A stretch of 64,000 nucleotides of DNA from an uncultured Atopobiaceae bacterium. GTDB taxonomy: Bacteria; Actinomycetota; Coriobacteriia; Coriobacteriales; Atopobiaceae. Positions within the stretch are counted from its first letter, which is position 1; each line of letters opens with the position of its first letter. Below are positions 1-64,000 of the stretch, piece by piece. The stretch lies in NCBI GenBank assembly GCA_944320385.1, contig CALUHH010000006.1, positions 1 through 64,000 on the forward strand, written 5' to 3'. The notes under the pieces were generated by a model, which saw nothing but the letters and a program-made list of their open reading frames with translations, did not search any database and was not told the origin of the DNA. The position numbers and the translations under genes are program-made.

Positions 1-1266
<1,266 letters not shown>

Positions 1267-1271
1267 CGACT

Positions 1272-5711
<4,440 letters not shown>

Positions 5712-5734
5712 TCGTCTCTCCTGCGCACGACTCA

Positions 5735-5769
5735 GGCGCCGGCCCCGCTGCGGGACCGGCGCCTTTTTT
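5735..5769 (+). terminator. Rho-independent terminator of the rpoBC operon
   Basis: A GC-rich hairpin (GGCGCCGGCCC / GGACCGGCGCC, one mismatch) is followed directly by six T residues at 5764-5769. It begins 24 nt after the rpoC stop codon. Confidence 0.9.
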
Positions 5770-5803
5770 GCGCCGGCGCGCCCCGGCCCCGGCCCCCACC
5801 TCC

Positions 5804-5917
5804 CAAACTTCTGTACTTTGTTTTGGGTATTGACGGAACGCGCTTCAGACATAAGCGCCTGACCTGCAAATATAGATACTCAAACCGAATGCCTCGGAAA
5901 CAAAGTACAGAAGTTTG
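5804..5917. repeat. 114-bp inverted-repeat element, copy A
   Basis: Perfect 20-bp terminal inverted repeats (CAAACTTCTGTACTTTG... at 5804-5823 and its complement at 5898-5917) enclose 74 bp with no ORF. A diverged colinear copy of the same length lies at 7331-7444, on the other side of the gene at 6160-7320. Both carry GACCTGCrAATATA at offset 57. It looks like a MITE-like or site-like element rather than a terminator, because the arms are far apart and no T-run follows. Confidence 0.8.
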
Positions 5918-6159
5918 CGGGGTGCTCCGGGAGGAAGGCCCGCGGGGCATGCGGCGAGCCTTCCGTTTACCCTCGAAGGGCGACCGCTTGCGAAGGTTTC
6001 ACAAAGCTATCGGCGCCGTCTCTTTTCGTCACTTTTCCGAACTCTCACTACCTCTGACCCGGGAAAAGCAGCTTGCACGAAACTGCATGAAGCCCGAGAA
6101 GCGCCCTCGGCCCCCATATGGCGTGAGCGACCGGGCTTGACGGGTGATAGGCTCCGCGC

Positions 6160-7320
6160 ATGGATGCCATCGTCAGTGACATATCTGCGTTTAGGTATTG
6201 GCGGATACCTCCGCTCGTTCGCCTGCTCGCGTCCGGTCCTGCGGACGACGCTCTGTTGCAGAGCATCGTTACGGAAGAGGAGCTGACTCAGCTGAGACAG
6301 GGCTGCGCGCGGCTGCCGCTCATACGTGAGCTTCGTGCTGTGAGCCCTCGCTGGCGTGCGGCGGGCCTGCAGACGCGCGCGGTCCGTGAGGGCGCGGCTG
6401 TTTTGGGAGTCGGGATGGAGGAGCCCGTTGACGTGCTCATTACGCGCCGCGAGCAGAGCAGGCGCGCGACGCTCATTCGCCCTAGACTCTGGTCGTCCGG
6501 TATTCCCGGGTCGGGCGTGGCCCTTATCGCAGATGAGCTCGGGGTGCTGCTGCCCGAATACTCCCTGCTGCAGCTGGCGTCGCGTGCGAGCCTCGTGCAG
6601 ACCGTTCTTCTCGCAACCGAGCTCTGCGGCAGCTTTTCCGTCTATGACGCGCCTGCGTGCGTGCAAGAGGTTCTTCAGACGCTGGTGAACGAGAGGCGAT
6701 TGCCCAGGCTCAATGGGTGGTCTCCCTGTCTTGATGACGAGGGGCAGATTACGAGCCTGTGGACCCGTCGACCGCTCGTCTCGCGCGACGGCCTGCTTAA
6801 GGTGGCGGAAGAGGCGCCCTGTCGGAACGGTCGAGCACGGCTTATGGAAGCGGCGAGCCTGATGGTGCCGGGCGCAGCGTCGCCCTTTGAGGCTCAGACG
6901 GGGGTCATCCTGGGTTTTTCTCGAAAAAGGGGCGGGGAGGGGCATGCGGGCTTCTCTCACAACCGTCGGATTGCGCTGTCGCGTGAGGCTCGCGCGCTCG
7001 CGCGGAGGGCGTCGTGCTATTGCGATCTCTACTGGGACGAGGGTCTTGACCTCGAGTGCCAGAGCAAGCTCGCTCACGCTTCGGGCTCGGGGTACCTCTC
7101 CGATGCCGACCGTGCGACAGCGCTCGAGCTCATGGGCATCAGCGTGCTTCCGGTCACCTATGCGCAGCTCACGAGCGAGGAGAGGGTCATCGCGCTCTCG
7201 AGGGCGGTGGCGGACAAGCGAGGCGTTGCCTGGCGACAGCCCACGGCACGCGAGCGCGAGCTGGGAAGAAAGCTGCGCTCAGAGGTCCTGCGTGACTGGT
7301 CAACCCTGCTCGACGTGTGA
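6160..7320 (+). CDS. DUF559/Vsr-like nuclease-fold protein, orphan, flanked by 114-bp elements
   Basis: 386-residue soluble protein with no signal peptide or membrane segment. By recognition it resembles a family common in Coriobacteriia: an N-terminal part of unknown function (including LLPEYSLLQLA and ATELCGSF, ~130-165) and a C-terminal DUF559/Vsr-like PD-(D/E)XK fold. Candidate motif residues are the Glu in ASPFEAQT (~244), the Asp in CDLYWDE (~289) and LECQSK (~296), where relatives usually have VEYDS. The catalytic set is therefore altered and activity is uncertain. Codon use is looser and GC lower than in rpoC or the fab genes, suggesting transfer. A -10-like TAGGCT at 6148-6153 lies 6 nt before the ATG, so the transcript may be leaderless. 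It stands alone between two copies of the same repeat. An AbiEi-like antitoxin relationship is possible but not shown. Confidence 0.6.
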   Translation: MDAIVSDISAFRYWRIPPLVRLLASGPADDALLQSIVTEEELTQLRQGCARLPLIRELRAVSPRWRAAGLQTRAVREGAAVLGVGMEEPVDVLITRREQSRRATLIRPRLWSSGIPGSGVALIADELGVLLPEYSLLQLASRASLVQTVLLATELCGSFSVYDAPACVQEVLQTLVNERRLPRLNGWSPCLDDEGQITSLWTRRPLVSRDGLLKVAEEAPCRNGRARLMEAASLMVPGAASPFEAQTGVILGFSRKRGGEGHAGFSHNRRIALSREARALARRASCYCDLYWDEGLDLECQSKLAHASGSGYLSDADRATALELMGISVLPVTYAQLTSEERVIALSRAVADKRGVAWRQPTARERELGRKLRSEVLRDWSTLLDV

Positions 7321-7330
7321 CGTGAGCCCT

Positions 7331-7444
7331 TGAACTTCTGTACTTTGCCGGGGAATCACCCAGGCGGCGTCTTTCTCACAAGCCGTTGACCTGCGAATAT
7401 AAAGTTTCAAAATAGCGGCGGCGGCGACAAAGCACCGAAGTTTG
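7331..7444. repeat. 114-bp inverted-repeat element, copy B
   Basis: Diverged copy of the 5804-5917 element, equal in length. Left arm AACTTCTGTACTTTG (7333-7347) is identical to copy A; right arm CAAAGCACCGAAGTTTG (7428-7444) differs at two positions. GACCTGCGAATATA lies at the same internal offset (7388). It begins 11 nt after the stop of the nuclease-like gene. Confidence 0.75.
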
Positions 7445-7470
7445 CGAGATGGGGGCGCCGCGGGCGGGCC

Positions 7471-8202
7471 TTAGGCGCGGCGCAGGGAGGCCTGTTCCGC
7501 GGCATAGGCCCTGCCGCCCACGACCGCGCGGCCCCAGACGTCGACGGTCTCGAGCACCCCGGCTGCCAGCCGTTCGCCGGAAGGTGAGAGAGCCACGACC
7601 TTCTCGCCCCGCCAGGCGAGGTGCGCCAGGTAGTCGCCGCGGATGCCGGTCAGCGGTTCGGCGGCGCCGACGCGCGCCCATGCGTCGACCCGAGTCACGA
7701 TGCCCGCACGGAGGCCCTCCGCAAGTGCCGAGAAGGGCGGTGCGGCTCCCAGCTCCGCCAGGCAGATGGCCTCCAGATGGGAGGGTGCGCTTTCCATATT
7801 GATGCCGATGCCACACACCGCGAAGGGCGATCCCGCACTGTCGCGCCCCGCCTCGACCAAGATCCCGCCGAGTTTTAGCCCGCAGGCGAGAAGATCGTTG
7901 GGCCATTTGAGCTGCGGCGCATTTGAAAGTTCAAGGACGTCCAACCCGTCGAGCGCGCCGAGCCCGCAGGCAGCGGCCAGGCCCGGCAGCCTCGACGGCG
8001 TCACGTCGGGCCGCAGCAGGACGGAAAGATAGAGGTTGCCCCTCGGGGACTCCCAGGCATGGCCGCGCCGCCCGCGCCCCGCCGTCTGGCGGCGCGCGGC
8101 GACGGCCGCGCCGTGCGCAGCGCCCTTCTCGGCGAGCTCGCGCGCGACGTCGTTGGTGGAGCCGACCTCTTCGAGGGTCAGCAGGTCTGCCGGCAGGTCC
8201 AT
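7471..8202 (-). CDS. birA: Biotin--[acetyl-CoA-carboxylase] ligase (class I, no HTH)
   Basis: Adenylates biotin and transfers it to the lysine of the biotin carboxyl carrier protein, whose gene accB lies 5.4 kb downstream in the divergent fab operon. The biotinyl-5'-AMP loop GRGRRGHAW, the KWPNDL motif and GGILVE are present. At 243 residues it lacks the N-terminal winged-helix repressor domain, so it should be catalytic only. The ATG at 8202 is chosen because AGGAGG (8206-8211) lies just upstream; a TTG at 8214 would place that Shine-Dalgarno sequence inside the coding region. It is divergent from fabH, sharing a ~160-bp intergenic region. Confidence 0.92.
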   Translation of the reverse strand: MDLPADLLTLEEVGSTNDVARELAEKGAAHGAAVAARRQTAGRGRRGHAWESPRGNLYLSVLLRPDVTPSRLPGLAAACGLGALDGLDVLELSNAPQLKWPNDLLACGLKLGGILVEAGRDSAGSPFAVCGIGINMESAPSHLEAICLAELGAAPPFSALAEGLRAGIVTRVDAWARVGAAEPLTGIRGDYLAHLAWRGEKVVALSPSGERLAAGVLETVDVWGRAVVGGRAYAAEQASLRRA

Positions 8203-8285
8203 GCGCCTCCTCAAAACGCTGGCGGAATAGATTGTATCCGCTGAAGCGCATGTGGAGGACTCATGGCAATATTGAGAAGCCTGAG

Positions 8286-8312
8286 AATGCTGAGTCCCTT
8301 TGGCTCAGCATT
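8286..8312. promoter_or_regulatory. Perfect 9-bp inverted repeat in the birA/fabH divergent region
   Basis: AATGCTGAG (8286-8294) and CTCAGCATT (8304-8312) form a perfect stem with a 9-nt loop. Its right end overlaps TTGACT, a possible -35 for the fab operon. It points at no T-run, so an operator is more likely than a terminator. Confidence 0.4.
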
Positions 8313-8331
8313 GACTAGCCTACGTAACAAA

Positions 8332-8347
8332 TGTTGACACGTTAACA
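8332..8347. promoter_or_regulatory. Candidate operator upstream of the fab operon
   Basis: TGTTGACACGTTAACA is an imperfect 16-bp palindrome 19 bp before the fabH start. It sits where a fatty-acid regulator would bind. No regulator gene of FabT, FapR or TetR type is in the window. Confidence 0.35.
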
Positions 8348-8365
8348 ACGAGGGAAGGCGGGCAG

Positions 8366-9325
8366 GTGGGATTTCGCATTCTCGGAACGGGCTCGGCGCT
8401 CCCGGCCCGTTCGGTCACCAACGACGACCTCTCCGAGCTCCTTGACACCTCCGACGAGTGGATCTTCCCGCGCACGGGCATCAGGAGCCGTCGCATCTGC
8501 ACCACCGAGTCTCTCGACGAGCTCTCCGTGGAGGCGTCCCGCGCGGCCCTCGAGGCCGCCGGCGTCACCCCCGACCAGCTCGACCTCATCATCTGCTCCA
8601 CCACGAGCGGCGACCACCTCATCCCCGCGCAGGCCTGCGCCGTCGCGGAGCTCCTGGGCGCCAGCTGCCCCGCCTTTGACGTGTCGGCCGCGTGCGCGGG
8701 CTTCGTCTTCGCCCTCGACGTGGCGGACGGCTACTTCGTCCGCGGTCGCGCCGAGCGCGTGCTCGTGGTCGCCGCGGAGAAGATGAGCCGCCTGGTGGAC
8801 TGGGAGGACCGCGCCACGTGCGTGCTCTTTGGCGACGGCGCCGCGGCGGCGGTGCTCGCGGCCGGCGGACAGAGCCCCCTCGCCATGAGCCTCACGACCG
8901 AGCCCTCGGTGGAGATCCTCCACGTTCCGGGCGTCGGCGGCACCTCGCCCTACGACCAGGCAGAGCGCCCCGCGAGCACCCTCTCGATGGAGGGTCGCCG
9001 CGTCTTCAAGTTCGGCGTGAACGCCATCTGCACCTCGGTGACCGAGCTCGCGCGCGAGGCGGGCGTGGCCGTCGAGGACATCGACCACTTCGTGTTCCAC
9101 CAGGCAAACGAGCGCATCCTCTCCTCCGCCGTCGCCCGCCTCGGGATCGACGACGCAAAGGTCACGCGCTCGCTCGCGGAGACCGGCAACATCTCGAGCG
9201 CCTGCGTGCCGCTCGCCCTCGACCGGCTCGTCCGCGCCGGAAAGCTCATTCCCGGCCAGCTCGTCGCCCTCGTGGGCTTTGGGGCCGGCCTCGACACGGG
9301 CGCCTGCCTCCTGCGCTGGGAGTAG
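8366..9325 (+). CDS. fabH: Beta-ketoacyl-ACP synthase III
   Basis: Starts fatty-acid elongation by condensing an acyl-CoA primer with malonyl-ACP. 319 residues from a GTG start, with AGGGAAGG upstream. The Cys-His-Asn triad is intact: Cys110 in SAACAGF, His245 in HQANERI and Asn275 in TGNISSA. It is the first gene of an operon whose order matches the streptococcal fab cluster, but no fabT or fabM precedes it. Confidence 0.96.
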   Translation: MGFRILGTGSALPARSVTNDDLSELLDTSDEWIFPRTGIRSRRICTTESLDELSVEASRAALEAAGVTPDQLDLIICSTTSGDHLIPAQACAVAELLGASCPAFDVSAACAGFVFALDVADGYFVRGRAERVLVVAAEKMSRLVDWEDRATCVLFGDGAAAAVLAAGGQSPLAMSLTTEPSVEILHVPGVGGTSPYDQAERPASTLSMEGRRVFKFGVNAICTSVTELAREAGVAVEDIDHFVFHQANERILSSAVARLGIDDAKVTRSLAETGNISSACVPLALDRLVRAGKLIPGQLVALVGFGAGLDTGACLLRWE

Positions 9326-9387
9326 CGCCCCCCAACACGTCCATTGGAGCGCCCGCCGGGCGCATGGAAAAAGAAGGAGTACCCACA

Positions 9388-9624
9388 ATGGCAGACCAGA
9401 GCACCTTTGAGCGCGTGTGCGCGATCGTCCGCGAGCAGGGCGGCCTCGACGACGTCGAGCTGACCGCCGAGACCACGCTCGCCGAGGTTGGCCTCGACAG
9501 CCTGGCCACCGTTGAGGCCGTCATGGCCTGCGAGGACGAGTTCGGCATCGAGATCGACGCCGAGTCCAACCCCACCACCATCGGCGAGTTCGTCGAGATG
9601 GTCGACTCCCTCCTGGAGAACTAG
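9388..9624 (+). CDS. acpP: Acyl carrier protein
   Basis: Carries the growing acyl chain on phosphopantetheine. 78 acidic residues; Ser38 in GLDSLATVE is the attachment site. AAGAAGGAG lies 8-9 nt before the ATG. It follows fabH and precedes fabK by 2 nt. Two cysteines (near positions 11 and 50) are somewhat unusual for an ACP. Confidence 0.95.
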   Translation: MADQSTFERVCAIVREQGGLDDVELTAETTLAEVGLDSLATVEAVMACEDEFGIEIDAESNPTTIGEFVEMVDSLLEN

Positions 9625-9626
9625 CC

Positions 9627-10571
9627 ATGCTGCGCACCCCCATCTGCGACCTTCTCGGCATCGAGAAGCCCGTCTTCCAGGGCGGCATGGCCTGGATCGC
9701 CGACGCCTCTCTGGCGGCGGCCGTCTCCGAGGCGGGCGGCCTGGGCATCATCGCGGCCATGAACGCCAACGCCGACTGGCTGCGCGACCAGATCCACGAG
9801 CTGCGCGAGAAGACCGACAAGCCCTTCGGCGTCAACGTGATGCTCATGAGCCCGTTTGCCGACGAGGTGGCCCAGGTCGTCATCGACGAGCACGTGCCGG
9901 TCGTCATCACCGGCGCCGGCAACCCGACCAAGTACATGAAGGCCTGGAACGCCGCCGGCATCAAGGTCATCCCCGTGGTGGCCTCCGTTGCCATGGCCAA
10001 GCTCGTCCAGCGCGCCGGCGCCGTCGCCGTGGTGGCCGAGGGCACCGAGTCCGGCGGCCACATCGGCGAGACCACGACGATGGCCCTCGTTCCGCAGGTC
10101 GTCGACGCGGTGAAGATCCCCGTCATCGCCGCCGGCGGCATCGCCGACGGGCGCGGCGTCGCGGCGGCCATTATGCTCGGTGCCGTTGGCGTCCAGGTGG
10201 GGACGCGCTTCCTCGTTGCCAACGAGTGCACGGTGTCCGATCAGTACAAGGACATGGTCCTCAAGGCCAACGACATCTCCACGCGCGCGACGGGCCGCTC
10301 CACCGGCCACCCCGTCCGCGCCCTCAAGAACCCGTTCTCCAACAAGTACGCCCAGATGGAGGCCGCCGGCGCCTCCGAGGAGGAGCTCAACGCTCTCGGC
10401 ACCGGCGCCCTGCGCAAGGCCGCCAAGGAGGGCGACTACGAGAACGGCAGCTTCCTGTGCGGGCAGATCGCCGGCATGGTGAAGGAGCGCGAGAGCGCGC
10501 TCGAGATCGTGGACGACCTCGTCAATGGGGCCGAGAAGGTCCTGGCAGGAGCGATGCAATGGGTAAAGTAG
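9627..10571 (+). CDS. fabK: Enoyl-ACP reductase II (FMN)
   Basis: Reduces trans-2-enoyl-ACP, the last step of each elongation cycle, using an FMN-dependent TIM barrel related to nitronate monooxygenase. 314 residues; FQGGMAWIA near the N-terminus, GAGNP, EGTESGGHIGE with the family histidine, and the phosphate-binding AAGGIADGRG are visible. Position between acpP and fabD supports FabK over a nitronate monooxygenase. Its end overlaps the fabD start by 13 nt. FabK enzymes are classically triclosan-insensitive; that is family knowledge, not visible here. Confidence 0.93.
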   Translation: MLRTPICDLLGIEKPVFQGGMAWIADASLAAAVSEAGGLGIIAAMNANADWLRDQIHELREKTDKPFGVNVMLMSPFADEVAQVVIDEHVPVVITGAGNPTKYMKAWNAAGIKVIPVVASVAMAKLVQRAGAVAVVAEGTESGGHIGETTTMALVPQVVDAVKIPVIAAGGIADGRGVAAAIMLGAVGVQVGTRFLVANECTVSDQYKDMVLKANDISTRATGRSTGHPVRALKNPFSNKYAQMEAAGASEEELNALGTGALRKAAKEGDYENGSFLCGQIAGMVKERESALEIVDDLVNGAEKVLAGAMQWVK

Positions 10572-11494
10572 CCTTTCTCTTTGCCGGCCAGGGCGCCCAG
10601 CACCCCGGCATGTGCGCGGACCTCATCGCGTCCGAGCCCGCGGCCAAGGCCGTCTTCGACGCCGCCGACGCCGTGCGCCCCGGCACCACCGAGCAGTGCC
10701 TCTCCGGCACCAAGGAGGAGCTCTCTCAGACCATCAACACGCAGCCCTGCGTCTTTGCCGCCGACCTCGCCTGCGCCCGCGCGCTGGCCGCGCGCGGCGT
10801 GACCCCGGACGTGGTCGCGGGCTTCTCGCTCGGCGAGGTCGCCGCGCTCACCTTCGCGGGTGCCTACACCGACGAGCAGGGCTTCGAGCTCGTGTGCCAC
10901 CGCGCCGAGCTCATGGCCGACGCGGCCGAGAAGAACCCCGGTGCGATGCGCGCCGTGGTCAAGCTCGACGCCGCCACGGTCGAGCGCCTCGCGGCCGAGG
11001 CCGGCGAGGCCTGGCCCGTCAACTACAACAGCCCGCTGCAGACCGTCGTCGCCGGCACCGCGGAGGCCTGCGAGAAGCTCGATCTTCTCGTCAAGGAGGC
11101 CAAGGGCCGCGCGATGAAGGTCGCCGTGTCGGGCGCCTTCCACAGCCCGTTCATGGCGGAGGCCGAGCGCGGCCTCGCCGCCTACCTCGAGGGCGGCCAC
11201 GCGCCGGCCGAGCCCACGGTCCCCGTGCTGGCCAACCGTACGGGCGAGCCGTACCCCTCCGACGAGGCGGGGCGCGTCGAGCTGCTCTCCAGCCAGGTCG
11301 CCAACCCCGTTCAGTGGGTCCGCACCCTGCAGAACATGGCGGCCGACGGCGTCGACACCTTCGTCGAGGTCGGCCCCGGCAAGACCCTCACGGGCCTCGT
11401 CACCCGCACGCTCGAGGGCGTCACGGCGCTGCCGTGCGAGACCGCGGAGCAGCTTGAGGCGGTTCTCGCCGCGCTTCCTAAGAAGGGGGAGTAG
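10559..11494 (+). CDS. fabD: Malonyl-CoA:ACP transacylase
   Basis: Loads malonyl groups onto ACP. 311 residues starting MGKVAFLFAGQGAQ; the nucleophile Ser90 in GFSLGE and the partner His195 in GAFHSPF are intact. The ATG lies inside the end of fabK (13-nt overlap) after GCAGGAGCG, indicating translational coupling. Confidence 0.95.
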   Translation: MGKVAFLFAGQGAQHPGMCADLIASEPAAKAVFDAADAVRPGTTEQCLSGTKEELSQTINTQPCVFAADLACARALAARGVTPDVVAGFSLGEVAALTFAGAYTDEQGFELVCHRAELMADAAEKNPGAMRAVVKLDAATVERLAAEAGEAWPVNYNSPLQTVVAGTAEACEKLDLLVKEAKGRAMKVAVSGAFHSPFMAEAERGLAAYLEGGHAPAEPTVPVLANRTGEPYPSDEAGRVELLSSQVANPVQWVRTLQNMAADGVDTFVEVGPGKTLTGLVTRTLEGVTALPCETAEQLEAVLAALPKKGE

Positions 11495-11497
11495 CCC

Positions 11498-12268
11498 ATG
11501 GCCGAGAAGAACGGAGCGCTCGAGCGCAACGCCGGGCGCCGCGTCGCCCTCGTCACGGGCGCCTCGCGCGGCATCGGCCGCGCGGTCGCCGAGGGCCTTG
11601 CCGCCGACGGCTTTGACCTCGCGCTCGTCTATGCGGGCAACGAGGCTGCCGCCGCCGAGGCCGTCGCAGCCTGCGAGCAGGCGGGCGCCACCGCGCGCGC
11701 CTATCGCTGCGACGTCTCGGACGCGGAGGCGGTCAAGGCCGTCGTCGACGAGGTCCTCGCGGACTTTGGGAACGTCTGGGCCCTCGTCAACAACGCGGGC
11801 GTCACCCGCGACGGACTGCTCGTCCGCATGAGCGACGAGGACTTCTCCCGCGTGATCGACGTCAACCTCAAGGGCGCCTTCCACACCACGCGCGCCCTCG
11901 CTCGCTCCTTCATGCGTCAGCGCGGCGGCCGCATCGTGAACATGGCCTCCGTCGTGGGCCTCATGGGCAACGCCGGCCAGGCCAACTACGCGGCCTCCAA
12001 GGCGGGCCTGATCGGCCTCACCAAGTCGGTGGCCCGCGAGCTCGCCCCGCGCGGGGTCACGGTGAACGCCATCGCCCCCGGCTTTGTCGAGACGGACATG
12101 ACGGCCGTGCTCTCCGAGAGCGTGGTCGAGGGCTACGAGAAGCAGATCCCCCTCGGCCGGCTCGCGAGCGCCGACGAGGTCGCCGCGGTCGCGCGCTTCC
12201 TCGTGAGCGACGCCGCGTCCTACGTGACCGGCGAGGTCATCCGCGTCGACGGCGGCATGGCGATGTAG
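11498..12268 (+). CDS. fabG: 3-oxoacyl-ACP reductase
   Basis: NADPH-dependent reduction of beta-ketoacyl-ACP. 256-residue short-chain dehydrogenase: TGASRGIG cofactor motif (~20-27), NNAG, catalytic Ser in NMASVVG, and YAASK with the Tyr/Lys pair. It begins 3 nt after fabD, with GGGGGAG as Shine-Dalgarno. A pair of palindromes follows immediately after its stop. Confidence 0.95.
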   Translation: MAEKNGALERNAGRRVALVTGASRGIGRAVAEGLAADGFDLALVYAGNEAAAAEAVAACEQAGATARAYRCDVSDAEAVKAVVDEVLADFGNVWALVNNAGVTRDGLLVRMSDEDFSRVIDVNLKGAFHTTRALARSFMRQRGGRIVNMASVVGLMGNAGQANYAASKAGLIGLTKSVARELAPRGVTVNAIAPGFVETDMTAVLSESVVEGYEKQIPLGRLASADEVAAVARFLVSDAASYVTGEVIRVDGGMAM

Positions 12269-12269
12269 A

Positions 12270-12342
12270 GATGATACGAAGGGACAGTCCCTTCGTATCA
12301 TCAAAAAACTAATGATACGAAGGGACTGTCCCTTCGTATCAT
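12270..12342. repeat. Pair of GGGACAGTCCC-type palindromes between fabG and fabF
   Basis: 12270-12302 is a 16+1+16 palindrome (arm GATGATACGAAGGGAC) and 12312-12342 a 15+1+15 palindrome with the same arm but the opposite central base. They are joined by a short A-rich spacer. Related GGGAC hairpins occur at 14071, 14548, 40248 and 55805. The pair resembles a REP doublet and could act as an mRNA hairpin inside the operon. Confidence 0.8.
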
Positions 12343-12356
12343 CGATGGGAGATGAG

Positions 12357-13604
12357 ATGGAACACAGGGTTGCAATCACCGGCATCGGCGCCGTGACGCC
12401 GCTCGGCAACTCCGCCAAGGAGACTTGGGCGGCCATGAAGGCGGGGAAGTGCGGCATCGGCCCCATCACCCACTTCGACACCGAGAACTTCAAGGTCAAG
12501 GTCGCGGCCGAGGTCAAGGACTTCGACGGCGCCGCCCTTCTCGGCAAGCAGGAGGCGGCGCACCTGGACCTCTTCTCGCAGTACGCGCTCGTCGCCTCCG
12601 ACGAGGCCATGGCCGACTCCGGCCTCGACGCCGAGGATGCCATCGACCGCGAGCGCCTGGGCGTCTACGTGGGCTCGGGCGTGGGCGGCATCAACGCCTT
12701 CGCCGACAACGTGCACGTCATCTCCGAGCGCGGCCCGCGCCGCGCCTCTCCCTTCATGATCACGATGATGATCGCCAACATGGCGTCCGGCAACATCGCC
12801 ATCCGCCACAAGGCGCTCGGCCCGACCCTGCCCGTCGTGACCGCCTGCGCCACCTCCGCCCACGCCGTGGGCGAGGCCTTCCGCGCGATCAAGCACGGCT
12901 ACGCCGACGCGATCCTGGCCGGCGGCGCCGAGGCCGCGATCATGCCCGACTCCATCGCGGGCTTCACGAGCTGCCGCGCCCTCACCACCAACCCCGACCC
13001 CGCCACCGCGTGCCGCCCGTTCGACGCCGAGCGCAACGGCTTCGTCATGGGCGAGGGCGCCTGCGTGCTCGTCCTCGAGCAGTGGGAGCACGCCGTCGCC
13101 CGCGGCGCCCACATCTATGCCGAGGTCGTGGGCTACGGCAACACCGACGACGCCTACCACATCACGAGCCCCGACCCCGAGGCCGACGGCATCACGCGCG
13201 CCATCCGCCTCGCGGTGGAGGAGGGCGGCGTCAAGCCCGAGGAGGGCCTCTACATCAACGCCCACGGCACCTCCACCAAGCTCAACGACGCCTCCGAGAC
13301 CCGCGGCTTCAAGCAGGCCCTCGGCGAGGAGGCCGCCCGCGCGGCGCACGTCTCGTCCACCAAGTCCATGACCGGCCACATGATCGGCGCGACCGGTGCC
13401 GTCGAGGCCATGGCCTGCGCGCTCGCGCTCGAGGACGGCGTCGTGCCGCCCACCATCAACTACCACACGCCCGACCCGGAGTGCGACCTCGACTACACCC
13501 CCAACGAGGCCGTCGAGTGCGAGCTCACCTGGGCGCTCTCGACCAACCTCGGGTTCGGCGGACACAACGCGGCGCTCGCCCTGCGCGCCGTCGAGAGGAG
13601 CTAG
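12357..13604 (+). CDS. fabF: Beta-ketoacyl-ACP synthase II
   Basis: Elongating condensing enzyme. 415 residues with the Cys-His-His triad intact: Cys164 in TACATSAHA, His303 in NAHGTST and His341 in SMTGHMIG. The ATG at 12357 is chosen because GGGAG lies 6 nt upstream and MEHRVAITGIG is the family N-terminus. An in-frame ATG at 12312 would translate the palindrome and is rejected. Confidence 0.95.
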   Translation: MEHRVAITGIGAVTPLGNSAKETWAAMKAGKCGIGPITHFDTENFKVKVAAEVKDFDGAALLGKQEAAHLDLFSQYALVASDEAMADSGLDAEDAIDRERLGVYVGSGVGGINAFADNVHVISERGPRRASPFMITMMIANMASGNIAIRHKALGPTLPVVTACATSAHAVGEAFRAIKHGYADAILAGGAEAAIMPDSIAGFTSCRALTTNPDPATACRPFDAERNGFVMGEGACVLVLEQWEHAVARGAHIYAEVVGYGNTDDAYHITSPDPEADGITRAIRLAVEEGGVKPEEGLYINAHGTSTKLNDASETRGFKQALGEEAARAAHVSSTKSMTGHMIGATGAVEAMACALALEDGVVPPTINYHTPDPECDLDYTPNEAVECELTWALSTNLGFGGHNAALALRAVERS

Positions 13605-13606
13605 CG

Positions 13607-14071
13607 ATGGACGCTGCCAAGATCTCGGAGATCGCTGACGTCATGAGGAGCCACGGGCTCTCCCGCGTGCGCGTCGAGGAGTCCGACGGATCTGCCGTCG
13701 AGCTCGAGTGCGGCGCCGTCGCCCCTGCCGCCGCGCCCCTGCCAGTCGCGGCCCCCGCGCCCGCTGCGCCCGCGCCTGCCCCGGCTCCCGCCCCCGCTCC
13801 CGCCGCGGAGGCTGACGAGCCCCTGGACATGTCCCACACCACCGCGGTGCGCGCCCCCATGGTCGGCGTCTTCTACGCCGCCCCGGCCCCCGGTGCCGAG
13901 CCCTTCGTGCAGGTGGGCTCCAAGGTCAAGAAGGGCGACACCCTCTGCGTCATCGAGGCCATGAAGGTCATGAACGAGGTCACGGCCGAGCAGGACGGCG
14001 AGATCGTCGACATCTGCGTGAAGGACGGCGACCTCGTCGAGTACGGCTGCTGCCTCATGAAGGTCTACTAG
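13607..14071 (+). CDS. accB: Biotin carboxyl carrier protein of acetyl-CoA carboxylase
   Basis: Carries carboxybiotin between AccC and the carboxyltransferase. 154 residues: a helical N-terminal region, an Ala/Pro-rich flexible linker (~38-69) and a biotinyl domain with Lys120 in EAMKVMNE. AGAGGAG overlaps the fabF end; the gap is 2 nt. The substrate lysine would be modified by the BirA encoded at 7471-8202. Confidence 0.95.
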   Translation: MDAAKISEIADVMRSHGLSRVRVEESDGSAVELECGAVAPAAAPLPVAAPAPAAPAPAPAPAPAPAAEADEPLDMSHTTAVRAPMVGVFYAAPAPGAEPFVQVGSKVKKGDTLCVIEAMKVMNEVTAEQDGEIVDICVKDGDLVEYGCCLMKVY

Positions 14072-14103
14072 ATGAGACAAAGGGACTGTCCCTTTGTCAC
14101 ATC
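14071..14103. repeat. GGGACTGTCCC-type palindrome between accB and fabZ
   Basis: 16+1+16 inverted repeat with arm GATGAGACAAAGGGAC and one mismatched pair; it begins at the last base of the accB stop codon. Same core as the 12270/12312 palindromes. Confidence 0.75.
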
Positions 14104-14118
14104 GGGAGAGGAACGCGC

Positions 14119-14532
14119 ATGAACAAGGAAGAGCTCAAGAGCCTGCTGCCGCACCGCGAGCCCATGCTCCTTCTCGACGAGGCCGAGGTCGTCGACGGGG
14201 AGGCCCACGGCAAGATCACCATCACCGGGGACGAGTTCTTCGTCCAGGGGCACTTTCCCGGCAACCCCATCGTCCCCGGGGTCATCCAGTGCGAGATGCT
14301 CGCGCAGAACTGCTGCGTCCTTCTCGCCAACGACCTTGCGGCCAAGGGCGCTACGCCCTTCTACACGAGCCTCGACAAGGTCCGCTTCAAGCATCCCGTG
14401 CGCCCCGGCGACACCATCGAGCTCACCTGCCGCATCACGCGCAGCCGCGGGCCCTTCCGCTTTGCCACGGGCGAGGCCCGCGTGAACGGCGAGCTCTGCT
14501 GCCAGGCGGAGATGTCCTTCGCACTCATGTAG
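14119..14532 (+). CDS. fabZ: 3-hydroxyacyl-ACP dehydratase
   Basis: Dehydrates beta-hydroxyacyl-ACP. 137-residue hot-dog protein; catalytic His45 in GHFPGNPIVPG and Glu59 in CEMLAQ are present. It lies between accB and accC exactly as in streptococci. No FabM or FabA is present, so how (or whether) unsaturated chains are made cannot be told from this operon. Confidence 0.95.
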   Translation: MNKEELKSLLPHREPMLLLDEAEVVDGEAHGKITITGDEFFVQGHFPGNPIVPGVIQCEMLAQNCCVLLANDLAAKGATPFYTSLDKVRFKHPVRPGDTIELTCRITRSRGPFRFATGEARVNGELCCQAEMSFALM

Positions 14533-14547
14533 CGTCGATGGGTCGAC

Positions 14548-14603
14548 TGGGGACAGGTCAAAAGGGGTCTGTCCCCAATTGACCCAATTGACCCAATTGA
14601 CCC
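14548..14603. repeat. Hairpin plus 9-bp tandem repeat before accC
   Basis: TGGGGACAG (14548-14556) pairs with CTGTCCCCA (14569-14577). The unit AATTGACCC is then repeated three times without error at 14577-14603, ending 13 nt before the accC ATG and just upstream of its AGGAGG. Confidence 0.8.
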
Positions 14604-14616
14604 ACAGGAGGCGACG

Positions 14617-15946
<1,330 letters not shown>

Positions 15947-15954
<8 letters not shown>

Positions 15955-17665
15955 GCGCGAGAAGAGCGTCAACGCCCTCGAGGGCCCGGTGACCGAGGTC
16001 GCCGCGGAGTTCCCCGAGCGCCACGTCCTCGTCAAGTGTCCGGGCTGCCGGCGCGTCATCGACCAGGACAAGCTCGCCGCCAACCTCGAGGTCTGCCCGC
16101 GCTGCGGCCGTCACCTGCGCGTCTCGGGCCGTAAGCGCATGCGCATGACCGTTGACGCGGGGAGCTTCGAGGAGTGGGACCGCGAGCTCGCCGCCACGGA
16201 CTTCCTCGGGTTCCCGGGCTACGCCGAGAAGCTCGAAGCCGCGCGCGAGAAGAGCCACGAGGCCGACGCCGTCGTCTGCGGCCGCGGCACGATCGGCGGG
16301 CACGACTGCGCCCTCTTCTTCATGGACGCTGACTTCATGATGGGCTCGATGGGCTCGGTCGTGGGCGAGAAGATCACGCGGACCTTCGAGCGCGCCCGCG
16401 AGCTCGGGCTGCCGGTCGTGGGCTTCACCGTCTCCGGCGGCGCCCGCATGCAGGAGGGCACGACCTCGCTCATGCAGATGGCCAAGGTCTCCGCCGCCGT
16501 GCGCCGCCACTCCGAGGCCGGGCTGCTCTACGTCACCGTGCTCACGGACCCCACCACCGGCGGCGTCACCGCGAGCTTTGCCATGGAGGGCGACGTCATC
16601 ATCGCCGAGCCCGGGGCGCTCGTGGCCTTTGCCGGCCCGCGCGTGATCGAGCAGACCACGCACAAGCGCCTCCCCAACGGCTTCCAGCGCTCCGAGTTCC
16701 TGCTCGAGCACGGATTCTGCGACCTCATCGTCGAACGCGGCAACATGGCCGCGACCCTCGCCGAGCTGCTCGCCCTCCACGAGGGCGTCGCTCCGGCGGC
16801 GGGCGCCCCGCACGCGCTCGCCCACGAGGAGCCCCGCGGCCGCCGCGGCCGCCCCAAGCGCGCCCCGGAGCCCGAGGGCGCCTACGACATCGTCAAGCTC
16901 ACGCGCTCCACGGACCGCGCGACTGCCCTCGAGCTGCTCGAGCGCGGGCTCGATGGCTTCGTCGAGCTGCACGGCGACCGCCTCTTCGCCGACGACGCCG
17001 CCGTCGTCGCGGGCATCGGCTGGAAGGGCGGCCGCGCGCTCACGGTGATCGCCATCGAGCGCGGCAACACCACCAAGGAGCGCGTGCGCCGCAACTTTGG
17101 CATGGCGCACCCCGAGGGCTACCGCAAGGCCCAGCGCCTCATGCGCCAGGCCGAGAAGTTCCACCGCCCCGTGCTCTGCCTCGTGGACACCTCCGGGGCC
17201 TACTGCGGCATCGGGGCCGAGGAGCGCGGCCAGGGCGAGGCCATCGCGTCGAGTCTCGTGGAGATGAGCGGCCTCGCCACGCCTATCGTGAGCGTCGTGG
17301 TGGGGGAGGGCGGCTCGGGCGGCGCGCTGGCGCTGGCTGTGGCCGACCGCGTCTACATGCTCGGCAGCGCCGCGTACTCCGTCGTGAGCCCCGAGGGCTG
17401 CGCCTCGATCCTCTGGAAGGACACCAAGCGCGCGGACGAGGCGGCGGCAGCCCTGCACATCACGGCGGGCGACCTCGTCGAGCTCGGTCTTGTCGACGGT
17501 ATGGTGCCGGACCTCGGCCTCACCCACGCAGAGATCGCGCATGATATGATGCGCGAGGTTGAGATCGCCCTTGACGAGCTCTCCGGGCTTACCGCCGATG
17601 AGCTCGTCAGCCGCCGATACGACAAGTTCCGCGCAATGGGAGGAAACCGCATATGCTCTCGATAG
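15947..17665 (+). CDS. accDA: Acetyl-CoA carboxylase carboxyltransferase, fused beta-alpha
   Basis: Transfers carboxyl from biotin to acetyl-CoA. One 572-residue chain holds AccD (zinc ribbon Cys31/34/50/53, then the crotonase-like core with FTVSGGARMQEG) and AccA (from ~315, with GVGGEGGSGGA-type oxyanion glycines in VVGEGGSGGALA), joined by a charged Arg/Pro linker at ~285-312. The subunits are separate genes in most bacteria with this operon order, so the fusion is a derived feature here. It overlaps accC by 8 nt and the next gene by 13 nt. Confidence 0.94.
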
Positions 17666-18471
17666 TCACTGACTCCACCTGCGGGCTCACCCGCGCCGAG
17701 GCCACCGAGCTCGGCGTCACCGTCGTGCCCATGACCTACACCGTCGACGCCACCTGGCACGAGGAGGGCTTCGTCGGCGAGAACGGCGACTACGCCCCGC
17801 TCTTCTCGGGCAGCCACCACGTGGCCACCCACGCGGTGCGCACCTCCGTCTTCGAGGAGGTCTTCCGCGGCCTGCTCGACAAGGGCGACGACGTGCTCTG
17901 CGTCACCATCTCCTCGCGCCTGTCGGGCGCGTTCCGCAGCGCCGAGGACGCGGCCACGCACCTCATGAGCGACCGTCTGGCCGTCCTGGACTCCTGGGTC
18001 ACGGCGGGTGCGCTCGAGTTTCTCGTCCGTCGCGCGCGCACCCTCGCCGACGGCGGGTGCTCGCTCCCCGAGATCGTCGCCGACCTCACGCGCCTGCGCC
18101 AGGACACCCGCATCGTCTTCAGCGTGCCGGACATGGACGCGCTCTCGCGCAGCGGCCGGCTCGGCGCGATCCGTCGCGCCGTGGCCACCAAGCTCAACCG
18201 CTACCCGGTCATGAGGCTCTACGAGGGCGGCATCGAGAAGATCGAGGACGGCCGCGGCGCGCGCGGCATGGCGGCGGTCATGGCCGAGCAGGTGCCCGAC
18301 GGCACGAACGACGTCGTCATCTGCCACTTTGGGCCGCGCGGGGTGGAGGCGCGCGAGGTGTTTCTCGCCGTTCGCGCCCGCTTCCCGGAGGCCCGCGTCC
18401 GCGTGAAGGACGGCGGCCCGGTCCTCGCCGAGCACCTCGGCATCGGCTCCGTGGGCCTCGCCTGGGCGTAA
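17653..18471 (+). CDS. DegV-family fatty-acid-binding protein (FakB-like)
   Basis: DegV/FakB proteins hold a fatty acid for phosphorylation by a FakA kinase. 272 residues with the family opening IVTDSTCGL, the TSxxS-like HAVRTSVFEE region, SSRLSGAF and GRLGAI. It overlaps accDA by 13 nt, with GGGAGG upstream, so it is the last gene of the fab operon. This suggests exogenous fatty-acid uptake is tied to synthesis, but no fakA is in the window. The ligand is an inference from the family and position. Confidence 0.85.
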   Translation: MLSIVTDSTCGLTRAEATELGVTVVPMTYTVDATWHEEGFVGENGDYAPLFSGSHHVATHAVRTSVFEEVFRGLLDKGDDVLCVTISSRLSGAFRSAEDAATHLMSDRLAVLDSWVTAGALEFLVRRARTLADGGCSLPEIVADLTRLRQDTRIVFSVPDMDALSRSGRLGAIRRAVATKLNRYPVMRLYEGGIEKIEDGRGARGMAAVMAEQVPDGTNDVVICHFGPRGVEAREVFLAVRARFPEARVRVKDGGPVLAEHLGIGSVGLAWA

Positions 18472-18500
18472 GACCCGCGCGCAAGCTGCGTTGCGTCGAC

Positions 18501-18610
18501 GGGCGCACTTCTCGCCATCGTGCGAGAGTGCGCCCGCACTCATGAGTGCGGGCATCGAGTGCGGGCATCAAGCGCGCGCAGCAGGCGAGAAGAACGTTCT
18601 TCTCGCCTGC
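18501..18610. repeat. Three back-to-back inverted repeats between the fab and str operons
   Basis: Three hairpins in 110 bp of a 300-bp non-coding gap: 18501-18535 (GGGCGCACT...AGTGCGCCC with an inner CTCGC/GCGAG stem), 18532-18553 (perfect 22-bp palindrome centred on CATG) and 18581-18610 (perfect 30-bp palindrome, half-site GCAGGCGAGAAGAAC). None has a following T-run. The first may still end the fab transcript; the last holds the recurring CGTTCTTCTCGCC motif on both strands. Confidence 0.8.
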
Positions 18611-18628
18611 GTGTGCATATCGTGAAGG

Positions 18629-18642
18629 ATGGATACGCCCGG
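18629..18642 (+). promoter_or_regulatory. Shared ribosomal-leader motif, copy 1 (upstream of rpsL)
   Basis: ATGGATACGCCCGG, continued by TCCCGTGG. The same 14-mer occurs at 25580-25593 and, with one change, at 27445-27458. Here it ends 12 bp before the -35 box of the str promoter, a place typical for an activator site. Confidence 0.5.
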
Positions 18643-18654
18643 TCCCGTGGCGTT

Positions 18655-18683
18655 TTGACATCAGCCGCGCGGACGCGTAATGT
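18655..18683 (+). promoter_or_regulatory. str operon promoter
   Basis: Consensus -35 TTGACA (18655-18660), 17-bp spacer and -10 TAATGT (18678-18683). Transcription should begin near 18690, giving an ~80-nt leader before rpsL. Confidence 0.85.
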
Positions 18684-18771
18684 TCATCGTCGCGTCAATC
18701 CGGGGCAGAGGTGCTGCTCGGCCCTTGAATACAACAAACAGGCACGTCGATAGGTATAGAAGGAGAGAACT

Positions 18772-19143
18772 TTGCCTACTATCAACCAGCTCGTTCGCAA
18801 CGGGCGCATGACCGTCAAGTCTAAGTCCAAGAACGCAGCCCTGCAGCACAACCCCCAGAAGCGCGGCGTGTGCACCCGCGTCTTCACCACCACCCCCAAG
18901 AAGCCGAACTCCGCCCTCCGCAAGGTCGCCCGTGTGCGCCTCGTCAACGGCATCGAGGTCACGGCCTACATCCCCGGCGAGGGCCACAACCTCCAGGAGC
19001 ACTCCATCGTCCTCATCCGCGGCGGCCGCGTGCGTGACCTCCCCGGTGTCCGCTACAAGATCATCCGTGGCGCCTACGACTGCGCCGCCGTGCAGAACCG
19101 CCAGAAGGCGCGCTCCCGCTACGGCACCAAGCGCCCCAAGTAG
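18772..19143 (+). CDS. rpsL: 30S ribosomal protein S12
   Basis: Decoding-centre protein of the small subunit. 123 residues from a TTG start with AGGAGAG 5 nt upstream. The conserved loop [12 protein letters not shown] is present with Lys43, the position classically altered in streptomycin resistance, in its wild-type state. First gene of the str operon. Confidence 0.97.
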
Positions 19144-19184
19144 CCCGTCACGTAATCGCACCCAAGATCTGAGGAGATACAAAC

Positions 19185-19658
19185 ATGCCGCGTCGTGCAT
19201 CTAAGACTCACCGTCGCGAGATTCAGCCGGATGCTGTCTACAACAACCGCCTCGTGACCCAGCTCATCAACAAGGTCCTCCTTGACGGCAAGAAGGCCAC
19301 CGCCGAGCGCGTCGTCTACGGTGCCTTTGACATCGTTGCCGAGAAGTCCGGCGAGGACGCCCTGACCGTCTTCAAGAAGGCCATGGACAACATCCGCCCG
19401 ACCCTCGAGGTCAAGCCCAAGCGCGTTGGTGGCGCCACCTACCAGGTGCCCATGGAGGTCAACTCCCGTCGCGCCACCCAGCTCGCCATCCGCTGGATGG
19501 TCAACTTCTCCCGCGCCCGCAAGGAGAAGACCATGGCCGAGCGTCTTGCCAACGAGATCCTCGACGCCTCCAACGGCGTCGGCGCGTCCGTGAAGCGCCG
19601 CGAGGACCTCTTCAAGATGGCCGAGGCCAACCGCGCCTTCTCTCACTACCGCTTCTAG
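19185..19658 (+). CDS. rpsG: 30S ribosomal protein S7
   Basis: Primary 16S rRNA-binding protein that organises the 30S head. 157 residues, [12 protein letters not shown] at the N-terminus and a conserved [13 protein letters not shown] segment. GAGGAG precedes the ATG; 41 nt after rpsL. In E. coli S7 represses this operon, but no recognisable site was traced here. Confidence 0.97.
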
Positions 19659-19682
19659 TCCGCGAGACCGAGGAGAAGCAAC

Positions 19683-21779
<2,097 letters not shown>

Positions 21780-21818
21780 GTCAACGACCACGAGCCCTAG
21801 CTCATTTGGAGGTACACA

Positions 21819-22127
21819 GTGTCAAGCCAGAAGATCAGGATTCGCCTCAAGGGCTACGACCACGAGGTCGTTGATCAGTCCGCGAAGCTCATCGTCGACA
21901 CCGCCCAGAAGACCGGTGCCCGCGTGTCCGGCCCCATCCCCCTGCCCACCGAGCGCAACCTCTACACGGTCATCCGCTCGCCGCACAAGGACAAGGACTC
22001 CCGCGAGCAGTTTGAGATGCGCACCCACAAGCGCCTCATCGACATCCTCGACCCCTCGCCCTCCACGGTCGACTCGCTCATGCGTCTTGACCTGCCGGCC
22101 GGCGTCGACATCGAGATCAAGCTCTAA
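21819..22127 (+). CDS. rpsJ: 30S ribosomal protein S10
   Basis: 102 residues from a GTG start after GGAGGT. S10 is also NusE, the antitermination factor. RIRLKGYDH and SGPIPLPTE are diagnostic. In most bacteria rpsJ heads the S10 operon directly before rplC. Here it closes the str operon, is followed by a terminator, and lies 3.7 kb from rplC. Confidence 0.97.
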
Positions 22128-22154
22128 GCTCTAAGCGCTAACGCACGGTTTGGG

Positions 22155-22192
22155 CGCCCCGACCTTCCAAGGAGGTCGGGGCGTTCTTCTTT
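22155..22192 (+). terminator. Rho-independent terminator of the str operon
   Basis: Perfect 11-bp stem CGCCCCGACCT / AGGTCGGGGCG with a 7-nt loop, followed by TTCTTCTTT, 28 nt after rpsJ. Confidence 0.92.
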
Positions 22193-22329
22193 CTCGCCGC
22201 CACTTTGGCCCCGCGATGTTCCGTCAGGACGAGGTCTGGTGCCGCCTGGCGTTATGAGCGCGGGTGCGAGCAAGAGGACGACGAGGCATGTGATAGGCTG
22301 CCGTTGGAAACTGAGTGAATGGGGCAGCC

Positions 22330-23856
22330 ATGAGACGTCCGACTAGGCCGAACGCCGCGTTTGTCCTTCTCGCGCTGTGTGCCCTTCTTGGCGCCGGGCT
22401 TGTTGTGGGGCTTGCGGGATGCAGCGGGCAGGCCGTGTCGGACGCGTCGTCCAAGGAGGCTGCGGAGGTCTCCGATGAGGCCCCCGAGGTCGAGGGCCGC
22501 GCATCTGCCTATGTCGAGTTCGTCGATGACCACCTTTTCTGGGGAGAGGACGAGGAGCTCCGGGTGGCTTCGATCGCGCGTAACGGCGGGCTCGAGGAGC
22601 TTGAGGACGCCGGCGCCTTTGATGACGACGTCCGTCGCCTCGCTGCGCTCGACGGCGTTCTGTACGTTTCCACGGACGGCGGCATCTACCGCATGGACGC
22701 CAGGGATGATGCGGAGGATGCGGAGCTTCTTGTTGCGCAGGGCGGCATTGAGGACTTTTGGGTGACGTCCCAGGGGATCATCTATCTCGTGGAGGGCGAT
22801 TTGTACGGTGCGCCCGTCGACGGCGGCGACGAAGAGGGGCTGATGAGCGGCGTCTGGGACTACGTCGTTGCCGATGGCTCGCTTGTCGTGCTCGGCGAGG
22901 ACGGTGCCCTCTTGAGGTGCGGTCTCGACGGTACCGAGGCGGTCATCGTAGAGGAGGCGCGCGATCGCTACGATGAGTCGCTGCTCCTCGCGGAGGGCGA
23001 TGACGTGTATTTGGTCTCAGACAAGCTGCTGGTGCTGCGGGCAGGCGAGGACGCCCTCGAGGACGTGGGGCTCGAGCGGGAGATACGGGACACGGTCGAC
23101 GTGGTCATCTACGATGGGGGCGTGCTCTACGAGGCATCCAACGAGAAGCCCTATCGTCATGTTTTTGACGCCGATGCAGCGGGGGATGAGGAGGTGGACC
23201 ACTGTCTGTTCCGAGGCAAGCCCTACGGAAGGGTGCGTGACGGCCTCAACTACTACACTATTCTCGGGGATGAGATTCGGGTGACCGACGTTCAGAGCCT
23301 TGAGTACGAGGACTTCGAGGCCGACGAGCTGCTTGATGGCGACGCTGAGAAGAGCGCGGGAGCCTCGTCGGGCTCCTCCTACGGCTCGGATGCGTCCACA
23401 TCTCACGACGACTCTGATGGGGCGGGTTCGACCGCCGGTTATGACATTGCCTCGAACATCACGCTTCGCCTCACAGACGGCCTCGCGCTTCTCTCCACTG
23501 ACCACTTTAACCTCTATATGCCTCGAAGCCAGGTCGAGGATGGTCTGTGGCACATCGAGGCCGTCGACTCCACCACCCTCGTCTTTAGCTACTCGAAGGC
23601 TCTGGAGGCGGGCTACGGCGGGAGGGTCTTCACGCTCGAGGCGTTCGACTGGGGGGACAATGCCTACGCGGACATCCCCGCCTCCTTCGTCGCGGGCCTG
23701 AGCGAGGACAAGAAGTACGTCGTCTACCTGGCGACCGACCTTCAGTACGATAGCGGCAGCTCCCTACAGCGTGAGCAGTACGCCGAGATGCGGTCCTATG
23801 CGGAAAGTCTGGACATGAACTCCAGCGCCAATGGCGGCTCCTTCAATCCGATCTAG
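22330..23856 (+). CDS. Secreted lipoprotein, probable beta-propeller (DUF5050-like), unknown function
   Basis: 508 residues. A basic N-terminus, a hydrophobic stretch and the lipobox LAGC (Cys ~31) mark an exported lipoprotein. Residues ~60-320 contain repeated short beta units (DGVLYVSTDGGIYRMD, SQGIIYLVEGDLYG, GSLVVLGEDGALLR) typical of DUF5050-like propellers. A Ser/Asp-rich linker (~345-375) leads to a compact C-terminal domain of unknown type. The ATG at 22330 is preferred to a GTG at 22315 because the shorter product has a normal signal peptide and GGGGC lies just upstream. Codon bias is weaker than in the neighbouring ribosomal genes. TAGGCT at ~22294 is a possible -10. Confidence 0.75.
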   Translation: MRRPTRPNAAFVLLALCALLGAGLVVGLAGCSGQAVSDASSKEAAEVSDEAPEVEGRASAYVEFVDDHLFWGEDEELRVASIARNGGLEELEDAGAFDDDVRRLAALDGVLYVSTDGGIYRMDARDDAEDAELLVAQGGIEDFWVTSQGIIYLVEGDLYGAPVDGGDEEGLMSGVWDYVVADGSLVVLGEDGALLRCGLDGTEAVIVEEARDRYDESLLLAEGDDVYLVSDKLLVLRAGEDALEDVGLEREIRDTVDVVIYDGGVLYEASNEKPYRHVFDADAAGDEEVDHCLFRGKPYGRVRDGLNYYTILGDEIRVTDVQSLEYEDFEADELLDGDAEKSAGASSGSSYGSDASTSHDDSDGAGSTAGYDIASNITLRLTDGLALLSTDHFNLYMPRSQVEDGLWHIEAVDSTTLVFSYSKALEAGYGGRVFTLEAFDWGDNAYADIPASFVAGLSEDKKYVVYLATDLQYDSGSSLQREQYAEMRSYAESLDMNSSANGGSFNPI

Positions 23857-23939
23857 AGATCCCCGTCGTCCAAAGAGACCGGCGTGCTTCGTCTGGGCGC
23901 GACGATTGTTTCACGGGTGGTGCCATGCCACAGCTTGCG

Positions 23940-23969
23940 TTGCATTGCGCTATTCCCGCACGCTAGTAT
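23940..23969 (+). promoter_or_regulatory. Candidate promoter of thrH
   Basis: TTGCAT (23940-23945), 18-bp spacer and TAGTAT (23964-23969). The predicted start falls in GGCGAGAAGAACG (23970-23982), one of the recurrent motif copies. Confidence 0.45.
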
Positions 23970-24002
23970 GGCGAGAAGAACGGCGTCGTTGGAGGGTGTC
24001 TT

Positions 24003-24602
24003 ATGAACATCGTGTGCCTGGACCTTGAGGGCGTGCTGGTGCCGGAGATCTGGATCGCGTTCGCTGACGAGTCGGGCATCCCCGAGCTGCGCCGCACCAC
24101 GCGCGACGAGCCGGACTACGACAAGCTCATGGCGTTTCGTCTGGGCGTCCTGCGCGAGCACGGCCTTGGCCTGCGCCAGATCCAGGACGTCATCTCCCGC
24201 ATCGACCCGCTGCCCGGGGCGCGCGCGTTTCTCGACGCGCTGCGCGAGCGCACGCAGGTCGTCATTCTCTCCGACACGTTCGAGGAGTTTGCGCGCCCCC
24301 TCATGGGCAAGCTCGGCTGGCCCACGCTGATGTGCAACTCGCTCGAGGTGGCGCCGGACGGCACCATCCTCCGTCACCGCATGCGCTGCGAGGCGTCCAA
24401 GCTCACCACCGTCCGTGCGCTCCAGAGCTGCGGCTTTGACACCATCGCCGCCGGCGACTCCTTCAACGACCTCGCGATGATCCGCGCGAGCAAGGCGGGC
24501 TTCCTCTTTAGGAGCACGGTAGCGATCCAGGAGGCCAACCCCGACCTTCCGGCGCTCGAGTCCTACGACGAGTTGCTCGCCGCCATCACGGAGGCCCTCT
24601 AG
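24003..24602 (+). CDS. thrH: Phosphoserine phosphatase / homoserine phosphotransferase (ThrH type)
   Basis: HAD-superfamily enzyme of 199 residues. The opening CLDLEGVLVPEIWIAF is the ThrH signature, where the usual DxD is DLE (Asp7, Glu9). Motif II is ILSDTFEEF and motif IV AAGDSFND. ThrH enzymes dephosphorylate phosphoserine and can pass the phosphate to homoserine. GGAGGG precedes the ATG. It is followed after 1 nt by a histidine phosphatase, so the two form an operon. Confidence 0.9.
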   Translation: MNIVCLDLEGVLVPEIWIAFADESGIPELRRTTRDEPDYDKLMAFRLGVLREHGLGLRQIQDVISRIDPLPGARAFLDALRERTQVVILSDTFEEFARPLMGKLGWPTLMCNSLEVAPDGTILRHRMRCEASKLTTVRALQSCGFDTIAAGDSFNDLAMIRASKAGFLFRSTVAIQEANPDLPALESYDELLAAITEAL

Positions 24603-24603
24603 C

Positions 24604-25209
24604 ATGCCGCGTCTCTACATCTTGCGGCACGGTCAGACCGAGTTCAACCTCCAGCACCGCGTGCAGGGCCACTGCGACTCCCCGCTCACCGAGCTCGGCG
24701 TCGAGCAGGCGCACGCGGCCGGCGCGTGGCTCGCCGACCAGGGGGTGCGCTTTGAGAGGATCTTCTCGTCTCCGCTCGGGCGTGCGCTCGCCACAGCGGA
24801 GATTGTGCGCGAGGAGCTGGCGGCGGCCGGGTTATCCGCCCCTGCGGTCGAGCCGGTCGAGGGTCTGATCGAGCGCAGCTACGGCCCCTTTGAGAGCGGC
24901 CCTGCCGCCGACGTCCCCGCCGAGCTCTGGGATCCCGGCGAGGCGCTCGTGCCGTTTGGCGGGGAGGGCAGCGCCGCCCTGCGCGAGCGTGTCGTCGGGG
25001 CGCTGACGGACCTCATGCTCTCTTCGCGCGCGCAGACGGTGCTCGCGGTGAGCCACGGCTCGGCAACGCTTCAGTTCAAGCTGGCTTGGGAGCATGCGAC
25101 GCGCTGCCCGCAGGACGTCCACCTCGGCAACTGCTGCGTGCTGGTCTACGAGTTCGATCCCGTGGCGCGCACGTTTGCGTGCGAGCAGATCGTGAATCAG
25201 GACGTCTAG
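24604..25209 (+). CDS. Histidine phosphatase family protein (phosphoglycerate-mutase-like)
   Basis: 201 residues; the catalytic LRHGQTEFN (His9) and the second histidine in AVSHGSAT are present. Members range from cofactor-dependent phosphoglycerate mutases to broad phosphatases. The length and SPLGRALATAEIV segment favour a phosphatase; the substrate is unknown. It is translationally coupled to thrH. Confidence 0.85.
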   Translation: MPRLYILRHGQTEFNLQHRVQGHCDSPLTELGVEQAHAAGAWLADQGVRFERIFSSPLGRALATAEIVREELAAAGLSAPAVEPVEGLIERSYGPFESGPAADVPAELWDPGEALVPFGGEGSAALRERVVGALTDLMLSSRAQTVLAVSHGSATLQFKLAWEHATRCPQDVHLGNCCVLVYEFDPVARTFACEQIVNQDV

Positions 25210-25235
25210 CGGCAACGCGTTCTTCTCGCCATGCT

Positions 25236-25560
25236 GCCGCGCTTAAGGATTGCCGCGCATTCCCGGAATCCTTGCCGCGCCGCTTGAAGATCGCCGCCCA
25301 TTCGGCGTCCAGGCGGTTCGCCGCTTAAACATCGCCGCCCATTCGGCGTTCGGGCGGTTCGCCGCTTAAACATCGCCGCCCATCCAGAAAGAAGCGGCGC
25401 GCCCCCGGCGGATGCGGCGGATTCCTTAATCAGAAGGGCGCTCCATCATCGGATGCGCCGTGATCCTTAAGCAGAAGGGCGCCGCATCCTCGGATAGGAC
25501 GCGATCCTTAAGCGGAACAGCAGGGACCACCGTAACGCGCGGAACATCCTAAGCAACCGA
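25236..25560. repeat. Degenerate tandem array with 41-bp period
   Basis: This stretch has no gene. A CTTAA/CTTGA-centred core recurs at 25242, 25283, 25324, 25365, 25425, 25466, 25507 and (one base short) 25549. Spacings are 41, 41, 41, 60, 41, 41 and 42. The second and third units (25279-25319, 25320-25360) are nearly identical. Later units share ATCCTTAAGCAGAAGGGCG instead. Units vary throughout, so it is not a CRISPR. The array ends ~20 bp before the shared leader motif at 25580. Confidence 0.75.
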
Positions 25561-25579
25561 GAAGAACCTCGCGCCGCCA

Positions 25580-25593
25580 ATGGATACGCCCGG
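25580..25593 (+). promoter_or_regulatory. Shared ribosomal-leader motif, copy 2 (upstream of rplC)
   Basis: ATGGATACGCCCGG, identical over 14 nt to 18629-18642. It lies 53 bp before the candidate -35 box of the rplC promoter. Confidence 0.5.
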
Positions 25594-25646
25594 CGGCGCG
25601 GAAAATGGAGCCCCAGCTCAGGGCCCACAAAACTTTTGCGGAGACA

Positions 25647-25675
25647 TTGTGAATTCGCCCGTGCGCGTGTAGACT
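25647..25675 (+). promoter_or_regulatory. Candidate promoter of the rplC (S10-type) operon
   Basis: TTGTGA (25647-25652), 17-bp spacer, TAGACT (25670-25675). It gives an ~120-nt leader before rplC. A promoter is required here because the str terminator and three unrelated genes intervene. Confidence 0.5.
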
Positions 25676-25803
25676 AGACAGGCTGCGCTAATGGGGACAG
25701 CTATGTCGAGCCCCAAAGGAGCAGCAGATACAGGACGTGGTCCGCTGGGGAGGGGCAACGGGTGCCCCACAGGTCCCATGACCACCGAGGGTTAGGAAAG
25801 AGC

Positions 25804-26424
25804 ATGGTCAGCACGATCCTTGGCCGCAAGCTTGGGATGACGCAGATCTGGGACGAGAACGACAACGTCGTGCCCGTCACCGTCATCCAGGCTGGCCCCT
25901 GCACTGTCTCGCAGGTCAAGACGAAGGCGACCGACGGCTATGACGCCGTCCAGATCGGCTTCGGAGACATCTCCGCCAAGCACGTCAACAAGCCCATGGC
26001 CGGCCACTTCAAGGCCGCCGGCGTCGAGCCGATGCGCTACCTGCGCGAGGTCCGCGTCGAGAACGGCGAGGAGCACAAGACCGGCGACGTCGTGACCGTC
26101 GCTGACTTTGCCGACGTCAAGTCCGTCGACGTCATCGGCACCTCCAAGGGCAAGGGCTTCCAGGGCACCGTCAAGCGCTGGAACTTCTCCCGCGGCCCCA
26201 TGACCCACGGCTCCCGCAACCAGCGCCGTCCGGGTTCCATCGGCCAGTGCGCCTACCCCGCGCGCGTCCGCAAGGGCCTGCACATGTACGGCCACATGGG
26301 CGACGCTCGCGTGACGGTCAAGAACCTCAAGCTCGTCCGCATCGACGCCGAGCAGAACCTCATGCTCGTCAAGGGCGCTGTCCCCGGCGGCAAGAACGCT
26401 CTCGTCCAGATCCGCATGGCCTAA
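25804..26424 (+). CDS. rplC: 50S ribosomal protein L3
   Basis: 23S rRNA-binding protein needed early in 50S assembly. 206 residues; ILGRKLGMTQIW at the N-terminus and TSKGKGFQGTVKRWNF are diagnostic. The ATG at 25804 follows GGTTAGGAAAG; an upstream in-frame ATG at 25762 gives no L3-like residues. First gene of this ribosomal block because rpsJ has moved away. Confidence 0.97.
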   Translation: MVSTILGRKLGMTQIWDENDNVVPVTVIQAGPCTVSQVKTKATDGYDAVQIGFGDISAKHVNKPMAGHFKAAGVEPMRYLREVRVENGEEHKTGDVVTVADFADVKSVDVIGTSKGKGFQGTVKRWNFSRGPMTHGSRNQRRPGSIGQCAYPARVRKGLHMYGHMGDARVTVKNLKLVRIDAEQNLMLVKGAVPGGKNALVQIRMA

Positions 26425-26461
26425 GTGCCAGGAAAACTCTTAGGCTAACAAGGAGGACAGA

Positions 26462-27088
26462 ATGTCCAAGTACGCAATCAAGAACGTCGAGGGGGCTCAG
26501 GTCGCAGAGGCCGAGCTCGCCGACGGCGTCTTCGGCATCGAGCCGAACATCCCCGTCATCCACCAGTCCGTGGTCGCCATCGAGAGCTGCGCCCGTCAGG
26601 GCACCCACTCCGTGAAGAACCGCCACGAGGTCTCCGGCGGCGGCGTCAAGCCCTATCGTCAGAAGGGCACCGGCCGCGCGCGCCAGGGCTCCATCCGCGC
26701 TGGTCAGTGGACCGGCGGCGGCGTGATCTTCGGGCCCACCCCGCGCAGCCACGCCAAGCGCATCAACAACAAGATGGTCAAGCTGGCCATGCGCTCGGTG
26801 CTCTCCGGCAAGGTCGCCGACGGCGAGCTCGTCCTCGTCGACAGCCTCTCCTTCGAGAAGCCCTCGACCAAGCAGGCCGTGGCCCTTCTCGCCGCTCTCG
26901 GCATCTCCGAGAAGCGCGTGACCGTGGTCGTCTCCGACGATGACGTCAACGCCTATCTCTCCTTCCGCAACCTCAAGAAGGTCAACGTGATCGGCGTTTC
27001 CGAGGCCAACACCCGCAACCTCATCGACAACGGCGCCCTCGTCATGACCGCCGACATCGCGAAGAAGCTCGAGGAGGTGCTCGCATAA
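26462..27088 (+). CDS. rplD: 50S ribosomal protein L4
   Basis: 208 residues; the exit-tunnel loop with KPYRQKGTGRARQGS is intact. AAGGAGG lies upstream. L4 represses the S10 operon in E. coli through the leader; whether the rplC leader here serves that role is unknown. The stop overlaps the rplW ATG by 1 nt. Confidence 0.96.
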   Translation: MSKYAIKNVEGAQVAEAELADGVFGIEPNIPVIHQSVVAIESCARQGTHSVKNRHEVSGGGVKPYRQKGTGRARQGSIRAGQWTGGGVIFGPTPRSHAKRINNKMVKLAMRSVLSGKVADGELVLVDSLSFEKPSTKQAVALLAALGISEKRVTVVVSDDDVNAYLSFRNLKKVNVIGVSEANTRNLIDNGALVMTADIAKKLEEVLA

Positions 27089-27390
27089 TGAACTCCGTCT
27101 ACAACGTGATCATTCGCCCGATCGTCTCCGAGCGTTCCTTCGACCTCATGGAGCAGGGCAAGTACACGTTCGAGGTGGCCAAGAACGCTCCCAAGGAGGA
27201 GATTGCCGCCGCCGTTGAGAAGCTCTTCAACGTGCACGTGGTCAAGGTCAACACCATGAACGTCTCCGGCAAGAAGAAGCGCGTCCGCTACCAGAACCCT
27301 GGCACCACGCGCTCCTGGAAGAAGGCCGTCGTGACCCTCGCCGCCGGCGAGACGATCGAGATCTTCGGCAGCCAGCAGGCCGCCGAGTAG
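27088..27390 (+). CDS. rplW: 50S ribosomal protein L23
   Basis: 100 residues; sits at the tunnel exit and docks SRP and trigger factor. IIRPIVSERSFDLME opens the protein and KKKRVRYQNPG marks the loop. Coupled to rplD by a 1-nt overlap. Confidence 0.96.
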   Translation: MNSVYNVIIRPIVSERSFDLMEQGKYTFEVAKNAPKEEIAAAVEKLFNVHVVKVNTMNVSGKKKRVRYQNPGTTRSWKKAVVTLAAGETIEIFGSQQAAE

Positions 27391-27444
27391 CTTCGGCACC
27401 CCGCCCGCGCCCCCAAAAGGGGCCGGGCTCTTATGCCGCGCGTG

Positions 27445-27458
27445 ATGGATACGCGCGG
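27445..27458 (+). promoter_or_regulatory. Shared ribosomal-leader motif, copy 3 (upstream of rplB)
   Basis: ATGGATACGCGCGG, continued by TACCGTGG; 20 of 22 positions match copy 1 (18629-18650). It lies in the unusually long 139-nt gap between rplW and rplB, 71 nt before the rplB start. No clear -35/-10 pair was found after it. Confidence 0.45.
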
Positions 27459-27529
27459 TACCGTGGTAATCCGGTGTCGCCCGCCACTCCCTGAGCGGGA
27501 CGGCCAACGGAAAAGAAGGGAAAGAGTCA

Positions 27530-28366
<837 letters not shown>

Positions 28367-28396
28367 TCGCAACACGAGTAGTAGGAGATAGAAAGC

Positions 28397-28657
28397 ATGA
28401 GCAGAAGTCTCAAGAAGGGCCCGTTCGTGGAGACTCGCCTCCTCGCGCGTGTCGCCGCTCAGAACGAGGCCGGCACCAAGGAGGTCATCAAGACCTGGTC
28501 GCGTTCCTCGACCATCTTCCCCGAGATGGTGGGTCACACGATCGCCGTTCACGACGGCCGCAAGCACGTGCCCGTGTACGTCACCGAGTCCATGGTCGGG
28601 CACAAGCTGGGCGAGTTCGCCCCCACCCGCACCTTCCGTGGTCACAAGGAAAAGTAG
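28397..28657 (+). CDS. rpsS: 30S ribosomal protein S19
   Basis: 86 residues, [12 protein letters not shown] start and [16 protein letters not shown] end. Complexes with S13 in the 30S head. Follows rplB by 30 nt with AGGAG upstream. Confidence 0.97.
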
Positions 28658-28671
28658 GGTAGGGAGCTAAC

Positions 28672-29031
28672 ATGCCTCAGAACAACACCAACGAGGTCCG
28701 CGCGACGGCCAAGTACGTCCGCGTCGCCCCTCGCAAGGCCCGTGCCGTCGTCTCGCTGATCCGCAACCTCCCCGTCGAGAAGGCCCTCGAGGTCCTGCAG
28801 TTCTCGACCCGCGCCGCCTCCGTCGACGTGGCCAAGGTCCTGCGCTCCGCGATCGCCAACGCCGTCAACAACAACGGCCTGCGCGAGGACACCCTCGTCG
28901 TCAAGCTGGCCTACGTTGACGAAGGCCCGACGCTCAAGCGCATCCGCCCGCGCGCCAAGGGCTCCGCTTCTCGCATCAACAAGCGCATGAGCCACATCAC
29001 CGTCGTCGTCGCTCCTCGAAAGGAGGCGTAG
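28672..29031 (+). CDS. rplV: 50S ribosomal protein L22
   Basis: 119 residues; tunnel-lining protein with [11 protein letters not shown] near the N-terminus and the loop ending [12 protein letters not shown]. 14 nt after rpsS. Confidence 0.97.
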
Positions 29032-29038
29032 GGAAAGC

Positions 29039-29748
<710 letters not shown>

Positions 29749-29749
<1 letters not shown>

Positions 29750-30174
29750 TGCTCGCACCTAAGCGCGTTCTGCACCGCAAGGTCCAGCGTGGCTCCATGA
29801 AGGGTCACGCCAAGGGCAACACCGAGCTGCACTTTGGCAGCTACGGCATCCAGGCGCTCGAGGCCCACTGGATCACCAACCGTCAGATCGAGGCCTGCCG
29901 TGTCGCCATGACCCGTTACATGAAGCGTGGCGGCAAGGTCTGGATCACCATCTTCCCGGACAAGCCCATCACCAAGAAGCCGGCTGAGACCCGCATGGGT
30001 TCCGGTAAGGGCAACCCCGAGGAGTGGGTGGCCGTTGTCAAGCCGGGCCGCATCATGTTCGAGATCGACGGCGTCTCCGACGAGGTCGCTCGTGAGGCCC
30101 TCCGTCTCGCTCAGCACAAGCTGCCCATCAAGAGCAAGATCGTCACCCGCACCGAGCAGGACGGGGAGGAATAG
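29749..30174 (+). CDS. rplP: 50S ribosomal protein L16
   Basis: 141 residues; contacts the A-site tRNA elbow. [14 protein letters not shown] and [19 protein letters not shown] are diagnostic. Coupled to rpsC by a 1-nt overlap. Confidence 0.97.
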
Positions 30175-30177
30175 TCA

Positions 30178-30393
30178 ATGAAGTACACCGACATCAAGGC
30201 CATGAGCGACGACGAGCTCGCCAAGAAGCTGGAGGAGGGCCGCGCTGAGCTCTTCAACCTCCGCTTCCAGATGGCCACGAGCCAGCTCGACAACACGGCT
30301 CGCGTCAAGACCGTCAAGAAGGACATCGCGCGCGTCCTCACCGAGCAGCGCGCCCGTCAGATCGCCGCGGAGAAGTCCGCCGCGCAGAACTAG
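30178..30393 (+). CDS. rpmC: 50S ribosomal protein L29
   Basis: 71-residue two-helix protein near the tunnel exit; [14 protein letters not shown] is the family core. Starts 3 nt after rplP with GGGGAGGAA as Shine-Dalgarno. Confidence 0.96.
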
Positions 30394-30410
30394 ATCGCAG
30401 GAGAATGACT

Positions 30411-30674
30411 ATGGCTGAGACCACCAGGAACGCTCGCAAGGTCGTCACCGGGACTGTCGTCTCCATCTCCGGCGACAAGTCCATCACGGTCAAGATCGAC
30501 TACCGCAAGCGTCACCCCAAGTACGGCAAGATGATGACCATCTCGAAGAAGCTCCACGCCCATGACGAGAAGAACGAGGCCGGCCTCGGCGACACCGTCA
30601 CCGTCATGGAGACCCGCCCGCTGTCCAAGACCAAGCGTTGGCGTCTCGTGGAGATCGTCGAGCGCGCCAAGTAA
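30411..30674 (+). CDS. rpsQ: 30S ribosomal protein S17
   Basis: 87-residue OB-fold rRNA-binding protein; [18 protein letters not shown] and [13 protein letters not shown] are diagnostic. The ATG at 30411 is 7 nt after AGGAG; an in-frame ATG at 30405 is too close to it. Confidence 0.95.
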
Positions 30675-30753
30675 GTATCAGTGACGAGCCCTACCCACGT
30701 GCGTCGCACGTGAGGACGCACCTCTGGGTGGGCACACGTTCGGAGGAACACCA

Positions 30754-31122
30754 ATGATTCAGATGGAGACCATGCTCAACGTCGCTGACAACAGCGGCGC
30801 CCGACGCGTCAAGTGCGTCAAGGTCCTCGGTGGCTCCAAGCGTCGCTACGCCGGCCTGGCCGACGTCATCATCGGCGCCGTTCAGGAGGCCACGCCGGGC
30901 GGACAGGTGAAGAAGGGCGACATCGTTCGCTGCGTCATCGTCCGCACCGTCAAGGAGACCCGTCGCAAGGACGGCAGCTACATCCGCTTTGACCAGAACG
31001 CCTGCGTCCTGGTCAACAAGGAGGGCGAGCCCAAGGGCACCCGTATCTTCGGGCCCGTCGCCCGCGAGCTGCGCGACCACAAGTACATGAAGATCGTCTC
31101 GCTCGCGCCTGAGACGCTCTAG
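30754..31122 (+). CDS. rplN: 50S ribosomal protein L14
   Basis: 122 residues; bridges the subunits and is bound by RsfS in other species. [16 protein letters not shown] and [18 protein letters not shown] are intact. The 79-nt gap before it holds a small hairpin (ACGTGCG / CGCACGT, ~30694-30708). Confidence 0.97.
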
Positions 31123-31135
31123 GGAGTGAGGACGA

Positions 31136-31453
31136 ATGGCTAAGATGCATGTGAAGAGCGGCGACAAGGTCGTCGTGCTCTCCGGTAAGGACAAGGGCAA
31201 GGAGGGCACCGTCCTCCGCGCCAAGCCCGCCGAGGGCAAGGTTCTCGTCGAGGGCGTCGCCGTGGCCAAGAAGGCCGTGCGCCCCAACGCCCAGAACCAG
31301 CAGGGCGGCATCATCGAGCAGGAGGCCTTCATCGACGCCTCCAACGTGATGGTCGTCTGCCCGACCTGCGGCAAGCCCACCCGCGTTGGCCACGACGTCA
31401 ACGACGAGGGCAAGAAGGTCCGCGTCTGCAAGAAGTGCGGCGCCAAGTTCTAG
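31136..31453 (+). CDS. rplX: 50S ribosomal protein L24
   Basis: 105 residues; assembly initiator protein with the KOW segment [17 protein letters not shown] and a four-cysteine zinc-ribbon-like tail (CPTCGKPT...CKKCG). Its usual neighbour rplE does not follow; 2.6 kb of foreign-looking DNA intervenes. Confidence 0.96.
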
Positions 31454-31477
31454 GAGCTTGACCGCATCGCTGTGGGG

Positions 31478-31541
31478 GAGCCCCCGGTATTCCTTCGAGA
31501 AGTGCGCTTCGCGAAACTTCTCTCCGGAATACCGGGGGCTC
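31478..31541. repeat. Long hairpin directly after rplX
   Basis: GAGCCCCCGGTATTCC (31478-31493) and its exact complement (31526-31541) enclose a second stem GAGAAGT / ACTTCTC (31497-31503, 31516-31522). It starts 24 nt after the rplX stop and may end the first half of the ribosomal transcript, though there is no long T-run. It marks the left side of the island. Confidence 0.8.
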
Positions 31542-31583
31542 TCCGCGTTTTGGGCAACGGTCTCCCGCCGGCAGGTTTTGTTG

Positions 31584-31746
31584 CCGCGTACACAAATCGC
31601 CTTTTGTGTACGCGGTTGTGGCAGCGTTTGAGGCAGCATGTTCTTCTCGATAAAAGCGTTGACCTTGGGGATTAACTTTGGATCAGGATGCCCTTATCAG
31701 ATCGAGAAGTGCCCGCCGCTCGCTACACAAATGACGATTTGTGTAG
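31584..31746. repeat. ACAAA-type hairpins in the non-coding island arm
   Basis: CCGCGTACACAAA pairs perfectly with TTTGTGTACGCGG (31584-31596, 31603-31615). CTACACAAAT pairs perfectly with ATTTGTGTAG (31723-31732, 31737-31746). A partial third copy, CACAAAAGACGATTTG, follows. The non-coding stretch 31454-31942 (489 nt) holds these and the preceding hairpin but no credible gene; GC is visibly lower than in flanking genes. Confidence 0.7.
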
Positions 31747-31942
31747 TCGTCGGGCACAAAAGACGATTTGTTTCGCCGCTTGCTCAGGGAGGAGACCTGG
31801 ATTCTCCGTTCGCGGCAACCATTCGGTCTCTGTGGATGCCGTTCGGTCGGAGGGGGTTGCGCGTGGACGTTGCTTGTGTCGGAATGGAACGTGATATGCC
31901 CCTTGGGTGAGGTATGCCCTGATAGCGTTAAGGTGGTACGCG

Positions 31943-33628
31943 ATGCGACGTAAATCGACGGCTGCATCCCGATATGAGAAATCAGTGAGGGGGGGGGTTG
32001 CCCTCGCGTTGACCTGCTTGCTCGTAGGTAACGCGGCACTTGCGACCCCCCCAGGCCGCGTTCGCGGCGGATGAGAAGGTTGTGGTTGAGACAACCCGGG
32101 GATGAGCTGGGAAGACGAAACGGTCAACATTGAGAACAGCGAATCCGGCTGGGATGACGATGACAGCTATGACACCTCCTGGTATACCGAAGCCGGTGGT
32201 AAGAGCGCTACTGAGTACACCATCACTGACGCCAAAGATCTTGCTGGCCTTGCATACATTCTGAGCAGTGAAGACTTTGGCGGTACTTACAAAAATCCAG
32301 AGACGTTTGAGGGCAAGACCATCAAGCTGGCTGGAGACATCCGCCTGCAGGACGAGGGCGTGACAATCCTCGACAGCTCATATGAGGTATACGAGAACCT
32401 GACATTAAAGAAGTGGAAGCCGATAGGCTCTAGGTATCACTTCGCTGGCACTTTTGACGGTCAGAACCATACCATCTATGGGCTATATATCGATGAGCTT
32501 TTGGGGCAGGAAAATAAGGGAAAAAACGCTTCCTATGGTCTGTTTGACCAAACGAGCAGGAGCTTGGATGGGAAGGGGGCTACCATCTCCAACCTCAAGC
32601 TCGCAGACACCTATATTCACATTAAGCTTGCAGGTGAGACCGTGTCGTCGCTGCGCGTGGGTGCCATTCTTGGAAACGGCAGCAATAGTGCGACCCTCAA
32701 GAACTGCTCTGTCGAGGGTAGGGTTGTCATGGATGCCGGCGGGGCCAACCTGATAACTTTCAGCAACTATCGTGCCGGTGGTGTGGTGGGGGAGATAAGC
32801 CACCCCACCGGATACACCGAAGACACCGTAAGCTCGTGCGAGTTTCCGGAGTCATGCTCGGCAGCTTTCCCTCAATGGGCGGCATAGCGGGCAGCGTCGC
32901 AAACGGCGCGGTTCGCAACTGCGCCAACAGAGGCCTGATTGCCAATCAAGTTAAAGAAAATGGGCTGACCGCGGGCATCGTCGCGGCATGCTACTCAAAC
33001 ACGATTAACTGCAACAACTACGAACAGGTTTCGGCAACGAGCGGAAGCGTCGGCGACGTTGTTGCGTCCGCGGGAAGCTCAGCCTTCTGCCCGAGCATCT
33101 CCGGATGTACCAATTCAGCTACGGTCAACATTGCAAAGGACGCTTCCCCCGAGATGGCAACGTTTGTTGGCGGCGCGGCGGGGGACACGCAGTATGCTGC
33201 CGCGCTGCAAAAATGTGTGAACAGCGGCATGGTGGCAGAGGAATCCTCCGCACAGTACAATCAAGAACAACCAAGAGGCCCTATCCATTACGGGCGTCCC
33301 GGGTGCCGTCTACGTTGGTGACACGTTCACGCTCGGTACTGCCGGCGGCACGGGGGACGGGACGGTGGCCTGGACGGTCGTCAGCGGACCGGCGACGATT
33401 GACAAGGATACGGGTGAGGTACAGGTCACGGGCGCCGGCACGATTACGATCCAGGCCGTCAAGGCGGGCGGAGACAGCTATGAGGACGCCACGGCCGAGT
33501 TTTCCTTCTCCGCTACAAACCGCCCGTCATCCGGTGGCGGCTCTGGAGTCGTGACACGCTATCCCGTTGACGTGGAGGACACGGAGCACGGCTCGGTTGT
33601 CGACAGCCCCACCACGCCCTCGCGAGCT
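31943..33628 (+). pseudogene. Degenerate surface adhesin (signal peptide, GLUG-type repeats, Ig-like domain)
   Basis: Remains of an exported repeat protein read in pieces. An ATG at 31943 begins a signal peptide (basic start, then VALALTCLLVGNAALA). Frame is lost around the C7 tract at 32046-32052 and regained by 32102. From there DLAGLAYIL, FEGKTIKLAGDI, KPIGS and FAGTFDGQNHTIYGLYI are the classic lead-in of GLUG-motif adhesins. A shift near 32845 moves to the frame with GGIAGSVANGAVRNCANRG, and another near 33260 to an Ig-like domain (DGTVAWTVVSGPATIDKDTG). The protein breaks off in TEHGSVVDSPTTPSR, a truncated wall-repeat motif, with no anchor. A G9 tract lies in the signal-peptide region (31989-31997). 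Codon use is AT-richer than all neighbours. Sequencing error at homopolymers could explain one shift but not all, nor the missing 3' end. Confidence 0.75.
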
Positions 33629-33710
33629 CCAGCCGGCGCGCGCCTGCTCCCGCCCCGAGATGGCCGCGCTCCTGATGAACCTCTCTGCCGGCGCGTAGCA
33701 TCCCCGGCGC

Positions 33711-33776
33711 CGAGCATGCCATATGGGACGTTTCTGGTCCCCAAGGGCGCGCGTTCTGTCCCATATGGCATGCTCG
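33711..33776. repeat. 19-bp inverted repeat at the right side of the island
   Basis: CGAGCATGCCATATGGGAC (33711-33729) and its exact complement (33758-33776) flank a 28-nt loop. The stretch 33629-34030 has no gene. It also holds CGTTCTTCTCGCC at 33793-33805 and a weak TAAACT -10 (33896-33901) that might drive rplE onward. Confidence 0.75.
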
Positions 33777-34030
33777 AGCCCGCGGCCTCGCCCGTTCTTC
33801 TCGCCAACAGATACGTAGGCCCCTGGCGCGCGCCGCCCGGATTGTGGACATTCCGCGCGGCGCCCGTTGTGCTGGAATTTCTGTGTGCAAAGGCATAAAC
33901 TGTTTCCTTGCGTCTGTAGGTAGGGAGAGTTCTGCCTCGGGCGCGCGACATGGCTCCCGGCCCCGCCAAGGCAGGGAGGCACGAGGTCAGAAACCCCGTG
34001 CTGAGAACCCCAAGAGTTAAGGAGAAGGAC

Positions 34031-34591
34031 ATGGCAGACGAGAAGTACACCCCCCGCCTCAAGGAGCAGTATTTCGCCACCGTGCGTGACGAGCTCCAGA
34101 AGCAGTTTGGCTACAAGAACGTCCACCAGATTCCCAAGATCGAGAAGATCGTCGTGAACATGGGCGTTGGCGAGGCCGCCACCGATGCCAAGGCCATCGA
34201 CGGTGCCGTCGCCGACCTGCGTGCCATCACCGGCCAGCAGCCGCTCGTGACCCACGCCCGCAAGTCCATCGCCACCTTCCACCTGCGCGCCGGCATGCCC
34301 ATTGGCGCCAAGGTGACCCTGCGCGGCGACCGCATGTGGGAGTTCCTCGATCGCCTCATCTGCATCGCCATCCCGCGCATCCGCGACTTCCGCGGCATCT
34401 CCCCGAAGAGCTTCGACGGCCGTGGCAACTTCTCCATGGGCGTCACCGAGCAGCTCATCTTCCCGGAGATCGACTTTGACAAGATCGACCACACCCGCGG
34501 CATGGACATCACCATCGTGACCACCGCTCAGACCGACGAGGAGGGCAAGGCGCTGCTCAAGGCCTTCCACTTCCCGTTCAAGGCTGAGTAG
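34031..34591 (+). CDS. rplE: 50S ribosomal protein L5
   Basis: 186 residues; binds 5S rRNA and the P-site t[17 protein letters not shown] and [16 protein letters not shown] are diagnostic. AAGGAGAAGG precedes the ATG. Being cut off from rplX, it probably has its own promoter in the island. Confidence 0.97.
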
Positions 34592-34653
34592 GTCAAATAT
34601 CGTCACGGCGCCACGGGGACCCGGGGCGCCAGGAGTGCACTGAAGGAGGATTT

Positions 34654-34839
34654 GTGGCTAAGACATCGATGATCGTCAAGGCTCAGCGCGAGCCGAAGTT
34701 CTCGACGCGCAAGCAGAACCGCTGCCAGCGTTGTGGGCGTCCCCACTCCGTCTATCGCAAGTTCGGCCTCTGCCGCGTCTGCTTCCGCGAGCTTGCGAGC
34801 AAGGGCGAGCTTCCCGGCGTCCGCAAGGCGAGCTGGTAG
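34654..34839 (+). CDS. rpsN: 30S ribosomal protein S14, zinc-binding type
   Basis: 61 residues from GTG after AAGGAGG. The short C+ form has the zinc ligands CQRC...CRVC (residues ~24-43). It lies in the usual place between rplE and rpsH. Confidence 0.96.
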
Positions 34840-34929
34840 GACACCGGAGCTCTCGCGTCCAGGCGTTTGCGCCATGGGTGCAGACGAACCGGACACGCAG
34901 GTTCATCATTACCGAAGGAGAATGGATCC

Positions 34930-35328
34930 ATGAAGATCACTGATCCCATTTCTGACATGCTGACGCGCATTCGCAACGCCAACGCCGCCAACAAGCCGGA
35001 GGTCTCCATGCCTTCGACCAAGGTGCTCGTTGAGGTTGCCCGCGTCATCTGCGAGGAGGGCTACATCGCAGGCTACGAGGTCGAGGACACGACCCCGCAG
35101 AAGACCCTGCACGTCACCCTCAAGTACGGCGCCCGTCACGCGAAGGTCATCCGCGGCATCCGTCGCATCTCCAAGCCGGGTCTTCGCATCTACTCCACCG
35201 CCGACAAGCTCCCGCGCGTCCTCGGTGGCCTCGGCACCGCCGTTATCTCCACCTCCAAGGGCATGATGTGCGACCGCGACGCCCGCAAGCAGGGCATCGG
35301 CGGCGAGGTCATCGCCTACATCTGGTAA
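34930..35328 (+). CDS. rpsH: 30S ribosomal protein S8
   Basis: 132 residues; central-domain 16S binder and, in E. coli, repressor of the spc operon. DPISDMLTRIRNA and the C-terminal STSKGMMCDRDAR (normally STSxGxMTDxxAR) are visible. The ATG at 34930 follows GAAGGAG by a normal spacing. Confidence 0.96.
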   Translation: MKITDPISDMLTRIRNANAANKPEVSMPSTKVLVEVARVICEEGYIAGYEVEDTTPQKTLHVTLKYGARHAKVIRGIRRISKPGLRIYSTADKLPRVLGGLGTAVISTSKGMMCDRDARKQGIGGEVIAYIW

Positions 35329-35356
35329 CTCCCGGCAGGAATGAAAGGAGACTACC

Positions 35357-35893
35357 GTGTCTCGTATTGGTAAGCAGCCTGTCCAGGTTCCCGCCGGAGT
35401 CACTGTGACAGTTGATGGCACCACCGTTACCGTCAAGGGCGGCAAGGGCGAGCTGACCCGCACCTTCTCCGACCTCGTGAAGATCGAGGAGGAGGGCGAG
35501 GAGCTCCACGTCGTCCGCGTTGACGAGTCCACCGCCTCCAACGCCCAGCAGGGTCTCACCCGCACCCTTCTCCACAACATGGTCATCGGCGTCTCCGAGG
35601 GCTTTGAGAAGAAGCTCGAGCTCACCGGCGTCGGCTACCGTGCCACGCTCAAGGGCAAGGACCTCGACCTCTCCCTGGGCTACTCCCACCCCGTGATCTA
35701 CCCCGCTCCCGAGAACATCACGTTCGAGGTGCCCGACAACACCCACATCAACGTCAAGGGCATCTCCAAGGAGCAGGTCGGCCAGGTTGCCGCCGAGATC
35801 CGCATGAAGCGTCCGCCCGAGCCGTACAAGGGCAAGGGTATCCACTACGTGGGCGAGCACATCCGCAGGAAGCTCGGCAAGGCCGCCAAGTAG
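35357..35893 (+). CDS. rplF: 50S ribosomal protein L6
   Basis: 178 residues from GTG after AAAGGAG. SRIGKQPVQVPAGV opens the protein and the C-terminal RPPEPYKGKGIHY is the family signature. Supports the stalk base. Confidence 0.97.
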   Translation: MSRIGKQPVQVPAGVTVTVDGTTVTVKGGKGELTRTFSDLVKIEEEGEELHVVRVDESTASNAQQGLTRTLLHNMVIGVSEGFEKKLELTGVGYRATLKGKDLDLSLGYSHPVIYPAPENITFEVPDNTHINVKGISKEQVGQVAAEIRMKRPPEPYKGKGIHYVGEHIRRKLGKAAK

Positions 35894-35952
35894 CCTGAGG
35901 TTTAGCGAAAGACCATTACCCCGTCAGGTAATGGCACGTCTAAGGAGAAGGA

Positions 35953-36321
35953 ATGAACAAGCAGCAGGCGAAGAAGGCCGGCCTCAAGCGCCGCGAGCGC
36001 CGCGTCCGCGCCAAGATCTTCGGCACCGCTGAGCGTCCGCGCCTCAGCGTGCACCGCACCAACGCCAACATCTACGCTCAGGTCATCGACGATGCCGACG
36101 GCAAGACCATCTGCTCTGCCTCGACCCTCGACCCCGAGTTCCGCGCCACGGGCAAGCTCGGCTCCAACAAGGAGGCCGCTGAGTTCGTGGGCGAGCTCGT
36201 TGGCAAGCGCGCCGTCGAGAAGGGCGTCACCGAGGTCACCTTCGACCGCGGTGGTCGCATCTATCACGGCCGTGTCAAGGCTCTGGCAGACGGTGCCCGC
36301 AACGCGGGCCTGAAGTTCTAG
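35953..36321 (+). CDS. rplR: 50S ribosomal protein L18
   Basis: 122 residues; delivers 5S r[22 protein letters not shown] and [16 protein letters not shown] are diagnostic. The 59-nt gap before it contains an 8-bp hairpin (CCATTACC / GGTAATGG). Confidence 0.96.
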
Positions 36322-36330
36322 GAGGATTCA

Positions 36331-36852
36331 ATGGCACGAGATCGTAAGCGCCAGCAGGACACGGATCTTCAGGAGCGCGTCGTCTACATCCACCGTGTCT
36401 CCAAGACCGTCAAGGGCGGCCGTCGCATGTCCCTCGTCGCCCTCGTCGCCGTCGGTGACGGCAAGGGCAACGTCGGCCTCGGCATGGGCAAGTCCGCCGA
36501 GGTGCCCCTGGCCATCCAGAAGGGCATCGAGGACGCCAAGAAGAACATGTTCAAGGTGCCCGTCACCGAGCACGGCACCATTCCGCACACCGTCGAGGGC
36601 CACTACGGCGCCGGCCGCGTCCTGATCAAGCCGGCCATCGAGGGTACCGGCGTCATCGCCGGCGGCCCCGTGCGCCCGCTCTTCGAGCTCGCTGGCATCA
36701 CCAACGTGCTCTCCAAGTCCCTCGGCACCAACAACGCCATGAACATCATCAAGGCCGCCGCCGAGGGCCTCAAGGAGCTCTCCAGCCCCGAGCAGGCCGC
36801 CGAGCGCCGTGGCCTCACCGTCGGCGAGATGTTCTGCGGGAAGGAGAACTAA
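36331..36852 (+). CDS. rpsE: 30S ribosomal protein S5
   Basis: 173 residues; fidelity protein at the mRNA channel. [20 protein letters not shown] and the [11 protein letters not shown] segment are intact. AGGAGG precedes the ATG. Confidence 0.97.
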
Positions 36853-36854
36853 CG

Positions 36855-37040
36855 ATGGCTCAGTCCCTCAAGATCAAGCTCGTGCGCAGCGCCGTGGCCT
36901 CCGTCAAGAAGGACCAGACGGCCACCTGCAAGGCTCTCGGCCTCCGCAAGATCGGCGATGAGGTCGTCCAGCCGGACAACCCGAGCATTCGTGGAATGAT
37001 TTTCAAGGTCAAGCACCTTGTCACCGTGGAAGAGAACTAG
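36855..37040 (+). CDS. rpmD: 50S ribosomal protein L30
   Basis: 61 residues; [20 protein letters not shown] is the family core. Starts 2 nt after rpsE. Confidence 0.95.
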
Positions 37041-37049
37041 GAGTCACTC

Positions 37050-37499
37050 ATGCAGCTCAACGATCTGCGTCCCGCGGAGGGCTCGCGCAAGAACCGCAAG
37101 CGCATCGGCCGCGGCAACTCGTCCGGTCACGGCACCACGGCCGGTCGCGGCACCAAGGGCCAGCTCTCCCGTTCCGGCGGCGGCAAGGGCAAGGGCTTCG
37201 AGGGTGGCCAGCAGCCGCTCGCGATGCGTCTCCCCAAGCTCCCCGGCTTCATCAACCACAACCGCGTCGAGTACGCTCCCGTGAACGTCGCCCGTCTCGA
37301 GGCGCTGTTCGCCGACGGTGACGTCGTGGACGCCGATGCCCTGGTTGCCAAGGGCGTCATCAAGCACAACTATATTCCCGTGAAGGTCCTCGGCGACGGC
37401 GAGCTCACCAAGAAGCTCACCGTCAAGGTGGACAAGGTCTCCGCCTCTGCCCAGGCCAAGATCGAGGCGGCCGGAGGAAAGGTCGAGCAGGCGTGCTAA
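37050..37499 (+). CDS. rplO: 50S ribosomal protein L15
   Basis: 149 residues; Gly-rich basic N-terminus ([17 protein letters not shown]) and the [15 protein letters not shown] segment. Overlaps secY by 7 nt. Confidence 0.96.
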
Positions 37500-38770
37500 A
37501 GGGAATCGCCAACGCATTCCGCATTCCGGAGCTCCGGCAGAAGCTGCTGCTGACGGCGGGCGTTCTCCTGCTCTACCGTTTTGGCGCGTATCTGCCCGTT
37601 CCGGGTGCGCCGTTCCAGGATCTTCTCGGCGCCTATGAGTCCGGGCTCTCCTCGAGCGGTGCTATGGCCGTGCTCAACCTGTTCTCGGGTGGCGCACTTT
37701 CCCGCATGTCCGTGTTCAGCCTCGGAATCATGCCCTACATCACGGCTCAGATCATCCTGCAGCTGCTGCAGGCCGTGATTCCGTCCCTTGGCGAGCTTGC
37801 AAAGGAGGGCGAGGCCGGTCAGCGCAAGATCACGCAGTACACGCGTTACCTCACGATCGGTCTCGCCCTGCTCAACGCCGTCGGCTACCTGTTCCTGTTC
37901 AGGAGCTACGGCGTGAGCCTCTCCAACGCGGGCGCGCCCGAGCTGCTGCTTGACGTTCTTGTCGTCTTCACCATGGTCGTCGGCGCGATCGTGATCATGT
38001 GGCTCGGCGAGATCATCACGCAGCGCGGCGTGGGCAACGGCATGTCGTTGATCATCTTTGCGAACATCATGTCCGGCCTGCCCACCTCGCTCATCAGCTC
38101 CGTGACCTCTGTGGGCAACATCCTCCTGACGGTCGTGACCCTCGTGATCATCATCGCGGTCATCCCGCTGATCGTCTTCGTGGAGCGCGGCCAGCGTCGC
38201 ATCCCGATCCAGTACGCCAAGCGCGTCGTGGGCCGCAGGATGATGGGTGGCCAGTCCACCTACCTCCCGATCAAGGTCAACACGGCGGGCGTCGTCCCGA
38301 TCATCTTTGCGTCGGCCATCCTGTATCTCCCGGCTCAGCTCGCGGTCTTCTTCCCCAACGTTGACTGGGTGCAGGCGTTTGCCAACGCGCTCTCCTCTGG
38401 CTGGATCAACTGGCTGCTCTCCGTGCTCCTGATCGTCGCCTTTGCGTACTTCTACTCCTCGATGGTCTTCAACCCCACCGAGACCGCGGACCAGCTCCGC
38501 AAGCAGGGCGGCTTCATCCCCGGCGTGCGCCCCGGCGCCGCCACCGCGGAGTACATCAAGAGCACCATCGATCACGTCACGCTTCCCGGCGCGCTGTTCA
38601 TGGCCGTGCTCGCGGTCGTCCCGTCTATCATCTTCTGGTTCACGGGCAACCCGCTCATCCAGGCCTTTGGCGGCACGTCGATCCTGATCATGGTGAGCGT
38701 TGCCATGGACACCCTCTCGTCTATCGAGAGCCAGCTCAAGATGCACAACTACGACGGCTTCTTCAAGTAG
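37493..38770 (+). CDS. secY: Preprotein translocase subunit SecY
   Basis: Channel of the Sec translocon, 425 residues with ten predicted membrane spans. The plug/TM2 region ([20 protein letters not shown]) and the cytosolic loop [15 protein letters not shown] are diagnostic. GTG start with GGAGGAAAGG upstream, inside rplO. Confidence 0.97.
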
Positions 38771-38818
38771 GCCGTCGTCGGCAGGATAGGCTCAGGCTAG
38801 AGAAAGGCGGTAGGCAGC

Positions 38819-39445
38819 ATGAACATCGTTCTTCTTGGAGGACCGGGTGCCGGCAAGGGCACGCAGGCCCAGAAGCTCGTGGCAGAGTTCGGCTTTGCCC
38901 ACATCTCTACCGGTGACCTGCTTCGTGCGGCCATCAAGGAGGGCTCCAAGCTCGGCAAGAAGGCCAAGAGCTACATGGATGCCGGCCAGCTCGTCCCTGA
39001 CGACCTCGTGATCGACCTCGTGAAGGAGCGTCTCGAGGACGACGACGCCCAGAAGGGCTTCCTCCTCGACGGCTTTCCGCGCAACACGGCTCAGGCCGTG
39101 GCGCTCGACTCCGAGCTCTCCGCCATGGGGCGCACGCTCGACGCCGCCCTTCTCGTCTCGGTTGAGCCCGCCGTCATCGTTGAGCGCCTCAGCTCCCGCC
39201 GCACCTGCCGCGACTGCGGCTACACCGCGCCGGCCGGCGTCGACACCTGCCCGCGCTGCGGCGGCGAGATGTACCAGCGCGACGACGACAAGCCCGAGAC
39301 CATCCAGCACCGTCTTGATGTGTACGCCACACAGACCGCGCCGCTCATCGAGTACTACAAGGGTCACTCCATTCTTAAGGAGGTTGACGGAGACCGTCCC
39401 GTCGACGAGGTCTATGCCGACGCCAAGGCTCTCCTCGGTCTATGA
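38819..39445 (+). CDS. adk: Adenylate kinase with zinc-type LID
   Basis: Interconverts AMP, ADP and ATP. 208 residues; P-loop GGPGAGKGTQ (7-16) and DGFPRN are present. The LID carries four cysteines (130, 133, 144, 147), indicating a structural zinc as in Gram-positive adenylate kinases, though with a shortened spacing. ATGA overlap with map. Confidence 0.96.
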   Translation: MNIVLLGGPGAGKGTQAQKLVAEFGFAHISTGDLLRAAIKEGSKLGKKAKSYMDAGQLVPDDLVIDLVKERLEDDDAQKGFLLDGFPRNTAQAVALDSELSAMGRTLDAALLVSVEPAVIVERLSSRRTCRDCGYTAPAGVDTCPRCGGEMYQRDDDKPETIQHRLDVYATQTAPLIEYYKGHSILKEVDGDRPVDEVYADAKALLGL

Positions 39446-40233
39446 TCAACATCAAGACACCTGTTGATATTGAGCAGATGAAGGCCGCCGGGGCTCTGTC
39501 CAAGGCGGCCCTTCGTCGTGCCGGGGCCCTCGTGCGCCCCGGCGTCACCACCAAGGAGATCGACCAGGTTGTGGAGGGGTTCATCCGCCTCCACGGCGCG
39601 GTCCCCACGTTCAAGGGGTACGGTGGCTTCCCCGCGAGCATCTGCTCCTCGGTCAACGAGCAGATTGTCCACGGCATCCCGTCCCCCTCGACCGTGCTCC
39701 AGGACGGCGACATCATCTCCATCGACACCGGCGCCACCTATCAGGGCTGGGTCGGCGACAACGCGTGGACCTTCTACGTGGGGGAGCCCTCTGACTCCTA
39801 CAAGGCCCTCTGCGAGTGCACCCGCGACTGCCTTAAGGCCGCCATCGAGCAGGCCGTGCCGGGCAACCACCTCGGCGACATCGGCGCCGCGGTGCAGGAG
39901 CTCGCGGAGTCCAACGGCTACGGCGTGGTCCGCGACTACGTGGGCCACGGCGTCGGTCGCGTCATGCACGAAGACCCCGAGGTCCGAAACTACGGAAAGC
40001 GTGGTCGCGGGGTCAAGCTCCAGCCGGGCATGGTCATCGCCATCGAGCCCATGATCACGATGGGCACCTACGAGTGCATGACCCTCGCCAACGGCTGGAC
40101 CGTGGTCACGCGCGACGGCCTGCCCGCCGCCCACTACGAGAACACCGTTGCCATCACGGCCGACGGTCCCGTCATCCTCACCGAGGACGAGAAGGGCCCG
40201 TGGTGCCCGATGCAGGGCGGCGTCGAGGAGTAG
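39442..40233 (+). CDS. map: Methionine aminopeptidase, type I
   Basis: Removes the initiator methionine. 263 residues; metal ligands are recognisable as the Asp in SIDTGATY and GDNAWTF, the His in GHGVGRVMHEDP and the Glu in IEPMI plus the final ENTVAIT. Coupled to adk by a 4-nt overlap, the normal secY-adk-map order. Confidence 0.96.
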   Translation: MINIKTPVDIEQMKAAGALSKAALRRAGALVRPGVTTKEIDQVVEGFIRLHGAVPTFKGYGGFPASICSSVNEQIVHGIPSPSTVLQDGDIISIDTGATYQGWVGDNAWTFYVGEPSDSYKALCECTRDCLKAAIEQAVPGNHLGDIGAAVQELAESNGYGVVRDYVGHGVGRVMHEDPEVRNYGKRGRGVKLQPGMVIAIEPMITMGTYECMTLANGWTVVTRDGLPAAHYENTVAITADGPVILTEDEKGPWCPMQGGVEE

Positions 40234-40247
40234 GCCCTTCAAAAGGG

Positions 40248-40317
40248 CGTGAGACAGTGGGGACAGTGACCCAAATGGGGACAGACCCAAATGGGTCACT
40301 GTCCCCACTGTCTCACG
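40248..40317. repeat. 26-bp hairpin of the GGGACAG family between map and infA
   Basis: A perfect 26-bp inverted repeat (40248-40273 with 40292-40317) contains GTGGGGACAGTGACCCA; the loop carries a further GGGGACAGACCC. It may end the secY-map transcript but has no T-run. Confidence 0.8.
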
Positions 40318-40339
40318 CTTGTGTGCGTCTGATGCAGCC

Positions 40340-40368
40340 TGGAACTTCTTGTGAAGTTTAGGTATGAT
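40340..40368 (+). promoter_or_regulatory. Candidate infA promoter with internal palindrome
   Basis: -10 TATGAT (40363-40368) is strong; a weak -35 TGGAAC lies 17 bp upstream. The spacer contains the perfect inverted repeat AACTTC-TTGT-GAAGTT (40343-40358), placed where a repressor would block polymerase. Confidence 0.5.
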
Positions 40369-40404
40369 TATTGGTCGCTGTGGCAGCGTTGAGAGGGAAG
40401 AACT

Positions 40405-40623
40405 TTGAGCAAGCAAGATGCCATCGAGCTTGAGGGCAAGGTCGTCGAGCCTCTGCCCAACGCCATGTTCAACGTGGAGCTTGAGAACGGCAAGACCATT
40501 CTCTGCACCATCTCCGGGAAGATCAGGATGAACTACATCCGCATCCTCCCGGGCGACAAGGTCGTCGTGGAGATCTCCCCGTACGACCTCACCAGGGGGC
40601 GCATCACCTACCGCTACAAGTAG
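40405..40623 (+). CDS. infA: Translation initiation factor IF-1
   Basis: 72-residue S1/OB-fold protein; [20 protein letters not shown] and [18 protein letters not shown] are diagnostic. TTG start after GAGAGGGAAG. Heads the infA-rpmJ-rpsM-rpsK-rpsD-rpoA-rplQ unit. Confidence 0.96.
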
Positions 40624-40706
40624 GGCCCCACACAGCCTCGGATATTCACGCCAGCGGCTGGGCGAGTAGATAAGTTCGTATCAGCACGATCGGAAGGAAA
40701 AGACGC

Positions 40707-40820
40707 ATGAAGGTACGTCCTTCGGTCAAGAAGATGTGCGACAAGTGCAAGATCATTCGTCGCCATGGCAAGGTTTACGTCATTTGCGAGAACCCGCGCC
40801 ACAAGCAGCGTCAGGGCTAA
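40707..40820 (+). CDS. rpmJ: 50S ribosomal protein L36
   Basis: 37 residues: [17 protein letters not shown] at the start and NPRHKQRQG at the end. The zinc ligands CDKC...C...H (C+ form) are intact. GGAAGGA precedes the ATG. Very short but unmistakable and in its usual place. Confidence 0.95.
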
Positions 40821-40834
40821 GGAAGGAGCTTCAG

Positions 40835-41206
40835 TTGGCCCGTATTAACGGCGTCGATCTGCCGCGCGAGAAGCGCGTTGAGATCGGACTCACCTACGTT
40901 TATGGCATCGGCCGCACCAGCGCCACCAAGATCTGCGCTGAGACCGGTGTGAACCCCGACACCCGCGTCAAGGATCTGACCGAGGATGAGGTCACCAAGA
41001 TCCGTGACTACATTGATGCCAACTTCACCACCGAGGGCGACCTTCGCCGCGAGGTGAGGCAGAACACCGCCCGTCTGATGGAGATCGGCTGCTACCGCGG
41101 CCTCCGTCACCGCAAGGGCCTTCCTGTCCACGGTCAGCGCACCCACACCAACGCTCGCACCCGCAAGGGCAAGAAGCGTCAGATCGGTGCCAAGAAGAGG
41201 GGCTAG
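40835..41206 (+). CDS. rpsM: 30S ribosomal protein S13
   Basis: 123 residues from a TTG start after [28 protein letters not shown] and [15 protein letters not shown] are diagnostic; the basic tail reaches the P-site. Confidence 0.96.
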
Positions 41207-41216
41207 GGAGTAGACA

Positions 41217-41618
41217 ATGCCGCAGAAGAAGAACCAGCGCACCACCCGCGTGCGCCGCTCCGAGCGCAAGAACATCGCTGTGGGCCAGGCCCACATCAAG
41301 AGCACGTTCAACAACACGATCGTCTCGATCACCGACCCCCAGGGCAACGTGATCTCCTGGCAGTCCGGCGGCACCGTCGGCTTCAAGGGCTCCCGCAAGT
41401 CCACGCCGTTCGCCGCCCAGCTCGCCGCCGAGGCCGCTGCCAAGGCGGCCATGGAGCACGGCCTGCACAAGGTCGCCGTCTTCGTCAAGGGCCCCGGCTC
41501 GGGCCGCGAGACGGCCATCCGCTCCCTCCAGGCCGCTGGCCTCGAGGTTTCCGGCATCCAGGACAAGACCCCCATCGCGCACAACGGTTGCCGTCTGAGC
41601 AAGCGTCGCCGCGTGTAG
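41217..41618 (+). CDS. rpsK: 30S ribosomal protein S11
   Basis: 133 residues; [15 protein letters not shown] and the C-terminal [18 protein letters not shown] are intact. Platform protein near the E-site. Confidence 0.97.
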
Positions 41619-41633
41619 CTAGGAGGAATATCA

Positions 41634-42227
41634 ATGGCTATCGATAGGACCCCGGTCCTCAAGAGGTGCCGTCAGCTCGGCATCGACCCTGTCGTGATGG
41701 GCATCAACAAGACCTCCCACCGCGAGCCCAAGCGTCGTCGTCGCCAGGAGAGCGAGTACGGCATCCAGCTTCGTGAGAAGCAGAAGGCCAAGTTCATCTA
41801 TGGCGTTCTCGAGAAGCAGTTCCGCGGCTACTACAACCGCGCCATGAAGATCGAGGGCATCACCGGCGACAACCTGATGACCCTGCTCGAGTGCCGTCTC
41901 GACAACGTCGTCTTCCGTCTCGGCTTCGCCCGCACCCGCAAGGAGGCCCGTCAGACCGTCCGCCACGGCCACATCACCGTGAACGGCAAGCGCGTCGACA
42001 TCCCCTCCTACCAGGTGAAGGCCGGCGACGTCGTGGCCGTGGCCGAGAAGGCCCGCGACCTGCTCCCCATCAAGGAGGCCCTCATCTCCTCCGAGCACAT
42101 GGCCGTGCCGGCCTGGCTCGAGGTTGACATCGAGAAGCTCAAGGGCACCGTCCTCCAGCTGCCGACGCGCGATCAGATCGACCTCGACATCGACGCGCAG
42201 CTGATCGTCGAGCTTTACTCCAAGTAA
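41634..42227 (+). CDS. rpsD: 30S ribosomal protein S4
   Basis: 197 residues; nucleates 16S folding. An S4 RNA-binding domain occupies ~89-150 (CRLDNVVFRLGFARTRKEAR). The N-terminal segment has no zinc cysteines (C- form). It represses the alpha operon in E. coli. Confidence 0.97.
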   Translation: MAIDRTPVLKRCRQLGIDPVVMGINKTSHREPKRRRRQESEYGIQLREKQKAKFIYGVLEKQFRGYYNRAMKIEGITGDNLMTLLECRLDNVVFRLGFARTRKEARQTVRHGHITVNGKRVDIPSYQVKAGDVVAVAEKARDLLPIKEALISSEHMAVPAWLEVDIEKLKGTVLQLPTRDQIDLDIDAQLIVELYSK

Positions 42228-42251
42228 GCCCGACCAGGTTTGGAGGTAGCA

Positions 42252-43193
42252 ATGTCCGAATTCATCCGACCCCAGGTGTCGGTCGAGGAGATCAACGAGA
42301 ACCTCGCGCGCGTGAGCGCCGAGCCGCTCGAGCGCGGCTACGGCGACACGCTCGGCAACTCGCTGCGCAGGGTCCTGCTGTCGTCTCTCTCCGGTGCTGC
42401 CGTCGAGGCCATCCAGATCGATGGCGTCCAGCACGAGTTCACGACCGTTGACGGCGTGTACGAGGATGTCACCGACATCGTCCTCAACGTCAAGGGCCTC
42501 GTGTTCCGCTCGATGGGCACCGGCGACGAGGCCGAGGCGAGCATCTCGGTCGACGGCCCCATGACGGTCACCGGCGGCGACTTTGCCATCCCGGCCGAGT
42601 TCGAGCTCGTGAACCCCGAGCACGTCATCTGCACGCTCGCTGCCGGCGCGCACCTCACCATGAAGATGCGCATCGGCGTGGGCCGCGGCTACGTCTCCGG
42701 CGAGGACAACGAGCGCGAGAGCGACCCGATCGGCATCATCCACGTCGACTCGCTCTATTCCCCCGTGCGCCGCTGCGCCAAGGCCGTCGAGGCCTGCCGC
42801 GTCGGCCGCCACACGGACTACGATCGCCTCGTGCTTGAGATCGAGACCAACGGCTCGATCACCCCGCGCGACGCCATCGTCGAGGCCGCCAACATCATCA
42901 ACCAGCACATGACCGCGTTCATGAGCCTGGCCGATGAGGACGAGCCGGTCGAGGACGCCTCCATCTTCGCAACGGGCGCCGTCGAGGACAACGTCGAGCT
43001 TGACAAGCAGATCGAGGACCTGGACCTCTCCGTCCGCTCCTACAACTGCCTCAAGCGCGCCGGCATCCACTCCGTGCGCCAGCTCGTCGAGTTCTCCGAG
43101 AACGACCTGCTCAACATCAGAAACTTTGGCGTCAAGTCCATCGAGGAAGTCAAGGACAAGCTCGAGACCATGGGCCTGTCCCTCAAGGCCTAG
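42252..43193 (+). CDS. rpoA: RNA polymerase alpha subunit
   Basis: 313 residues; the N-terminal dimerisation domain has ERGYGDTLGNSLRRVLLSS. The C-terminal domain (LDLSVRSYNCLKRAGI, ~257-313) binds UP elements and activators; Arg262, Asn265, Gly293, Lys295, Ser296 and Glu299 align with E. coli Arg265, Asn268, Gly296, Lys298, Ser299 and Glu302. The ATG at 42252 follows GGAGG; a TTG 12 nt upstream is rejected. A second copy of this C-terminal domain appears at the end of RpoC. Confidence 0.97.
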   Translation: MSEFIRPQVSVEEINENLARVSAEPLERGYGDTLGNSLRRVLLSSLSGAAVEAIQIDGVQHEFTTVDGVYEDVTDIVLNVKGLVFRSMGTGDEAEASISVDGPMTVTGGDFAIPAEFELVNPEHVICTLAAGAHLTMKMRIGVGRGYVSGEDNERESDPIGIIHVDSLYSPVRRCAKAVEACRVGRHTDYDRLVLEIETNGSITPRDAIVEAANIINQHMTAFMSLADEDEPVEDASIFATGAVEDNVELDKQIEDLDLSVRSYNCLKRAGIHSVRQLVEFSENDLLNIRNFGVKSIEEVKDKLETMGLSLKA

Positions 43194-43221
43194 GCGCAGC
43201 CGGATTTAGGAGAAGCTAGAA

Positions 43222-43719
43222 ATGCGACACAACAAGAAGAGGGGCATGAAGCTCGGCACCGACGCCAGCCACACCAAGGCCATGAAGAAGAGCCTCATCC
43301 GTGCCCTGTTTGAGAACGACCGCATCAAGACCCTTGACGTTCGCGCCAAGGCCATCCGTCCCGAGGTCGACAAGGTCATCACCTGGGCCAAGAAGGGCGA
43401 CATCGCCAGCCGTCGTCTCGCCATCGCCAAGGTGGGCGACAAGGAGCTCGTCCGCGAGGTCTTCGAGAAGGCCGCGCAGGGCATGTGGGCCGACCGCAAC
43501 GGCGGCTACACCCGCATCATGAAGCTCGGCCCCCGCAAGGGCGACGCCGCCGAGGTCGTCATCATGGAGCTCGTGACCGAGCCCGTCTCCCCCAAGAAGG
43601 CCGCTCCCAAGGCCAAGGTCACCAAGGTCGAGGCCGCTCCCGTCGAGGAGCCCAAGGCTGAGGAGGCCCCCGCTGAGGAGGCTCCCGCCGAGGAGACCGC
43701 CGAGAAGGACGCCGAGTAG
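43222..43719 (+). CDS. rplQ: 50S ribosomal protein L17 with charged tail
   Basis: 165 residues. The core (MRHNKKRGMKLGTDASH to MELVTEPV, ~1-118) is typical; a Lys/Ala/Pro then Glu/Ala/Pro-rich tail of about 45 residues follows, repeating PAEEAPAEE. Such low-complexity tails occur in other actinobacterial L17 proteins. Last gene before a strong terminator. Confidence 0.95.
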   Translation: MRHNKKRGMKLGTDASHTKAMKKSLIRALFENDRIKTLDVRAKAIRPEVDKVITWAKKGDIASRRLAIAKVGDKELVREVFEKAAQGMWADRNGGYTRIMKLGPRKGDAAEVVIMELVTEPVSPKKAAPKAKVTKVEAAPVEEPKAEEAPAEEAPAEETAEKDAE

Positions 43720-43743
43720 CGCCCTGCTCATAGAGGCACATCA

Positions 43744-43774
43744 GGGCCCCGGCAGCGCCGGGGCCCTTTCTTTT
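43744..43774 (+). terminator. Rho-independent terminator after rplQ
   Basis: Perfect 10-bp stem GGGCCCCGGC / GCCGGGGCCC with a 3-nt loop, then TTTCTTTT. Confidence 0.93.
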
Positions 43775-43834
43775 GACACTGGCGTCAGGTTACATTGTCA
43801 ACCTTGACACTGGCGTCAGGTTACATTGTCAACC
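43773..43834. repeat. 31-bp operator-like unit duplicated in tandem
   Basis: Two identical units (43773-43803, 43804-43834). Each begins TTGACA and has TGTCAA 17 bp later as its inverted partner; an inner TGAC...GTCA pair is also present. They end 15 nt before the ECF ATPase start. They look like a doubled regulator site, perhaps of the MerR or TetR kind. Confidence 0.7.
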
Positions 43835-43849
43835 CCAGGAAGGAGGGAC

Positions 43850-45415
43850 ATGATCGAGCTTCGTGACGCGTGCTTCTCGTATGACGGCGAGAAGAACGTT
43901 CTCGACCACGTGTCACTCTCCCTGGAGGGCGGCGAGCACCTCGTGCTCCTGGGCCGCAACGGGTCGGGGAAGTCCACCCTGGGCAAGCTGCTCAACGGCT
44001 CGCTGCGGCCTAGCGACGGCTCCGTCTTGCTTGACGGCCTCGACGTCTCTGCGGCTCCGCGCGCCAACCTCGCCCGCGCGACCGGCTACGTGCGCCAGGA
44101 CCCCCTCTCCCAGATCGTGAGCGACCTCTGCTTCGACGAGGTCGCCTTTGGTCCGCGCAACCTCGGCCTCCCGCGCGAGGAGGTGCGCTCGCGCACGGCC
44201 GAGACGCTCGAGGCCTGTGGCATTGCCGACCTCGCGCAGAGGCTCACCAGCGAGCTCTCCGGCGGCCAGCAGCAGCTGCTCGCCCTCGCCGGCGTGCTGG
44301 CGATGCGGCCCTCCCACGTCGTCCTTGACGAGGCGGACTCCCATCTTGACCAGGCAACGCGCTCGCTGCTGCGTGCCGTCGTCCGCGAGCTCGCCCCCCG
44401 CGGCACCGGCGTGCTCGAGATCGCCCACTCCGGCGAGGCGCTGCTCGACGCCACGCGCGTCGCCGTTCTCGCGGGCGGGCGCGTTGCCTGGGAGGGCGCT
44501 CCCGAGCGCTTCCTGTGCGACCCGGCGGCCCTTGCCGCCTCCGGCCTTGCCGAGGATCCTCTGACCGCGGCGCTCGCGCGGGCGGCTCGCGACGGCCGCC
44601 GCGTCGGGCGCGAGGACGCCGCCGATGCGCTCGCGCCCTACGTCGAGGACGGCGCCACGGCCCCGGAGCGGCGCCAGACGGTCCGCCTGAGCGCCTCCGG
44701 CGTCCACGTGAGCTACGGTGACCTACCGGCCCTGAGGGGCGTCGATTTTGCCTCGGAGGGCCTCACGCTGCTCCTGGGGGCCTCCGGTTCCGGCAAGACC
44801 ACCCTCGCGCGCGTTCTCGCCGGGGTGCTCGCGCCCGACGCCGGCGAGGCGCTGCTCGACGCCGCGCCCGTGCGCCCGGGCATGGTGGGCCTCTCCTTCC
44901 AGCGCCCGGAGGACCAGCTCTTCTGCGAGACCGTCCTCGACGACATCGCCTACGGCCCGCGCTCCCGCGAGATGGGGGAGGGGGCCGCCCTCGACGCCGC
45001 GCGCGCCGCGGCGGCGCGCCTGGGGGTGGGCGAGGGGCTGCTCGATCGCTCGCCCTTCTCGCTCTCCGGGGGTCAGATGCGCCGCGTTGCGCTCGCGGGC
45101 GTCGTCGCGGCGCGCCCCGGGGCCTATGTCTTCGATGAGCCGAGCGCGGGCCTGGATGCGCCGGGGCGCGCCGAGCTCGTGCGCCTCGTCCGCGACCTCG
45201 TGGACGGAGGGGCCGCGGGCGTCGTCATCACCCACGATGCGGGGGAGTGGCTCGACGCGGCCGATGACGTGGCCTTCATTCGTGACGGTCGCGTGGTCGA
45301 CGTTGCCCCCGCCGACGTCGTGCGCCGCAGTCCCGCGCTCTTTGAGGCAGCGGGCCTGGAGCCGCCCCTGCTGGTGCGCGCCCGTGCGGCGCGGGAGGGG
45401 GACGCCCATGCGTAA
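43850..45415 (+). CDS. ECF transporter ATPase, two fused ABC domains (EcfA-EcfA')
   Basis: Energises uptake of vitamins or metals by energy-coupling-factor transporters. 521 residues with two ABC domains in one chain. Domain 1 has Walker A GRNGSGKST (35-43), LSGGQQQ and VVLDEADSHLD; domain 2 has GASGSGKTT (310-318), LSGGQMRR and VFDEPSAGLD. Both nucleotide sites look complete, though domain 1 has Ala-Asp where DEPT/S is usual. AAGGAGGG precedes the ATG. It overlaps the EcfT gene by 8 nt. No substrate-binding S component is adjacent, so it is probably a shared group II module. Confidence 0.9.
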   Translation: MIELRDACFSYDGEKNVLDHVSLSLEGGEHLVLLGRNGSGKSTLGKLLNGSLRPSDGSVLLDGLDVSAAPRANLARATGYVRQDPLSQIVSDLCFDEVAFGPRNLGLPREEVRSRTAETLEACGIADLAQRLTSELSGGQQQLLALAGVLAMRPSHVVLDEADSHLDQATRSLLRAVVRELAPRGTGVLEIAHSGEALLDATRVAVLAGGRVAWEGAPERFLCDPAALAASGLAEDPLTAALARAARDGRRVGREDAADALAPYVEDGATAPERRQTVRLSASGVHVSYGDLPALRGVDFASEGLTLLLGASGSGKTTLARVLAGVLAPDAGEALLDAAPVRPGMVGLSFQRPEDQLFCETVLDDIAYGPRSREMGEGAALDAARAAAARLGVGEGLLDRSPFSLSGGQMRRVALAGVVAARPGAYVFDEPSAGLDAPGRAELVRLVRDLVDGGAAGVVITHDAGEWLDAADDVAFIRDGRVVDVAPADVVRRSPALFEAAGLEPPLLVRARAAREGDAHA

Positions 45416-46169
45416 GCGCGCCATCCTCGGGGCCTACGTGGGCGGGGACACCCTCGCGCACCGTCTTGACGCCCGCGTGAAGATCGCCCTTCTCGTCATG
45501 GCGACGGTCGCCGCGTTTGCCGCGAGCGTGCCCGTCGGCCTGGCGGTCGTGGTCGCCGGCCTAGCTGCCGCCCTCGTGGCGAGCAGGACCTCGCCGCTCA
45601 CCGTCCTGCGCGGCCTGCGGCCTGCGGCGGTCATCTTGGGCCTCTCGGTGCTCGCCAACGCCGTCGTGCTGGTGGGGCAGCCGGGGCTCTCGCTCGACGG
45701 GCTCGCGCGCGGCGTCACCGCGGTGGCGCGGATCGCCCTCGTGGTGGGGTTTGCCCTCGTGCTCTCGGCCACGACCATGCCCACGGCCGTGGCGACGGCG
45801 CTCTCGCAGCTCATGGCGCCGCTCGCGCGTCTGGGCGCGCCCGTCGGCGCCATCGCCACGGCGACGTCGGTCGCCCTGCGCTTCATCCCCCTCATGGGGA
45901 GCGAGGTGGAGCGCATCAGATGCGCCCAGCGCGCCCGCGGCGCCGTGCTCGACGGGTCCCTCCTGGTGACGCTGCGCGGCTGGCGGCAGGTGCTCGTCCC
46001 CCTGGTGGTTGCCCTGCTGCGGCGCGCCGACGAGCTCGCGGAGGCCCTGTGCGACCGCTGCTACACCGGCGAGCAGACCAGCATGGCGGAGCCGCTGCGC
46101 CCGCGCGACTGGGCGGCGCTCGTCATCGGGGCGGCCTGGGCGCTCGCGGCCGCGCTGCCGCTGCACTAA
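45408..46169 (+). CDS. ECF transporter transmembrane protein EcfT
   Basis: 253-residue membrane scaffold of the ECF transporter, with about five hydrophobic spans. The N-terminal LAHRLDARVKIALL is the EcfT hallmark. Coupling helices with the Ala-Arg-Gly motif (QRARGA, ~183) contact the ATPases. Coupled to the fused ATPase gene. Confidence 0.88.
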   Translation: MRKRAILGAYVGGDTLAHRLDARVKIALLVMATVAAFAASVPVGLAVVVAGLAAALVASRTSPLTVLRGLRPAAVILGLSVLANAVVLVGQPGLSLDGLARGVTAVARIALVVGFALVLSATTMPTAVATALSQLMAPLARLGAPVGAIATATSVALRFIPLMGSEVERIRCAQRARGAVLDGSLLVTLRGWRQVLVPLVVALLRRADELAEALCDRCYTGEQTSMAEPLRPRDWAALVIGAAWALAAALPLH

Positions 46170-46239
46170 CGACGACTTCCCGTCGTTAGAGCGCTTCAGG
46201 ACATTCTAACGATGGGAAAACGCCGTTTCCCGTCGTTGG
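46166..46239. repeat. Two related hairpins between ecfT and truA
   Basis: CTAACGACG / CGTCGTTAG (46166-46174, 46181-46189, perfect) and CTAACGATGGGAAA / TTTCCCGTCGTTGG (46206-46219, 46226-46239, two G-U pairs) share the CTAACGA start. The first overlaps the ecfT stop codon. Confidence 0.65.
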
Positions 46240-46327
46240 CAGGAAATGAGCGCATGACATGCTCGGCTCACTGCCGAATTGCTCTAGGAATACCCGTGCT
46301 ACCCTTAGGAACGGAAGGAGGCCCCGC

Positions 46328-47131
46328 ATGACGGATACGGACGGCGCCACCCTGGTCATACGGCTCGGCTACCGCGGGGCGGGCTTCTGCGGCTTCGCGG
46401 AGCAGCCCGGTGCGCGCACCGTCGCCGGCGAGCTGCGCCGCGCGCTCGAGACCGCGCTGCGCCGTCCCTGCGAGCTCACCTGCGCCGGGCGCACCGACGC
46501 CGGGGTCCACGCCATCGCCCAGTACGTGAGCGTGCCCGCCACCGCGGCCGAGAAGGACGCGCTCTCGGGGACCCGCCTCATGCGCAGCCTCGTGGCGCTC
46601 ACGCCCGACGACCTCTCGGTCCAGGCGCTCTACCGCGCGCCCGCGGGCTTCTCGGCCCGCTTTGACGCGCTCGCGCGCAGCTACCGCTACCGCATCGCCG
46701 CGTCCGACGCCCGCCCCGTCCTCGCCTGGGACCACGCGTGGTGGTACCGCGGCGCGCTGGACGAGGCCGCCATGCACGACGCCGCGCAGGCCCTGGTGGG
46801 GGAGCACGACTTCAAGAGCTTCTGCAAGGCCGTCTCCGCCGAGGGCAAGCCCACGTGCCGCTATGTGGCGCGCCTCGACGTGAGCCGCGTGGAGGAGGCG
46901 GGCGAGGAGCTCGTGGCCATCGACGTCACCGGCAACGCCTTCCTGCACAACATGGTCCGCACGGTCGCGGGCACGCTCGTCGAGGTCGGGCGCGGCCACC
47001 GCGACGCGGCGTGGGTGGCCCGGGCGCTCGAGGCGCGCGACCGCAGCGCGGCCGGCCCCTGCGCCCCTGCGAAAGGGCTCACGTTCGTGGGGGTAGAATA
47101 TCCCGAAAACGTCCTGGCGCCCTGGGAGTGA
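46328..47131 (+). CDS. truA: tRNA pseudouridine(38-40) synthase
   Basis: Modifies uridines 38-40 of the tRNA anticodon arm. 267 residues; catalytic Asp57 in AGRTDAGVHA, and RSYRYRI and NAFLHNMVRTVAGTL are present. ATG follows GGAAGGAGG. TACCCT at ~46298 is a likely -10. It often follows the rplQ/ECF genes in Gram-positives, as here. Confidence 0.95.
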   Translation: MTDTDGATLVIRLGYRGAGFCGFAEQPGARTVAGELRRALETALRRPCELTCAGRTDAGVHAIAQYVSVPATAAEKDALSGTRLMRSLVALTPDDLSVQALYRAPAGFSARFDALARSYRYRIAASDARPVLAWDHAWWYRGALDEAAMHDAAQALVGEHDFKSFCKAVSAEGKPTCRYVARLDVSRVEEAGEELVAIDVTGNAFLHNMVRTVAGTLVEVGRGHRDAAWVARALEARDRSAAGPCAPAKGLTFVGVEYPENVLAPWE

Positions 47132-47164
47132 GGGCGCTCGAACCGCAACGCCGGAGGAAGTATC

Positions 47165-48064
47165 TTGGAGCTGTTCTTGCACGTGCTCGAGCACAGCGTG
47201 GGCGACACGCTGCGGCTCGTTCCCTTTCTGTTTGTCACCTACCTCGCGATGGAGGCGCTCGAGCACGCCAGCGCCGACCGCGTGCAGGCCGTCGTGGAGC
47301 GCTCCGGCAAGGCCGGACCCGTCGTGGGCGCGCTGCTGGGCGCCGTCCCCCAGTGCGGGTTCTCCGCGATGGCGGCCACGCTCTACGCGGGCCGCGTGGT
47401 CACGGTGGGCACGCTCGTCGCCGTGATCCTCTCCACCTCGGACGAGATGGTGCCCGTCTTCCTGGCGCACCAGGAGCCTCCGTCGCGCATGCTCGCCATC
47501 ATGGCCGCCAAGGTCGTCGTGGGCGTGGCGGTCGGCTTTGCGGTCGACGTCGCCCTGCGCCTCCTGCGCCGCGCGGGCGACGGCCACGCCCACATCCACG
47601 AGCTCTGCGAGCGCGCCCACTGCCACTGCGACGACGAGCACGCGGGTCACGACCACGGGCACGGCCGCTGGGCCGTGGTGCGCTCGGCGGCGGTCCACAC
47701 CGTCCAGGTGAGCGCCTGGATCCTCGCGATCACCTTTGCGTTTGGCCTCGTCATCGAGCTGGTGGGCGTTGACGCCCTCGCCACGGCGGTCGCCAACCAC
47801 CCCGTGAGGGCCACCTTCCTCTCGGCGCTCGTGGGCCTGATTCCCAACTGCGGCGCCAGCGTGGCCATCACCGAGCTCTACCTCGAGGGCGCGCTCGCCA
47901 CGGGCCCCATGCTCGCCGGGCTTCTCGCCTCGGGCGGCGTGGGCCTGCTCGTGCTCTGGCGCACCAACGTCGACGTGCGACAGAGCGCGCTCATCACGCT
48001 GTTCGTCTACGGCGTGGCCGTCGTCGTGGGACTTGCGGCCGGAGCCTCGGGTATCCTGTTCTAG
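47165..48064 (+). CDS. Putative heavy-metal permease (ArsP_2-like) with His-rich loop
   Basis: 299-residue multi-spanning membrane protein. Two halves repeat the motif GAVPQCGFSAM (~58-68) and GLIPNCGASVA (~227-237) in equivalent places, the pattern of the ArsP_2 / putative manganese exporter family. The central cytosolic or periplasmic loop (~141-167) is packed with His, Cys and Asp (HAHIHELCERAHCHC, then HAGHDHGHGR), a likely metal-binding segment. TTG start after CCGGAGGAAG. The substrate metal and direction are inferred from the family. Confidence 0.75.
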   Translation: MELFLHVLEHSVGDTLRLVPFLFVTYLAMEALEHASADRVQAVVERSGKAGPVVGALLGAVPQCGFSAMAATLYAGRVVTVGTLVAVILSTSDEMVPVFLAHQEPPSRMLAIMAAKVVVGVAVGFAVDVALRLLRRAGDGHAHIHELCERAHCHCDDEHAGHDHGHGRWAVVRSAAVHTVQVSAWILAITFAFGLVIELVGVDALATAVANHPVRATFLSALVGLIPNCGASVAITELYLEGALATGPMLAGLLASGGVGLLVLWRTNVDVRQSALITLFVYGVAVVVGLAAGASGILF

Positions 48065-48097
48065 AGTCGGTCCCGCCGCCCGCGGAAAGGAGATGAC

Positions 48098-48880
48098 ATG
48101 CCGAGAAGACGCGAGAGGTTCGAGCGCAGCGACGTGCCGCGCGCCAGCACCCGCCGCAGCGTCATCGCGGCCGTCGTGTGCGTGGCGGTGTTCGCCGCCA
48201 TCGCGGCCGTGGTCGCCCTCCTCTGGAACCGCGTGACGCTCGAGAGCCGCCTGGGCGACAAGGACCTCGAGGGCGCGCTCGCCGCGCAGCCCGGGCAGGC
48301 GGTCGCCGAGGGCACGGGCTACGTCGCCTCGGGGGACGACTTTGAGGTCGTCGCGCTCCTCACGGCGGACGGCCTCGACCCCGTGGGCCCGGCCCTGACC
48401 TCGGCGCGCATCCTCGCGATCAACCGGACCCAGGGGACGGCCGCGTGCGTGACCGTTCCCCTGGGGGCCAAGGTCGACGCTGAGACCTCCGCCACGCTCG
48501 CCGAGGCCTATGCGGGCCAGGGCTACGCCGCGTGCGTGGGCGAGCTTTCGTCTGCTGCTGGCGTGCCCTTTGACCACGTGGTCGTGGCGACCGGGGACGT
48601 GATCGACGAGGTGAGGGCCGTCGTGGGCTCGAGCGCCTCCGACCTCGTGCGCCAGGCGTCCGGCCTGCTCTCCAAGATTCGGACCGACATGGACGCCGCC
48701 GAGCTGCTCTCCCTGGCGGAGGCCCTCTCCGCGGCGAGCTCCAACCTGACCTTCTCCGAGGCGTTTCTCGTGGCGGAGGCCGGGACCGACGAGGAGGGCA
48801 ACCCCGTGGAGACGGGCGCCCAGGTGATCGAGAGGACGCAGCTCGGCGTCGCCCTGGGCCTCCTGGTCCCCGCGGCGTAG
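48098..48880 (+). CDS. Single-span membrane protein with reduced LCP-like domain
   Basis: 260 residues: a basic cytosolic N-terminus (MPRRRERFERSD), one membrane span (~22-43) and an extracytoplasmic domain. The order of elements (VALLTADGLDP, ALTSARILAINRTQGTAACVTVPLGAKV, FDHVVVATGDVIDEV) mirrors the LytR-CpsA-Psr fold. However, the conserved Arg/Asp residues of LCP ligases (RxDT, IPRDT, RxR) are missing, so it should not be an active ligase. AAAGGAG precedes the ATG. A true LCP protein is encoded at 58528-60075. Confidence 0.6.
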   Translation: MPRRRERFERSDVPRASTRRSVIAAVVCVAVFAAIAAVVALLWNRVTLESRLGDKDLEGALAAQPGQAVAEGTGYVASGDDFEVVALLTADGLDPVGPALTSARILAINRTQGTAACVTVPLGAKVDAETSATLAEAYAGQGYAACVGELSSAAGVPFDHVVVATGDVIDEVRAVVGSSASDLVRQASGLLSKIRTDMDAAELLSLAEALSAASSNLTFSEAFLVAEAGTDEEGNPVETGAQVIERTQLGVALGLLVPAA

Positions 48881-49010
48881 GCCGCGTCCGCGGACACTGT
48901 GCACATTTTGCCAAGGCGTCCCAAGACGGCGCCCGGCGTCGCGTGCGCTGATACCCTAGGAGACGTGCCGTATCGCACGTTGCCGAGGCAAGGCGGAAGG
49001 ACGCGGGTCA

Positions 49011-50081
49011 GTGTCGCACTACACCCCAACAGCACCAACGGTCTCCGTTCTCATGGCGTCCCTCGACGCCGAGAAGACCGTGCGTCGCTGCGTGGAGAGC
49101 CTCCAGGGGCAGACCCTCGCCAACTTCGAGCTCGTCGTCGTTGACGCCGGCTCGACCGACGGCACGCTCCGCCAGCTCGACGCCCTCGCCGAGCGCGACA
49201 TGCGCGTCCTCGTGACGCGCGCCGACGGGTGCACCCGCGCCGAGGCCCTCGGCCTCGCCCTCGATCGCGCCCGCGGCCGCTACCTCCTCGTCATGGACGA
49301 CGACGGCTGGGCGGACCGCACGATGCTCGCCGACCTCGTCGGCCGCGCGGAGGGCGCCTCCCTCGACCTCGTCATAGGGGGCTTCTCGCTCGCGATGGTG
49401 ACGCGGGAGGGAAGGGCCCCGGAGACGGTCGCCTCCGCCGAGGACGAGGTCTTTGCCACCCAGCACGACTTCCGCTCCGCCGCCTGGCGCCTCTTTGCCG
49501 ACGGGCAGCTCCTGCCTACGTGCGCCAAGCTCTTCTCGCTCGCCTTTGTGGAGGAGCATGGCGTGGCCTTCTCGGAGCAGGGGCGCTACGGCCACGCCTT
49601 CGTCCTCGGCTGTCTGCGCGACGCCGAGCGCGTGGGCGTGCTCGGCGGCTGCTGCTACCACGTGGCGCGCCGCCTCTCCGGCACCCTCGGAGGCCCCGTC
49701 GTCCAGCGCGGCTACCGCCGGCTGGAGGACGAGCACTCCGCCCTTCTCGACCTCTACCGCCACTGGGGCCTCGAGGGGGACGCCGCCAGCATGGAGATGC
49801 TCCAGAGCCGCTACGTCGAGCAGCTCGCGGGCTGCATCGAGGCCGTGTGCGGCAGGGGGAGCCGCGTGCCGTCCGGCGAGCAGCGCCGCATCGTCTCTGA
49901 GATGATCGACACCGACCGCGCCCAGGTCGCCGCGAGCGTCGCCCACCCCCGGAGCACCGCGGTGCGGGCCCTGATGGCGCCCATCCGCGCCCGCAACGCA
50001 GCGCTGGTGTGCGTGCAGACCAGGCTGCTGTCCCTGCTGCACCCCGGCATCGCCGACGTGACGCCCGACCTCTTTGCGTGA
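49011..50081 (+). CDS. Family 2 glycosyltransferase
   Basis: 356-residue GT-A type transferase, cytosolic. VSVLMASLDAEKTVRRCVESLQGQ opens the fold; the metal-binding MDDDGW (~97-102) and the acceptor region follow. The long C-terminal half is helical and of unknown role. GTG start. Probably works in cell-surface polysaccharide synthesis, judged from the other transferases at 53.6-55.8 kb. Confidence 0.8.
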   Translation: MSHYTPTAPTVSVLMASLDAEKTVRRCVESLQGQTLANFELVVVDAGSTDGTLRQLDALAERDMRVLVTRADGCTRAEALGLALDRARGRYLLVMDDDGWADRTMLADLVGRAEGASLDLVIGGFSLAMVTREGRAPETVASAEDEVFATQHDFRSAAWRLFADGQLLPTCAKLFSLAFVEEHGVAFSEQGRYGHAFVLGCLRDAERVGVLGGCCYHVARRLSGTLGGPVVQRGYRRLEDEHSALLDLYRHWGLEGDAASMEMLQSRYVEQLAGCIEAVCGRGSRVPSGEQRRIVSEMIDTDRAQVAASVAHPRSTAVRALMAPIRARNAALVCVQTRLLSLLHPGIADVTPDLFA

Positions 50082-50193
50082 CGGCCGGGGCCTGCCGTCC
50101 TTCTCGGCCCCCGTGGCCCGGTTCCTGACCTCCGCAGGGGGGTGGCGCCCCCCGCCCTGCTACACTGTGCCCAGTGACGACCGAAGGAGGATC

Positions 50194-52530
50194 ATGCTCA
50201 CGCCCCGCACCCAGCGCATCAAAGACGGCCTCTTTGCCCATCCGCGGCAGATCTCGCTCGAGCGCGCCCTGCTCTACCGCGAGAGTTACCTCCAGACCGA
50301 GGGCGAGCCGCCGGTCATGCGCCGGGCGCGTGCCTTTGCCCACCTCCTCGAGAACCACCGGATCGTGCTCGACGGCGACGACCTGCTCGCGGGAAACCGC
50401 ACGCCTACGCCGCGTGCCGGCGTGCTCTCGCCGGAGATGTCGCCCTACTGGATCATGGACGAGCTCGACCAGTTCCCGGTGCGCCCGCAGGACACCTTTG
50501 AGATGAGCGAGCAGGACAAGCGCACGTACCGCGAGGTGCTCTACCCCTTCTGGGCCGGTCGGAGCCTGAACGACTGGTACCGCGCCCACCGGCCCGCGGA
50601 CGTGGCGGACGCCGAGGCCGAGCGCGTCTTCGCCGTGGCGCAGACCGACAAGGGCCAGGGTCACATCATCGCCGACATCCCCGAGGTGCTCGACCGCGGC
50701 CTCGGCGCGCTGCTCGCCGACGTCAGCGCCCGGCGCGACGCCCGCCCGGGCAACGACTTCCTGCGCGCGAGCGCCCTCTGCGTCGAGGCGCTGATCGCCT
50801 ACGTGCGCCGCTACGAGGCCGTCGTGCGCGCCGCGGCCGAGGGGCGCGCCACCGAGGACGCCCATGCGGACGTGGCGCTGCCGTCCACCCCGGAGCGCGC
50901 GGCCGAGCTTGCGCGCCTGGCAGACGTGCTCGCCCACGTGGCGACCGAGCCCTGCCGCGACCTCTATGACGCCCTCCAGCTGACGTGGCTCGTCTGCGTG
51001 GCGCTGCAGCACGAGTCCAACGCGAGCTCCATCAGCCTGGGTCGCATGGACCAGTACCTCCTGCCGTACTGGCGCGCGAGCGTGGCGGCCGGCACGAGCG
51101 AGGCCGAGGTCCGCGAGCTGCTGCAGTGCTTCTACCTCAAGACCAACACGGTGGTCTTTGTGCGCTCCACCGAGAGCGCCCGCTTCTTCGCGGGCTTTCC
51201 CACGGGCTACAACCTCGTGGTGGGCGGTGTGGACGCCAAGGGCGACGACGCCAGCAACGAGCTCTCCGAGCTGCTGCTCGACCTCCAGCGCGACACGCGC
51301 CTGCCCCAGCCCAACCTCAGCGTGCGCCTGCACGCCGGCACGCCCGACGCGCTTCTGCACAAGGCGGCCGAGGTCGTGCGTCTGGGCGACGGGCTTCCGC
51401 AGTGCTTCAACGACGAGGTCAACGTCGAGTCCTTCGTGCGCCGCGGCGTGAACCTCCCCGACGCGCGCGACTACGCCGTCGTGGGCTGCGTGGAGCTCTC
51501 CATCCCCGGCCGCATGTACGGCCTGCACGACATCTGCATGTTCAACATGATGCGCTGCCTCGAGCTGGCCATGACGGCCCACCCCGAGGGCTTTGCAAGC
51601 TACGAGGACCTCGAGGCCGAGGTCGCGCGCACGATCGACCACTACGTCGCGCTCATGGTGCGCGGCTGCAACGTCTGCGACGAGGCGCACCGCGAGACCT
51701 CGCCCACGCCGCTGCTCTCAACGCTCGTGCACGACTCCCTCGAGCGCGGCGCGGACATCACCGCGGGAGGCGCGCGCTACAACCCCTCCGGCGTCCAGGG
51801 CGTGGGCACCGCCAACCTCGCCGACTCGCTCTACGCGGTCAAGAAGGCCGTCTTCGAGGAGGGGGCGCTCTCCTGGGGCGAGCTGCTCGCCATGCTCGCG
51901 CGCGACTGGTCCGGCCCGGGCGACGAGGTCTGGCGCCAGCGCCTGGTCAACCGCTACGCCAAGTACGGCAACGACGTCGACGAGGTGGACCAGATCGGCC
52001 GCCGCTTCCTCGCTCACTACGGCCAGGAGGTCGAGAAGTACGAGAACCCCCGCGGCGGCCACTTCCAGCCGGGCAGCTACACCGTCTCGGCCCACATCCC
52101 GCTCGGGGCCGCGGTGGGCGCCACGCCGGACGGGCGGCGCGCCGGCGAGCAGCTGGCCGACGGCGGCCTCTCGCCGATGGTGGGGCGCGACAAGAACGGC
52201 CCCACCGCGAGCCTGCTCTCGGTCTCAAAGCTCGAGAACGTGCGCGACACCAACGGGTCGCTGCTCAACGTCAAGTTCTCGCCGTCCACGCTGGAGGGCG
52301 AGGCGGGCCTCGCGCGCCTGATGGCGTACCTGCGCAGCTTCTGCCGCCTGGGCATCCAGCACATCCAGTTCAACGTGGTCGACCGCGCCACGCTGATCGA
52401 CGCCCAGGAGCACCCCGAGGACCACCGCGACCTCGTGGTGCGCGTGGCCGGCTACTCGGCGATGTTCGTCGAGCTCGCCCGCGCCATCCAGGACGACATC
52501 ATCAACCGCACCGAGCACGAGCTGGGCTGA
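50194..52530 (+). CDS. Glycyl radical enzyme (eliminase/decarboxylase class, substrate unknown)
   Basis: 778-residue pyruvate-formate-lyase-like enzyme for anaerobic radical chemistry. The thiyl residue Cys432 sits in VVGCVELSIPG, with Glu434 two places on; this C-x-E pair is the mark of dehydratases, lyases and decarboxylases (glycerol dehydratase, CutC, arylacetate decarboxylases) rather than pyruvate formate-lyase, which has CC. The radical Gly753 lies in RVAGYSA near the C-terminus. Active-site regions such as FNDEVNVESF and YGLHDICMFN are visible, and a Leu replaces the Pro common after the Glu. AAGGAGG precedes the ATG and TACACT (50161-50166) is a possible -10. Its activase follows after 4 nt. 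The substrate cannot be named from sequence alone. Confidence 0.88.
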   Translation: MLTPRTQRIKDGLFAHPRQISLERALLYRESYLQTEGEPPVMRRARAFAHLLENHRIVLDGDDLLAGNRTPTPRAGVLSPEMSPYWIMDELDQFPVRPQDTFEMSEQDKRTYREVLYPFWAGRSLNDWYRAHRPADVADAEAERVFAVAQTDKGQGHIIADIPEVLDRGLGALLADVSARRDARPGNDFLRASALCVEALIAYVRRYEAVVRAAAEGRATEDAHADVALPSTPERAAELARLADVLAHVATEPCRDLYDALQLTWLVCVALQHESNASSISLGRMDQYLLPYWRASVAAGTSEAEVRELLQCFYLKTNTVVFVRSTESARFFAGFPTGYNLVVGGVDAKGDDASNELSELLLDLQRDTRLPQPNLSVRLHAGTPDALLHKAAEVVRLGDGLPQCFNDEVNVESFVRRGVNLPDARDYAVVGCVELSIPGRMYGLHDICMFNMMRCLELAMTAHPEGFASYEDLEAEVARTIDHYVALMVRGCNVCDEAHRETSPTPLLSTLVHDSLERGADITAGGARYNPSGVQGVGTANLADSLYAVKKAVFEEGALSWGELLAMLARDWSGPGDEVWRQRLVNRYAKYGNDVDEVDQIGRRFLAHYGQEVEKYENPRGGHFQPGSYTVSAHIPLGAAVGATPDGRRAGEQLADGGLSPMVGRDKNGPTASLLSVSKLENVRDTNGSLLNVKFSPSTLEGEAGLARLMAYLRSFCRLGIQHIQFNVVDRATLIDAQEHPEDHRDLVVRVAGYSAMFVELARAIQDDIINRTEHELG

Positions 52531-52534
52531 CGGC

Positions 52535-53407
52535 ATGGAGACGTCCCCCGGCCAGGGCGCCGGCCCCACCGCCACGGTCACCAACGTCCAGCGCTTCTCG
52601 CTGCACGACGGGGGCGGCATCCGCACGGTGGTCTTCCTCAAGGGCTGCCCCTTCCGCTGCCCGTGGTGCTGCAACCCCGAGAACCTCTCGCCCGAGCCCG
52701 AGGTCTCGCTCAGGGAGCGTCTCTGCATCCGCTGCTCGCCGCGCCCGGGCGGGGCGCCGTGCGCCACGGCGCCCGAGGACTGCCCCACGGGCGCCAAGGA
52801 GCTGCTCGGCCGTGCGCGCGCCGTCGACGACCTCGTGGCCGAGGTCGCGCGCGACCGGGCGTTTTTCGAGGAGAGCGGCGGCGGGGTGACGGTCTCCGGC
52901 GGGGAGTGCCTGCTGCGGCAGGACTTCCTCTGCGCCTTCCTCGAGGCGTGCCGCGCCGCGGGTATCCCCACGGCCGTGGAGACCACGCTCGCGCTGCCGC
53001 TCGCGGACCCGGCGCGGCTCGTCGCGGCCTGCGACGTCCTTCTCGTTGACTTCAAGATCGCCGACCGGGCGCGGAGCCTCGCGGTCACGGGGATAGACCC
53101 GGACGTGCGCGACGCCAACCTCCGCGCCGTCCTGGCCCTGGGGGCGCGCGTGGTGGCGCGCATGCCCGTCATCCCCGGCTTCACCGACGACGAGGCCTGC
53201 GTGGCCGCCAATGCGGAGCGCATCGCCGAGCTGGGCGTCGGCCGCGTGGACGTGCTGCCGTTCCACCAGCTGGGGGAGGGCAAGTACGACTCGCTCGGCC
53301 GCGCCTACGACCTCCGCGGCGTCCCCCAGCTCTCCGACGCCGACGTCGCGGGCGTGGTCGCGCGCTGCGAGGCGGCCGGGCTCCGCGCCGTGGCGCGCGG
53401 GGAGTAG
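52535..53407 (+). CDS. Glycyl-radical-enzyme activating enzyme (radical SAM)
   Basis: Installs the glycyl radical on the upstream enzyme. 290 residues; FSLHDGGGIRTVVFLKGCP leads to the radical-SAM cluster CPFRCPWC (C-x3-C-x2-C). The inserted ferredoxin-like segment has only four cysteines (CIRC...C...C, ~67-88), enough for one extra cluster where many activases have two. GGGVTVSGGE and PVIPGFTD are family motifs. It is the second gene of a two-gene operon. Confidence 0.92.
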   Translation: METSPGQGAGPTATVTNVQRFSLHDGGGIRTVVFLKGCPFRCPWCCNPENLSPEPEVSLRERLCIRCSPRPGGAPCATAPEDCPTGAKELLGRARAVDDLVAEVARDRAFFEESGGGVTVSGGECLLRQDFLCAFLEACRAAGIPTAVETTLALPLADPARLVAACDVLLVDFKIADRARSLAVTGIDPDVRDANLRAVLALGARVVARMPVIPGFTDDEACVAANAERIAELGVGRVDVLPFHQLGEGKYDSLGRAYDLRGVPQLSDADVAGVVARCEAAGLRAVARGE

Positions 53408-53438
53408 CGCCGCGAGCCCGCGTCCTTCTCGCCCTGTC

Positions 53439-53587
53439 TTGGGGGGTATGTACACCCTGCCTTTAGGGTATGTACACCGCCCCCGTTTAGGTGGTCTACG
53501 TTTGCGCAGGTAGATGAGCTGCCGAGAAGAGCGTGCGGCCCGGGAAGTGTACATACCCTCGGAGGCGGTGTACATACCCTCCAAGGG
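53439..53587. repeat. Inverted-repeat element with four GGGTATGTACAC copies
   Basis: GGGTATGTACAC occurs twice in direct orientation (~53445 and ~53466) and twice inverted (GTGTACATACCC at ~53548 and ~53569). The outer parts (CTTGG... / ...CCAAGG) also pair. The arms of ~45 nt enclose ~60 nt with a small CTAC/GTAG stem. No gene lies between the activase and the convergent glycosyltransferase. Confidence 0.75.
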
Positions 53588-53607
53588 GCCTCGTCTGGCG
53601 CCCGGCC

Positions 53608-54726
53608 CTACACGCGCCCGCCGCGCCGCCGCCGGCGCAGCGTCTCGAGCGCAAACGAGAGCCCGCCCGAGCGCACGCGGTAGACCGCCTCGCGCCCGAG
53701 CCGCGCATAGTAGGAGAGCTTTCCGGAACGCGGCAGCTTGAGCCCGCGCACGCGCGCGAACAGGCGCTTGCCCGCGGGGCTCACGAGGGAGCTCTTGAGC
53801 ACCAGGCCCGCGTCGAGACGCCCCATCGAGCTCTCGAGCAGGCCGCGCACCTCGGGGGCGTCCTCGCCGACGGCGCTCGCGGTGATGAGGGCGTAGTTGA
53901 CGCCGCGCAGCGCCAGCGCCTCGAGCACGCGCCGGTCGTCTACGCCGGCACGCTCCGCGGCGTCCATCATGTCGTTCCAGCGCTCGAGCGGCACGCGCGG
54001 GGAGCGCGCGGTGAAGCTCTCCGCCTCGTCGAGGTCGCGCTCGTGGTAGCAGTAGCCCGGCTCGTCGGTGTAGGCGATGCGGTCCGTGCGGCAGAGCGTC
54101 TCAACGAGGAAGGGGTTGTCAGCCCAGCCCGCGCCGGGGATCTCCAGGAAGCGGACGTCCTTCTCCACGAGAAAGCCGCGCCGGTAGAGAGCCGACCAGA
54201 TGGCCGGGTGGTGCAGCATCAGCTCGATGCCGTCCCCCACGGGGAAGGGCTGCGCGGCGGGCTGGACGCGCCCCTGGTAGGGGCAGGCAACGCGCACCGG
54301 CGCCCCGCCGTCCGCGCCGGGGAAGACGCGCCAGTAGGGGGCCTTCACCACGTCGACGCCCGCGGTGCCGCCGTAGCGCGCCGCGCAGGCGAGAAGCCCC
54401 GCGACCCACCCGGGCTCCACGGTGTCGTCCGGCTCCACGATCGCCACCCAGGCCCCGCGCGCGAGCGCGATGCCGCGGTTGCAGGAGGCCCCGTAGCCCT
54501 CGTTGGGCTTCTCCACGACCACGTAGCGGGCGTCGCGGGCCGCATGCTCGCGCGCGATGGCGGCCGACCCGTCGGTGGGCCCGTCGTTCACGCAGATGAT
54601 CTCCAGCTCGCGGTGCGTCTGCGCCTCGACGCTGCGCAGGCACGCGTCGAGGGTCGCCTCCACGTTGTAGATGGGGATGACAACGGACACGAGGTCGTGC
54701 TCGGTGGGTGTGGAGGTGGTGCTCAT
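53608..54726 (-). CDS. Family 2 glycosyltransferase
   Basis: 372 residues. DLVSVVIPIYNVEATLDACLRS, ICVNDGPTDGS, EKPNEGYGASCNRGI and the EPDD metal motif are typical of GT2 enzymes in exopolysaccharide or teichoic-acid-like synthesis. No membrane span is obvious. Divergent from the next transferase, with 80 bp between their starts. Confidence 0.85.
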   Translation of the reverse strand: MSTTSTPTEHDLVSVVIPIYNVEATLDACLRSVEAQTHRELEIICVNDGPTDGSAAIAREHAARDARYVVVEKPNEGYGASCNRGIALARGAWVAIVEPDDTVEPGWVAGLLACAARYGGTAGVDVVKAPYWRVFPGADGGAPVRVACPYQGRVQPAAQPFPVGDGIELMLHHPAIWSALYRRGFLVEKDVRFLEIPGAGWADNPFLVETLCRTDRIAYTDEPGYCYHERDLDEAESFTARSPRVPLERWNDMMDAAERAGVDDRRVLEALALRGVNYALITASAVGEDAPEVRGLLESSMGRLDAGLVLKSSLVSPAGKRLFARVRGLKLPRSGKLSYYARLGREAVYRVRSGGLSFALETLRRRRRGGRV

Positions 54727-54739
54727 GTGCCCCCTGTCT

Positions 54740-54767
54740 TTGGGCCGGCGCGGTCGTACCCTATACT
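54740..54767 (+). promoter_or_regulatory. Candidate promoter between divergent glycosyltransferases
   Basis: TTGGGC (54740-54745), 16-bp spacer, TATACT (54762-54767). The run CTATACTATA also reads TATAGT on the minus strand, so back-to-back promoters may share it. Confidence 0.4.
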
Positions 54768-54806
54768 ATACGCGGCGTGTGGCGGCGACGAGCGAAGGGA
54801 GTGGGG

Positions 54807-55799
54807 ATGAGGCGCCTGGCCATCGTGATCGTGACCTTCAAGCGCCAGGAGCTCCTGGCAGGGCTGCTGGACTCTATCCTCGGCCTCACGCGCGCGCCCT
54901 GGCGCGTGGTCGTCGTCGACAACGAGAACTCCGCGCAGACGGCCGCCCTGGTGGCCGACTTCGCCGCGCGCGTCGACGCCCAGTGGCCGCCCGCCGCCGA
55001 CGACCCGGACGCCGAGGGGGGCGCCTCCCGCGTGGTCTACGACCCCATGGAGACCAACACCGGCGGCTCCGGCGGCTTCTCCGAGGGCGTGCGCCGCGCC
55101 TTCGAGCTGGGCGCGGAGTGGTTCTGGGTCATGGACGACGACGTCGCCGTGCTGCCCGAGGGCCTCGAGGCGCTGGAGCGCTGGAGCGGCGAGGCGGACG
55201 CCATCATGGGCCAGCGCCGTGACTTCGACGGCGGCCACTTCTTCTGGCAGCACCGCTTCTGGCCGGCCCTTGCCATCTACAACCCGCTCTCGCGCGACGG
55301 CTGGCGCCCCGGCGAGCGCTACAAGCTGGCAAACGCCCTGTGCTTTGAGGGCGGGTGCTTCTCGCGCCGGGTGGTCGAGAAGGTCGGACTGCCCGACGCC
55401 CGCTTCTTCATCTACCTGGACGACGCCCTCTACGGCTACCTGGCGAGCAAGGTGGGTCCGGTCATCTACGTGCCCGACTACGTGCTCTCGCGCCGCCGCG
55501 AGGTGGCCAACAAGGAGATCGGCTCGGTGCGCCAGCTCAACTCCACGTCGGACATGACGCGCTACTACATCACGCGCAACCGCGGCTACCTGGCGCGCTA
55601 CTTCAAGCTCTACGGGGACTACTCCGCGCCCGGCTTTGCCGTGGGGACGGCGCTCACCTTCGCCAAGGAGCTCGTGCGCCTGCTCATCGTGGACCGTGAC
55701 CATCTGAGAAGCGGCATGGCGCGCCTCGTCGCCGGGCACCGCGACGCGCGGGCGATCCTGCGCGACCCGTCGTGGGAGCCCATGCCGCCGCTGGCCTAG
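54807..55799 (+). CDS. Family 2 glycosyltransferase, galactofuranosyltransferase-like
   Basis: 330 residues. IVIVTFKRQELLAGLLDSI, VVDNENS, ETNTGGSGGFSEGVRRA and the WVMDDDV metal motif resemble GlfT2-type galactofuranosyltransferases and rhamnan-synthesis enzymes. The start at MRRLAIV follows GAAGGGAGTGGGG. It is probably part of surface-glycan assembly with the divergent gene. Confidence 0.82.
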   Translation: MRRLAIVIVTFKRQELLAGLLDSILGLTRAPWRVVVVDNENSAQTAALVADFAARVDAQWPPAADDPDAEGGASRVVYDPMETNTGGSGGFSEGVRRAFELGAEWFWVMDDDVAVLPEGLEALERWSGEADAIMGQRRDFDGGHFFWQHRFWPALAIYNPLSRDGWRPGERYKLANALCFEGGCFSRRVVEKVGLPDARFFIYLDDALYGYLASKVGPVIYVPDYVLSRRREVANKEIGSVRQLNSTSDMTRYYITRNRGYLARYFKLYGDYSAPGFAVGTALTFAKELVRLLIVDRDHLRSGMARLVAGHRDARAILRDPSWEPMPPLA

Positions 55800-55804
55800 C
55801 CCGC

Positions 55805-55923
55805 GGGACGCCTGCCCCGGGTGGGACACTTACCCCGGGTGGGACACTTACCCCGGAGGTGTCTGTCCCACCAAATGGGACAGACACCTCCGGGGTAAGT
55901 GTCCCACCCGGGGCAGGCGTCCC
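55805..55923. repeat. Large inverted repeat with one duplicated arm segment
   Basis: The outer arms (GGGACGCCTGCCCCGGGTGG... and complement) and an inner stem GGAGGTGTCTGTCCCA / TGGGACAGACACCTCC form a near-perfect hairpin of ~119 nt. The segment GGGTGGGACACTTACCCC is present twice in the left arm and once in the right, a recent local duplication. The core belongs to the GGGACA family. Confidence 0.85.
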
Positions 55924-56026
55924 AGCGTCCTGCAAAAACGTAAGAGGTGCCCCTGCGTTCGCCGGCCAGGGTCGCAAGGCGTACAATAAAAAGCTGCCGA
56001 GAAGACCATGGAGAGGGGATTGGCCC

Positions 56027-57328
56027 GTGGCCGAGAAACGCGACTTTCTTGACGAACTCATCGACCTGCAGAGCGACTGGCGGGCGCTCTCCGACCTGCC
56101 GAGCTCGATGGTGAGCTCGCTGGTGGACGACCCCGAGAACCGCAAGGTCTTCAACCCGGCGGACTACAAGGAGAAGCCGTTCGCCAACTCAAACCGCTGC
56201 CTGCGCGTGGCGTCGGAGCGCGAGGACGTCTGCTCGCGCTGCCTCGACGTCTGCCCGGTCGCCGGCGCGCTGAGGATTCACAAGAAGTCGGTCATCATCG
56301 GCGACGACTGCCGCAAGTGCGGCCTGTGCGCGTCGGTGTGCCCCACCGAGACCTTCTCCACGCGCCATCACACCCCGCGCCAGGTCTACGACAAGATCGC
56401 CCGCGCGGCGTCCGCCTACGAGCAGTGCTACGTCACGTGCACGCGCGCGCTCAAGCGCCTGCCCAAGGGCAACGAGGTCGTGCTCGCGTGCGTGGGCTCG
56501 GTGCCGCGCGACCTGTGGTTCTCCCTCATGGCGGACTACAACAACATCAGCATCTACCTGCCCGTGGGCATCTGCGACCGCTGCCGCACCACCACCGGCG
56601 AGGAGGTCTACTCCGACGCCATCGCCACGGCGGAGGAGTGGGCCGACGCGGGCATGGGCCTCGAGGTCGACGAGGCCGCGATGACCCACGAGTACACGCG
56701 CGCCTACAAGCGCAGCCAGTTTGTGAGCGGCGCCCTCCACTCCGCCGAGCGCCTGGTCACGCGCACCAACCCCGCGCTCGCGGGCGCCCAGGCCGTGGCG
56801 AAGAAGATCTCCGACCACAGCAAGCGCCTCGACCAGATCCAGCGCGACCTCGAGGCGGCGGTGGGGGCAAAGACCTCCAGCAACCGTCAGCGCTACCTCA
56901 CGCAGAGCCGCAAGCTCATGATGGGCGCGCTCCAGCGCGACGAGGGCCTCGCGGACTTTGTGAGGCTCGAGGTGCCCGTGTGCGACTCGAGCCTGTGCAC
57001 CATGTGCGGCGAGTGCGCCAAGGCGTGCACCACGCACGCCATCGACGTGGACCGGCGCGGCAACGTCACGGTCAAGAGCGCCTACTGCGTGAGCTGCGGC
57101 GCGTGCGTGACCGTGTGCGAGGACGGCGCGCTTGCGATGGAGCCGATGGACGTGCGCGAGCTCGTGGTGCCGGACAAGCTCGCCGAGGAGGTCAGGCGCA
57201 GGAAGGCGCAGGCCAAGGTCAAGGCCGAGGAGTACAAGGAGCTGGGCAAGCAGCAGCTGGGCCGCGTGGCGGACGTCCTGGAGAAGCTCGACGACGGCTC
57301 CGGCGACGCCGGGGACCAGAAGCAGTAA
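56027..57328 (+). CDS. 4Fe-4S ferredoxin-type protein, unknown partner
   Basis: 433 residues, cytosolic. An N-terminal pair of clusters (CSRCLDVCP... and CRKCGLCASVCP, ~62-100), a middle domain with scattered cysteines (YVTC, LACVG, GICDRC) and a C-terminal pair (CTMCGECAKAC... CVSCGACVTVC, ~325-365) make it an electron-transfer or scaffold protein. The Lys/Glu-rich tail is helical. GTG start after GAGAGGGG; TACAAT (55982-55987) is a good -10. No oxidoreductase partner is adjacent; ychF follows after 10 nt and is unrelated. The function is unknown. Confidence 0.75.
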   Translation: MAEKRDFLDELIDLQSDWRALSDLPSSMVSSLVDDPENRKVFNPADYKEKPFANSNRCLRVASEREDVCSRCLDVCPVAGALRIHKKSVIIGDDCRKCGLCASVCPTETFSTRHHTPRQVYDKIARAASAYEQCYVTCTRALKRLPKGNEVVLACVGSVPRDLWFSLMADYNNISIYLPVGICDRCRTTTGEEVYSDAIATAEEWADAGMGLEVDEAAMTHEYTRAYKRSQFVSGALHSAERLVTRTNPALAGAQAVAKKISDHSKRLDQIQRDLEAAVGAKTSSNRQRYLTQSRKLMMGALQRDEGLADFVRLEVPVCDSSLCTMCGECAKACTTHAIDVDRRGNVTVKSAYCVSCGACVTVCEDGALAMEPMDVRELVVPDKLAEEVRRRKAQAKVKAEEYKELGKQQLGRVADVLEKLDDGSGDAGDQKQ

Positions 57329-57338
57329 GGAGAAGAAC

Positions 57339-58415
57339 GTGTCGCTTTCCATTGGCATCGTGGGACTGCCCAACGTGGGCAAGTCGACCCTGTTCACCGC
57401 GCTCACGCGCAAGGGCGGCCTGGCCGCCAACTACCCCTTCGCGACGATCGACCCCAACGTGGGCATCGTCGACGTGCCCGACGAGCGCCTCGGCAGGCTG
57501 GCCGAGATCGTGCACCCCGGGCGCATCGTGCCGGCCACGGTGGAGTTCGTCGACATCGCGGGCCTGGTCAAGGGCGCCAACGAGGGCGAGGGCCTCGGCA
57601 ACCAGTTCCTCGCCAACATCCGCGAGACCGACGCCATCTGCGAGGTCGTGCGCTACTTCACCGACCCCAACGTCATGCGCGAGGTCGGGCGCGTGGGCGA
57701 GTTCGTTGACCCCGCGGGCGACGCCGACACCATCATGACCGAGCTCATCCTGGCCGACATCCAGTCGCTGGAGAAGCAGCTCCCGCGCCTGGAGAAGGAC
57801 GCCAAGCGCGACAAGGAGCTCGCGCCCAAGTACGAGGTGGCGCGCCGCCTGCTGGACTGGCTCAACGACGGCAAGCGCGCCGCGACCATGGAGATGACCG
57901 ACGAGGAGCGCGCCGAGACCAAGGGCCTGTTCCTGCTCACGATGAAGCCGATCCTCTACGTGGCCAACGTCGATGAGGGCCAGCTGGGCGATCAGCTCGC
58001 GCCCATCGACGGCGTGACGCCGATCCCCATCTGTGCCAAGGTGGAGGCCGAGCTCTCCGAGCTCGACCCCGAGGAGGCTGCCGAGTACCTGGCAGACCTG
58101 GGCCTCGAGAAGAGCGGCCTCGAGACGCTCGCCCAGGCGGCGTATCGCCTGCTCGGCCTGCAGAGCTACTTCACCGCGGGCGAGATGGAGGTCAAGGCCT
58201 GGACCGTGCGCGTGGGCGCCAAGGCGCCCGAGGCCGCCGGCGTCATCCACTCCGACTTTGAGCGCGGCTTCATCAAGGCCGAGGTCGCGAGCTACGAGGA
58301 CTACGTCGAGCTCGGCGGCGAGGCGGGCTGCAAGAACGCGGGCAAGCTGCGCATCGAGGGCAAGGACTACGTGGTCCAGGACGGCGACGTGATGCACTTC
58401 AGGTTCAACGTGTGA
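57339..58415 (+). CDS. ychF: Redox-regulated ATPase/GTPase YchF (Obg family)
   Basis: 358 residues; P-loop [31 protein letters not shown] and a C-terminal TGS-like domain ([13 protein letters not shown] to DGDVMHFRF). YchF/OLA1 binds ATP in preference to GTP and the ribosome. GTG start 7 nt after AGGAG. Confidence 0.95.
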
Positions 58416-58455
58416 CGGCGGGCGCCTGATCGCCAGCGGTTGAAAGACGGAAAAG

Positions 58456-58489
58456 AGAGGGGCCCGCGTGCTGCGCGGACCCCTCTTTG
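58456..58489. terminator. Bidirectional terminator between ychF and the LCP gene
   Basis: 13-bp stem with one mismatch (AGAGGGGCCCGCG / CGCGGACCCCTCT). CTTT follows on the plus strand; on the minus strand the stem is followed by TCTTTTC. It serves both convergent genes. Confidence 0.75.
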
Positions 58490-58527
58490 CATCGCTCGTT
58501 CTTCTCGCCTGATCTTCTCGTCCGAGG

Positions 58528-60075
58528 CTAGGCCTGGTCGGTGCCGAGAACGACGACGACGTCGAAGGCGGTGGTGTAGGAGCCGTTGTTGGGGGCGATG
58601 CTGGCCTGGGGGATGCCGAGGGTCTCGGCGACGCCCAGGGCGGCGGCGTACGCGTCCTCGCCGTTGTAGTAGACCGTCGTCGTGGAGACCGTCTGAGGGG
58701 CGTTGCCGGCCTCGGGCTCAAAGCCCGCCTTGGCCAGCGCGTCGGACTTCTCGCCCGCGAGACCGGAGACGGCGGCGCCGTTGAGAACGCTCACCGAGCC
58801 GCTGAACGACGGGCTGACCTCGTCCGAGTCGCCCTTGTCGTCAGACCCGTCGGCGTCGGAGATGTTGGTCCCGTCGCCGATCGAGCCGGCGATGCCCGCG
58901 GTGAAGTCCTGGCTCGCGTCGGAGTAGGGGGACTCTCCCGCGTCGACGCGCTCCATCATCTCCTCCCAGGCGTCCGTGTCGGGGATCTCGTACCAGATGC
59001 TGTTGATGTACTCCGAGATGGTGGGCGTCTGCCCGGAGTAGATGTTGTGGTCGGCGTCGAGGTTGCGGAACTGGCTCACCAGGCTGATGATGCTCATCGC
59101 GCCCAGGTCCGTGGTCACGCTGTCCGCGAGCTCGGAGACCGTCGTCGCCATGGAGACGAGGTCGAGCTGAAGCACCTTCTTGACGATGGCGCCGATGACC
59201 ATGCGCTGGTTGGCGGCGCGGTAGAAGTCGCCGCCGCCGTAGTCGTCGTAGGCGTGGCGCGCGCGGCACAGCCCGAGCGCCTCCTCGCCGTTGAGCGTCT
59301 GGGTGCCGGCGGGAAGGTCGATCTGCGCGTAGTCGTCGTGGACGGCAACGGGCAGCGTGACTTCGATGCCGCCGATGGTGTCGACGATGGAGGTGAGCTG
59401 CTCGAAGTCGACCTCGGCGTAGTGGGAGATCTTGACGTCGGCAAAGTCGGACACGATCTCGGTCATGTAGGCGGCCCCGCCGAGGGCGTAGGCGTCGTTG
59501 ATCTTGCGCTCGCCGTTCTCGCCCATGTCAACGAGGGTGTCGCGTGGGATGGAGATGAGCGTCACCCGCTGTCCGGGCGGGTCCACGCGCGTGAGGATGA
59601 TCGTGTCGGCGCGGAAGTTGGACGTGTCCTCGCCCCACTCGTCCGCGCGCCCCTCGCTCTTGTCGACGCCCAGCAGGAGCATGTAGAAGGGCTCCTCCGG
59701 CTCGACCTCGTCGAGCTGCTCGATGAGCCTGTTGTCGACGACGTCCTTGTCCACGAGGCGGTCGTCGATGTTCTTGAGGTAGAGCGCCACGGCAACGCCG
59801 GCGCCCAGCAGCACCACGAGCAGGCTCACGAGGACGCCGCGCAGCACGCGCCCGCGTCCCTTCTTGCGCTGCTTGCGGCGGTACGCCTCCACGCCGTCGG
59901 AGCGCGAGGGCGCCTGCAGGCGGGGGTCCGGGGACGAGGGGCTCGTCGCGCGGCGGGTCGTTCGCGGCTCGGCCGATGCTCCCGTCTGGGGACGGCGACC
60001 GTTTCCGTAGCGACTTTCCGAGAGGCGCGCCTGGTCGGCACTCGTCATGCGTTTATGCGTTTTTTTATTGGCCAC
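58528..60075 (-). CDS. LytR-CpsA-Psr family glycopolymer ligase
   Basis: 515 residues. LCP enzymes attach teichoic acids or other glycopolymers to peptidoglycan. A long basic cytosolic N-terminus (~1-75), one membrane span (~78-100), then the LCP domain with NFRADTIILTRVD, SIPRDTLVD and RARHAYDDYGGGDFYRAANQR, keeping the key Arg and Asp residues. An Asp/Ser-rich linker (~385-405) leads to a C-terminal LytR_C domain. The GTG at 60075 is chosen for GAGAGG upstream; a GTG at 60129 and an ATG at 60048 are alternatives. Divergent from guaA. Confidence 0.88.
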   Translation of the reverse strand: MANKKTHKRMTSADQARLSESRYGNGRRPQTGASAEPRTTRRATSPSSPDPRLQAPSRSDGVEAYRRKQRKKGRGRVLRGVLVSLLVVLLGAGVAVALYLKNIDDRLVDKDVVDNRLIEQLDEVEPEEPFYMLLLGVDKSEGRADEWGEDTSNFRADTIILTRVDPPGQRVTLISIPRDTLVDMGENGERKINDAYALGGAAYMTEIVSDFADVKISHYAEVDFEQLTSIVDTIGGIEVTLPVAVHDDYAQIDLPAGTQTLNGEEALGLCRARHAYDDYGGGDFYRAANQRMVIGAIVKKVLQLDLVSMATTVSELADSVTTDLGAMSIISLVSQFRNLDADHNIYSGQTPTISEYINSIWYEIPDTDAWEEMMERVDAGESPYSDASQDFTAGIAGSIGDGTNISDADGSDDKGDSDEVSPSFSGSVSVLNGAAVSGLAGEKSDALAKAGFEPEAGNAPQTVSTTTVYYNGEDAYAAALGVAETLGIPQASIAPNNGSYTTAFDVVVVLGTDQA

Positions 60076-60265
60076 GATGGACCTCTCTGTCGATGGGAGG
60101 CCCTGGGGCCCCTCAAGCAGCTCGGACACAACTCAAGCATCATACGAAATCAAAATGGACGGAGCATGAAGGTCGGCACATCAACCGCCATTCTTATGAA
60201 AATGCAATAATGGTAAGGCTATCTGATGCCCATGCGCTCAACTGAGCGAGAAGACCGGAGGATAC

Positions 60266-61855
60266 ATGAGCGAGGCTACCCCCAAGCAGTTTGTGGCGGT
60301 TCTGGACTTTGGCGCCCAGTACGGGCAGCTCATCGCGCGGCGCGTGCGCGACCTGCACGTCTACTCGGAGATCGTGCCCTGCGACATCTCCGCCGCCGAG
60401 CTCTCCGCGATGGCCCCCTCCGCGCTCATCCTCTCGGGCGGCCCGGCGAGCGTGTACGCCGAGGACGCCCCCAAGATCGACCCCGGCATCCTCGAGCTGG
60501 GCATCCCCGTCCTGGGCTTTTGCTACGGCCACCAGATCATGGCCGTCACGCTGGGCGGTGAGGTCGCGCACTCCGAGGTGGGCGAGTACGGTCCCGCGCA
60601 GATCGCGCGCGACGCCGAGTCCGCCCTGTTCGCGGGCACGCCCGACGAGCAGACCGTGTGGATGAGCCACCGCGACGCCGTGAGCCGCGTGCCCGAGGGC
60701 TTCGTGGTCACGTCCCACACCGACGTGTGCCCCGTGGCGTCCATGGAGTGCGCCGAGCGCAGGCTCTTCTCGACCCAGTTCCACCCCGAGGTGCGCCACA
60801 CCGAGCACGGCCGCGCGCTGCTGGAGAACTTCCTCTTTGGCATCTGCGGCCTCGAGGCCACCTGGACCATGGACAACATCATCGAGGAGAAGGTCGCGGA
60901 GATCCGCGCGCAGGTGGGCGATCGCAAGGTCATTCTGGGCCTCTCCGGCGGCGTGGACTCCTCCGTGGTGGCCGCGCTCGTGCACCGCGCGATCGGCGAC
61001 CAGCTGACCTGCGTCTTCGTGAACCACGGGATGCTGCGCAAGGGCGAGCCCGAGATGGTGGAGGAGGTCTTCCGCGACCAGTTCCAGGTGCCGCTCGTGC
61101 ACGTGCACGCCGAGCGCCGCTACGAGCGCCTGCTCGCCGGCGTGACCGAGCCGGAGGAGAAGCGCCGTCGCATCGGATCCGAGTTCTGGAAGGTCTTCTT
61201 CGACGAGGCGCAGCGCATCGGCGGCGTGGAGATGCTCGCCCAGGGCACCATCTATCCGGACATCATCGAGTCCGGCGCGCGCAAGACGGGCGGCAAGGCC
61301 TCCACGATCAAGAGCCACCACAACCTGATCCCGTTCCCCGAGGGCGTGCACTTTGACCTCATCGAGCCGCTCGACCACTTCTTCAAGGACGAGGTGCGCG
61401 AGCTCGGCGTGGCGCTGGGCCTGCCGGACCGCATGGTCTACCGCCAGCCGTTCCCGGGCCCGGGCCTGGCCATCCGCATCATCGGCGAGGTGACCCCCGA
61501 GAAGCTCGAGGTCCTCAAGAACGCCGACGCCATCGTGCGCGAGGAGCTCGACGCCTACAACGAGCGCCTCTTTGAGGAGACGGGCGAGCGCAACTCCGAG
61601 CACAGCTGCTGGCAGTACTTTGCCGTGCTGCCCGACATCCGCTCGGTGGGCGTGATGGGCGACGAGCGCACCTACGCGCGCCCGGTGATCGTGCGCGCCG
61701 TGGAGTCGAGCGACGCGATGACCGCGGACTGGGCGAAGCTGCCCTACGACGTGATCGGTCGCATCTCCAGCCGCATCGTCGCCGAGGTTCCCGGCGTGAA
61801 CCGCGTGGTCTACGACGTCACGCCCAAGCCGCCGGCGACGATTGAGTGGGAGTGA
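60266..61855 (+). CDS. guaA: GMP synthase (glutamine-hydrolysing)
   Basis: Converts XMP to GMP. 529 residues: class I amidotransferase domain with Cys86 (GFCYGHQ), His173 and Glu175 (FHPEV), then ATP-pyrophosphatase with LSGGVDSSV, and the C-terminal dimerisation domain ending VTPKPPATIEWE. CGGAGG precedes the ATG. Confidence 0.96.
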   Translation: MSEATPKQFVAVLDFGAQYGQLIARRVRDLHVYSEIVPCDISAAELSAMAPSALILSGGPASVYAEDAPKIDPGILELGIPVLGFCYGHQIMAVTLGGEVAHSEVGEYGPAQIARDAESALFAGTPDEQTVWMSHRDAVSRVPEGFVVTSHTDVCPVASMECAERRLFSTQFHPEVRHTEHGRALLENFLFGICGLEATWTMDNIIEEKVAEIRAQVGDRKVILGLSGGVDSSVVAALVHRAIGDQLTCVFVNHGMLRKGEPEMVEEVFRDQFQVPLVHVHAERRYERLLAGVTEPEEKRRRIGSEFWKVFFDEAQRIGGVEMLAQGTIYPDIIESGARKTGGKASTIKSHHNLIPFPEGVHFDLIEPLDHFFKDEVRELGVALGLPDRMVYRQPFPGPGLAIRIIGEVTPEKLEVLKNADAIVREELDAYNERLFEETGERNSEHSCWQYFAVLPDIRSVGVMGDERTYARPVIVRAVESSDAMTADWAKLPYDVIGRISSRIVAEVPGVNRVVYDVTPKPPATIEWE

Positions 61856-61914
61856 TTCACCCCATAAAACGGTTTCCGACACTCGATTGCATAATCTAAC
61901 ATTTCCGCAGGTAA

Positions 61915-61949
61915 GAAAGGGTTTTTCTCCAAAAGAGGGAAACCCTTTC
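61915..61949 (+). terminator. Probable terminator after guaA
   Basis: GAAAGGGTTT pairs with AAACCCTTTC across an inner TCTC/GAGG stem, followed by a pyrimidine run TCTCTCGCTC. It lies ~60 nt after the stop. Confidence 0.55.
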
Positions 61950-62064
61950 TCTCGCTCTAAAACGCTCCGTTCAGGATGATTCTTCCAAGAATTCTTCCAT
62001 GGAAGAGGTCTCTGGAAAGGCAGGGGCAGAGCTAAACCCAATCAATACGGAAACGGAGGAGCTC

Positions 62065-62367
62065 ATGCTGAGTGAGAAAGAACTTAAGGAAATGATGGAA
62101 CTCGAGGACTACGCACACTTTCGTGCGGAGCTCGTCGAGATCTCCCCGCAGAGCTTCAACATCGATGAACTCAGGGAGATCTTGGACGACATGATTAGAA
62201 GCAAGGTCGCCATGGAAAACGACATGAGGGACAGCTTTGCGGAGCTTGGGGAAGTCGAACAGACGAAGCTCCTCGACAGTCTCGGTCAGAGCGGGTACAA
62301 AGACCGCGACTGGTGGTACCGCATGCTCATGGACGGCCCGCGGCACCGCGACAGGCCGACCTTCTAG
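62065..62367 (+). CDS. Small acidic protein, unknown function
   Basis: 100 residues, predicted mostly helical (ELKEMMELEDYAHFRAEL, IDELREILDDMIRSKV), net acidic, no signal peptide. No family is recognised. ATG at 62065 follows GGAGGAG; an in-frame ATG at 61999 lacks such a site and lies in palindromic sequence. GC is lower than in guaA. It has its own terminator. Confidence 0.65.
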   Translation: MLSEKELKEMMELEDYAHFRAELVEISPQSFNIDELREILDDMIRSKVAMENDMRDSFAELGEVEQTKLLDSLGQSGYKDRDWWYRMLMDGPRHRDRPTF

Positions 62368-62374
62368 CGGCCGG

Positions 62375-62412
62375 CGCCCCCGCATCCAAACAACCGGATG
62401 CGGGGGCGTTCC
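62375..62412 (+). terminator. Rho-independent terminator
   Basis: Perfect 13-bp stem CGCCCCCGCATCC / GGATGCGGGGGCG (62375-62387, 62396-62408) followed by TTCCTGTGT. Confidence 0.85.
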
Positions 62413-62511
62413 TGTGTATAGCTTTGTGAAGCACCAAGAAGTGACGCTCCGCTCGAAGAATGCCCCGAGCGGGAGGATAATAACCCCATGCAGCAACGAA
62501 AGGAGCAGAAG

Positions 62512-63552
62512 ATGAGAAATGCGGCGAGCGCATTCGCCGAGCGGGTCGAGAAAGCGCGCGGCATCCTTCTCACCGCGCTCCTCACGCTCGCCCTCCTCGT
62601 GCTCCCGGCATGCTCGGGGGACGAGGCCCCCGCCACCGGCTCGGCCGAGGCGCCGGCAAGTCAGGAGCAACCCGTCCAGGAGGCGGAGGTTCCGGAGGAG
62701 CCGGAGGCGCCAGAGCCGGCGCCGTCCGACGGAGGGCAACCTGCCGAGCCCGCTGCCTTCGACCTCTCCCAGGTCCCCGCCTACGCCGGCAGCCCCTACG
62801 CTGTGATCAACGACAACGTTCCCACCCTAGACGTGAATAACCTCCCCGCCCAGAGCGAATCCTACGCGCCCCTCGACGAGCTCGGCCGCTGCGGCGCGGC
62901 GATAGCCGTCGTGAGCCCGTCCACCATGCCCGCCGAGGGCGAGGGGCGCGGGAGCATCGGCATGGTGAAGCCCACCGGCTGGCACACGGTGCGCTACGAC
63001 GACCTCGTGGACGGCCGCTACCTCTACAACCGCTGCCACCTCATCGGCTGGCAGCTCACCGCCGAGAACGCCAACGAGCGCAACCTCGTCACCGGCACCC
63101 GCTACATGAACACCCAGGGCATGCTCCCCTTCGAGGACGAGGTCGCCGACTACGTGGACCGCACGGGAGGCCGCGTCCTCTACCGCGTGGAGCCGATCTT
63201 CGTCGGCGACGAGCTCGTCTGCCGCGGCGTCTACATGGAGGCGCGCTCCCTCGACGACGGGGGCCTCGGCGTGGCGTTCAACGTCTTCTGCTACAACGTA
63301 CAGCCGGGCGTCGGCATCGACTACGCCACCGGCAAGAGCTGGCGCGAGGAGAGCGCCCTCCCACAGGACCCCGAGCCCGCACAGCCGTCGGAGGAGCGCA
63401 CCTACGTACTCAACACCAACACCAAGAAGTTCCACTACCCGGAGTGCTCGTCCGTGGACCGCATGAGCGAGAAGAACAGGCAGACCGTCACCGACACGCG
63501 CGAGGACGTCATCGCCCAGGGCTATGACCCCTGCGGCAACTGCAATCCATAA
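62512..63552 (+). CDS. Secreted DNA/RNA non-specific endonuclease lipoprotein (EndA/NucA-like)
   Basis: 346 residues. A signal peptide ends in the lipobox LPAC (~Cys32), so it is anchored outside the membrane. After a Pro/Glu linker the beta-beta-alpha-metal nuclease domain has YNRCHLIGWQL with the catalytic His176 (DRGH in distant relatives) and NANERNLVTGTRYMN supplying the metal-binding Asn. The C-terminal ~45 residues (YVLNTNTKKFHYPEC, PCGNCNP) form a small cysteine/His motif often attached to such nucleases. Relatives feed on extracellular DNA or act in competence. AAAGGAG precedes the ATG. Confidence 0.88.
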   Translation: MRNAASAFAERVEKARGILLTALLTLALLVLPACSGDEAPATGSAEAPASQEQPVQEAEVPEEPEAPEPAPSDGGQPAEPAAFDLSQVPAYAGSPYAVINDNVPTLDVNNLPAQSESYAPLDELGRCGAAIAVVSPSTMPAEGEGRGSIGMVKPTGWHTVRYDDLVDGRYLYNRCHLIGWQLTAENANERNLVTGTRYMNTQGMLPFEDEVADYVDRTGGRVLYRVEPIFVGDELVCRGVYMEARSLDDGGLGVAFNVFCYNVQPGVGIDYATGKSWREESALPQDPEPAQPSEERTYVLNTNTKKFHYPECSSVDRMSEKNRQTVTDTREDVIAQGYDPCGNCNP

Positions 63553-63558
63553 AGCGCG

Positions 63559-64000
63559 CTACTGGATGGGATAGAGCGTCATTCCCTCAAGGTACAGCTG
63601 GTCGTAATACTTGCTGTAATCGAGATCGACCCGGCCCTCCACGTGGACCCTGGTCCCCACGGGCGTGCCGCCTTGGACCGTGTTGTCCCAGGTGCGATTG
63701 CCGATGTAGATTGTCCAGTCGTGAGACTGGTTCTCGTCGTAGTTCTCGCCAGAGACCATGATGATGTTGTCGTTGGTGAACGTGGTCAGCTGGTAGGAAA
63801 CATAGGCGTCGAACGCAACGTACTTGCCATCGTACTCCTCGGCGAAGGTGAGGTAGTCGTCCGCGCATTCGACCATCCGCCCCAGATCGGGGCACGACTC
63901 GACCGTGAGCGTCGGTTGCTCGTTGTAATAGATGACTATCGTGTCGTCGGTGTCGAGCTGGTCGCCCGCCTCCCATGGGTCGGTGAAGATAAAGCTCTTG
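63559..64000 (-). CDS. C-terminal part of an unknown, probably exported protein (5' end beyond window)
   Basis: Open on the minus strand from the window end to a stop at 63559; about 146 residues are visible. The first part (FTDPWEAGDQLDTDDTIVIYYN) looks like the end of a PASTA-like repeat. The rest (KYVAFDAYVSYQ, DWTIYIGN, GTRVHVEGRVDLD) has the beta pattern of an OB-fold such as tRNA_anti-like domains of lipoproteins. It converges on the nuclease gene with 6 nt between stops. An internal Met at 63876 is not taken as the start because the frame stays open and domain-like upstream. Confidence 0.6.
   Translation of the reverse strand, partial: KSFIFTDPWEAGDQLDTDDTIVIYYNEQPTLTVESCPDLGRMVECADDYLTFAEEYDGKYVAFDAYVSYQLTTFTNDNIIMVSGENYDENQSHDWTIYIGNRTWDNTVQGGTPVGTRVHVEGRVDLDYSKYYDQLYLEGMTLYPIQ

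Follow-up and report, generated by a model that had tools for sequence, protein, structure and literature searches.

The window, the whole stretch of 64,000 nucleotides analysed here, contains an intact gene pair encoding a PflD-type glycyl radical lyase and its activase, and the sequence evidence makes it most likely that the pair acts on 1,5-anhydromannitol-6-phosphate. The lyase sits well within the PflD group and is unremarkable as such, and the reaction has been described before in E. coli and in Streptococcus; the only unusual point is the detached position of the lyase, as the gene of the partner aldolase lies elsewhere in the genome. The host is a gut-type anaerobe of the family Atopobiaceae. 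The interest of the locus rests on the pattern of aldolase sharing described below, not on the lyase itself.

Gene pair

The following features were identified.

50082-50193, forward strand: upstream gap of 112 bases, without the DeoR-type regulator gene in the window
50184-50190, forward strand: ribosome-binding site AAGGAGG, 3 bases 5' of the ATG
50194-52530, forward strand: PflD-type glycyl radical enzyme, 778 aa (translation, family profiles, tree, residue comparison)
51487-51489, forward strand: codon of Cys432
51493-51495, forward strand: codon of Glu434
52450-52452, forward strand: codon of the radical Gly753
52535-53407, forward strand: radical-SAM activase of the PflC type, 290 aa (profile match and Cys motif)

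Translation of the lyase frame revealed no internal stops, and the gene is intact. The profile search matched Pfam PFL-like (PF02901) to residues 4-638 (8.7e-173) and Gly_radical (PF01228) to residues 657-759 (1.9e-32); the C-terminal glycine-radical domain with RVAGYSA, together with the active-site cysteine, places the protein among the glycyl radical enzymes. The first-pass annotation had recognized such an enzyme with a Cys432-x-Glu434 motif, and both residues, as well as Gly753, are the same in all 26 PflD-type sequences compared. The activase gene directly follows the lyase gene, the arrangement taken as a mark of the PflD clade. Its product matches the radical-SAM family TIGR02494 (259 bits, cut-off 174) and carries the CxxxCxxC motif at residues 38, 42 and 45; Cys64, Cys67 and Cys83 are conserved too. 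Glycosyltransferase genes are located on either side of the pair, and the earlier remark that no transporter or pathway gene is adjacent holds for the window.

Assignment to the PflD group

In a sequence search of solved structures, the best matches of the lyase were E. coli PflD (8yjo, 909 bits) and 8id0 (859 bits), followed by a glycerol dehydratase (559 bits). Similarity of this degree lies far outside what chance would give (2.3e-272). The PDB title of 8id0 is "PflD bound to 1,5-anhydromannitol-6-phosphate in Streptococcus dysgalactiae", that of 8id7 "YbiW in complex with 1,5-anhydroglucitol-6-phosphate". A fold search placed these same two PflD structures, 8yjo and 8id0, at PDB ranks 1 and 2; the model used was built from 26 sequences (pTM 0.86, mean pLDDT 80) and has low confidence in the glycine-radical domain.

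The group was assigned by a tree and profile searches in place of a similarity network. The maximum-likelihood tree had 54 rows: the window lyase, 12 of the 24 other PflD-type matches, 31 of the best 80 named loci, E. coli PflD and YbiW, and eight others, the S. dysgalactiae sequence being absent. The window lyase falls within the PflD clade (45 rows, including E. coli PflD), the YbiW clade (7 rows) stands apart, and both clades have full support. Moreover, 54 class positions were defined, at each of which six reference PflD sequences agree on one residue and four YbiW sequences on a different one. The lyase has the PflD residue at 53 of them, the sole exception being residue 571. The sequence GCVELSIPG, for which the enzyme had been called unassigned and perhaps a new group, turned out to be the motif of the characterised PflD group, E. 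coli PflD included, while Streptococcus PflD reads GCVETSIPG at this position. The first-pass annotation had named clear clustering within a characterised group as grounds for abandoning its proposal, and such clustering was found in the best matches, the fold ranks and the tree.

The score against the NCBIfam model of E. coli PflD, PRK09983, is below the cut-off (1031.5 vs 1109). As other members of the clade score 1071 (another Atopobiaceae member), 1117 (Erysipelotrichales) and 1245 (Peptococcaceae), this cut-off cuts through the PflD clade; the lyase was therefore filed by clade and not by PRK09983.

Predicted reaction and pathway genes

Following the PflD and YbiW lyases, the pathway proceeds through the aldolase FsaA or FsaB and then GldA. 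The cleavage step itself is described in a 2025 review, according to which, in E. coli, YbiW acts on 1,5-anhydroglucitol-6-phosphate and PflD on 1,5-anhydromannitol-6-phosphate, both giving 1-deoxyfructose-6-phosphate (PMC12441222, citing Ma et al., 2024, 10.1021/jacs.4c07718). For the window lyase, a mechanism can be proposed from the PflD product and glycyl radical chemistry. First, the activase, with SAM and its iron-sulfur cluster, would form a radical on Gly753, to be passed to Cys432. Second, the Cys432 thiyl would remove hydrogen from C2 of 1,5-anhydromannitol-6-phosphate. Third, the C1-O5 ring bond would break, the ring oxygen leaving C1, and return of the hydrogen would yield 1-deoxyfructose-6-phosphate. 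The fructose-6-phosphate aldolase encoded beside the YbiW-type lyase of the same genome probably cuts this product into glyceraldehyde-3-phosphate and hydroxyacetone; reduction of the hydroxyacetone by a GldA-like dehydrogenase may then give 1,2-propanediol. Among the papers listed by literature searches for a PflD-type lyase in coriobacteria, none dealt with it.

The genome containing the window (94.8% complete) encodes three glycyl radical enzymes: a pyruvate formate-lyase (PFL) on contig 19, the window lyase, and a YbiW-type enzyme on contig 7, which scores 896 bits to E. coli YbiW and 613 to the next characterised family. The aldolase gene lies 53 bases 3' of this YbiW-type gene. Its product, about 38% identical to the aldolase usually found beside PflD, scores below the TIGR00875 cut-off, as does the PflD-side aldolase of genome G026. 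A second aldolase-like gene, on contig 2, was rejected as a candidate, as it adjoins a likely split transketolase (named from sequence) and probably encodes a transaldolase. The GldA relative is 53% identical to its E. coli counterpart and scores above the cut-off of the glycerol-dehydrogenase subfamily and below that of GldA itself. A search of this genome for a Frw-type PTS EIIC, run without a positive control, found none; five mannose-type EIID genes are present.

Aldolase placement in Atopobiaceae

The survey covered 104 Atopobiaceae genomes, each at least 90% complete, genes less than 4 kb apart on a single contig being considered neighbours. PflD was found in 32 genomes, YbiW in 49, and both in 24. 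Of these 24 two-lyase genomes, 12, including the genome of the window, have the aldolase next to YbiW alone and 11 have it next to PflD alone; in one (G040, where it lies at a contig start) it adjoins neither lyase, and in none does it adjoin both (Fisher 1e-5, relatedness ignored). Counted by genus, the YbiW side is represented by four and the PflD side by nine, the genus of the window occurring in both; nine of the 12 YbiW-side genomes belong to one genus. An aldolase is present in all 57 genomes with either lyase and in 22 of the 47 others, a comparison that ignores relatedness and in which some of the 47 hold lyase fragments. Within the genus of the window, a YbiW sequence, partial in 4 of the 15 matches, was found in 12 of 12 genomes with PflD and in 3 of 19 others, again with relatedness ignored. 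E. coli K-12, by contrast, retains two aldolases, fsaA and fsaB.

Two nearly complete genomes have YbiW-type matches of only 296 residues with an adjoining aldolase (G019, contig C9, 56881-57771; G029, contig C4, 18739-19629), perhaps representing truncated genes.

The simplest reading is that the two lyases make a common product for a single aldolase, so that only one copy of its gene is kept, and we infer that the PflD and YbiW lyases of the genome containing the window share a single aldolase. For the family at large, we lean, with some reserve, towards a modular breakdown of anhydrohexitols, in which glucitol and mannitol lyases feed one shared aldolase whose gene lies beside either of them and not both; the window pair would then be a lone mannitol branch dependent on the glucitol locus. 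If so, many coriobacteria would consume 1,5-anhydroglucitol and its epimer. The either-or placement also backs, from an independent comparative angle, the published claim of a common product of PflD and YbiW.

The radical enzyme once labelled unassigned can now be placed in a known pathway, which offers Atopobiaceae annotation a better name than "formate C-acetyltransferase". 1,5-anhydroglucitol is a polyol of clinical relevance, as its 6-phosphate is harmful to neutrophils in GSD Ib (PMC12441222). Given this relevance, it is useful to know which gut bacteria might degrade 1,5-anhydroglucitol or its epimer.

Alternative substrates and functions

Several other readings were considered. First, the detached lyase in the genus of the window might have kept the fold and clade of PflD and drifted to another phosphorylated sugar alcohol. 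Loss of the neighbouring aldolase, accompanied in most members of the genus by loss of the regulator, would suit such a drift, as would the failure of the search without a positive control to find a Frw-type PTS in this genome and the score below the PRK09983 cut-off. It nevertheless appears unlikely, given the retention of all class positions except residue 571 and the presence of the same-product aldolase in all surveyed Atopobiaceae genomes with the lyase.

Second, the enzyme might act like YbiW on the glucitol epimer, 1,5-anhydroglucitol-6-phosphate, either in place of the mannitol form or in addition to it. Gene neighbours cannot separate the two substrates, as both lyases give the same product according to the review (PMC12441222); yet a YbiW-type enzyme is already encoded elsewhere in the genome (896 bits to E. 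coli YbiW), and the active cysteine of the window lyase is surrounded by PflD and not YbiW residues, which makes this reading quite improbable.

Finally, two functions can be dismissed on family scores. One is a decarboxylase of indoleacetate, as in Olsenella, or of another arylacetate. The first-pass annotation had raised indoleacetate as a possibility, and the host is indeed related to Olsenella, but the lyase scores 357 bits with the indoleacetate decarboxylase model (NCBIfam NF033718, cut-off 1100) and 292 with that of 4-hydroxyphenylacetate decarboxylase (NCBIfam, cut-off 1150). The name "formate C-acetyltransferase" belongs to the best NCBIfam model of the lyase and would be assigned automatically, but the score for true PFL is 129 bits vs a cut-off of 994, and the genome has its separate PFL on contig 19. 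The enzyme is of the lyase or dehydratase type, and the first-pass annotation was right to set it apart from PFL. CutC, HypD, HpsG/HpfG and 4-hydroxyphenylacetate decarboxylase were likewise rejected (all at most 500 bits vs NCBIfam cut-offs of 1000-1150), as was the isethionate sulfite-lyase IslA (340 bits to 7kq3 vs 909 to PflD).

Genomic site and nearby repeats

In the genus of the window, 31 genomes were searched for this site, and 29 of them had a flanking glycosyltransferase gene. In 18 of these 29 the two glycosyltransferases are adjacent, 5-109 bases apart; in 10 the lyase and activase lie between both, or beside the single one in the sequence examined; and in one (G026) aldolase, activase and lyase are found beside the remaining glycosyltransferase. 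A DeoR-type regulator gene occupies the position of the upstream gap in a close relative (G007), and one adjoins the lyase elsewhere in Atopobiaceae.

Scanning the window for Rfam families and tRNA genes gave no matches, and a promoter scan found no sigma-70-like site. A permease gene (47183-48064) scores as "arsenic efflux protein" NF037962 (345 bits, cut-off 100).

An intergenic palindromic element (53438-53585) carries GGGTATGTACACC twice in direct and twice in inverted orientation (four matches when a single mismatch is allowed, against an expectation of 0.02) and resembles a small mobile, MITE- or REP-like repeat. The same element occurs twice in the related locus L108 (11270-11406 and 13684-13821). 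A second palindromic element (55805-55924), with GGGACACTTACCCCGG and arms of 49 nt that are 94% complementary, occupies the intergenic gap in which L108 seems to carry the first.

Comparison with known systems

Among the best 80 of 148 confirmed named PflD loci, with flanks of up to 8 kb, some of them ended by contig ends, the activase was found in 78, a fructose-type PTS EIIC in 60, the aldolase in 58 and gldA in 25. The gene order in E. coli K-12 is gldA-fsaB-ptsA-frwC-frwB-pflD-pflC-frwD, and the usual order in other Atopobiaceae genera is DeoR-type regulator, lyase, activase, aldolase. One genome (G015) carries PflD twice: the detached copy lies on contig 3, and the second, on contig 26 (L058/L120), is accompanied by a full fructose-type PTS and an aldolase. 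Gfo/Idh/MocA oxidoreductases adjoin PflD in G051 and G040 (L055, 5902-6966 and 10997-11986; L056), and one of them is distantly similar to 1,5-anhydro-D-fructose reductase (4koa), a possible source of anhydromannitol. A link to this reductase was set aside as a weak pointer, 4koa being only the second-best solved match (90 bits) after dimeric dihydrodiol dehydrogenase (101 bits).

The closest known system is PflD itself (8yjo, 8id0), with which the window lyase shares the fold, an adjacent PflC-type activase and 52-54% identity, as well as the E. coli PflD motifs QTDKGQGHII, ESNASS and GCVELSIPG; it differs by about 12 extra residues near position 220-232. Unlike the enteric PflD operon, the window pair has no adjoining PTS, aldolase or gldA, and does not constitute an operon of that kind. 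YbiW, the 1,5-anhydroglucitol-6-phosphate lyase, has 39% identity to the window lyase and represents a sister pathway, with the same product as PflD according to the review (PMC12441222); in the genome of the window, its copy has the aldolase behind it. In the B12-independent glycerol and propanediol dehydratases, the core Cys-x-Glu aligns with the window lyase, and so do the positions of His157 and Asp446; these enzymes differ in reading GCVEP where the lyase has GCVELSIPG, the distinction from the GCVEP groups that the first-pass annotation had correctly drawn, and score at most 559 bits to it.
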